Below, piece after piece: positions 1 through 34,528 of a DNA stretch of 34,528 bases (positions are counted from its first letter, which is position 1; every line of letters starts with the position of its first letter). The stretch covers positions 1 to 34,528 of the forward strand of contig JAJPKR010000032.1 in the NCBI GenBank assembly GCA_021323595.1, in the 5' to 3' direction. A program made the translations under genes and the position numbers. The notes below the pieces were generated by a model. That model did no database searches, was not told the DNA's origin, and saw only the letters and a list, made by a program, of their open reading frames with translations. The DNA comes from Terriglobia bacterium. GTDB lineage: Bacteria > Acidobacteriota > Terriglobia > Terriglobales > SCQP01.

Positions 1-98
1 TCGTGATCGTGCTCGGCATGGTCGCGCTCGCCGCCTGCTGGCTGCCGGCCCACCGCGCGGTGCGTTCCGACCCGGTCACCGCGCTGCGCATCGAGTAG
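1..98 (+). CDS. MacB/FtsX-type ABC permease, C-terminal fragment (5' end outside window)
   Basis: Reading from base 3 gives 31 residues ending in a stop at 96-98. They comprise a hydrophobic stretch (VIVLGMVALAACWLPA) followed by a tail in which HRAVRSDPVTALRIE is seen. The final transmembrane helix followed by a PAxRAxxxDPxxALRxE tail is the usual C-terminus of FtsX/MacB permeases and of the large ADOP permeases common in Acidobacteriota. The complete permease at 2038-3321 ends the same way (ARKASRVDPIEALRYE). The gene runs convergently toward the efflux operon at 378-7221. Only the tip is visible, so subfamily and substrate cannot be told. Confidence 0.75.
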   Translation, partial: VIVLGMVALAACWLPAHRAVRSDPVTALRIE

Positions 99-360
99 CA
101 CGCGCGGCGAACCTTATGGTAGGCGGCGGGGCGATAAGCTTCGCAGGGCTTCGCTCTCCCGCCCCAAGGCGCGCCGCTGCGCTGCGCATTCGCACTCGAT
201 CTCGGCTGGCTGGATTTTCAGTGGTGGACTCGGGGGCTGCCGCCAGACGTTCCGCATCGTCTAGATCCTCACCAAAACCAGTCGCCATCGGATCGCCGCC
301 GGGGACCGCCTCGTCTCGCGCAACGGGCATCCGGAAAGCTGAGCCGGCACCGCGCTCGAT

Positions 361-377
361 CGCCGCTGCGAGCGGCG
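361..377 (-). terminator. possible terminator hairpin after the tolC-like gene
   Basis: Directly after the stop codon at 378-380 (minus strand) there is a perfect 7-bp stem with a 3-base loop (CGCCGCT-GCG-AGCGGCG as read on the plus strand). There is no clear U-tract, so it is a weak intrinsic-terminator candidate. The rest of the 279-base gap (99-360) shows no gene. Confidence 0.35.
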
Positions 378-2006
378 TCAGTGAGTGATGACCAGGTGCA
401 GCGAGCTCAGCAGCGTCCAGTCGGCGCGCTGGTAGGCGATCCAGGCCTCCTGGTAGCTGACGTTGGCGTCGAGGAGCGTTTCCTGGGTTTGGCTGAGCTG
501 CACCTGCGCCTGCAGCAGCTCGAAGATCGTGGTGGTGCCGAGCTGGTATTTTTGCTGTTCGGCGGCGACGTTCTTTTCGGCGAGGTCGCGCGCCAGCGTC
601 GCCGACTTGACTTCTTCGGCGGCCATGCGCACTTGGGTGTCGGCCAGGCGCACGTCTTGGATGATCTGCTGCCGCTGCTGGCGCTCGTTGTAGCGATCGC
701 GCTTGACCGCCAGCAGCGAATTGGTGAGGTGGGCGGTATTGGCGCTGTTGCGCACCGGCAGCGTGAACTGGAGCGAAAAGCCGTAATAGGGATAGCCGAA
801 GCCGAAGAGCTGGCGGATGGAGTCGCCGAAGCCGCCGGGCACGAAGGCGGTCGGCCCGCTGCCGAGCGAACTGCTCACGGGAACCTGGTTGCCGCCCAAG
901 CCGGCGGCGCCGTAGCTGCCGGTCAAGTTCAACTGCGGCAGCAGCGCATTATGCGCCATGCGCACGCCCAGGTCGTCTTCGGCGGTTTGGCGCTCGGCGG
1001 CGCGCAGCTCCGGCCGCCGGCGCAGCGCCGCGGCGATGGCCTCGTTGACGGGCGGCAGATTGGGCGCGGCGGGCAAGGCGGCGGGATCGTCCTCGAGGAC
1101 GATGTCGAGGTCGCGCGTGGCGGCCTCGAGATCGGCGCCGATCAAGCGCCGGAACTGGTCGAGCTGCTGCTGGTAGCTGGCCTGCGCCTGCAAGACCTGC
1201 ACTTGATCGGTGGCGATCTGCGTCTGGTCCTGGTAGATGTCCTCCTTGGGCAGCGCGCCCAGTTGCAGGGCGTGCTCGTCGCGCTGATATTGCTTTTGCG
1301 CCAAATCGAGCGCCTGCTGGCGGACGGTGATGCTGTCGCGGGCTTGCACGGTGCTCCAGTACTGATCGGCGGCGCTCACCAGCAGATTGGCCACCTGGGC
1401 GTCGGTTTGATCGGTGGTCACGAGCAACGCGATGCGCGCCTGCTGGATGGGCGCGTTTTGCAGCAAGAAGCCGCGGTTCTGCAGCAGCGGCATGCCCAGG
1501 CTGAAGCTGAGGCCGGTGGCATAGCTGGGGTTGAAGTAGGCGAAGGCGCTATTGGTCGAGCTGCGGTTCGAGCTGAAACCGACCTGAAACGACTGGCCGC
1601 TGGGCAGGCTGGCCTGAAAGCCGACGCTGCCGTTCTGCGCCAGGCTGTCGAGGGTTTGCGCGCCGCTGATCTGCGAATACTGCGGCGCCACCGTGCGCGT
1701 GCCGCCGAAGGCGGCGGTGAAGGCGGGATCGAAGGGGGCGCGCGCCGCCACGACGCCGGCCTCGGCGGCGGGGACGCTGAGCTGGGCGAGATGAATGTTG
1801 GTGTCGTTGGCCAGCACCAGCTCGAGGTAATCGCGCAGGCGCAGATGCAGCTTGCCGTCGCGCACGTAGCCTTGCAGGCCGCGAATCGGCTCGATGCGCG
1901 GCGAGGGCTGATGAAAGGGGCGCACGAACTGCGCCCAAGCCGGCGCCGCGCTCGCGGCCAGCAGCGCCGCCAACAGCGGCAAACAAGAAAATCGAAGACG
2001 TCGCAT
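378..2006 (-). CDS. TolC-family outer membrane efflux protein
   Basis: The 542-residue protein is the outer membrane exit duct of the tripartite pump encoded just upstream. The N-terminus is a signal peptide (MRRLRFS, hydrophobic core, then APAWA before Gln26). Two long alpha-helical, Gln/Ala-rich repeats follow, one near residues 190-285 and one near 430-530; the latter contains the typical QLGTTTIFELLQAQVQLSQ-like segment. This matches the duplicated OEP (outer membrane efflux protein) domain of TolC proteins. I start at ATG 2006 rather than the in-frame TTG nine bases upstream because the ATG leads straight into the signal peptide. It follows the permease stop by 31 bases and is the last gene of the operon. 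Substrate cannot be predicted. Confidence 0.9.
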   Translation of the reverse strand: MRRLRFSCLPLLAALLAASAAPAWAQFVRPFHQPSPRIEPIRGLQGYVRDGKLHLRLRDYLELVLANDTNIHLAQLSVPAAEAGVVAARAPFDPAFTAAFGGTRTVAPQYSQISGAQTLDSLAQNGSVGFQASLPSGQSFQVGFSSNRSSTNSAFAYFNPSYATGLSFSLGMPLLQNRGFLLQNAPIQQARIALLVTTDQTDAQVANLLVSAADQYWSTVQARDSITVRQQALDLAQKQYQRDEHALQLGALPKEDIYQDQTQIATDQVQVLQAQASYQQQLDQFRRLIGADLEAATRDLDIVLEDDPAALPAAPNLPPVNEAIAAALRRRPELRAAERQTAEDDLGVRMAHNALLPQLNLTGSYGAAGLGGNQVPVSSSLGSGPTAFVPGGFGDSIRQLFGFGYPYYGFSLQFTLPVRNSANTAHLTNSLLAVKRDRYNERQQRQQIIQDVRLADTQVRMAAEEVKSATLARDLAEKNVAAEQQKYQLGTTTIFELLQAQVQLSQTQETLLDANVSYQEAWIAYQRADWTLLSSLHLVITH

Positions 2007-2037
2007 CGTGAGCAAGCGAATCGGGGCGCGCCGCGGG

Positions 2038-3321
2038 TTATTCGTAGCGCAGCGCCTCGATGGGATCGACGCGCGATGCCTTGCGCGCGGGATAAATGCC
2101 GAAGATCACTCCCACCGCCACGGAAACCCCGAAGGCGACGACGATCGAGGCGCTGGTGACGATCGTCGTCCATTGCGCGGCGGCGGCAATGGTCCAGGAG
2201 AGCAGGTAACCGAAGATGATGCCCAGGGTTCCCCCGGAGAGGGAGATCAGCACGGCTTCGGTGAGGAACTGGCGCAGGATGTCGCCGCGGCGCGCGCCGA
2301 TGGCGCGGCGCACGCCGATCTCGCGCGTCCGTTCCAGCACCGTCGCGAGCACGATATTCATGATGCCGATGCCGCCGACCAGCAGCGAGATGGCGGCGAT
2401 GGCGACCATGACGAAGGTGAAGATGCGCTGCGTCTGCTGCTGCTGCGCCAGCAGGTCGGCGGGGACGATGACGGTGAAGTCCTGGGCGTTGTGGTGCGTC
2501 GAGTTCAGGATCGCGGTCACCACCTTGGCGGTGGCGACGCTATCCACGCCGGGCTTGAGGCTGAGATCGACGCCGTCCAGGTCGTCTTTGAGCCCGAAGC
2601 TCTCGTCCCAGAAGCGGTAATCGAAGGTGTTCAAGGGCGTGTAGATGGCGTTGTTCCAGTCGTGCGCGGCGGGCCCGCTGCCGCCGCCCGAGAATTGCTG
2701 GCCCAGCACGCCGATGACGCGCAGCCAGGTGTCGTTGATCTTGACGTAGCGGCCGACCGCCGGACCGTAGCCGAGCAAACTCACTTTGGCGCCCAGGCCG
2801 AGGACGCACACGGGCGCGCTGGCGGCCTCATCCAAGTCGTCGAAGAAGCGCCCCTCCTGGGGCACGAGATGATGAATCGCGGCGTAGGCGGGCAGGACGC
2901 CGTAGAGATCGGGCATGGCGTGCGAGGGCAACGGCAGCACCGAGCTGGGGTGGAGCTCGCGGCGGGGCGAGATCTGATCGATGCCGGCGATGTTGTCCTG
3001 CAGGATGCGAACGTCGCGCTCGGTGAGGCCGGGCGAGATGCGGCGGCGCTGCTGCATCTCCTGCTCGCTGGCGGCGGGCAGCGACTCGATCAGCAGGTTG
3101 CGCACGCCCAGCCGCTCGATGAACTGCAGCGACTCCTGCTTGGCGCCGGCGCCGATGGCGAGCATGCCGATCACCGCGCCCACGCCGAAGATCATGCCCA
3201 GGGCGGTGAGCAGCGTGCGCGTCTTCTGCGAGCGCAAGTTTTCGGCGGCGAGGCGCAAGTCGCCTAGGTACCGGCTCCAGGGCGGCAGGCGGCGCACGGG
3301 GGCGGCGGGCGGCGCACTCAT
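2038..3321 (-). CDS. MacB-like ABC transporter permease without ATPase domain
   Basis: This 427-residue inner-membrane protein has the MacB/FtsX layout. TM1 lies around residues 36-58 (LLTALGMIFGVGAVIG), followed by a periplasmic domain of about 230 residues. A C-terminal block of three helices contains LLVGGIGIMNIVLATVLERT and REIGVRRAIGARRGDILRQF, and the tail is DPIEALRYE. Full-length MacB carries an N-terminal ATP-binding domain; here the protein starts only about 35 residues before TM1, so the ATPase must be a separate polypeptide, and none is encoded in this operon. The ATG at 3321 overlaps the stop of the upstream adaptor by 4 bases (ATGA). The reading frame stays open far upstream of 3321, but that stretch overlaps the adaptor gene and looks like chance coding. 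Likely role: mechanotransmission-type efflux with the adaptors and TolC. Confidence 0.9.
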   Translation of the reverse strand: MSAPPAAPVRRLPPWSRYLGDLRLAAENLRSQKTRTLLTALGMIFGVGAVIGMLAIGAGAKQESLQFIERLGVRNLLIESLPAASEQEMQQRRRISPGLTERDVRILQDNIAGIDQISPRRELHPSSVLPLPSHAMPDLYGVLPAYAAIHHLVPQEGRFFDDLDEAASAPVCVLGLGAKVSLLGYGPAVGRYVKINDTWLRVIGVLGQQFSGGGSGPAAHDWNNAIYTPLNTFDYRFWDESFGLKDDLDGVDLSLKPGVDSVATAKVVTAILNSTHHNAQDFTVIVPADLLAQQQQTQRIFTFVMVAIAAISLLVGGIGIMNIVLATVLERTREIGVRRAIGARRGDILRQFLTEAVLISLSGGTLGIIFGYLLSWTIAAAAQWTTIVTSASIVVAFGVSVAVGVIFGIYPARKASRVDPIEALRYE

Positions 3322-4676
3322 CGGCCGCGCGCTCCCGCGCCGCCGCCCGGCACCGCCTGCATCGGCCCTCGCGAGGTGCGAGCCGGCGCGGCCGTCTGCT
3401 CGGGATTGGCCAAGGCGATCTTGGCGCCCTCGGCCAAGCCGCGCACCACGACCTGGCTCTCGCTCTGGCGCACGATGGTCACCGGCTGGCGGCGGAACTC
3501 GCCGTGATCGAGAAGATAGACGTAGCTCTGCCCGTTGGCGGTGAAGACCGCCTGGGCCGGCACCCACAACACGTTGCGCAGCCGGTCGGTGATGAGTTGC
3601 ACGCTGGCGCTCATGCCCGGATGCAGTTGCGGCGACGACTGGTCCAGCGCCACGGTGGTGACCACCTGCCGCGCCCACGGCGGCCCGGAGACGCCGCCCA
3701 TGAACTCGACCTTGCCGGAGAAGGTCTGCCCCGGCAGACCCACGAACTCGATGCGGGCGGGCTGGCCGACGTTGAGATGGCCGCGATCGAGCTCGTTGAT
3801 GTTGACCAGCACCTGCCAATGGTCGGTGGAAGGAATCTCGGCAATGAGCATGCCCGGGCGGGTGGTGTCGCCGACCTGGTAATCGGGTAACTGCATGCCC
3901 GGATAGAAGAAATTCGTGCTGGTGTTGGTCTTGATGTCCACGTAGCCGGCGTGGGTGGCGCGCAGGGTCATGGCGGCGATGTTCCGCCGCGCCGTCGCCG
4001 CCTCGACTTGCGCCTTGTGCAGCGCGGCTTCTTGAATGGCGATGGAGGCACGATCGGTGGCTTGCTGGCTGGCCAAATCGCTTTGCAGCTGCCGCAAGTG
4101 ATCCTCGGCGGCGCGCAGCTTCAGGTCGTTGGTCTGCGCGTCGATCGCGGCCAGGATGGGATCCTTGCGGACTTGCAGCTGGGCGCGGCGCACGTCGTAG
4201 CGCGCCTTGATCAGGGCGTAGCGGTTTTCTTCTTCGGTGGCCGCCGCCGCGGCCCGCGCCTCGATCACCTGCTGCCGGGCAATGGCCAGCGCTGTTTCGG
4301 CTTGCTTCAGGTTGTACTCCTGCACCGAGGTATCGAACGCGACGACGACGTCGCCGGGGCGGACGAAGGAGCCGGGCTTGGCGAGTTCGGTGATGCTGAG
4401 ATCACCGCCGGCGATCATCGGCGCACTGAGCAGCTCGGAATCGCCGCCTTCGAGGGTGCCGGTGGCGAAGACGGTCATGGTGACGTCGCCGCGGCGCACC
4501 TTGGCGACGGGCACGCCGCCGGTGGGACCGCCGCCCAATCCTTGATAGAGGCGCCAGCCGCCCCACGCGGCCGCCGCCAGCACCGCCAGGGCGACAAGGT
4601 ACCGCCCGAGCGCCCGCCGCGAGCGGCGGCGCGGCTGCGGGGGCGCGACGAGCGGGCTGGGTGCGACGCTGGTCAC
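3318..4676 (-). CDS. HlyD/MacA-family membrane fusion protein (adaptor 3 of 3)
   Basis: The 452-residue periplasmic adaptor links the inner-membrane permease to the TolC channel. It has an Arg-rich N-terminus, one membrane anchor at about residues 26-41, and a biotinyl-lipoyl half-motif (GSFVRPGDVVVAFDTS). A long coiled-coil hairpin rich in Ala/Gln/Glu follows, then the second lipoyl half (MTLRATHAGYVD) and beta-barrel/membrane-proximal domains (GQPARIEFVGLPGQTFSGKV). The GTG start at 4676 overlaps the stop of the preceding adaptor by 4 bases (GTGA). No ATG offers a better start: the frame stays open upstream only as a shadow of the neighbouring gene. It is clearly paralogous to the two adaptors upstream, sharing an xxxILxAI motif in the hairpin (PILAAIDAQTNDL here). 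Confidence 0.88.
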   Translation of the reverse strand: MTSVAPSPLVAPPQPRRRSRRALGRYLVALAVLAAAAWGGWRLYQGLGGGPTGGVPVAKVRRGDVTMTVFATGTLEGGDSELLSAPMIAGGDLSITELAKPGSFVRPGDVVVAFDTSVQEYNLKQAETALAIARQQVIEARAAAAATEEENRYALIKARYDVRRAQLQVRKDPILAAIDAQTNDLKLRAAEDHLRQLQSDLASQQATDRASIAIQEAALHKAQVEAATARRNIAAMTLRATHAGYVDIKTNTSTNFFYPGMQLPDYQVGDTTRPGMLIAEIPSTDHWQVLVNINELDRGHLNVGQPARIEFVGLPGQTFSGKVEFMGGVSGPPWARQVVTTVALDQSSPQLHPGMSASVQLITDRLRNVLWVPAQAVFTANGQSYVYLLDHGEFRRQPVTIVRQSESQVVVRGLAEGAKIALANPEQTAAPARTSRGPMQAVPGGGAGARGR

Positions 4677-5926
4677 CGGGCGGCGCCTTTCGCCTGGGTA
4701 GGATCGGCCAGCGCCACGCGCGCGCCCTCCGCGATGCCGCTCACGGCCACCGCGTCGGGATTGCGCGCCAGCACCCGGACCGAAACCGGCCGGAACTGCC
4801 CGCCTTGCTGGACGAACACCACCGGCCGCCCTTGCCGCGTGAACAAGGCCTGGCTGGGAATGCTGATGGCATCGGGCAAACGCTGCACGACGATGTCCAA
4901 GGTGCCGTTCATGCCCGGCCGCAGGCGGGGATCGACGCGCGTCATTTGCCCGTAGGCCTTGAAGGCCTCCTTGGGGGGAAAGCCGCCGTCCATGTCGGCC
5001 TCGGCCAGGGGCGAGATCGCCGCCAGGCGCCCGCGAAAGGTGGCCTCGGGCAAGGCGTCCACGTGCACGCGCACGGCTTGGCCGGCGTGCACGCGGCCGC
5101 GATCCACTTCCTCCAAGTTGCCTTCCATCTCGAGCGTATCGAGATCGGGCACCTCGGCGATGGTGGCGCGGGGCCAAACCGCGTCGCCGACCTTGAAGGG
5201 CTTGGCGTTCATCCAGCCCTGCGAGCGGTTCATCATGTAGGTCACGACCCCGGCGATGGGCGTGCGCAAGACCATGTGCGCGAGATAGTCGCGATCGAGA
5301 TTCACGTCGAACTGGGCCTTGGCGACCTCGCGCTGGGCGGAGGCGATCTTGGCTTGGCTCGACTTTTCGTCCAAGTTGATCTTGGCGTTTTCGACGCGCA
5401 GCGCCTCTTGCGCGGTTTGCAGGTCGATTTGCGCTTCCTGGCCCGCGATCGCCCCCAAAATGGATTGCTTGACGACGTTCAGCTTGGCCACCTCGACGTT
5501 GTTCTCGTCCGTGGCGCGATCCAACTGATCCTGCTGCGCCAAGATTTGCGCCTGCGCGCGCGCCTGCGCGAGCGTCGCTTGCGCTTGCTGCAAGGCGCTG
5601 AGCTTCTCGCCCAGATCTTGCTCGGCGGGGCTGGAGTCGAAGCGCACGACGGGATCGCCGGGCCGCAAATGGCTGCCCGGCGGCGCCAGCCAGACGATGG
5701 TGAGATTGTGGATGTGCGGGGCGATGATCGGCACCGAGCGCTGCGCCTGCAGCGAGCCTCGCGCCCGCACCAGCACCAAGAACTCGCCGCGCTGCGCGGC
5801 GGCGGTGGCGATGGAACCGGAGCTGCCGCCGCGGCCGTGCGCCGGCAAGCGCAACGCCAGCACCGCCGCCACCACCAGCCCGGCCGCCGCCCACGGCCAG
5901 CCGGCGCGCATCCGCCGCCCGCTCAC
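4673..5926 (-). CDS. HlyD/MacA-family membrane fusion protein (adaptor 2 of 3)
   Basis: This 417-residue adaptor has one N-terminal membrane anchor (about residues 9-27). Next comes a lipoyl half-motif (GSHLRPGDPVVRFDSS), an Ala/Gln-rich coiled-coil hairpin with SILGAIAGQEAQI, the second half (LRTPIAGVVTYM) and the barrel domain (AGQAVRVHVDALPEATFRG). The GTG start at 5926 overlaps the stop of adaptor 1 by 4 bases. The order of domains is the same as in its two neighbours, and the three align along their whole length by eye. Which adaptor actually contacts the permease, or whether they form mixed hexamers, cannot be told from sequence. Confidence 0.88.
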   Translation of the reverse strand: MSGRRMRAGWPWAAAGLVVAAVLALRLPAHGRGGSSGSIATAAAQRGEFLVLVRARGSLQAQRSVPIIAPHIHNLTIVWLAPPGSHLRPGDPVVRFDSSPAEQDLGEKLSALQQAQATLAQARAQAQILAQQDQLDRATDENNVEVAKLNVVKQSILGAIAGQEAQIDLQTAQEALRVENAKINLDEKSSQAKIASAQREVAKAQFDVNLDRDYLAHMVLRTPIAGVVTYMMNRSQGWMNAKPFKVGDAVWPRATIAEVPDLDTLEMEGNLEEVDRGRVHAGQAVRVHVDALPEATFRGRLAAISPLAEADMDGGFPPKEAFKAYGQMTRVDPRLRPGMNGTLDIVVQRLPDAISIPSQALFTRQGRPVVFVQQGGQFRPVSVRVLARNPDAVAVSGIAEGARVALADPTQAKGAAR

Positions 5927-7221
5927 GCGCCCGCCTCCGCCGCGGGCAGCAGCACGCGCTCGCCGGCGCTCAGCCCGGAGGTGATGACGATGCTATGCGC
6001 GTCGAACTCGCCCAACTCGACCCGCTGCTCGCGGCGCGCGCCGCCGGCGCCGATCAGGGTGACGTAGGCGGCGCCGTTCTTGAAATGGACGGCGGCGCGG
6101 GGCACCAGCAACTGCTCCGCCCCGGCCGCGACTTGCAGATCCACGGCGGCGGAAAGATCGGGCATCAGGCGCGGATCCTGCTGCCGCAAATCGAACAACG
6201 CCGTGTAGCTGTGCACCGGGCTGCGCATCGGCGCCGTCGCCACCGGGCTGACCGACTCGAAATACGCCGGAAAATGCGCGTTGGGATAAGCGTCCAAGTG
6301 CACGATCGCGGGCCCGCCGGCGCGCAGCAAGCCGCCGTCGGCTTCGTTGATCTCGGCCTGCACCTGCATCTTGCTGGGGTTGAAGATGCGCAGCAGCGGG
6401 CTGCCGCCCCACAACTGATCGCCCTCTTGGGGACGCGAGAAGGTGCCGTTGTGCCAACTGGAAATGAGCGCGACCATCCCCGCCAGCGGCGCACGCACGG
6501 TCATGCGCTCGACCGCATCCTTGGCGCGCTGGTATTCCCGATACTGCTGATCGCGCTGGAGCTCGAGAATCTGGAGCGCGGCGGCGTCGGCGATGTCCTG
6601 CTCACGATTGGAGAGTTTGAGGCTGGCGATTTGCGCCTGCGCGTCCTCGACGTTGACTTGATCGGTCTCGGCGTCGATGGCGCTGAGAATCGGCGCCTTG
6701 CGCAGCTCCAATTGCGCCTTGCCCAGCGCCGCTTCCGCCGCTTGCAGGGCGGCGGCGCGCTGTTCGGCGGCGCTGCGGTTTTGCGCCATCTTGTCTTGCA
6801 CTTGATGGCTGAGATCGTCGTATTGCGCCAACGCCGCCTGTTCGTTTTGCAGCTCCACGGTTTCGTCGAACCGCACCAGGACGTCGCCTTTGTTCACGGT
6901 GGCGCCGTTGGCGATGATGTAGGTCAGCGTCAGGTCGCCGCCGGAATGCCGAAAGCGCGGCACCCGCACCGTGTACGACTGCGCCGCCACGGTCTTGCCG
7001 GTCGCGCGCACCAGCCGCACGAGCCGGCCGCGGCGCACCGTGGCCACCCATGGGGACGAGACCGGCGCGGCAGCGGCCGCGGCGCCCTGCCGGGCGCCTT
7101 GCGCCGCAACGGTGCGGCAGCCTGCGGCGCCCAAAGCCAGACAGGCCACCGCGCCGAGCGCCCAAGCCGCGATGGTTTGCCGCGCGCTCAACTCAGTCCC
7201 TATTTTCTTTAACGTAGACAC
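5923..7221 (-). CDS. HlyD/MacA-family membrane fusion protein (adaptor 1 of 3, first gene of operon)
   Basis: This 432-residue adaptor is the first gene of the efflux operon. An N-terminal hydrophobic segment (about residues 17-34) ends in ALGAAGC; Cys35 could be a weak lipoprotein site, but the residue at -3 is Ala rather than the usual Leu, so an uncleaved anchor is equally possible. The body has a lipoyl half-motif (GATVNKGDVLVRFDET), a coiled-coil hairpin with APILSAIDAETDQV, the second half (TVRAPLAGMVALI) and a C-terminal domain. The start is GTG at 7221, with no strong Shine-Dalgarno sequence. The upstream 129-base gap is shared with a divergent aminopeptidase gene and contains inverted repeats that could hold control sites. 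Confidence 0.88.
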   Translation of the reverse strand: MSTLKKIGTELSARQTIAAWALGAVACLALGAAGCRTVAAQGARQGAAAAAAPVSSPWVATVRRGRLVRLVRATGKTVAAQSYTVRVPRFRHSGGDLTLTYIIANGATVNKGDVLVRFDETVELQNEQAALAQYDDLSHQVQDKMAQNRSAAEQRAAALQAAEAALGKAQLELRKAPILSAIDAETDQVNVEDAQAQIASLKLSNREQDIADAAALQILELQRDQQYREYQRAKDAVERMTVRAPLAGMVALISSWHNGTFSRPQEGDQLWGGSPLLRIFNPSKMQVQAEINEADGGLLRAGGPAIVHLDAYPNAHFPAYFESVSPVATAPMRSPVHSYTALFDLRQQDPRLMPDLSAAVDLQVAAGAEQLLVPRAAVHFKNGAAYVTLIGAGGARREQRVELGEFDAHSIVITSGLSAGERVLLPAAEAGA

Positions 7222-7350
7222 CGCGAAAAGCGCTACAGGGAATTTTCCGGCGCTTGCCCCCGCACCGAGTGGAAGTGAGATTTCGCACTAATTTTTGTGG
7301 CCCGGCGCCGCCGGTGTGTGAGAGTGTTGCTCTTTCGTCCCATCGTCACG
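7222..7350. promoter_or_regulatory. divergent intergenic region with two inverted repeats
   Basis: This gap separates the efflux operon (minus) from the aminopeptidase gene (plus). AAGCGC at 7228-7233 is mirrored by GCGCTT at 7250-7255, which would form a hairpin in the leader of the efflux mRNA. The 16-base partial palindrome AGTGAGATTTCGCACT at 7274-7289 matches in 6 of 8 half-site positions and has the size of a dimeric repressor operator. No regulator gene lies next to it, and no convincing -10/-35 pair was identified for either direction. Confidence 0.35.
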
Positions 7351-9852
7351 ATGAATCGGAAAGTCCTTGGTTTCTTGTTGGTGGCCCTGGTCTTGCCGGT
7401 CATGGCCCAGCGTAAGACGCGCGGCACATTCGGCAACCCAGGGGTCTGGGATTGGGCGCCCAGCCGCACGTATCACGCCGAGAACTATCGGCTCGTCCTG
7501 CACTTCGACGAGCCGAAAGGCGAAGTCTTCGGCGACGAGACGGTGACGCTAGTCCCCTTCACCTCCGACTTCCAACGATTTTACCTTGACAGTTCAGAGT
7601 TGACCATTGATTCGGTCGAAAGCCTGCACGCGGGCGGGGCGAAGACGCCGGTGCAGTTCCAGACCGCCGCCGACCGCCTGTGGATCACGCTCGACCAACG
7701 CTATGCCCGCGGCGCCATCGTGCGAGTGGAAATCGTCTATCACGGTTTTCCGCGGACCGGCTTGTTTTTCATCAACCCCAACACGGATTATCCCGATCGC
7801 CCGCGGGAGGTTTGGTCGCAGGGGGAAAGCGAATTCAACCATTTTTGGTTTCCCTGCTGGGATCACCCGGACGACAAGGCGACGAGCGAGACGATCACCA
7901 CCGTGCCCGCGGATCAAGTCGTCGTTTCCAACGGACGCTTGGCGAGCGTGACTCATGGCGGCGGCCAGGCGACCTACGACTGGATCGAATCGGTTCCTCA
8001 CAGCTCATACTTGATCTCGATCGCGGCCGGTCCGTGGCGCAAAGTGCACCAGAGCTACGGCGGCAAGGCCGTGGACATCTATGTGCCACGGTCGATCTCG
8101 CCGCAGACGGCGCTGGCGGCTTTCGGCTTGACGCCGGATGCCATCGGCTTCTATTCGCGGGTCTTCGGCGTCGCGTATCCCTACGAAAAATATGCCCAAA
8201 CCGCGGTGCGCAATTTCACCGCCGGGGGGATGGAAAACATCAGCGCCACGACACAGACCGACCTGGCGCTCGAGAGCGACCGCGCCGAGGCCGATTTTCC
8301 GAGCTGGCCGCTGATGGCGCACGAGCTGGCGCATCAATGGTTCGGCGATTGGGTCACCACCCGCGACTGGTCGAACCTTTGGCTCAACGAAGGCTTCGCC
8401 AACTTTATCGGCGACCTCTACGCGCAGCACCACGAAGGCAACGACGCCTATCGGTTCGCGATCGGCGGCGAGCAAGCCGCTGCCCGCGCCGAGGATCAAA
8501 ACCGCTATCGCCGGCCCATCGTGGATCGCCACTACGCGTATCCCGAGCAGATGTTCGACAGCACCACCTATGCGAAGGGGGCGGCGGTGCTCGACATGCT
8601 GCGCTACGTGCTCGACGGCTCCTCCGCCGCGCTGCGCCCGGCGTCGCAGGAGGAGCCGCTTTTTCAGGCGCTGCGCGTCTATCTGCAAGCGCATCGCGCC
8701 GGCAACGTGGATACGCACGACTTGGCGGAGGCGATCCGGCAGGCGACGGGGCGCGACCTCGATTGGTTTTTTCACGAGTGGGTCTTCCGGGCGGGGTACC
8801 CGGAATACCGGGTGAGCGCGCGCTATGATGCGGCGCGGCGCGTCGAGTCGGTCTCGATCCGGCAGACACAAACGCCCGACGACCAGACGCCGATCTTCAC
8901 GATGCCCATCGAGCTGGCGTTTCATGGCGCCGAAGGGCAGGCGTTCACCACGGTCGTGCGCGACGATCAAGCGGCGCAGGCATTCGCGGTGCCCTTGGCG
9001 TTCGCGCCGGCATGGGTGGCGGTCGATCCCCACGATTTCGTTTACAAAGCCCTGGATTATCAGCCGCCGCTCGAGGAATTGGCGGCGCAAGCCGAGCACG
9101 ATCCGGCGATGATGAGCCGGCTGTGGGCGACCCGCCAGCTGGGGCGGCGCGGCGCCGCCGCGGCGCCGGCGCTGGCGGCGGTGCTCGAACATGACGACTT
9201 CCCGCCGGTGCGCGCCGCCGCCGCGCGATCCCTGGGTTCGACGCCGGGCGCGCGGGCGCAAGCCGCGCTCGAGGAGGCATTGCAGCAGCCGGACGCGCGG
9301 GTGCGCGCGGCGGCCGTGCAGGCGCTGGCGCCGCGCGTGAAGGAAGCGGCGGTGTTCTCGCAGCTCGCTCGCGCCTTGCAGGACGATCCCAGCTATCGCG
9401 TGGAGGCGGCCGCGGCCCGCGTGCTGGGCGGCAGTGAGAACCCCGAGGCGTTCACGCTGCTGGCCGCGGCGATCGCGCGGCGTCCGGAAATTCATGTCTG
9501 GGCGAGCCTGATCGCGGCGCTGGCCGAAAGCCACGACCCGCGCGCCGCCGCTCTGCTGCTCGCCCAAGCCGCCCCGGGCGTCCCGGACCCGCTGCGCGCC
9601 GCGGCGCTGGCGGGGCTGCCGCGGCAGCGCCAGGCGCTCTTGCGCGGCGATCGCGCGCATCTTGAATCCATCATCGGCGCCGCGCTCGGCGATCCCTTCC
9701 CCGATCTGCGGGAAGCGGGCGAACATGCCGCCGCCGCATTGCAGCTGGCGCGCTTCCGGACCTTTATCGCCGCGCAAGCGGCCCACGCCGCCGAGCCGCA
9801 GGAGCGGGAGGCAGCGGCGGCGGACCTCAAGCTCTACGAGAAAGGAACTTGA
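7351..9852 (+). CDS. secreted M1-family zinc aminopeptidase with C-terminal HEAT repeats
   Basis: The 833-residue enzyme should remove N-terminal residues from peptides outside the cytoplasm. A signal peptide (MNRKVLGFLLVALVLPVMA) is followed by an all-beta M1 N-terminal domain. The substrate-binding GGMEN loop is at 292-296, the zinc site HELAH at 324-328, and the third zinc ligand Glu347 (LWLNEGFANF) 18 residues on, which gives the complete HEXXH-X18-E motif. From about residue 570 the chain turns into Ala/Arg-rich helical pairs with HEAT-like spacing (ALAAVLEHDDFPPVRAAAAR) in place of the ERAP1-type C-terminal domain. I choose ATG 7351 because it starts the signal peptide; the frame is open upstream to 7297 without a better start. 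The stop lies 5 bases before the next protease gene. Confidence 0.93.
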   Translation: MNRKVLGFLLVALVLPVMAQRKTRGTFGNPGVWDWAPSRTYHAENYRLVLHFDEPKGEVFGDETVTLVPFTSDFQRFYLDSSELTIDSVESLHAGGAKTPVQFQTAADRLWITLDQRYARGAIVRVEIVYHGFPRTGLFFINPNTDYPDRPREVWSQGESEFNHFWFPCWDHPDDKATSETITTVPADQVVVSNGRLASVTHGGGQATYDWIESVPHSSYLISIAAGPWRKVHQSYGGKAVDIYVPRSISPQTALAAFGLTPDAIGFYSRVFGVAYPYEKYAQTAVRNFTAGGMENISATTQTDLALESDRAEADFPSWPLMAHELAHQWFGDWVTTRDWSNLWLNEGFANFIGDLYAQHHEGNDAYRFAIGGEQAAARAEDQNRYRRPIVDRHYAYPEQMFDSTTYAKGAAVLDMLRYVLDGSSAALRPASQEEPLFQALRVYLQAHRAGNVDTHDLAEAIRQATGRDLDWFFHEWVFRAGYPEYRVSARYDAARRVESVSIRQTQTPDDQTPIFTMPIELAFHGAEGQAFTTVVRDDQAAQAFAVPLAFAPAWVAVDPHDFVYKALDYQPPLEELAAQAEHDPAMMSRLWATRQLGRRGAAAAPALAAVLEHDDFPPVRAAAARSLGSTPGARAQAALEEALQQPDARVRAAAVQALAPRVKEAAVFSQLARALQDDPSYRVEAAAARVLGGSENPEAFTLLAAAIARRPEIHVWASLIAALAESHDPRAAALLLAQAAPGVPDPLRAAALAGLPRQRQALLRGDRAHLESIIGAALGDPFPDLREAGEHAAAALQLARFRTFIAAQAAHAAEPQEREAAAADLKLYEKGT

Positions 9853-9857
9853 ACGTG

Positions 9858-12278
9858 ATGCGACGTGTGTTTGCAGCAGCTCTGTTATTGGCGGCGCTCG
9901 CGGCGGCGCAAGCGCCCGGGCCCACTGCCGGGCTGGAGCGGCAGGAAGGCTTCATTCCCTTCTACTGGAACGCGCGCACGGGCCATCTGCTGTTCGCGCT
10001 CTCGCCCGAGCGCTTGGGCCAGCGTTTTCTGCTCTTCACCGGCCTGGGCAGCGGCGTCGGCTCGCTGGCGATGTTCGCGGACCGCTCCACCGTGGGCAGC
10101 GCGGCGGTGTGCCGGTTCGAGCGCATCGGTCCGCGCGTGCTGGTGATCGCCGAAAACGAGCATTTTCGCGCTCCCAACGGCAGCGAGGCTCTGAAGGCTT
10201 CGGTGGCGGCGAGCTTCCCCACCGCGGTTTTGGCCGCGCTGCCGGTCGAAGGCGAGTCCGGCGGCGATCTCATCGTGGACGCCAACCCGCTGGTGGTGCG
10301 CGACGCCTTCGATCTGATCCGGCAGCTCCAGACGCCGGCGCGGGTGGTGAACGGCCAGATCCAGCGCGGCGCGGCGGCGCCCGCCAGCTGGCGCCTGGAT
10401 GTGGCGCGCAGCGCGGTGGCGATCGCGCACACGCGCGCGTTCCCCGGCAATACGGAGACCGAGGCGCTGCTCACCTTCACTTCCGAGCGGCCCAGCCTCG
10501 ACGCGGCGCAGCATATGGCCGACGCCTCCGCGCTGACCGTGCGCGAGCACGAGTCGTTCGTGGCGCTGCCGCCGCCCGGCTATCAGGTCCGCGCCTACGA
10601 TCCCCGCGTCGGGTATCTCTCGGAAAGCTTCGAGGACTTCTCCCAGCCCTATGACCGTCCCTTGGCGCGGCAAATCATCCTGCGGTGGCGGCTGGTCAAG
10701 CAAGATCCCAGCGCGGCGCTGAGCGAGCCGGTGAAGCCGATCACGTTCTATCTCGATCCGGCGATACCCGAGCCCATGCGTTCGGCGATTCGCCGCGGCG
10801 CGCTCTGGTGGAATCAGGCGTTCGCGCAGGCCGGCTTCAAGGATGCGCTGCGCATCGAGGACTTGCCCGCGGGCGCCGATCCCCTGGACTTCCGCTATCC
10901 GACAATCCAGTGGACGAACCGAAGCGGGCGCGGCTGGTCGGTGGGGATGGCGCAAGCCGACCCGCGCACCGGCGAAATCCTGCACGCAGTGGTGCAGCTC
11001 GACTCCTTCCGCATGCGCACGGTGCACAACTATTGGGATGCGCTCGTGCCCCCGGGCCGGCTCGACGATAGCGCGGCCTTCGGCTTCTTCGCCCCGCTCG
11101 ACAGTCTCGACCCGCACATTTCGCAGGAGCAGCTCATGCTGAACCGGCTGGCGCTGCTCGCCTGCCACGAAATGGGGCACGTGCTCGGCCTGCAGCACAA
11201 TTTCATCGCCAGCACCTTCGGCCGCGGCTCGGTCATGGACTACTATGCGCCGCGGATCACGATCCGGGCGGACGGCACAGCCGATCTGAGCGACGCGTAC
11301 ATGCAGGGCGTGGGCAGTTACGACCGCTTCGCGATTCAATGGGGATATGCGCCGGGCACGGCGGCGCAGCGCAACGCGCTGGTCGAGGCGGCCCGGCGGC
11401 AGGGGATCGTCTGGGGCAACAGCCAAGACGCACGCTGGAACGCCTATGACGACGGCCCCGACCCGGTGTCGTGGCTGGCCACGGTCGAGCCGGTGCGCGA
11501 CGCGCTGCTGCGGCGCTACGGCGCTTCCTTGCTGCGCCCGGGCGAGCCCGCCTCCGACCTGGCGGCGCGCTTCGCGCTGGTCTATCTGTTCCATCAATAT
11601 GCGCTGCGCGCCGCGTTGAACACCATCGGCGGGGCCGAAATTCCCCCGGCGAGGGGTGGCGACGGGCAAGTGCCGGTGCAGGTTTGGCCGGCCGCCAGCC
11701 AGCGGCGGGCCTTGGCCTTGGAGCTTGCCGCGCTGAGCCCGGCGGCGCTGCAGATCCCCGCCGGCTTGTGGCCCTGGCTGGGCCCGCAAAACGCCAACGA
11801 TCCGATCATGGCCGCGGAGCGTTATCGCTCCTCGGCGGGGTATTTGCTCAGCCCCTTCGACGCGGCGCGATCGGTGGCCGAGATTGTCGTGGACGGCTTG
11901 CTCGATCCGCAGCGCTTGGAGCGGCTGATGAGCGAGCACCAAGAGCAGGCGGGGGCGCTATCGGCCGACGCCGTGGTCGGCCAACTGCTCACGAGCGCGT
12001 TCCCGGCTTCGCTGCCGGCCGCGGAGGCGCCGCTGGCCGGCGTCGTTCAGACCCGGGTGGCCGACGTGCTGATGGACTTGGCCGTCAACGATGAAGCCAC
12101 CCCGGAGGTGCGCGCCTTAGCCTGGCAGGGCGTGAGCCGGGTGCAGGCGCTGGTCGCGACCCGGACGACGCCGGCGGCGCTGGCGTTGCAGCGTCAGATC
12201 GCGCTGTTCCTGCGCAATCCCCGCCAGAACGCGCCGCATCTGCACCCGGCGGGCGCTCCGCCCGGCCCGCCGGTATGA
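9858..12278 (+). CDS. secreted zinc-dependent metalloprotease (DUF5117/DUF4953 type, metzincin-like)
   Basis: The 806-residue protein starts with a signal peptide (MRRVFAAALLLAALAAA). The N-terminal region (GFIPFYWNARTGHLLF and RFLLFTGLGSGVGS) resembles the DUF5118/DUF5117 segment of a family seen in Bacteroidota and Acidobacteriota. The catalytic site is HEMGHVLGLQHN at 437-448, an extended HEXXHXXGXXH zinc motif as in metzincins, followed by SVMDYY, the candidate Met-turn. It should cleave proteins or peptides outside the inner membrane. AAAGGA at 9841-9846 is the Shine-Dalgarno; ATG 9858 is preferred, and GTG 9855 in the same frame is the alternative. Spacing of 5 bases from the M1 aminopeptidase stop implies co-transcription, pairing an endopeptidase with an exopeptidase. 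The exact substrate is unknown. Confidence 0.9.
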   Translation: MRRVFAAALLLAALAAAQAPGPTAGLERQEGFIPFYWNARTGHLLFALSPERLGQRFLLFTGLGSGVGSLAMFADRSTVGSAAVCRFERIGPRVLVIAENEHFRAPNGSEALKASVAASFPTAVLAALPVEGESGGDLIVDANPLVVRDAFDLIRQLQTPARVVNGQIQRGAAAPASWRLDVARSAVAIAHTRAFPGNTETEALLTFTSERPSLDAAQHMADASALTVREHESFVALPPPGYQVRAYDPRVGYLSESFEDFSQPYDRPLARQIILRWRLVKQDPSAALSEPVKPITFYLDPAIPEPMRSAIRRGALWWNQAFAQAGFKDALRIEDLPAGADPLDFRYPTIQWTNRSGRGWSVGMAQADPRTGEILHAVVQLDSFRMRTVHNYWDALVPPGRLDDSAAFGFFAPLDSLDPHISQEQLMLNRLALLACHEMGHVLGLQHNFIASTFGRGSVMDYYAPRITIRADGTADLSDAYMQGVGSYDRFAIQWGYAPGTAAQRNALVEAARRQGIVWGNSQDARWNAYDDGPDPVSWLATVEPVRDALLRRYGASLLRPGEPASDLAARFALVYLFHQYALRAALNTIGGAEIPPARGGDGQVPVQVWPAASQRRALALELAALSPAALQIPAGLWPWLGPQNANDPIMAAERYRSSAGYLLSPFDAARSVAEIVVDGLLDPQRLERLMSEHQEQAGALSADAVVGQLLTSAFPASLPAAEAPLAGVVQTRVADVLMDLAVNDEATPEVRALAWQGVSRVQALVATRTTPAALALQRQIALFLRNPRQNAPHLHPAGAPPGPPV

Positions 12279-12323
12279 GCCGCGGGGTTAGGCGCAGTGG
12301 GCGGACGAGGACGCGGGCGCAGA

Positions 12324-12337
12324 CGCCGCGCGCGGCG
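12324..12337. terminator. palindrome between convergent genes
   Basis: A perfect 14-base palindrome (CGCCGCGCGCGGCG) lies 45 bases after the protease stop and just beyond the stop codon of the minus-strand DUF3592 gene. It could terminate both transcripts but has no U-tract. Confidence 0.3.
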
Positions 12338-12339
12338 GC

Positions 12340-12777
12340 TCAGCGCAGTCCCGACCAAGTTTCGCAGACCACGATCGAGTTGCCGGGATTGGCGGGATCG
12401 AACTTGACGTCCACCGGCAAGCCCGGCTGGCAGCCTTTCGGCCGGATGCGCGACAACAAGGACGCGATCTCTTGCGACGCCTCGTACTGCACGCCGCGGA
12501 CGGTGTAGCGGTACACGACGACGCGGCTGAGCCCCGGCTGCACACCGGCGCCGCGCGGTCCGAGGTCATCGAGCACGTCCACGACCTCGCCGGAAGTCAG
12601 CCGACCGATTTGGTTGACGCGAACGCGCCGCTGCCTTTCCCGCTCCGCCTCGTCGGGCCGCGGCCGCCAACGCCGCCACGCCGCCGCCGCGACGGCGATC
12701 GCCAAACAGCCGCCGCCGGCCCACACCAGCCATTCCAGGCGCGAATGCAACACGGGTTGCCACCAGCGAAACGCCAT
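12340..12777 (-). CDS. DUF3592-like small membrane protein
   Basis: The 145-residue protein has one transmembrane segment (about residues 16-34, WLVWAGGGCLAIAVAAAAW), a short basic stretch, and a soluble domain. That domain starts with a GEVVDVLDD-like strand, continues with YRYTVRGVQYEAS and closes with GLPVDVKFDPANPGNSIV. This progression (small beta domain, then VxVxYDPxNP) is typical of DUF3592, whose function is unknown. The ATG at 12777 is 2 bases past the stop of the upstream hydrolase, so the two are probably translated from one mRNA. No enzymatic residues are apparent. Confidence 0.75.
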   Translation of the reverse strand: MAFRWWQPVLHSRLEWLVWAGGGCLAIAVAAAAWRRWRPRPDEAERERQRRVRVNQIGRLTSGEVVDVLDDLGPRGAGVQPGLSRVVVYRYTVRGVQYEASQEIASLLSRIRPKGCQPGLPVDVKFDPANPGNSIVVCETWSGLR

Positions 12778-12779
12778 GG

Positions 12780-13556
12780 CTAGGACGCGACCACGTTTTC
12801 CAGGGTGCCGATCCCCTCAATCGTAACCTGAACGCGATCGCCGACTCGCAGCGCGCCGACGCCGGCCGGCGTGCCGGTAGCGATCACGTCGCCCGGCTCC
12901 AGCGTCATCACCGCGGTAATCGCCACCAAGATGCGCTCCAGGCTGAAAAGGAAATCCGCCGTGTTGCCGTGCTGGCGCCGCTCGCCGTTGACCTGACATT
13001 CCACGGACAAGCCGTCCCAGGGCCGCGGACCGGGTTTGGGTGCGGTCTCGATCCACGGGCCCAAGGGGCAGAACGTGTCGAAGCCCTTGGCGCGCGTCCA
13101 TTGTCCATCGCGCTTTTGCAGATCGCGGGCGGTGACGTCGTTCAAGCAGGTGAAGCCGAGAATGTAGGGCAAAAGCGGCTCGTTGCCGCTGAGCCCGTGA
13201 CAACGCTTGCCGATCACCACCGCCAATTCCGCCTCGTGCTCGACTTGTTGCGAGAGCGGCGGCAGGCAGATGGCGCCGCGCGGCGGCAAGAGCGCGGAGG
13301 GCGGCTTCAAGAACAACAGCGGCTCAGGCGGCGGCTGATTGCCGAGCTCTTGAGCGTGGGCCGCGTAGTTGCGCCCCACGCAGACGATCTTGGTGGCTTG
13401 GCAAGGTGGAAGCAGATCGAGCGTATCCAGAGGCAGACGCTCCAGCGTTTCATGCCGCCCGCCGTCGAAGGGCGAGGCCGAGTGCAGGGTGACAATGTCG
13501 CCCTCCAGGTGGCCCCAAGCGGGCTGGCCGCATTGCAGGAATTTTACCCAGCGCAT
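12780..13556 (-). CDS. fumarylacetoacetate hydrolase (FAH) family protein
   Basis: The 258-residue enzyme belongs to the FAH/acylpyruvase/2-hydroxyhepta-2,4-diene-1,7-dioate isomerase superfamily, which hydrolyses C-C bonds or isomerises dicarbonyl acids using a Mg/Mn ion. Visible hallmarks are KIVCVGRNYAAHAQELG, the metal-ligand stretch VEHEAELAVVIG, NDVTARDLQKRDGQWTRAKG with FDTFCPLGP after it, and PGDVIATGTPAGVG. I use ATG 13556; an ATG 15 bases upstream (13571) is in frame. The TACCCT hexamer six bases before ATG 13556 overlaps the region between the two ATGs and favours the downstream start. It lies 52 bases after the methyltransferase stop, in the same direction. The physiological substrate is not deducible. 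Confidence 0.9.
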   Translation of the reverse strand: MRWVKFLQCGQPAWGHLEGDIVTLHSASPFDGGRHETLERLPLDTLDLLPPCQATKIVCVGRNYAAHAQELGNQPPPEPLLFLKPPSALLPPRGAICLPPLSQQVEHEAELAVVIGKRCHGLSGNEPLLPYILGFTCLNDVTARDLQKRDGQWTRAKGFDTFCPLGPWIETAPKPGPRPWDGLSVECQVNGERRQHGNTADFLFSLERILVAITAVMTLEPGDVIATGTPAGVGALRVGDRVQVTIEGIGTLENVVAS

Positions 13557-13562
13557 GGCAAC

Positions 13563-13568
13563 AGGGTA
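13563..13568 (-). promoter_or_regulatory. possible -10 element (TACCCT) for the FAH gene
   Basis: On the minus strand TACCCT is followed by six bases and ATG 13556, the same geometry as at several other gene starts in this window. It would give a leaderless transcript. Confidence 0.4.
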
Positions 13569-13608
13569 CATAAAGGCGGCTGAGTGGAGGGGGAGCGAGC
13601 GGCAGAGG

Positions 13609-14409
13609 TCAACGCAATTGACCGTAATAGACGCGGGTTTCGTAATCCAGCCGCACCAGATCGTGCTGCCGATGGCGTTGGTACAGGACGTTGAGTTCCG
13701 CCATCATCTCCTCGTGGCCGGCCTCGCCGGGTTGGGGCGCATAGGAGGCGCTGAGGAGACGGCCGCGCAGCCCGGTCCAATCGAGCGCCTGGAAGTTCGG
13801 GAAGCAAGCTCTGCGGCAGCCGCCGGGCGGGAAGAAGCTCGAGATTCGTTCCTCCTCCCAGTGCTCGATGGCAACCTGCGTGTAGTCGCGGGAAAAGCGG
13901 CGCAGCAGGGCTTCGTAGTCGGCGAGAAAGGGCGAGCCGGTGGCCTTGCGCCAGTTCCAGACCAGAACGACCCATCCCTCCGGCCGCAGGATGCGGACGA
14001 ATTCGGCACGGGCGGCAGCCGTCGCGAACCAATGGAAAGCTTGCGCCGCCGCCACCAGATCGCAGCCGGCGGAGGGCAATCCCGTCGCCTCGGCGCGGCC
14101 ATCGCTCCAATGCAGCCGCGGATGCCCGGCGAGCCGCTGTTGCGCCGCCGCGCGCATGGCGGGGTTTGGCTCGACGGCAAGCACGGTCGCGCCGCTCTCC
14201 AGGAGCCGTTCCGTAAACAGGCCGGTGCCGGCGCCGACATCGGCGGCGACCGCGGACGGCCCCAACCCGCAGCAGCGCCGCAGAAGCTCGATCACCGCCG
14301 CGGGATAGCCGGGGCGATACAGCGCATAATTCTCCGCGCGTCCGGAAAAGCGCTCGAGGGGATCCGCTACGCCGTGGCCGGCGGGGCCGCGCTCGCTACC
14401 GCGATTCAT
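13609..14409 (-). CDS. class I SAM-dependent methyltransferase
   Basis: The 266-residue protein has the Methyltransf_11-type fold. The lead-in is ERFSGRAENYALYRPGYPAAV, and motif I DVGAGTG lies at residues 57-63. The acidic residue of motif II is in VLAVEPNPAMRAAA, and a GCDLVAAAQAFHWF motif IV region and a motif VI strand (GWVVLVWNW) follow. The C-terminal third (WEEERISSFF...) is less conserved. ATG 14409 overlaps the stop of the kinase/deaminase fusion gene by 4 bases (ATGA), so the two are translationally coupled. The acceptor could be a small molecule or a nucleotide; nothing in the sequence decides it. The frame is open upstream inside the fusion gene, but that is an overlapping shadow. 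Confidence 0.88.
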   Translation of the reverse strand: MNRGSERGPAGHGVADPLERFSGRAENYALYRPGYPAAVIELLRRCCGLGPSAVAADVGAGTGLFTERLLESGATVLAVEPNPAMRAAAQQRLAGHPRLHWSDGRAEATGLPSAGCDLVAAAQAFHWFATAAARAEFVRILRPEGWVVLVWNWRKATGSPFLADYEALLRRFSRDYTQVAIEHWEEERISSFFPPGGCRRACFPNFQALDWTGLRGRLLSASYAPQPGEAGHEEMMAELNVLYQRHRQHDLVRLDYETRVYYGQLR

Positions 14410-15416
14410 AGATCGCCGGGCAGGGTCACCCGGCGCAGCTCGACGCCCGCCTCCTGCAAGATGCGCAACGAAGCGGCGCCGAGCGGGTAGTCGGCGTTGT
14501 AGACGACCTCGCGGATGCCGGCGTTGATGATCATTTTCGTGCATTGCAGGCAGGGGGAAAACGTCGAATACAGCGTCGCCCCCTTGATGGCAATGCCGTG
14601 GTAGGCCGCCTGCACGATGGCATTCTCCTCGCCATGGGAGCAGACGCACTCGTCGAGCCGCGTGCCGCTGTCCGCGAGGGCGTTGCACCGGGGGCACCCC
14701 CCTTGATTGCAGTTTGCCACGCCGCGCGGGGTGCCGTTGTAGCCGGTGGAGATGATGCGGCGATCCTTGACGATGACGGCCGCGACCTGGCGCTTGATGC
14801 AGTTCGAGCGCAGCGCCACGATGCGGGCGATGCGCAGAAAATATTCGTCCCAATCCGGCCGCGCCTGATTTTGCAGCCAGGCGGAGATCCGCGTCTCGGC
14901 GCGCGCCAGGAATTCACCCAGGGCGCCGTCATTGGCCAGGGTGGCGTCGGCCATGGCCGCGGCGGCGTCGAGATTTTGCGCGTCGGGGCCGGCGCCGCCG
15001 CGCTCGCGCCGCTCGAGCTCCTCGAACTCGGCGAATGACTTGGGCACGCGCGCGCCGCCGCGCGCCCGCGCGCGCTCGTAGCGCACCGCGATCGGGGCTT
15101 CGATGTGCAGCAGGCGAAAGCGCGGCAGCCGCCGCAGCGCCTCGATCTCCGCCGGATGCCGGATCGAATCCACGACGTAATTGCGATCCGGGTGCATGCG
15201 CGCCATCGTGCGCTCGGCCAGCACGGCGGTGCCGAACTGGCGGCGCAGTTCGTTGCCCTTGGCGATCAGGTTTTCGCGCGTGGCCGGCAGGCCCAGGCGC
15301 TCCAGCTCGGCCCGCAGTTCATCGGAGAGCGAGAGGTAAGTGAAGCCCTTGGCCTTCAAATGATCGGCGAGCGTGGTCTTCCCCGAGCCGTTGGCGCCCG
15401 TCAGTCCCAGGACCAT
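14406..15416 (-). CDS. P-loop kinase-like domain fused to deoxycytidylate (dCMP) deaminase
   Basis: The 336-residue protein has two enzymes in one chain. Residues 1 to about 170 form a P-loop nucleotide-kinase-like domain: Walker A GANGSGKTT at 7-15, a lid-like Arg-rich segment (ERARARGGARV), and VVDSIRHPAEIEALRR as in dephospho-CoA/adenylate kinase relatives. Residues from about 185 to the end form a zinc dCMP deaminase with His261-Gly-Glu263 (catalytic HxE) and Cys289-x-x-Cys292 (SPCLQC). An extra Cys/His cluster lies before the active site (CNQGGCPRC and DECVCSH), as in phage-type dCMP deaminases. The expected reaction is dCMP to dUMP plus ammonia. The same domain order is known in yeast Dcd1 and in the bacterial antiphage deaminase AvcD/DcdV, though AvcD is considerably longer. 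It is coupled to a methyltransferase gene downstream and diverges from a NUDIX gene. Confidence 0.9.
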   Translation of the reverse strand: MVLGLTGANGSGKTTLADHLKAKGFTYLSLSDELRAELERLGLPATRENLIAKGNELRRQFGTAVLAERTMARMHPDRNYVVDSIRHPAEIEALRRLPRFRLLHIEAPIAVRYERARARGGARVPKSFAEFEELERRERGGAGPDAQNLDAAAAMADATLANDGALGEFLARAETRISAWLQNQARPDWDEYFLRIARIVALRSNCIKRQVAAVIVKDRRIISTGYNGTPRGVANCNQGGCPRCNALADSGTRLDECVCSHGEENAIVQAAYHGIAIKGATLYSTFSPCLQCTKMIINAGIREVVYNADYPLGAASLRILQEAGVELRRVTLPGDL

Positions 15417-15424
15417 AGGCTATT

Positions 15425-15430
15425 AGGGTA
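15425..15430 (-). promoter_or_regulatory. possible -10 element (TACCCT) for the kinase/deaminase gene
   Basis: TACCCT on the minus strand ends 8 bases before ATG 15416, and no Shine-Dalgarno is visible. The gap between this gene and the divergent NUDIX gene is only 83 bases, so both promoters must lie back to back here. Confidence 0.35.
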
Positions 15431-15487
15431 CTAGACGCGGATCGGAAATCAGGGCGCGGAGCCGGCCGCGCCCGCGGCGGATGCCGC

Positions 15488-15493
15488 TAGTCT
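15488..15493 (+). promoter_or_regulatory. possible -10 element (TAGTCT) for the NUDIX gene
   Basis: TAGTCT is followed by exactly six bases and then ATG 15500, with no Shine-Dalgarno. This fits a leaderless transcript. Confidence 0.4.
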
Positions 15494-15499
15494 GAAACC

Positions 15500-16141
15500 A
15501 TGCACGAATTGGTTTTGGCGGCGCGCACCGAGGCGCTGCTGGGCGGGCGGCCGCTGCAGGGGCTGGCGGTGGGCGGCGGCGAATACCTGGCGTTTCTGGC
15601 GCAACCGGAGAATACCCGGTTCATCTCCCGCGCCGCCGCGGAAACCGACCCCGCGTGGAAGCAGATCATTCCGTATATCGTCCTGCACTGCGCCGGCAGC
15701 GTCCTGCTCTATCGCCGCGGCGCCCACGGCGGTGAAGCGCGCCTGCACGCGCTGCATTCCATCGGCTTCGGCGGCCACGTCGCCAGCGGCGATGAAACCC
15801 TGTTCGCCGGCGGCTGGCGCACCTACCTCGACGGCGCGCGCCGCGAACTCGAAGAGGAAGTCGCGCTCGCGCCGGATGCGATCGCCGGCGAGCGCATTGT
15901 CGGCGTCATCAACGACGACAGCGTCGAAGTCGGGCGGGTGCACTTCGGCGTGGTGCATGTGTGCGATCTGCGGCGGCAGGAGGCGCGCCGGCGCGAGGCG
16001 CAGATCGCGGCGCCCCGGTGGATCGAAGTCGGGGCGCTGAGCGCGGCCGGGGTGGAGTTAGAGACCTGGTCCGCGCTCGTCGCCCGCCATTGGCCGGCGC
16101 TGGCGGCGCAGCCCGGATGGGCACCCCCGCCCTCGCGGTGA
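15500..16141 (+). CDS. NUDIX-family hydrolase (COG4112-like)
   Basis: The 213-residue protein should hydrolyse a nucleoside diphosphate linked to another group. A beta-rich N-terminal half with YIVLHCAGSVLLYRRG precedes a NUDIX-like region. That region has GFGGHV, an unusually long spacer of about 23 residues, and then the helix RRELEEEVAL, which supplies the REUxEE core. The final Gly of the classical box is Ala, and the first Glu of Gx5E is not in its usual place. The GGHV...GARRELEEE layout is what I recall for the MutT-like phosphoesterases of COG4112. It diverges from the kinase/deaminase gene, so a role in nucleotide clean-up is plausible but inferred. The stop is directly followed by the rplU promoter. 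Confidence 0.8.
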   Translation: MHELVLAARTEALLGGRPLQGLAVGGGEYLAFLAQPENTRFISRAAAETDPAWKQIIPYIVLHCAGSVLLYRRGAHGGEARLHALHSIGFGGHVASGDETLFAGGWRTYLDGARRELEEEVALAPDAIAGERIVGVINDDSVEVGRVHFGVVHVCDLRRQEARRREAQIAAPRWIEVGALSAAGVELETWSALVARHWPALAAQPGWAPPPSR

Positions 16142-16143
16142 GT

Positions 16144-16173
16144 TTGACGGCCGCGCTCGCGCCCCGGTAAAAT
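16144..16173 (+). promoter_or_regulatory. sigma70-type promoter of the rplU-rpmA-obgE-nadD cluster
   Basis: TTGACG at 16144-16149 and TAAAAT at 16168-16173 are separated by 18 bases, which is close to the vegetative consensus. Transcription would start near 16180, about 25 bases before ATG 16205, leaving room for the Shine-Dalgarno AGAGGGA at 16191-16197. It is the clearest promoter in the window. Confidence 0.75.
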
Positions 16174-16204
16174 GGAGTTTTTCCGACGAGAGAGGGATTT
16201 CATC

Positions 16205-16542
16205 ATGTATGCGGTGATCCGCAGCGGGGGGAAGCAATATCGCGTCGCGCCGGGCGATGTCATTCAAGTGGAGAAGCTGGCGGGCGCCGGCCCGCGCCTG
16301 GAGACCAGCGACGTGCTGGCGGTCCGCGACGACGGCGGGCTTCGCGTCGCCCCCAAGGACGTGCGCATCACCGCCGAAGTCGTCGAGCAGGGCGGGCGCG
16401 CAAAGTGCTGGTCTTTCACTACAAGCGCAAGAAGCAATACAAGAAGCTGGCGGGGCACCGCCAGCCGTTTACCGCCTTGCGCATCACCGGCATCGAAGTG
16501 AACGGCAAGACCTACGCCGCCGAATCGGCGACGGAGCAGTAA
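16205..16542 (+). CDS. rplU: 50S ribosomal protein L21, apparent frameshift
   Basis: L21 binds 23S rRNA in the large subunit. The first part (MYAVIRSGGKQYRVAPGDVI and following) reads in frame from ATG 16205 to about 16399 (AEVVEQGG). The conserved second half (KVLVFHYKRKKQYKK, then GHRQPFTALRITGIE) is intact only in the -1 frame from about 16402 and ends at the TAA at 16540-16542, three bases before rpmA. Read without correction, the protein derails and stops at 16501. One missing base within the GC run 16391-16401 (GGCGGGCGCGC) would restore about 113 residues, a normal L21 length. L21 is normally needed for growth and both halves are well conserved, so an assembly error is more likely than a dead gene. 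No canonical X XXY YYZ slippery site is present. Confidence 0.9.
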
Positions 16543-16545
16543 CCC

Positions 16546-16797
16546 ATGGCTCATAAGAAAGGCTTAGGCAGTTCGCGCAACGGCCGGGATTCCAACGCCC
16601 AGCGCCTGGGCGTCAAGGTCTTCGCGGGGCAGACGGTCCTGGGCGGCGCGATTTTGGTGCGGCAGCGCGGCACGCCGATCAAGCCCGGCGCCAATGTCGG
16701 CCGCGGCAAGGACGATACCCTGTATGCCCGCGCCGCGGGCCGGGTCGAATACGTGAACCGCGGCCGGGCCGGCAAATTCGTCCACGTCCGTCCTTAG
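16546..16797 (+). CDS. rpmA: 50S ribosomal protein L27
   Basis: The 83-residue protein starts [20 protein letters not shown], the standard bacterial L27 N-terminus reaching toward the peptidyl-transferase centre. The conserved [20 protein letters not shown] and [11 protein letters not shown] segments follow. It starts 3 bases after the rplU stop, the universal L21-L27 pairing. No N-terminal cleavage extension of the Firmicutes type is present. The 131 bases to obgE contain a CTTCCGG/CCGGAAG inverted repeat (16816-16822 with 16868-16874) and a possible obgE promoter. Confidence 0.97.
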
Positions 16798-16914
16798 CTC
16801 CACCCCGTTGCTCTCCTTCCGGTTCGGCGCCACCGCAGGCGACGCGCGCCGGGGCGGCCCGGCAAGGCCGGAAGCGGCGCCGCGGGCGCGCTGGCTCCGG
16901 CGCGGGGACCCCTG

Positions 16915-16920
16915 TACCCT
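16915..16920 (+). promoter_or_regulatory. possible -10 element (TACCCT) before obgE
   Basis: TACCCT lies 8 bases before ATG 16929, the same hexamer and spacing seen before the kinase/deaminase gene. The obgE start has no obvious Shine-Dalgarno. It would allow obgE-nadD to be transcribed apart from the ribosomal genes. Confidence 0.35.
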
Positions 16921-16922
16921 GA

Positions 16923-18616
<1,694 letters not shown>

Positions 18617-18621
18617 CGGCC

Positions 18622-18645
18622 GCCGCTGGGCGCGCCCGGCGCGGC
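18622..18645. terminator. hairpin between convergent nadD and gltX
   Basis: GCCGC at 18622-18626 pairs with GCGGC at 18641-18645 around the inner palindrome GGGCGCGCCC (18628-18637). It sits in the 28-base gap between two convergent stops and could end both transcripts. It has no U-tract. Confidence 0.35.
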
Positions 18646-20081
18646 TAGCGGAAGGCGGCCAGGCAGCGGCGCAGCCGGTCGAGACTGCGGGCGCGGCCGA
18701 AGACCACGAGGCTCTCGAGCAGCGGCGGCGAGGCCTTCTTGCCGGTGAGGATGGCGCGCGCGAGCATGAACACTTCCTTCGCGCTCCAGCCGATTTCATC
18801 GGCCAGCGCGCGCAGCGCGCTGTCGAGCGCTTCCTTGTTCCAGTCGGCGCTTTCGAGCGCGGCGGCGAGGGCCTCCATCGCCTTGCGCGTCGCCGCTAAA
18901 TCGCGCTGCTTGGGAATGAGCACTTCCGCCGCCGGCAGCACCTCGTCGCGAAACAGGAAATCGGCCCAGTCGAAAAATTGCGCCAGCGTCTCGATGCGCT
19001 CTTGCACCAGCGGGCAGACCGCGCGCAGGTATTCGTCGGGAACGACGTTGGCGCGGACGGCGCGAAAGAACTCCTCGGGGGAAAGCGCGCGCAGGTAGAC
19101 ACCGTTGAGCCACTTCAGCTTCTCCAGGTCGAACACCGGGCCGCCCAAGCTGATCCGCTCGAACTGGAACTGCGCGATCATGTCCGCCAAGGTGAAGCGC
19201 TCCACTTCCTTGGCTTCGGCCGAGGGCGCGGGCATGCCGCCGCCCATCAGGCCTAAGAAGTTGACGAGCGCGGCGGGCAGAAACCCGGCTTGGCGGTAAT
19301 AGATCAGCGACACCGGGTTCTTGCGCTTCGAGATCTTCGACTTGTCGCGATTGCGCAGCAGGGGCATGTGCCAGAAACGAGGCAAAGCCCAGCCGAACGC
19401 TTGGTACAGCAGCACATGCTTGGGGGTCGAGCTGATCCACTCCTCGGCGCGGATGACGTCGCTGATTTGCATCTCATGGTCGTCGACGACGTTGGCGAGG
19501 TGGTAGGTGGGATAGCCGTCGCTTTTGAGCAGCACCTGATCGTCCACGTTGGCGTGCTCGAAGGTGATCTCGCCGCGCAACTCGTCGCGAAAGGTGGTGG
19601 CGCCCGCGAGCGGCACCGCCAAGCGGACGACGCAGGCTTCGCCGGCGGCGGCGCGGCGCGCGGCTTCGGCGGGCGGCAAGGCGCGGCAGCGGCGGTCGTA
19701 GCGAGGCGGCAGATGCGCCGCCATCTGCCGCCGGCGCATGTCTTCGAGCTCGGCGGCGGTGCAAAAGCACCGATACGCGCTGCCGGCCGCCAGCAACTGT
19801 TCCGCGCGCTCGCGGTAGAGCGCGGTACGCTCGGATTGCCGGTAGGGAGCGAACGGGCCGCCCACGTCCGGCCCTTCGTCCCACTCCAGCCCGAGCCAGC
19901 GCAGCGCCTCGTAGATCATCCGCTCCGAGGTCTCGACGAAGCGGGTGCGGTCGGTGTCTTCGATCCGCAACACGAATTTGCCTTCGCGCTGGCGCGCGAA
20001 AATCAGGTTCATCAGGGCGATATAGGCCGTGCCGACGTGCGGATCGCCGGTGGGGCTGGGTGCGATGCGAACGCGAACCAT
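18645..20081 (-). CDS. gltX: glutamate--tRNA ligase
   Basis: The 478-residue class I synthetase charges tRNA-Glu. The HIGH-equivalent is in PSPTGDPHVGTAY (His15-Val-Gly-Thr18), and the KMSKS-equivalent is KISKR at 249-253. A Cys pair (CFCT) followed by YDRRC lies where some GluRS proteins bind zinc. FRDELRGEITFEHANVDDQV and SDGYPTYHLANVVDDHEM are typical GluRS blocks. Full length and the C-terminal anticodon-binding helices (from about residue 330) rule out the short glutamyl-Q tRNA-Asp synthetase. ATG 20081 is preceded by TACTCT six bases upstream and no Shine-Dalgarno. Whether it also charges tRNA-Gln cannot be judged here. Confidence 0.96.
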   Translation of the reverse strand: MVRVRIAPSPTGDPHVGTAYIALMNLIFARQREGKFVLRIEDTDRTRFVETSERMIYEALRWLGLEWDEGPDVGGPFAPYRQSERTALYRERAEQLLAAGSAYRCFCTAAELEDMRRRQMAAHLPPRYDRRCRALPPAEAARRAAAGEACVVRLAVPLAGATTFRDELRGEITFEHANVDDQVLLKSDGYPTYHLANVVDDHEMQISDVIRAEEWISSTPKHVLLYQAFGWALPRFWHMPLLRNRDKSKISKRKNPVSLIYYRQAGFLPAALVNFLGLMGGGMPAPSAEAKEVERFTLADMIAQFQFERISLGGPVFDLEKLKWLNGVYLRALSPEEFFRAVRANVVPDEYLRAVCPLVQERIETLAQFFDWADFLFRDEVLPAAEVLIPKQRDLAATRKAMEALAAALESADWNKEALDSALRALADEIGWSAKEVFMLARAILTGKKASPPLLESLVVFGRARSLDRLRRCLAAFR

Positions 20082-20087
20082 AGAGAC

Positions 20088-20093
20088 AGAGTA
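20088..20093 (-). promoter_or_regulatory. possible -10 element (TACTCT) of gltX
   Basis: On the minus strand TACTCT, six bases, then ATG 20081. The same hexamer-to-start spacing appears at other genes in the window and points to leaderless transcription. Confidence 0.45.
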
Positions 20094-20206
20094 CAGGCGC
20101 CGGACGCACCGCAAGCGGGCGCCGCCGCTGACGAGACGGCGACGGACTGCTGTATGAGATCGTGACGATGACGCGCCCGGGCGCGAATGCCGGCCCGGCG
20201 CTGCTG

Positions 20207-21043
20207 TTACGGACCGACCGGTATGATGCGCACGGTCGAGCCGAAGCGTTTGTAGTTCTTGAACTGAATCACCATCTTCACGTGCGAATCGCCCAGCATC
20301 GAATCGGTGCTGGTGTAGACGGGAAACCAATGCTGCTTGTCGATCAGTTGCCGGTAGGTCGTGAACGGCAAGAACACGTTCTCCGGCTGCCCGTGCTTGT
20401 CGAATTCATCGGGTACCGCCTTGCCCACGCTCTTGACGATCTGAAAGTACTGGTCATCCACCCAAATCGTGCCGGCGAAATCACGATGCCCTTTGAGGAT
20501 TCGCTTGGGACGCACCGAAAAGCGGTAGGCGGTCAACTGATCGAGTTTCTCGTGGTCCAGGTACTTGACGTCGTAGTCGTTGAGGTCCTGGATCGCCACG
20601 GCGTACATATCCATGTTGAAGAAGTCGTCGAGGTCTTCCTCGGTCACCCGCACATCGCGCAGCGTGGGCTGGGGACACCAGGTACAGGTGATCTCGCGCT
20701 GGCCGTCGGGCGTGAAATTGATGTCGTCGGTCTGCTGGAAGCTCTGCCCGATGGGGTTGCCGTCGTCATCCACGAGGTAGACGTCGATGGATTCCGTGTA
20801 GGTGTAACTGTGCTTCAGCAGTTGCCGCGAGACCGCCTCGTTGGCGGCGAACTTGCGAATGATCTCAGGAATCTGAGCAGCGGGCGGATCGGCCAACCGC
20901 ACCGCCGGTGGCGGCGGCACGGGAATCGGCGGCGCGGTGATCGGTTGCGGCCCGAGCCTGACCTGGCCCTGCGCGGCGAGCGCGCAGCCGGCGAGCACGC
21001 CGAGCAGAACCCACCCCCTCCTTGCCCGGAAACCAACGGTCAT
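20207..21043 (-). CDS. putative lipoprotein of unknown function (LolA-like features)
   Basis: The 278-residue protein has an N-terminal export signal ending in the lipobox LAGC (Cys20), so it is probably a lipoprotein. A Pro-rich linker follows, then one domain with TYTESIDVYLVDDDGNPIGQ, a CTWC pair near the middle, and RILKGHRDFAGTIWVDDQYF followed by QIVKSVGK. The 'tether, beta-strands, conversion of a fitted value' character recalls the LolA/outer-membrane lipoprotein-sorting fold often seen in Acidobacteriota, but I do not recognise the family with certainty. It has the strongest Shine-Dalgarno in the window (GGGGAGGA about 6 bases before ATG 21043). The gene diverges from the secreted protein at 21151. 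A perfect palindrome CGCGCCCGGGCGCG at 20172-20185 lies beyond its stop and may terminate it. Confidence 0.75.
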   Translation of the reverse strand: MTVGFRARRGWVLLGVLAGCALAAQGQVRLGPQPITAPPIPVPPPPAVRLADPPAAQIPEIIRKFAANEAVSRQLLKHSYTYTESIDVYLVDDDGNPIGQSFQQTDDINFTPDGQREITCTWCPQPTLRDVRVTEEDLDDFFNMDMYAVAIQDLNDYDVKYLDHEKLDQLTAYRFSVRPKRILKGHRDFAGTIWVDDQYFQIVKSVGKAVPDEFDKHGQPENVFLPFTTYRQLIDKQHWFPVYTSTDSMLGDSHVKMVIQFKNYKRFGSTVRIIPVGP

Positions 21044-21060
21044 CGCTCTCCTCCCCTTTT

Positions 21061-21140
21061 CTAGATTCTAGTCTTCCCCGCGCCGCGCCGGGGATAAGGT
21101 GATTCTCCATACCTCGGAGCGACGCGCTCTGGACTAAAAT
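21061..21140. promoter_or_regulatory. divergent promoter region with CTAGATTCTAG palindrome
   Basis: A perfect inverted repeat CTAGA-T-TCTAG (21061-21071) contains a minus-strand TAGAAT that could be the -10 of the lipoprotein gene. On the plus strand TAAAAT at 21135-21140 lies 10 bases before ATG 21151 and could be the -10 of the secreted-protein gene. No good -35 was seen for either. Confidence 0.35.
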
Positions 21141-21150
21141 CGGATACGCC

Positions 21151-22065
21151 ATGCCTCGCTATGCCGGTTGGATCTGCGTGCCGGCGGCCGCCCTGCTGCT
21201 CGCCGCCGCCCCCGCTTGGGCTAAACACGCGGAATATATTCGCCCCATCGTCCAAGAGGTGCCGGCCGCCGGCCTCACTCAAGTCGTGTTGGTCAATCTG
21301 GTCGGGCCGATCTCGATTCAAACCGCGCCCAACGATGAGATCGGGATTCAGATTCTGATCCATGGCGGCGGGCTGGACCAAGTTTTCGCGCAGACGCTCA
21401 CGCAACAGCTCCAATTCAAGATCGAGCGCATCGGGCCGCAATTGCGCATCATCGGCGAATATCCCGTGGACCGTTTTCATGATTACGGCTATCCGCACAT
21501 GAAGAGCATTCTCGGCATCCACGGCACCGACAACAACCTCTATCCTCCCGGCCCCGACGGCAAGCCGGTGCGCATCCGCCACGCCGGCAACAAACATTCC
21601 GTCGAGCTGTGGGCGGAAATTCGCCTCCGCTTGCCGAGCAGCCTCGGCGTGGTCGTCCGCAATATATACGGCGACGTGCAACTCCGCGGCACCGACACCG
21701 ATGCGGCCGGCAGCGGCACCTTCGACGGCTTCACCGACGTGGGCGATTTCCTGATTCACAATCCCCGCTGGTCGGCGATGAAGCTTGAGAGCGATTACGG
21801 CGCGGTCAAGTTTCTCGACGGCTTCGGCGCCGTCAAGGACATCACCGTCAAGACCGACTTCGGCGGAACGTATTTTTATCTGCACCCGGGCGCGAGCGGG
21901 CGCATTCTGGCGCAAAAAGACCTCGGCTTCCTGCACAATGACTTCACCAACGCGATCTTCCAAAAGCAGGGAGACGAGCACGTTATGGTCTTGGGCGACG
22001 GCCACGGCACGGTGGTGCACGTGGATATGAACGTGGGAAGCTTGCATCTGGAAAAGGCGCCCTAG
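21151..22065 (+). CDS. secreted DUF4097-like protein of unknown function
   Basis: The 304-residue protein has a signal peptide (PAAALLLAAAPAWA, cleavage after residue 24) and a beta-rich body. GPISIQTAPNDEIGIQI, then later GVVVRNIYGDVQLRG, DFLIHNPRWSAMKLESDYGA and DITVKTDFGGTYF are regularly spaced strands. They describe the short parallel-strand repeats of DUF4097-type putative adhesins/anti-sigma-associated domains. No catalytic residues are evident. It is followed 28 bases later by another secreted protein and probably shares its mRNA. Confidence 0.7.
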   Translation: MPRYAGWICVPAAALLLAAAPAWAKHAEYIRPIVQEVPAAGLTQVVLVNLVGPISIQTAPNDEIGIQILIHGGGLDQVFAQTLTQQLQFKIERIGPQLRIIGEYPVDRFHDYGYPHMKSILGIHGTDNNLYPPGPDGKPVRIRHAGNKHSVELWAEIRLRLPSSLGVVVRNIYGDVQLRGTDTDAAGSGTFDGFTDVGDFLIHNPRWSAMKLESDYGAVKFLDGFGAVKDITVKTDFGGTYFYLHPGASGRILAQKDLGFLHNDFTNAIFQKQGDEHVMVLGDGHGTVVHVDMNVGSLHLEKAP

Positions 22066-22093
22066 CAGAGTGGTACCGGAGGCCGATGAACTC

Positions 22094-22912
22094 ATGAAGC
22101 CGCTATTGGTCTTTGCTCCTGTCTTCTTGCTCGCCGCCGCCTTGGGCGGGCAACAGCCAGCCAACTCGGCCGCCAACCCGGTCCCGCCGCTTGCGGCGCC
22201 GCCGGCGCCCATGCCCGCGGCCAGCGCCCCCGAGCCGTCGCTGCCGGCGGCGTTGGCACCGAATCCGAACGCGCTGCGCATCTACGTCCAGGGACTGCAA
22301 GGCCCCGACGCGGAGCAAATCGCGGGCCTGATCGCCCAGGACCTCTTCCAGTCCAAGCAAGTGGTCGTGACCGAGAACGCGAGCAATGCCAATCTGATCC
22401 TGAAGGGCGTGATCTACCGGCGGCTGGATGTACCCGCGACGGCGAAATCCGCGCACCGCCGCGCCCAGCGCCGTGCCGCCACGCATCGCGCGACGGCGGT
22501 ATCGGAGCCCGTCGGCACCTCCGGCGACGTCAGTTACATCAATCCGCAGGCGATTCCGGATGCCAGCACGGGGACGGGAGGCGGGGCGGCCATGCCCCCG
22601 GCGTCCGAATACAGTGCGAGCGGCATGCCGGGCGCCGACACTGCCTTGGACCTTGACCCGAATTTACCCTCGCTGGGCTCGCTGCTCAATCCCGGCCCCA
22701 CCGATCTCAGCCGATATCAATATCACCTCGATCTCGAGTTGATCGCGCCCGATGGCGATTTGGTCTGGATCAGCAACCGCGGCCCGGGGGCGCCGCAGTT
22801 CGCGGCCGCCAACCAAGCGGTGGCCACCAGCTTGCAGCCGATGCTCGATTTACTGGAGAAATCGGCGCAGAAGCCCGCACCGACGGCAGCGGCGCAGCCG
22901 GCCGCCCATTAG
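22094..22912 (+). CDS. secreted Ala/Pro-rich protein of unknown function
   Basis: The 272-residue protein has a signal peptide (MKPLLVFAPVFLLAAALGG) and a Pro/Ala-rich linker of about 45 residues. A small domain follows (RIYVQGLQGPDAEQIAGLI, then VVTENASNANLILKGVIYRR), and a disordered Ala/Ser/Pro/Gly stretch around residues 120-185. A second short beta segment (YHLDLELIAPDGDLVWISN) comes before a helical tail. The first domain resembles the 'low-copy curli-assembly-like' folds that read out a protein from ageing lipoprotein genes, but the match is too weak to name. The Shine-Dalgarno GGAGG is at 22078-22082. I use ATG 22094; the frame is open to 22070, but that lead-in is not signal-like. 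Confidence 0.7.
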   Translation: MKPLLVFAPVFLLAAALGGQQPANSAANPVPPLAAPPAPMPAASAPEPSLPAALAPNPNALRIYVQGLQGPDAEQIAGLIAQDLFQSKQVVVTENASNANLILKGVIYRRLDVPATAKSAHRRAQRRAATHRATAVSEPVGTSGDVSYINPQAIPDASTGTGGGAAMPPASEYSASGMPGADTALDLDPNLPSLGSLLNPGPTDLSRYQYHLDLELIAPDGDLVWISNRGPGAPQFAAANQAVATSLQPMLDLLEKSAQKPAPTAAAQPAAH

Positions 22913-22932
22913 TTCAGCGGCGTCGCCCGGCG

Positions 22933-23862
22933 CTAGCGGGCCCGCCCTTCGCCGCCGGGGCTGCGGCGCCTGGAATAGACGATCGCCAACGGCTCGCGCG
23001 CCAGCGAACGGCGCAACTGCGCCCGCGCGTGCATCGCCCAGGGACTAGTCGAATCGAGCTGCAAATACCGACGCCAGTGCGGGATCGCGCGCCGCCGTTC
23101 TCCCGATTTCTCACAAGCCAATGCCAGGTTGTAGTGCGCGTCCGCATAATCGGGCGCCAGTTGCACCGCCTGGCGATAGGCAGCGATCGCCTCGCGCATC
23201 CGGCCCGTCTCATCCAGCACATTGCCGAGATCGAAGTACGCGAGCGCGTAGCAGGGGTCCAGCGCGATCGCGCGCCGATAATATTCCTCGGCGCTGAGAA
23301 AATCGCCCTGGTGATACCGCAAGGTCCCCAGATTGATGCACGCGCTTGCGTGCCGCGGATCGAGCTCGAGGCACCGCTGGTAGGCGGCGGCGGCCAAGTC
23401 GCGATTTTCCGGCCGTTCCTCCAGCGAAACGCCATAGGCGAACCATTCCTCCGCTTCCACCGCGGCGGGCCGCGACCGGTGCTGGAACACAACGGCTCCC
23501 TTGTCGGCGGGAAAGGCCAGCAAGAGCTGGCCCGACACGGCCTCCATGCGCACCCCGCCCACCCGCGCTTCCAGCCGCCGGCGCGACGCGAACAGACCCA
23601 AATCGGTTAAGGGATCGAGGTCGGGCACCCGGGAGCGCAGCGCCGCCAAGCCTTCCCGCAGCGCGTGCGGCGAAAGCCGCGACGAAAGTTGCCGCAGCTT
23701 CTGCAGTGAAACCAGGTCTTGATAACCGTAGCGGCGCTTCGCCGCTACCAGCCCCGTGCGCTCCCAGCGGCTCAAGCGGCGTGCGGAGACGCTGAGCAGC
23801 CGCAAGACACGCGGCCGCGAGTATTCGACACAGCTTGGCAAACTTGGTCGCTCCCCGGCCAT
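22933..23862 (-). CDS. MerR-like HTH protein with C-terminal TPR repeats
   Basis: In the 309-residue protein, residues about 14-70 resemble a MerR-type winged helix: a start like YSRPRVLRLLSVSARRLSRW, then ERTGLVAAKRRYGYQDLVSL, where the Arg-Arg-Tyr-Gly-Tyr turn is typical of MerR wings. From about residue 140 there are about four tetratricopeptide repeats (AAYQRCLELDPRHASACINL, YYRRAIALDPCYALAYFDLG, AYRQAVQLAPDYADAHYNLA). It could be a transcription regulator that uses the TPRs to bind a partner; no ligand site can be assigned. ATG 23862 is preferred over an in-frame TTG 24 bases upstream. It is convergent with the secreted protein gene (20-base gap). Confidence 0.82.
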   Translation of the reverse strand: MAGERPSLPSCVEYSRPRVLRLLSVSARRLSRWERTGLVAAKRRYGYQDLVSLQKLRQLSSRLSPHALREGLAALRSRVPDLDPLTDLGLFASRRRLEARVGGVRMEAVSGQLLLAFPADKGAVVFQHRSRPAAVEAEEWFAYGVSLEERPENRDLAAAAYQRCLELDPRHASACINLGTLRYHQGDFLSAEEYYRRAIALDPCYALAYFDLGNVLDETGRMREAIAAYRQAVQLAPDYADAHYNLALACEKSGERRRAIPHWRRYLQLDSTSPWAMHARAQLRRSLAREPLAIVYSRRRSPGGEGRAR

Positions 23863-24664
23863 GGGCCCGTCCTCGAAGCAGCCCAACTACTTCATACGCG
23901 AAACGATGACCCAATTCAAGGGGCAAAGCTGGTATCGAACCACAATTTATTGGGGTGCCGGGAGCGCTGCCGGGCGAAGGCGGGCGGTAAAGTGCCGCAA
24001 GAAGGGTGCCTGATAAGTCAACTGCAGCCCGCAAATCGCAATGCGAAGGGCCCAACGGGCGATGATCCATTCGACGGGTTTAGACGTGTCGTGGAAACGC
24101 CAGCCGCAAGAAATCCTGAGGGGCAAGCTGATGATCGACACCCTCCGCATTCCGCTCGCGGAACATCAGCGTCCCGCTCTCCGCCGGGCGGATACCCGCT
24201 TCCCATGGGCGGTTGGGCCGGCGCCACGCCCGGAAATTGCACGGGCGAAACTTGCGGCAAGAAGGCACGCACCGCGATATCAATCGCATGCCCACCCTGC
24301 GGCCGAACAAGGGGCGATGCGGTACGACAGGTAGTGTTTTCCCAATGCCTTGTCGGAGCCCAGCGCAATCGGTCCGCAGATGGCGTCCGGCCAAACCGCT
24401 GTAGTTCAACGGCGGCGGCCTATAACAAGTTGCCAGCTGGCGGCGAGCAGGGCGGCGCGCGGCTCGCGGGCGGGTTGGCGGTTCGGCTCCGGGTTCTCGT
24501 TGCGAAACAACTCGCTGATCGTCCGGCTCACGGCGGGCTCCACTGCCCGCAGTTTATCGGTCCGAACTGGCACCCTCCGCGCGTGCGAGCGCCGTGCGGG
24601 CGGCGCGAGGGCGGGGTTGCGCGGGAGCGGCGGGGTAAGCGGTGATCTGGTGCGAGTGACTTGG
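23863..24664. other. about 800 bases without a supportable gene
   Basis: Short reading frames exist in all directions (for example 24041-24334 plus, 24018-24409 minus), but none shows a recognisable domain, signal peptide or coding rhythm like its neighbours. The stretch reads less GC-biased than the genes around it. A near-perfect hairpin ACCACAA-TTTA-TTGGGGT sits at 23939-23956 (one mismatch in seven pairs), followed by a repeated TGCCGGG. It could be a decayed gene, an old insertion or a repeated intergenic element. No tRNA was found: GGTATCGAACC at 23931 resembles a T-arm but lacks a matching stem. Confidence 0.5.
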
Positions 24665-24670
24665 TATGCT
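24665..24670 (+). promoter_or_regulatory. possible -10 element (TATGCT) of ggt
   Basis: TATGCT is followed by exactly six bases and ATG 24677, with no Shine-Dalgarno. This is consistent with a leaderless mRNA. Confidence 0.45.
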
Positions 24671-24676
24671 GGCGCC

Positions 24677-26422
24677 ATGCGCTTTGCACGCTTGCTGGCC
24701 GCCGCTGCGGTCGCTCTCGGCCTTTTCGCCGTTCTTGCGGGACAGAGTCGCGCGCGCCGCCGCGCCGCCGCGCCGCCGCCGTGGTCGTCAACGGTGCGCA
24801 GCGAGCCGGGCGGAGCCTGGGGCACGCATGGCGCGGTGGCGAGCGCGGAATCGCTGGCCACCGGGGCCGGCCTGGAGATGCTGCGCGAAGGCGGCAACGC
24901 TGTGGACGCCGCCGTGGCGGTGGGCTTCGCCTTGGCGGTCACTCATCCCTTCGCCGGCAATCTCGGCGGCGGGGGCTTCATGCTGATTCGCATGTCCGGC
25001 GGCGAGAGCTACTTTCTCGACTTCCGCGAGGAAGCACCCGGCGCGGCTAGCCCCAACATGTACTTGGACGCGCGCGGCAACTACATTCCCAACTCCAGCA
25101 TCCTCGGCTACCGCGCCATCGGCATTCCCGGCAGCGTGGCCGGACTCGCCGCTGCGGAGCAGCGCTTCGGCAGGCTAGGCCTGGCGGCGACGATGGCGCC
25201 GGCGATCCGCCTAGCCGCCGCGGGCTACCGCCTCGATTACGCCGAGGCGCGCGCGCTGCATAGCGAAAACCTCAAGGTCTTTCCCATCAGCCATCGCATC
25301 TTCCAGCGCGACGGCGACTATTACCAGCCCGGCGATGTCTTCCGGCAGCCGGAGCTGGCGGCGACGCTGCGCGCCATCGCCGCGGGCGGCGCCGCGGTCT
25401 TCTATCGCGGCGCCATTGCGCGCCAGCTCGCCGCCTTCCTGCAAAGCCATGGGGGCTTGATCACCGCCGCGGACCTGGCCCATTACCAGGTGAAATGGCG
25501 TCAGCCGCTGACCGGCACCTATCACGGCTACGGGATCGTCACCTCGCCGCCGCCTTCCTCGGGCGGCGTCGTGCTGCTCGAGATGCTCAACATGCTGGCC
25601 GATAGCGGCTATCAACAGCGCGGCTTTCTCTCCGCCGCGGCGATCCATGATGAGACCGAGGCCATGCGCCGCGCCTTCGCCGATCGGGCCGCCTACCTGG
25701 GCGATCCCGACTTCAATGCCTTGCCGCTCAGCACTTTGCTCAGTCCCAGTTACGCGCGCGAGCGCTGGAGCACGGTCAAGGCCGATGCCGCCACCCCCAG
25801 CAGCGAGGTCGGCGCCGGGCCCCTGCCCCCGCAGGAATCCACCGAGACCACCCACTATTCGGTGGTGGATTCGGCCGGGGACGCCGTCGCCGTCACCACC
25901 ACGCTCAACAACGGCTTCGGCTCCGGGGTCACCGCGGGGAACCTCGGCTTCCTGCTCAACGACGAGATGGATGATTTCACCTCGAAGCCGGGCGTACCCA
26001 ACATGTTCGGCTTGATCCAAAGCCGGGCCAACGACATCCAGCCCTACAAGCGGCCGCTGTCCTCGATGGTGCCGACGATCGTGACCAAGGATGGCAAGCT
26101 GTTTTTGGTGGTCGGCAGTCCCGGCGGGCCGCGCATCATCACCACCGTCTTCGAGGTCATCACCGACATGGTGGATTTCGGCCTCAACGTGCAGCAGGCG
26201 GTGGATGCGCCCCGCTTCCACCATCAATGGATGCCGGACGTGCTGGATCTCGAAGGCCTCGGTTTCTCGGCCGACACGCAAGCGCTGCTGCGGCAGATGG
26301 GTTATCAACTGCGCGTGCGCGGCGCCTGGTGCGACGCCGAAGCCATCGCCGTCGATCCCGCCACCGGCGCTTATCGCGCGGCGACCGACCCTCGCGCCGA
26401 CGGCGCCGCGGCGGCCTACTGA
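24677..26422 (+). CDS. ggt: gamma-glutamyltransferase (secreted, self-processing)
   Basis: The 581-residue Ntn-hydrolase cleaves or transfers the gamma-glutamyl group of glutathione and related compounds outside the cytoplasm. A signal sequence (MRFARLLAAAAVALGLFAVL) precedes the large-subunit region with GLEMLREGGNAVDAAVAVGF, GNLGGGGFMLIRMS, and SPPPSSGGVVLLEMLNML. The autocleavage point is TTHYSVVDSAGDAVAVTTTL, where Thr391 becomes the N-terminal nucleophile of the small subunit, the same residue number as in E. coli. Downstream GSPGGPRIITTVFEVI forms the oxyanion/substrate loop. ATG 24677 is chosen because it starts the signal peptide; the frame stays open upstream without one. The stop and the next ATG share one base (TGATG). 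Confidence 0.95.
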   Translation: MRFARLLAAAAVALGLFAVLAGQSRARRRAAAPPPWSSTVRSEPGGAWGTHGAVASAESLATGAGLEMLREGGNAVDAAVAVGFALAVTHPFAGNLGGGGFMLIRMSGGESYFLDFREEAPGAASPNMYLDARGNYIPNSSILGYRAIGIPGSVAGLAAAEQRFGRLGLAATMAPAIRLAAAGYRLDYAEARALHSENLKVFPISHRIFQRDGDYYQPGDVFRQPELAATLRAIAAGGAAVFYRGAIARQLAAFLQSHGGLITAADLAHYQVKWRQPLTGTYHGYGIVTSPPPSSGGVVLLEMLNMLADSGYQQRGFLSAAAIHDETEAMRRAFADRAAYLGDPDFNALPLSTLLSPSYARERWSTVKADAATPSSEVGAGPLPPQESTETTHYSVVDSAGDAVAVTTTLNNGFGSGVTAGNLGFLLNDEMDDFTSKPGVPNMFGLIQSRANDIQPYKRPLSSMVPTIVTKDGKLFLVVGSPGGPRIITTVFEVITDMVDFGLNVQQAVDAPRFHHQWMPDVLDLEGLGFSADTQALLRQMGYQLRVRGAWCDAEAIAVDPATGAYRAATDPRADGAAAAY

Positions 26423-27255
26423 TGCGGGTCGTCTCCACGTACTTGTTTCATCGGCGGCGGCTGCAACCGGCACTGCTCGACGGTTTGGCGCAGGCGGGGG
26501 CGGAGGCGATCGAGCTGTTCTGCGCGCGGGAAAGCTTCGATTACACCGATCTCGCGCAGGTCGAGGAACTGGCCGCCTGGCTGCGCCACTCGCCGCTGCG
26601 GCTGCATTCGATGCACGCGCCCCTGCACGCCGAGGCCGGCGGCGGCGCGCCGCCGCTCGACATCGCCGAGCCCGACCGCCGCCGCCGCTTGACGGCGGTC
26701 GCCGAGATCGAGCGCGTGCTGGAACTCGCCGACAAAATGCCCTACGGCTTCTTGGTGCTGCATCTGGGGGTGAGGGGCTGCGAGCGCGACGACCGCCGCG
26801 CCGAAGCCGCCTTCAGCAGCCTCGAGCGGCTGCGCATGCTGGCCAAGCCCGCCGGGGTCACCCTGCTGGTCGAGAACATTCCCAACGCACTGGCGACTCC
26901 CGACCCGCTGATGGAGTTTTTGGATCGCACCCACCTGCACGACATCGGCGTCTGCTTCGACTCGGGCCACGCGCACCTGCCGGCGGCGCTCTGCGGCGGC
27001 GGCGGCGTGCTGGCCGCCTTCGAGCGCTTGCGCCCGCGGCTGCGCTCGACCCATCTCCACGACAACCGCAGGCAAAGCGACGATCACCTTTGGCCCGGCG
27101 AGGGGACGATCGCATGGCCCGAACTCATGCCGCGGCTGGCGGGCATCCCCGATCTGCCGTGGGTGGTGGAGATCGGCGACGACGCGCCCGAAGAGACGGT
27201 CTGCGCTCGCCTCGCGGACTGCTGGCGGCGGCTGGCGGGCTGGGCCGCCGCGTAG
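26422..27255 (+). CDS. xylose-isomerase-like TIM barrel (sugar phosphate isomerase/epimerase family)
   Basis: The 277-residue protein has the AP_endonuc_2 fold. Beta-strands carry MRVVSTYLFHRR, AEAIELFCAR, LRLHSMHAP, GFLVLHLGVRG, TLLVENIP, GVCFDSGHAH, STHLHDNR and WVVEIGDD. The metal-ligand positions (His in LHSMHAP and VLHLG, Glu in LLVENIP, Asp/His in FDSGHAH, His in HLHDN, Glu in WVVEIG) are all filled, so it is probably an active divalent-metal enzyme. Members isomerise or epimerise sugars or hydrolyse abasic DNA; which one applies cannot be seen. It starts on the last base of the ggt stop codon, so co-translation with ggt is likely. Confidence 0.88.
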   Translation: MRVVSTYLFHRRRLQPALLDGLAQAGAEAIELFCARESFDYTDLAQVEELAAWLRHSPLRLHSMHAPLHAEAGGGAPPLDIAEPDRRRRLTAVAEIERVLELADKMPYGFLVLHLGVRGCERDDRRAEAAFSSLERLRMLAKPAGVTLLVENIPNALATPDPLMEFLDRTHLHDIGVCFDSGHAHLPAALCGGGGVLAAFERLRPRLRSTHLHDNRRQSDDHLWPGEGTIAWPELMPRLAGIPDLPWVVEIGDDAPEETVCARLADCWRRLAGWAAA

Positions 27256-27258
27256 AAT
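27253..27258 (+). promoter_or_regulatory. possible -10 element (TAGAAT) upstream of asnS
   Basis: TAGAAT overlaps the stop codon of the TIM-barrel gene and is followed by six bases and an ATG at 27265. Transcription starting there would leave a leader of about 117 bases before asnS. Confidence 0.4.
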
Positions 27259-27264
27259 AGGCTA

Positions 27265-27372
27265 ATGGCGGAACGCCTTTACGAACCGCGCCGCCTCGCC
27301 GCCGGCAGGGAGTTGCGGGGCGCAGAGCTCACCACCCCGGCGCCCGCCGCGCACGCGGCGCGCCGGCAATAG
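27265..27372 (+). CDS. possible small leader ORF (35 residues) before asnS
   Basis: ATG 27265 opens a 35-residue frame (MAERLYEPRRLAAGRELRGA...) ending at TAG 27370-27372, ten bases before the asnS ATG. A TAGAAT hexamer sits at the leaderless spacing just upstream. The product is Ala/Arg-rich, with no Asn residue that would suggest classical attenuation, no signal peptide and no known domain. It may be a real small protein, a translated leader that controls asnS, or chance. Confidence 0.25.
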   Translation: MAERLYEPRRLAAGRELRGAELTTPAPAAHAARRQ

Positions 27373-27381
27373 ACCCATTCC

Positions 27382-28707
27382 ATGGCCGAAACCGCTTCGC
27401 AAGCCGCTCCCGCCATCGCCATCCGCGATGCCGCCGCCCACGTGGGCCGAAGCGTGCGCCTGCGCGGCTGGCTCTACAACCTCCGCGAAAGCGGCCAGCT
27501 GCTGTTCCCCATCTTTCGCGACGGCACCGGGCTGATGCAGGGCGTCGTCTTCAAGAAGACGGCCTCGCCCGAACTCTTCGAGCGTGTTCGCCAACTGACG
27601 CAGGAATCCTCGCTCGAAGTCACCGGCACGCTCCGCGCCGAGCCGCGCGCCCCGGGCGGCTACGAACTTGACGTGCAAGATCTGGTCGTGCTGCAAGCGG
27701 TGGCGGCCGCCGAGCCGTATCCCATCACTCCCAAGGAACACGGCATCGAGTTCCTGATGGAGCACCGCCATCTCTGGCTGCGCAGCCAGCGCCAAGTGGC
27801 GATCCTGCGCGTGCGCCACGAGGTAATTCGCGCCGTGCGCGAATTCTTCGACGAGGACGGTTTCACGCTGGCCGACGCGCCCATCCTCACCCCGGCGGCC
27901 TGCGAAGGGACGACGACGCTGTTCGAAGTCGAGTATTTCGACGACAAGGCCTATCTCACCCAGTCCGGCCAGCTCTATGCCGAGGCCTGCGCGTTAGCTC
28001 TCGGCAAGACCTATTGCTTCGGCCCGACGTTTCGCGCGGAGAAGAGCAAGACCCGCCGCCATCTCACCGAGTTTTGGATGGTCGAGCCGGAGGTGGCCTT
28101 CGCCGAGCTCGACGACATCATGAACCTCGCCGAGCGGCTGGTGGCGCACGTGGTCGAGCGGGTGCTCGCGCGCCGCCGCCCCGAGCTGGCAGTGCTCGGG
28201 CGGGACACCGCCGCGCTGGAAAAGGTGCAACTCCCGTTCCCGCGCATCAGCTACGACGACGCGGTGGCGCGCGTCAACGCCGCCGGCGGCGCCATGCAGT
28301 ACGGCACCGACCTGGGCGGCGGCGACGAGACGCTGCTGGCGCGGCAATTCGACCGGCCGGTGCTGGTGCACCGCTACCCCGCCGCGGTCAAGGCCTTCTA
28401 CATGCAGCCCGATCCCGTCCGGCCGGACCTGGCGCTCTGCGTGGACATGCTGGCGCCGGAGGGCTACGGCGAGATCATCGGCGGCAGCCAGCGCATCCAC
28501 GATCTCGACTTGCTCCGCTCCCGCATCGCCGCGCAGGGCCTGCCGGAAGAGGCCTTCCGGTGGTATCTAGACCTGCGCCGCTTCGGCAGCGTCCCGCACG
28601 GCGGCTTCGGCATGGGCATCGAGCGCGTGGTCGCCTGGCTGTGCGGCATCGAGCACGTCCGCGAAACGATCCCCTTCCCGCGCACCATCTACCGCATTTA
28701 TCCTTGA
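27382..28707 (+). CDS. asnS: asparagine--tRNA ligase
   Basis: The 441-residue class II synthetase charges tRNA-Asn. An OB-fold anticodon domain (residues about 20-115, [20 protein letters not shown]) is followed by the core: motif 1 region [20 protein letters not shown], motif 2 [20 protein letters not shown] and motif 3 [14 protein letters not shown]. The [20 protein letters not shown] segment and the ETI[PQ]FPRTxxRxxP tail are AsnRS-like rather than AspRS-like, and no GAD insertion is present. Presence of AsnRS implies direct Asn-tRNA formation, although an amidotransferase route could also exist elsewhere. It starts ten bases after a possible small ORF and is 6 bases from the arginase gene. 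Confidence 0.94.
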
Positions 28708-28713
28708 GCGCGT

Positions 28714-29625
28714 ATGAAAGACCGCATCCGCGTGATCGGCGTGCCGCTCGATCTCGGCCAGGACCGCCGCGGCGTGGACATAGGGCCTTCCGCGCTGCGC
28801 GTCGCCGGCCTCACCGCCCGCCTCGAGAGCCTCGGCTTTAAAGTCGAAGACGCCGGCAATGTGGTGGTGGCGACGCCGGAACAAAAGGCGCCGGGCAACC
28901 CGCGCGCCAAGTATCTGCGCGAAATCGCCAGCACTTGCAAGAAGCAGGCGGAATGGGTCATCAAGACCCTCGAAGACGGCGCCTTCCCGCTGGTCCTGGG
29001 CGGCGATCACTCCATCGCCATGGGCACCGCCAGCGGCGTCAGCGAGTTTTACCGGCGGCAGCAAAAGCGCATCGGCCTGATTTGGCTCGACGCGCACGGC
29101 GACTTCAACACGCCCGAAACGACACCGAGCGGCAACGTTCACGGCATGCCGCTGGCGTGCCTGCTCGGCTATGGTCCCAAGGAGCTATCGCAGCTTCTTG
29201 GCTTCGCTCCCAAGGTGGCGGCGGAGAACACGGTGTTGGTCGGCGTGCACTCGCTGGACGGCGGCGAAAAGCAGCTCCTGCGCGAGGCCGGCGTCAAAGT
29301 CTTCACGATGCGCGACCTGGACGAGCGCGGGATGCGCGCGGTGCTGGAAGAAGCCATCGCCATTGCCGGGAACGGCTGCGAAGGCTTCGCGGTCTCTTTG
29401 GACATGGACTTCGTGGACGCGTCCTACGCGCCGGGCGTGGGCACGCCGGTGCGCGGAGGCGTGACTTATCGCGAAGCGCACCTGGCGCTTGAGATTCTCT
29501 GTGACAGCGGCAACATGCTGTCGCTGGAAGTCGTCGAAGTCAACCCCGTGCTCGACGATCGCAACCGCACCGCCGAGCTCGCCGTCGAGCTGATCGCCAG
29601 CGCCTTGGGCAAGAAAATCTTCTAG
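28714..29625 (+). CDS. rocF: arginase
   Basis: The 303-residue enzyme hydrolyses L-arginine to ornithine and urea with a binuclear Mn site. Visible ligands are His99 in GGDHSI, Asp126/His128/Asp130 in DAHGDFNT and Asp230/Asp232 in SLDMDFVD. The substrate loop SGNVHGMPLA and the APGVGTPVRGG segment complete the arginase rather than agmatinase pattern, as does the VEVNPVLDDRNRTAELAVEL C-terminus. It is 6 bases from asnS, so co-transcription is likely. No urease genes are in view. The product family also includes formiminoglutamase-like enzymes, but the SGNVHGMPLA loop favours arginase. Confidence 0.93.
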   Translation: MKDRIRVIGVPLDLGQDRRGVDIGPSALRVAGLTARLESLGFKVEDAGNVVVATPEQKAPGNPRAKYLREIASTCKKQAEWVIKTLEDGAFPLVLGGDHSIAMGTASGVSEFYRRQQKRIGLIWLDAHGDFNTPETTPSGNVHGMPLACLLGYGPKELSQLLGFAPKVAAENTVLVGVHSLDGGEKQLLREAGVKVFTMRDLDERGMRAVLEEAIAIAGNGCEGFAVSLDMDFVDASYAPGVGTPVRGGVTYREAHLALEILCDSGNMLSLEVVEVNPVLDDRNRTAELAVELIASALGKKIF

Positions 29626-29689
29626 GCCGCCGCGAGCTTTCCTGTGATATTGTCCGGGTGGAGTAAGCTGCCATTGCTCCCAAGTTCCG

Positions 29690-31396
29690 ATGGCCCAACT
29701 CAGCCCCTCGCCCCACGTCTATGACGCAGTGATCGTCGGCTCCGGCGCCGGCGGCGGCATGGCCGCCTATGTGCTGACGCAAGCCGGTTTGAAGTGTCTC
29801 ATCCTCGAAGCCGGGGACTGGTACGACACCGCGAAGCAGTCCACCATGCTGATGTGGCCGTACGACGCCCCGCACCGCGGGGTCGGCGGCGGCACCTCGT
29901 CGTGGGGCTACTTCGACGCCTGCGTCGGCGGCTGGACGGTGAAGGGCGAGCCCTACACGCAGGCGCCCGGCACCGATTTCATGTGGTGGCGCGCGCGCAT
30001 GCTGGGCGGCCGCACCAACCACTGGGGCCGCATCTCGCTGCGCATGGGTCCCTATGATTTCAAGCCGTACAGCCGCGACGGCAAGGGTTTCGACTGGCCG
30101 ATCACGTACGAAGATCTCGCGCCCTATTACGACAAGACGGAGGAGCTGATCGGCGTTTTCGGCTCGGCCGAGAATTGGGAGAACACGCCGGACGGCAAAT
30201 TCCTACCCTCGCCGCGCCCGCGCTGCTACGAGCTGGTGATTCAGCAGGCCTGCCGCAAGCTGAACATTCCTTGCATTCCCTCGCGTCTTTCGATCCTGAC
30301 GCAGCCGCTCAACGGCCGGCCCGCCTGCCACTACTGCGGACAGTGCGGGCGGAGCTGCGCCACCTTCTCCAACTTCAGCTCGCCGACGGTGCTGCTGCCG
30401 CCCGCGCTCAAGACCGGGCGGCTGGAGATTCGCACCGGCGCCATGGCGCGCGAGGTGCTGGTCGGCCGCGACGGGCGCGCCACCGGCGTCTCCTACATCG
30501 ACAAGAAGACGCGGCGCGAGGTGCAGGTGCGCGGGCGCGTAGTCGTGCTCGCGGCCAGCGCGTGCGAAACGGCGCGCTTGCTGCTCAATTCGCGCAGCAC
30601 TCTCTTCCCCGAAGGCTTGGCCAATTCCAGCGGCCTCGTCGGCCGCTATCTGATGGATACGGTCGGCTCCGACGTCGGCGGCCATCTGCCGCAATTGATG
30701 GATCTGCCGTCGCACAACGAAGACGGCGTCGGCGGCATGCACCTTTACATGCCTTGGTGGAATTACGGCAGGCAATTGCGCCACGAACTGCCCTTCGCTC
30801 GCGGCTACCACATCGAGTTCGGCGGCGGCCGCGGCCTGCCCGAAGCCGGCGTGCTCGGCGGCAGCGAGCGCTTTCTCGGCGGCGGCTACGGCGTCGAGCT
30901 CAAGCGCGGGTTGCGCAAGTTGTGGGGCTCGTTCGTCGGCTTCTCCGGCCGCGGCGAGATGATTCCCAACGACCAGAGCTACTGCGAGATCGACCGCGAC
31001 GTAGTGGATGAGTACGGAATTCCCGTGCTCAAATTCCATTTCCAATGGAGCCAGGACGAGATCTTGCAGGCCCGGCACATGCAGGAGACCTTCCGCGAAA
31101 TCATCGAGACCGCCGGCGGCACCGTCACCTACGCGGCGCAAGGCGCGGCGGACAACTGGGGCATTTCCAAAGGCGGCCAAATCATCCACGAGGTCGGCAC
31201 AGCGCGCATGGGCGCCAACCGCCGCGAATCCGTGCTCAACTCGTATTGCCAAGCCTGGGATTGCAAGAACTTGTTCGTAACCGACGGCGCGCCCTTCGTC
31301 AGCAACGCCGACAAGAATCCCACGCTCTCGATCATGGCGCTGGCGTGGCGCACTTCCGAGCACATCGTCGAACTGGGCAAGAGGTTGGAACTATGA
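29690..31396 (+). CDS. GMC-family FAD-dependent oxidoreductase (gluconate/glucose dehydrogenase large-subunit type)
   Basis: The 568-residue flavoprotein should oxidise an alcohol or sugar and pass electrons to the respiratory chain. The FAD site VIVGSGAGGGMAAYV is at residues 14-28, with MLGGRTNHWGRISLRM and the C-terminal GMC active site (HEVGTARMG then NADKNPTLSIMALAWR). Four cysteines at 213, 216, 219 and 223 (CHYCGQCGRSC) form a compact cluster resembling the 3Fe-4S-binding Cys motif of FAD-dependent glucose dehydrogenases. No signal peptide is present; export is presumably by hitch-hiking with the Tat-targeted partner encoded next, whose ATG overlaps this stop by 4 bases. A dedicated cytochrome c subunit gene is not adjacent. 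Substrate unknown. Confidence 0.92.
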   Translation: MAQLSPSPHVYDAVIVGSGAGGGMAAYVLTQAGLKCLILEAGDWYDTAKQSTMLMWPYDAPHRGVGGGTSSWGYFDACVGGWTVKGEPYTQAPGTDFMWWRARMLGGRTNHWGRISLRMGPYDFKPYSRDGKGFDWPITYEDLAPYYDKTEELIGVFGSAENWENTPDGKFLPSPRPRCYELVIQQACRKLNIPCIPSRLSILTQPLNGRPACHYCGQCGRSCATFSNFSSPTVLLPPALKTGRLEIRTGAMAREVLVGRDGRATGVSYIDKKTRREVQVRGRVVVLAASACETARLLLNSRSTLFPEGLANSSGLVGRYLMDTVGSDVGGHLPQLMDLPSHNEDGVGGMHLYMPWWNYGRQLRHELPFARGYHIEFGGGRGLPEAGVLGGSERFLGGGYGVELKRGLRKLWGSFVGFSGRGEMIPNDQSYCEIDRDVVDEYGIPVLKFHFQWSQDEILQARHMQETFREIIETAGGTVTYAAQGAADNWGISKGGQIIHEVGTARMGANRRESVLNSYCQAWDCKNLFVTDGAPFVSNADKNPTLSIMALAWRTSEHIVELGKRLEL

Positions 31397-32085
31397 ACCG
31401 CGAGCAAGACAGAGAATCCGCAGCGCCGATCCGCATCGGACGGCGCGACGCCCTCAAGGTCTTAGGCGCAGCGCCGGCGGCGGCCCTGGTCGCCAGCGCC
31501 CCGGCGGCCGCCCTCGATCACGCAAGCGGCATGGCCATGCCCAGCGCCCGCCCGCCGGCGGCGGCGCCGGCGGGCGAGTACCAGCCGCGCGCGCTCACCG
31601 CGCACGAATACCGGATGCTGGAAATCCTCTCCGAGCTGATCTTGCCGGCCGACGAGCGCAGCCCCGGCGCCCAAGCCGCCGGCGTGCCCGCCTGCATCGA
31701 CGATTGGCTCACGATTCGCGGCGAGCGCTGGCTAGACGAGATTCGCGGCGGGTTTCTCTGGCTGGATGTCGAGGCGCGCCGCCACTACGGACACGACTTC
31801 GCCGAGTGCACGGCGGGCGAGCACAAGGAGTTGATCGACCGCATCGCTTGGCCGGACCGCGCAACGATCGAGGACGCCAACGCCGCCGCCTTCTTCAGCC
31901 GCTTGCGCGACGCCGTGGTCTCCGCCTTCTACTCCAGCAAGATCGGCGTGGCCGACCTCGGCTACCTCGGCAACACCATGGTGGCGCATTGGCAAGGCTG
32001 TCCTGATACCGTGCTGGCGCGGCTCGACCTCACCTACGAACAAAGCCAATGGCGCGCGCCCTTCCCCGGGCGCTCCAAGGCTTAG
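31393..32085 (+). CDS. gluconate 2-dehydrogenase subunit 3 family protein (Tat-exported)
   Basis: The 230-residue small partner of the GMC oxidoreductase starts with a Tat-type signal: GRRDALKVLG near residues 16-25, then an Ala-rich hydrophobic core to about residue 42. A Met/Ala/Pro-rich linker precedes the domain with LTAHEYRMLEILSELILPAD, GVPACIDDWL and ECTAGEHKELIDRIAW, the typical Gluconate_2-dh3 signature. In known complexes this subunit helps fold and export the flavoprotein. It overlaps the preceding gene by 4 bases (ATGA), so equimolar production is likely. The end faces the aminotransferase gene convergently. Confidence 0.9.
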   Translation: MNREQDRESAAPIRIGRRDALKVLGAAPAAALVASAPAAALDHASGMAMPSARPPAAAPAGEYQPRALTAHEYRMLEILSELILPADERSPGAQAAGVPACIDDWLTIRGERWLDEIRGGFLWLDVEARRHYGHDFAECTAGEHKELIDRIAWPDRATIEDANAAAFFSRLRDAVVSAFYSSKIGVADLGYLGNTMVAHWQGCPDTVLARLDLTYEQSQWRAPFPGRSKA

Positions 32086-32105
32086 GCTAGCGGCAGCCAT
32101 CCGCC

Positions 32106-32124
32106 GCGGGCGCGCTCGGCCCGC
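32106..32124. terminator. hairpin between convergent genes
   Basis: GCGGGC at 32106-32111 pairs with GCCCGC at 32119-32124 around a 7-base loop. It lies in the 43-base gap between the convergent stops of the oxidoreductase small subunit and the aminotransferase. It has no U-tract. Confidence 0.35.
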
Positions 32125-32128
32125 AAGG

Positions 32129-33034
32129 CTAGCCCCGCGAACCGCCGACCGGAGCAGCACCGGTCGCGCGCGCGGGCTTCGCGTGCGCCTCCACGTAGCG
32201 CTTGACCGCAGCGGCGAAAATACGGCGGACGCGCGCCGTCACCGCGCCCGGCGGCGGCAGCGGGAAGTCATCCACCTGCCCGACGGGCTGCACTTCGCGG
32301 GTGGAAGAGCTGATGAAGACCTCGTCGGCAGCGCGCAAGTCCGAGGGCCAAAGCGGCGCTTCCCGTACCGGCAGGCCTTCCTCCGCCGCGCCCTCGAGAA
32401 TGGTCTTGCGGCTGATTCCCGGCAGCGCGCCGGCGGACAGCGGCGGGGTCAATACCCCGCCGTCCTTCACCACGAACACGTTCGCGGAGGTGCACTCGGC
32501 AATCTCGCCGCGCTCATTGAGCAGCAGCGCGTCGTCGAAGCCCTCCGCCGCCACGCTCTCGAGCGTGGCCAAGTTGTGCGCCCAGCTGAGGGATTTGGTC
32601 GCGGCCAGCGGCGCGGCGGCATGCCGCGCGTGGGGGATCGTGCGCAGCTTGGCGCTCGCGCCCCAATCGCGCAGGTCGGCGGTGAAGATCAGCAAATCGG
32701 TCTTGCGCTCCACGGGACGGTCGAGCAACCCGCCGTGGTTGCGGATCAAATACACCCGCGCCATGGCCTCGGCGGCGCGGTTCTGCGCGATCAGAAGCTC
32801 GAAGAGCTCGGGCACGCGCGCCAGCCAATCCTCTACGTCCACCCGCAGCCGCGCGCCGTCGGCGGCCAGCCGCTGCAGGTGATCCTCGAGGGCAAACGGT
32901 ACGCCGCCATAGATACGCAAGGTGCTGAACAGGCCCCAGCCCGACAATAAGCCGGTTTGAAACGGCGAGAGCCGGATGTCAGTGGCTACGACGAGCGCGC
33001 CATTATGAATCGCGAAGCGATGAACGTTTGCCAC
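32129..33034 (-). CDS. class IV aminotransferase / aminodeoxychorismate lyase-like
   Basis: The 301-residue PLP enzyme has the fold-type IV plan: GLLSGWGLFSTLRIYGGVPF near residues 28-47, a central RVYLIRNHGG, and the PLP Lys at position 147 in AATKSLSWAHNLATLES. The PLP phosphate region (NERGEIAECTSANVFVV, and PGISRKTILE) completes it. Branched-chain aminotransferase, D-amino-acid aminotransferase and 4-amino-4-deoxychorismate lyase (PabC) share this plan. The KSLSWAHNLATLE stretch is closer to PabC/D-amino-acid types by eye, but the call is left open. The start is GTG 33034 with no nearby in-frame ATG. It stands alone and convergent to the preceding operon. Confidence 0.85.
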   Translation of the reverse strand: MANVHRFAIHNGALVVATDIRLSPFQTGLLSGWGLFSTLRIYGGVPFALEDHLQRLAADGARLRVDVEDWLARVPELFELLIAQNRAAEAMARVYLIRNHGGLLDRPVERKTDLLIFTADLRDWGASAKLRTIPHARHAAAPLAATKSLSWAHNLATLESVAAEGFDDALLLNERGEIAECTSANVFVVKDGGVLTPPLSAGALPGISRKTILEGAAEEGLPVREAPLWPSDLRAADEVFISSSTREVQPVGQVDDFPLPPPGAVTARVRRIFAAAVKRYVEAHAKPARATGAAPVGGSRG

Positions 33035-33189
33035 CTGTTCGTCCCGAACTGCCGTACTCTTCCCACTTTACCGTCATTCGGGAAGCTCAAACCGCACCGG
33101 GGCTTTCGCCGCAGCCCGCCGGGAGCTTCGCCCAACCCGCCGCCCGCCCTCCGCCTCGCCACCTCGCCTCCTTCGACCCGGCGGTCTGC

Positions 33190-33195
33190 TAGACT
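33190..33195 (+). promoter_or_regulatory. possible -10 element (TAGACT) before the small unknown gene
   Basis: TAGACT is followed by exactly six bases and the GTG start at 33202, matching the leaderless geometry at several other genes. No Shine-Dalgarno is seen. Confidence 0.4.
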
Positions 33196-33201
33196 CGGCG
33201 C

Positions 33202-33615
33202 GTGCGCATTCCCTTGCCCGCGCAGCCGGTGAACGGCGGCGCGTCATCGCCGGCGCGTGTCTTCGTGATCTCCGGCCTGACCGCCGAAGCGCGCTTCCGG
33301 CTGCCGAGCCAGCTCTGCCCGCGGGCGGAGGAGAAATGGGACCTCGCGCTGCTCTACATGGGCGGCGACGAGCTCACAGGCGAAGAGAGCGAGCCCTACT
33401 TCGTGCTGCGGCGCGCCTTCGACCAGGGGGCGGCGGTTGCCGCCGCCCGCATCGAATGGGAAGGAGTGTTCACGATCCTGGCCAACGACGATGAAGCGGC
33501 CGAAAGCCTATTTGCCGCCCTCATCGCCGCCGCCGGGCCGCAGGAGGTCGTGCGCGAGTGGAGCGAAGACGCAATGACGCTCGACATGTTCCGGCAACTG
33601 CTAGCCTTGACATAG
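33202..33615 (+). CDS. small cytoplasmic protein of unknown function
   Basis: The 137-residue protein has a GTG start and no signal peptide or membrane segment. It is acidic in its C-terminal half, with a helical Ala/Glu-rich character (ANDDEAAESLFAALIAAAGP, EVVREWSEDAMTLDMFRQLL). The middle contains EKWDLALLYMGGDELTGEES and RIEWEGVFTILAND. I do not recognise the family. It ends 4 bases before the ABC ATPase start, so co-transcription is likely and a link with that transporter is possible but unproven. Confidence 0.65.
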   Translation: MRIPLPAQPVNGGASSPARVFVISGLTAEARFRLPSQLCPRAEEKWDLALLYMGGDELTGEESEPYFVLRRAFDQGAAVAAARIEWEGVFTILANDDEAAESLFAALIAAAGPQEVVREWSEDAMTLDMFRQLLALT

Positions 33616-33619
33616 GGCC

Positions 33620-34426
33620 ATGGCCGCCGCTTCCGCGCCTTCCGCTCCTTCCGCGCCTGCCGCGCCACCCTTTTTCGCCTTCGAGCACGTCTCGAAGGCC
33701 TTCGGCGCGAACCGCGTCCTGGAAGACGTGAGCTTCACCGTGGCGCGCGGCGAGACGCTCTGCATCATGGGCCGCAGCGGCGTGGGCAAGTCGGTGAGCC
33801 TGCGCCTCTTCATGGGTTTCTTGAAACCCGATCAGGGCCGCGTCATCGCCGCCGAAAACGACATCACCGATTGGAGCGAGGCCCAGCTCACGCGGCTGCA
33901 CGAAAAGGTGACGATGGTGTTCCAATCCGGCGCTCTTTTCGACTCGCTTACGGTGGGCGAAAACGTCGCCTTTCCGCTCGAGCAGCGCGGCAGCCTCTCG
34001 GAAGAGGAAATCGCCACGGTGGTGGACGGCCTGCTGGACATGCTGGAGATCCGCCGCTACCGCGACGAGTTGCCCGCCCGGCTTTCGACCGGTATGAAGC
34101 GCGCGGTGGCCATCGCCCGCGCCCTCGCCGCCCGCCCCGAAGGCATCCTCTACGACGAACCGACGACGATGGTGGATCCGCTGATGGTGCAGACCATCGC
34201 CGATCTGATGCAAAAGGTGCAGCACCAGGTCAAGCTCACCAGCGTCGTCGTCACCCACGACACCCGCCTGGCGCGCCGCTTGGGCGACCGCGTGGTGCTG
34301 CTCCACGACAGCCGCTTGCGCTTCATCGGCACGGTCGCGGAGATGGACGCCAGCGACGATCCCGTTCTCAAGACATTTTTGGCCGAGGACGAAGTGACGC
34401 TTGCCGCCGCCGGCCCCCGCAGCTAG
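33620..34426 (+). CDS. MlaF-like ABC transporter ATP-binding protein
   Basis: The 268-residue ATPase probably powers phospholipid or hydrophobic substrate transport with an MlaE permease and MCE protein. An N-terminal Ala/Ser/Pro repeat of about 16 residues precedes the domain. Walker A GRSGVGKS is at 51-58, a Q-loop MVFQSGALFDSLTV, the signature LSTGMKRAVAIARAL from 155, Walker B with Asp179-Glu180 (ILYDEPTT) and the H-loop VVVTHD. The FQSGALFDSLTVxENVAFPL stretch is the characteristic MlaF/Ttg2A pattern. The ABC signature is LSTGM rather than LSGGM. No MlaE or MlaD gene is adjacent within the window, and the sequence downstream changes character. Confidence 0.9.
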   Translation: MAAASAPSAPSAPAAPPFFAFEHVSKAFGANRVLEDVSFTVARGETLCIMGRSGVGKSVSLRLFMGFLKPDQGRVIAAENDITDWSEAQLTRLHEKVTMVFQSGALFDSLTVGENVAFPLEQRGSLSEEEIATVVDGLLDMLEIRRYRDELPARLSTGMKRAVAIARALAARPEGILYDEPTTMVDPLMVQTIADLMQKVQHQVKLTSVVVTHDTRLARRLGDRVVLLHDSRLRFIGTVAEMDASDDPVLKTFLAEDEVTLAAAGPRS

Positions 34427-34474
34427 CTGTGAAGTTTCAATAGGTTGTCCACTCGACCCGGATCGGAGAAGCTG

Positions 34475-34528
34475 ATGGTGACCAAACCGAAGGCTTCAAG
34501 GAAGAGGATCGAATGGACTGTCACCAGA
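34475..34528 (+). CDS. possible start of a further gene, truncated by the window end
   Basis: ATG 34475 follows a GGAGA Shine-Dalgarno candidate at 34465-34469 by 5 bases and opens a frame of 18 codons (MVTKPKASRKRIEWTVTR) to the end of the window. A GTG follows directly. The short basic start is not MlaE-like. The region from about 34430 looks less GC-rich than the rest. Too little is present to identify it. Confidence 0.35.
   Translation, partial: MVTKPKASRKRIEWTVTR

Follow-up and report, generated by a model that had tools for sequence, protein, structure and literature searches.

In this work we address the function of a gene that joins a P-loop kinase-type domain to a dCMP deaminase, located in a window of 34,528 nucleotides (the whole stretch of DNA that was analysed) from a genome that is 97.6% complete. 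The initial annotation saw in it a compact candidate relative of the antiphage deaminase AvcD/DcdV or of yeast Dcd1, acting either in defence or in thymidylate supply. According to the results presented below, the gene product is probably a chromosomal, housekeeping-type, effector-regulated dCMP deaminase for thymidylate supply that bears an intact NMP-kinase-type domain.

Domain architecture and conservation of the fusion protein

In the interval 14406-15416 the minus strand forms an open reading frame, while the plus strand is not open. The gene and its parts are as follows:

14406..15416, minus strand: kinase-dCMP deaminase fusion gene, 336 aa, ATG start, stop codon 14406-14408
14874..15416, minus strand: N-terminal P-loop NMP-kinase-type domain, AdkA/UPF0200-like, residues 1-181 (3lw7_A, Z 23.1, 166 aligned, rmsd 1.8)
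15375..15398, minus strand: Walker A motif GANGSGKT, residues 7-14 (G7, G12 and K13 invariant in 38 aligned homologues)
14409..14867, minus strand: C-terminal dCMP deaminase domain, residues 184-336 (Pfam and structure matches)
14733..14744, minus strand: effector-site motif GYNG, residues 225-228 (kept in 71 of 76 homologues)
14628..14636, minus strand: catalytic HGE, residues 261-263 (H261, E263)
14541..14555, minus strand: zinc-binding PCLQC, residues 288-292 (C289, C292)

The Walker A motif and the complete deaminase site reported in the initial annotation (H261, E263, C289, C292) were thus all found in one 336-residue chain. Pfam profiles AAA_17/AAA_18 matched residues 4-124 and dCMP_cyt_deam_1 matched residues 188-306 (E 9.5e-25). 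Structure prediction with AlphaFold2 (mean pLDDT 91, pTM 0.73) agreed with the two-domain reading, as an adenylate-kinase-type fold at residues 1-181 is followed in the same chain by a dCMP deaminase fold at residues 185-336. The former was superimposed at 1.8 Å on 3lw7, an archaeal protein related to adenylate kinase and with AMP bound, while ordinary adenylate and UMP/CMP kinases gave much lower Z scores of about 16-17. The latter matched the dCMP deaminases 2hvw (Z 22.6) and 5c2o, a dTTP complex (Z 21.1).

Homologues with E<1e-100 numbered 38 in 396 Acidobacteriota genomes, with dozens more in other phyla, and by these counts the kinase-deaminase fusion is well above chance. The compact family is conserved over several phyla at 36-74% identity: the nearest homologues (63-74%) come from other Acidobacteriota MAGs, those of 50-58% from Acidobacteriota, Omnitrophota, Myxococcota/Deltaproteobacteria and Nitrospirota, and those of 36-41% from Bacteroidales and one Woesearchaeote. 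Among 76 near-full-length fused sequences, some of which are the same protein retrieved twice, HxE, PCxxC and Walker A (scored as GxxxxGK, which admits GKG/GKD variants besides GK[ST]) were present in all 76 and GYNG in 71. In the 38-sequence alignment the deaminase residues H261, E263, P288, C289 and C292 are invariant, and the invariants of the kinase half include G7, G12, K13, R58, S84, E90, R112 and R119. Such a pattern would fit a working nucleotide-binding or kinase site and not a decayed one. Two seemingly long kinase reading frames (L168, L170) were rejected by eye, as their extra length looked like in-frame shadow sequence 5' of a normal start.

Comparison with AvcD/DcdV and the genomic neighbourhood

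A defence role would make this protein a compact AvcD/DcdV-type antiphage deaminase that empties the dCTP/dCMP pools on infection and is restrained by a small RNA. The domain order is indeed the same, and the PADLOC dCTPase model matches the protein with 193 bits (E 3e-57), so automated scans could tag these genes as antiphage dCTPases. Two true AvcDs of the same phylum, however, score 516-542 with that model, and the curated antiphage_deaminase model NF041025 gives the fusion protein 137.3 bits, under its cut-off of 400. With the ComEB equivalog TIGR02571 the score is 117.2 bits at a cut-off of 219.45. Since both scores fall below their cut-offs, the protein is placed in neither group.

AvcDs over the NF041025 cut-off occur in 9 of the 396 genomes of the phylum and their occurrence is patchy, as in family f2, where about 5 of 43 genomes carry one and one of these copies is a fragment. 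In contrast, 15 families of the sampled phylum carry the fusion, and within them 38 of about 44 genomes have kept it (a hand count, with a few genomes unlisted). Among the AvcD loci examined, the ten with an intact N-terminus are all devoid of the Walker lysine (e.g. GLVGATGTD, GLVAPIGTD), and the effector-site motif, where readable, has the form GCN[DE]V or GWNDV instead of GYNG. AvcD also formed a clade of its own in quick trees of both domains, with support of 98 for the deaminase and 97 for the kinase, where it stands well apart, the branch length being 1.65 changes per column. For the deaminase the alignment is short and the deep nodes are weakly resolved, and the AU test did not reject a single group made of AvcD and the main compact clade (p 0.198), which speaks for the antiphage reading; the separation from AvcD is therefore based on scores, motifs and context, and not on the deaminase tree alone.

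No phage or plasmid record with at least 80% of the fusion was found. One IMG/VR viral contig (L189:657-1298) covers residues 73-329 at 46% identity and may be a virus-borne copy or host contamination. Another locus, L184 (G008:C145:74073-74645), holds a fusion-like kinase part with an internal TAG in a genome without a deaminase match, and is possibly a broken fusion gene.

The genes flanking the fusion are:

13609..14409, minus strand: class I methyltransferase, its ATG overlapping the fusion stop (ATGA)
15500..16141, plus strand: NUDIX-like hydrolase, oriented divergently to the fusion and conserved next to or near it in the 5 nearest relatives

Judging from the overlap, the methyltransferase is probably cotranscribed with the fusion; no counterpart of it was found near the fusion in the relatives examined. 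The NUDIX-like gene is the sole recurring neighbour of eight tested, with 44-50% identity in the five nearest relatives, where it has the same divergent arrangement and adjoins the fusion in three, being more distant in two. It is a possible functional partner, and one may speculate that a NUDIX enzyme turning triphosphates into dCMP or dUMP would fit the same pathway. The genes for ObgE, a NadD-like protein and GltX also lie in this neighbourhood. When 13 neighbours were passed through PADLOC, the search for defence genes returned weak generic matches alone (methyltransferase, HEAT repeats), and together with the high retention of the gene and its absence from the phage and plasmid records at that coverage this gives no sign of a defence-island or mobile context or of patchy occurrence. 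Wide conserved synteny was sought across relatives and found to be local only, within Myxococcota, Bryobacterales and Omnitrophota, in a survey where many of the greedily picked ORFs were shadow ORFs.

A small RNA was sought in the 83-base gap at 15417-15499; the search there gave no Rfam match, nothing prominent in the alignment, and folding z values of -1.5 to 0.1 in four loci, so an AvcI-like RNA gains no support from these searches. As evidence that would speak against its reading, the initial annotation had named a firm placement of the deaminase with housekeeping ComEB together with conserved synteny with housekeeping genes only. Such evidence was obtained only in part: the neighbours are of the housekeeping kind, but the ComEB score is under its cut-off, the AU test leaves a common clade with AvcD unrejected, and synteny is mostly not conserved.

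Model score, motifs, trees and context speak against AvcD membership, and we take the fusion protein to be a distant relative of AvcD/DcdV. From the kinship claimed earlier the relatedness is thus retained and the membership is dropped. We consider the antiphage function very improbable, and a false defence call is removed for these genes.

Nucleotide pathway and proposed role

Two routes lead to dU, through dCTP deaminase or through dCMP deaminase (PMC10733785, PMC12088426). Profile searches of the window's genome returned no match to Dcd, trimeric Dut (PF00692), dUTPase_2 (PF08761) or ThyA, and ThyX, Tmk and MazG are present. The fusion is the only dCMP deaminase of this genome, the remaining deaminase matches being weak and partial. 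Because Dcd, Dut and ThyA were undetected and there is no second dCMP deaminase, no dC-to-dU route other than the fusion was found in this genome. Candidates for dUTP removal are MazG or the NUDIX-like neighbour of the fusion. In the same genome a single open frame of 537 aa (G000:C24:108663-110087) shows two tandem ThyX (Thy1) domain matches and is possibly a duplicated or fused ThyX.

Domains, intact motifs, folds, tree placement, genome content and co-occurrence were observed directly, while the substrate, effectors, kinase activity and biological role of the protein are inferred. The C-terminal zinc domain would convert dCMP to dUMP, which ThyX would then methylate to dTMP. GYNG corresponds to the effector-site motif G(Y/W)N(A/G) of dCMP deaminases (PMC12088426) and predicts activation of the deaminase by dCTP and its inhibition by dTTP. 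The N-terminal domain is expected to bind a nucleoside monophosphate together with ATP. Its most likely task is to phosphorylate, or to sense, a (deoxy)pyrimidine monophosphate that belongs to this pathway; here an active kinase is slightly favoured over a pure sensor. The role in thymidylate supply, the other option of the initial annotation, is the one that the pathway content of this genome favours.

The situation is different in most other carriers. A strong Dcd match is also present in 32 of the 38 fusion genomes of the phylum, which excludes a strict swap of Dcd for the fusion; the carriers without it are the window's genome (G000), G376, G131, G211 and G258, and G330 has a weak match. 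Since both genes occur in those 32 genomes, the fusion could do other work in most carriers and not be their sole source of dU. The presence of Dcd agrees with an antiphage function, and also with nucleotide-pool sanitation or salvage, where the kinase would phosphorylate and the deaminase would remove or recycle (modified) dCMP, apart from bulk dTTP supply. The latter possibility also draws on the conserved divergent NUDIX hydrolase of the nearest relatives and on the co-occurrence of kinase and deaminase even as separate genes (see below). In the window's genome, however, no other dU source was found, so bulk dTTP supply is favoured there, and we regard sanitation or salvage as unlikely.

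Coupling of the kinase to dCMP deaminases and comparison with known systems

In genomes free of the fusion this kinase is found as a stand-alone gene. Such a kinase is accompanied by a dCMP deaminase in 78 of 85 genomes, compared with 61 of 273 genomes without the kinase (odds ratio 39; p 9e-32, a naive value that ignores relatedness); counted by family, the proportions are 22/24 versus 21/49 (p 5e-5). Abutting or overlapping genes in the kinase-deaminase order were found at eight loci of families f38, f44, f51, f57 and f83 and at an Elusimicrobia locus, and six genomes of f29 have the deaminase-kinase order, as read from coordinates. The Bacteroidales and Woesearchaeote fusions group in the deaminase tree with other stand-alone deaminases than the main fusion does (support 97), which suggests a second fusion event, although the kinase tree does not force it. 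A Lentisphaerota deaminase is 74% identical to that of the window and has no fused kinase, so the kinase is not required for the deaminase fold.

Time and again an intact NMP-kinase-type domain is thus coupled to dCMP deaminase: in fusions, which perhaps arose twice, in operons of either gene order, and through co-occurrence of separate genes. In consequence the role of the AvcD/DcdV kinase domain can be tested on a simpler housekeeping relative. This general coupling is the part worth following. We tentatively propose, as a minority possibility, that a dedicated, catalytically active AdkA-type NMP kinase might accompany dCMP deaminase throughout bacteria, whether fused, operonic or as a separate gene, in a two-step or self-regulating nucleotide module, from which AvcD might have arisen as its kinase site and its dTTP/dCTP effector site decayed.

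The fusion protein shares with the zinc-dependent dCMP deaminases (DCTD/ComEB/T4 Cd, EC 3.5.4.12) the deaminase fold, HxE, PCxxC and the G(Y/W)N(A/G) motif; unlike them it bears an N-terminal kinase-type domain, and it falls under the ComEB cut-off. In fold (Z 23.1 and 22.7) and in sequence (phmmer E 2.9e-9) its kinase domain is matched by the UPF0200/AdkA-like archaeal kinases 3lw7 and 3h0k, but these are single-domain proteins without a deaminase, whereas the fusion has both. Yeast Dcd1, of about 310 aa, consists of an N-terminal P-loop-like region and a dCMP deaminase and has a role in dTTP supply; we take the fusion to resemble it in domain order, going by the general description of that enzyme. 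With AvcD/DcdV the fusion has in common a kinase-type domain followed by a deaminase, the profile match being collinear over residues 1-236, but it is 336 aa long, in comparison with mostly about 510-580 aa, it is highly retained within families and not patchy, and it keeps intact the Walker lysine and the GYNG motif that are absent from the AvcDs of this phylum.
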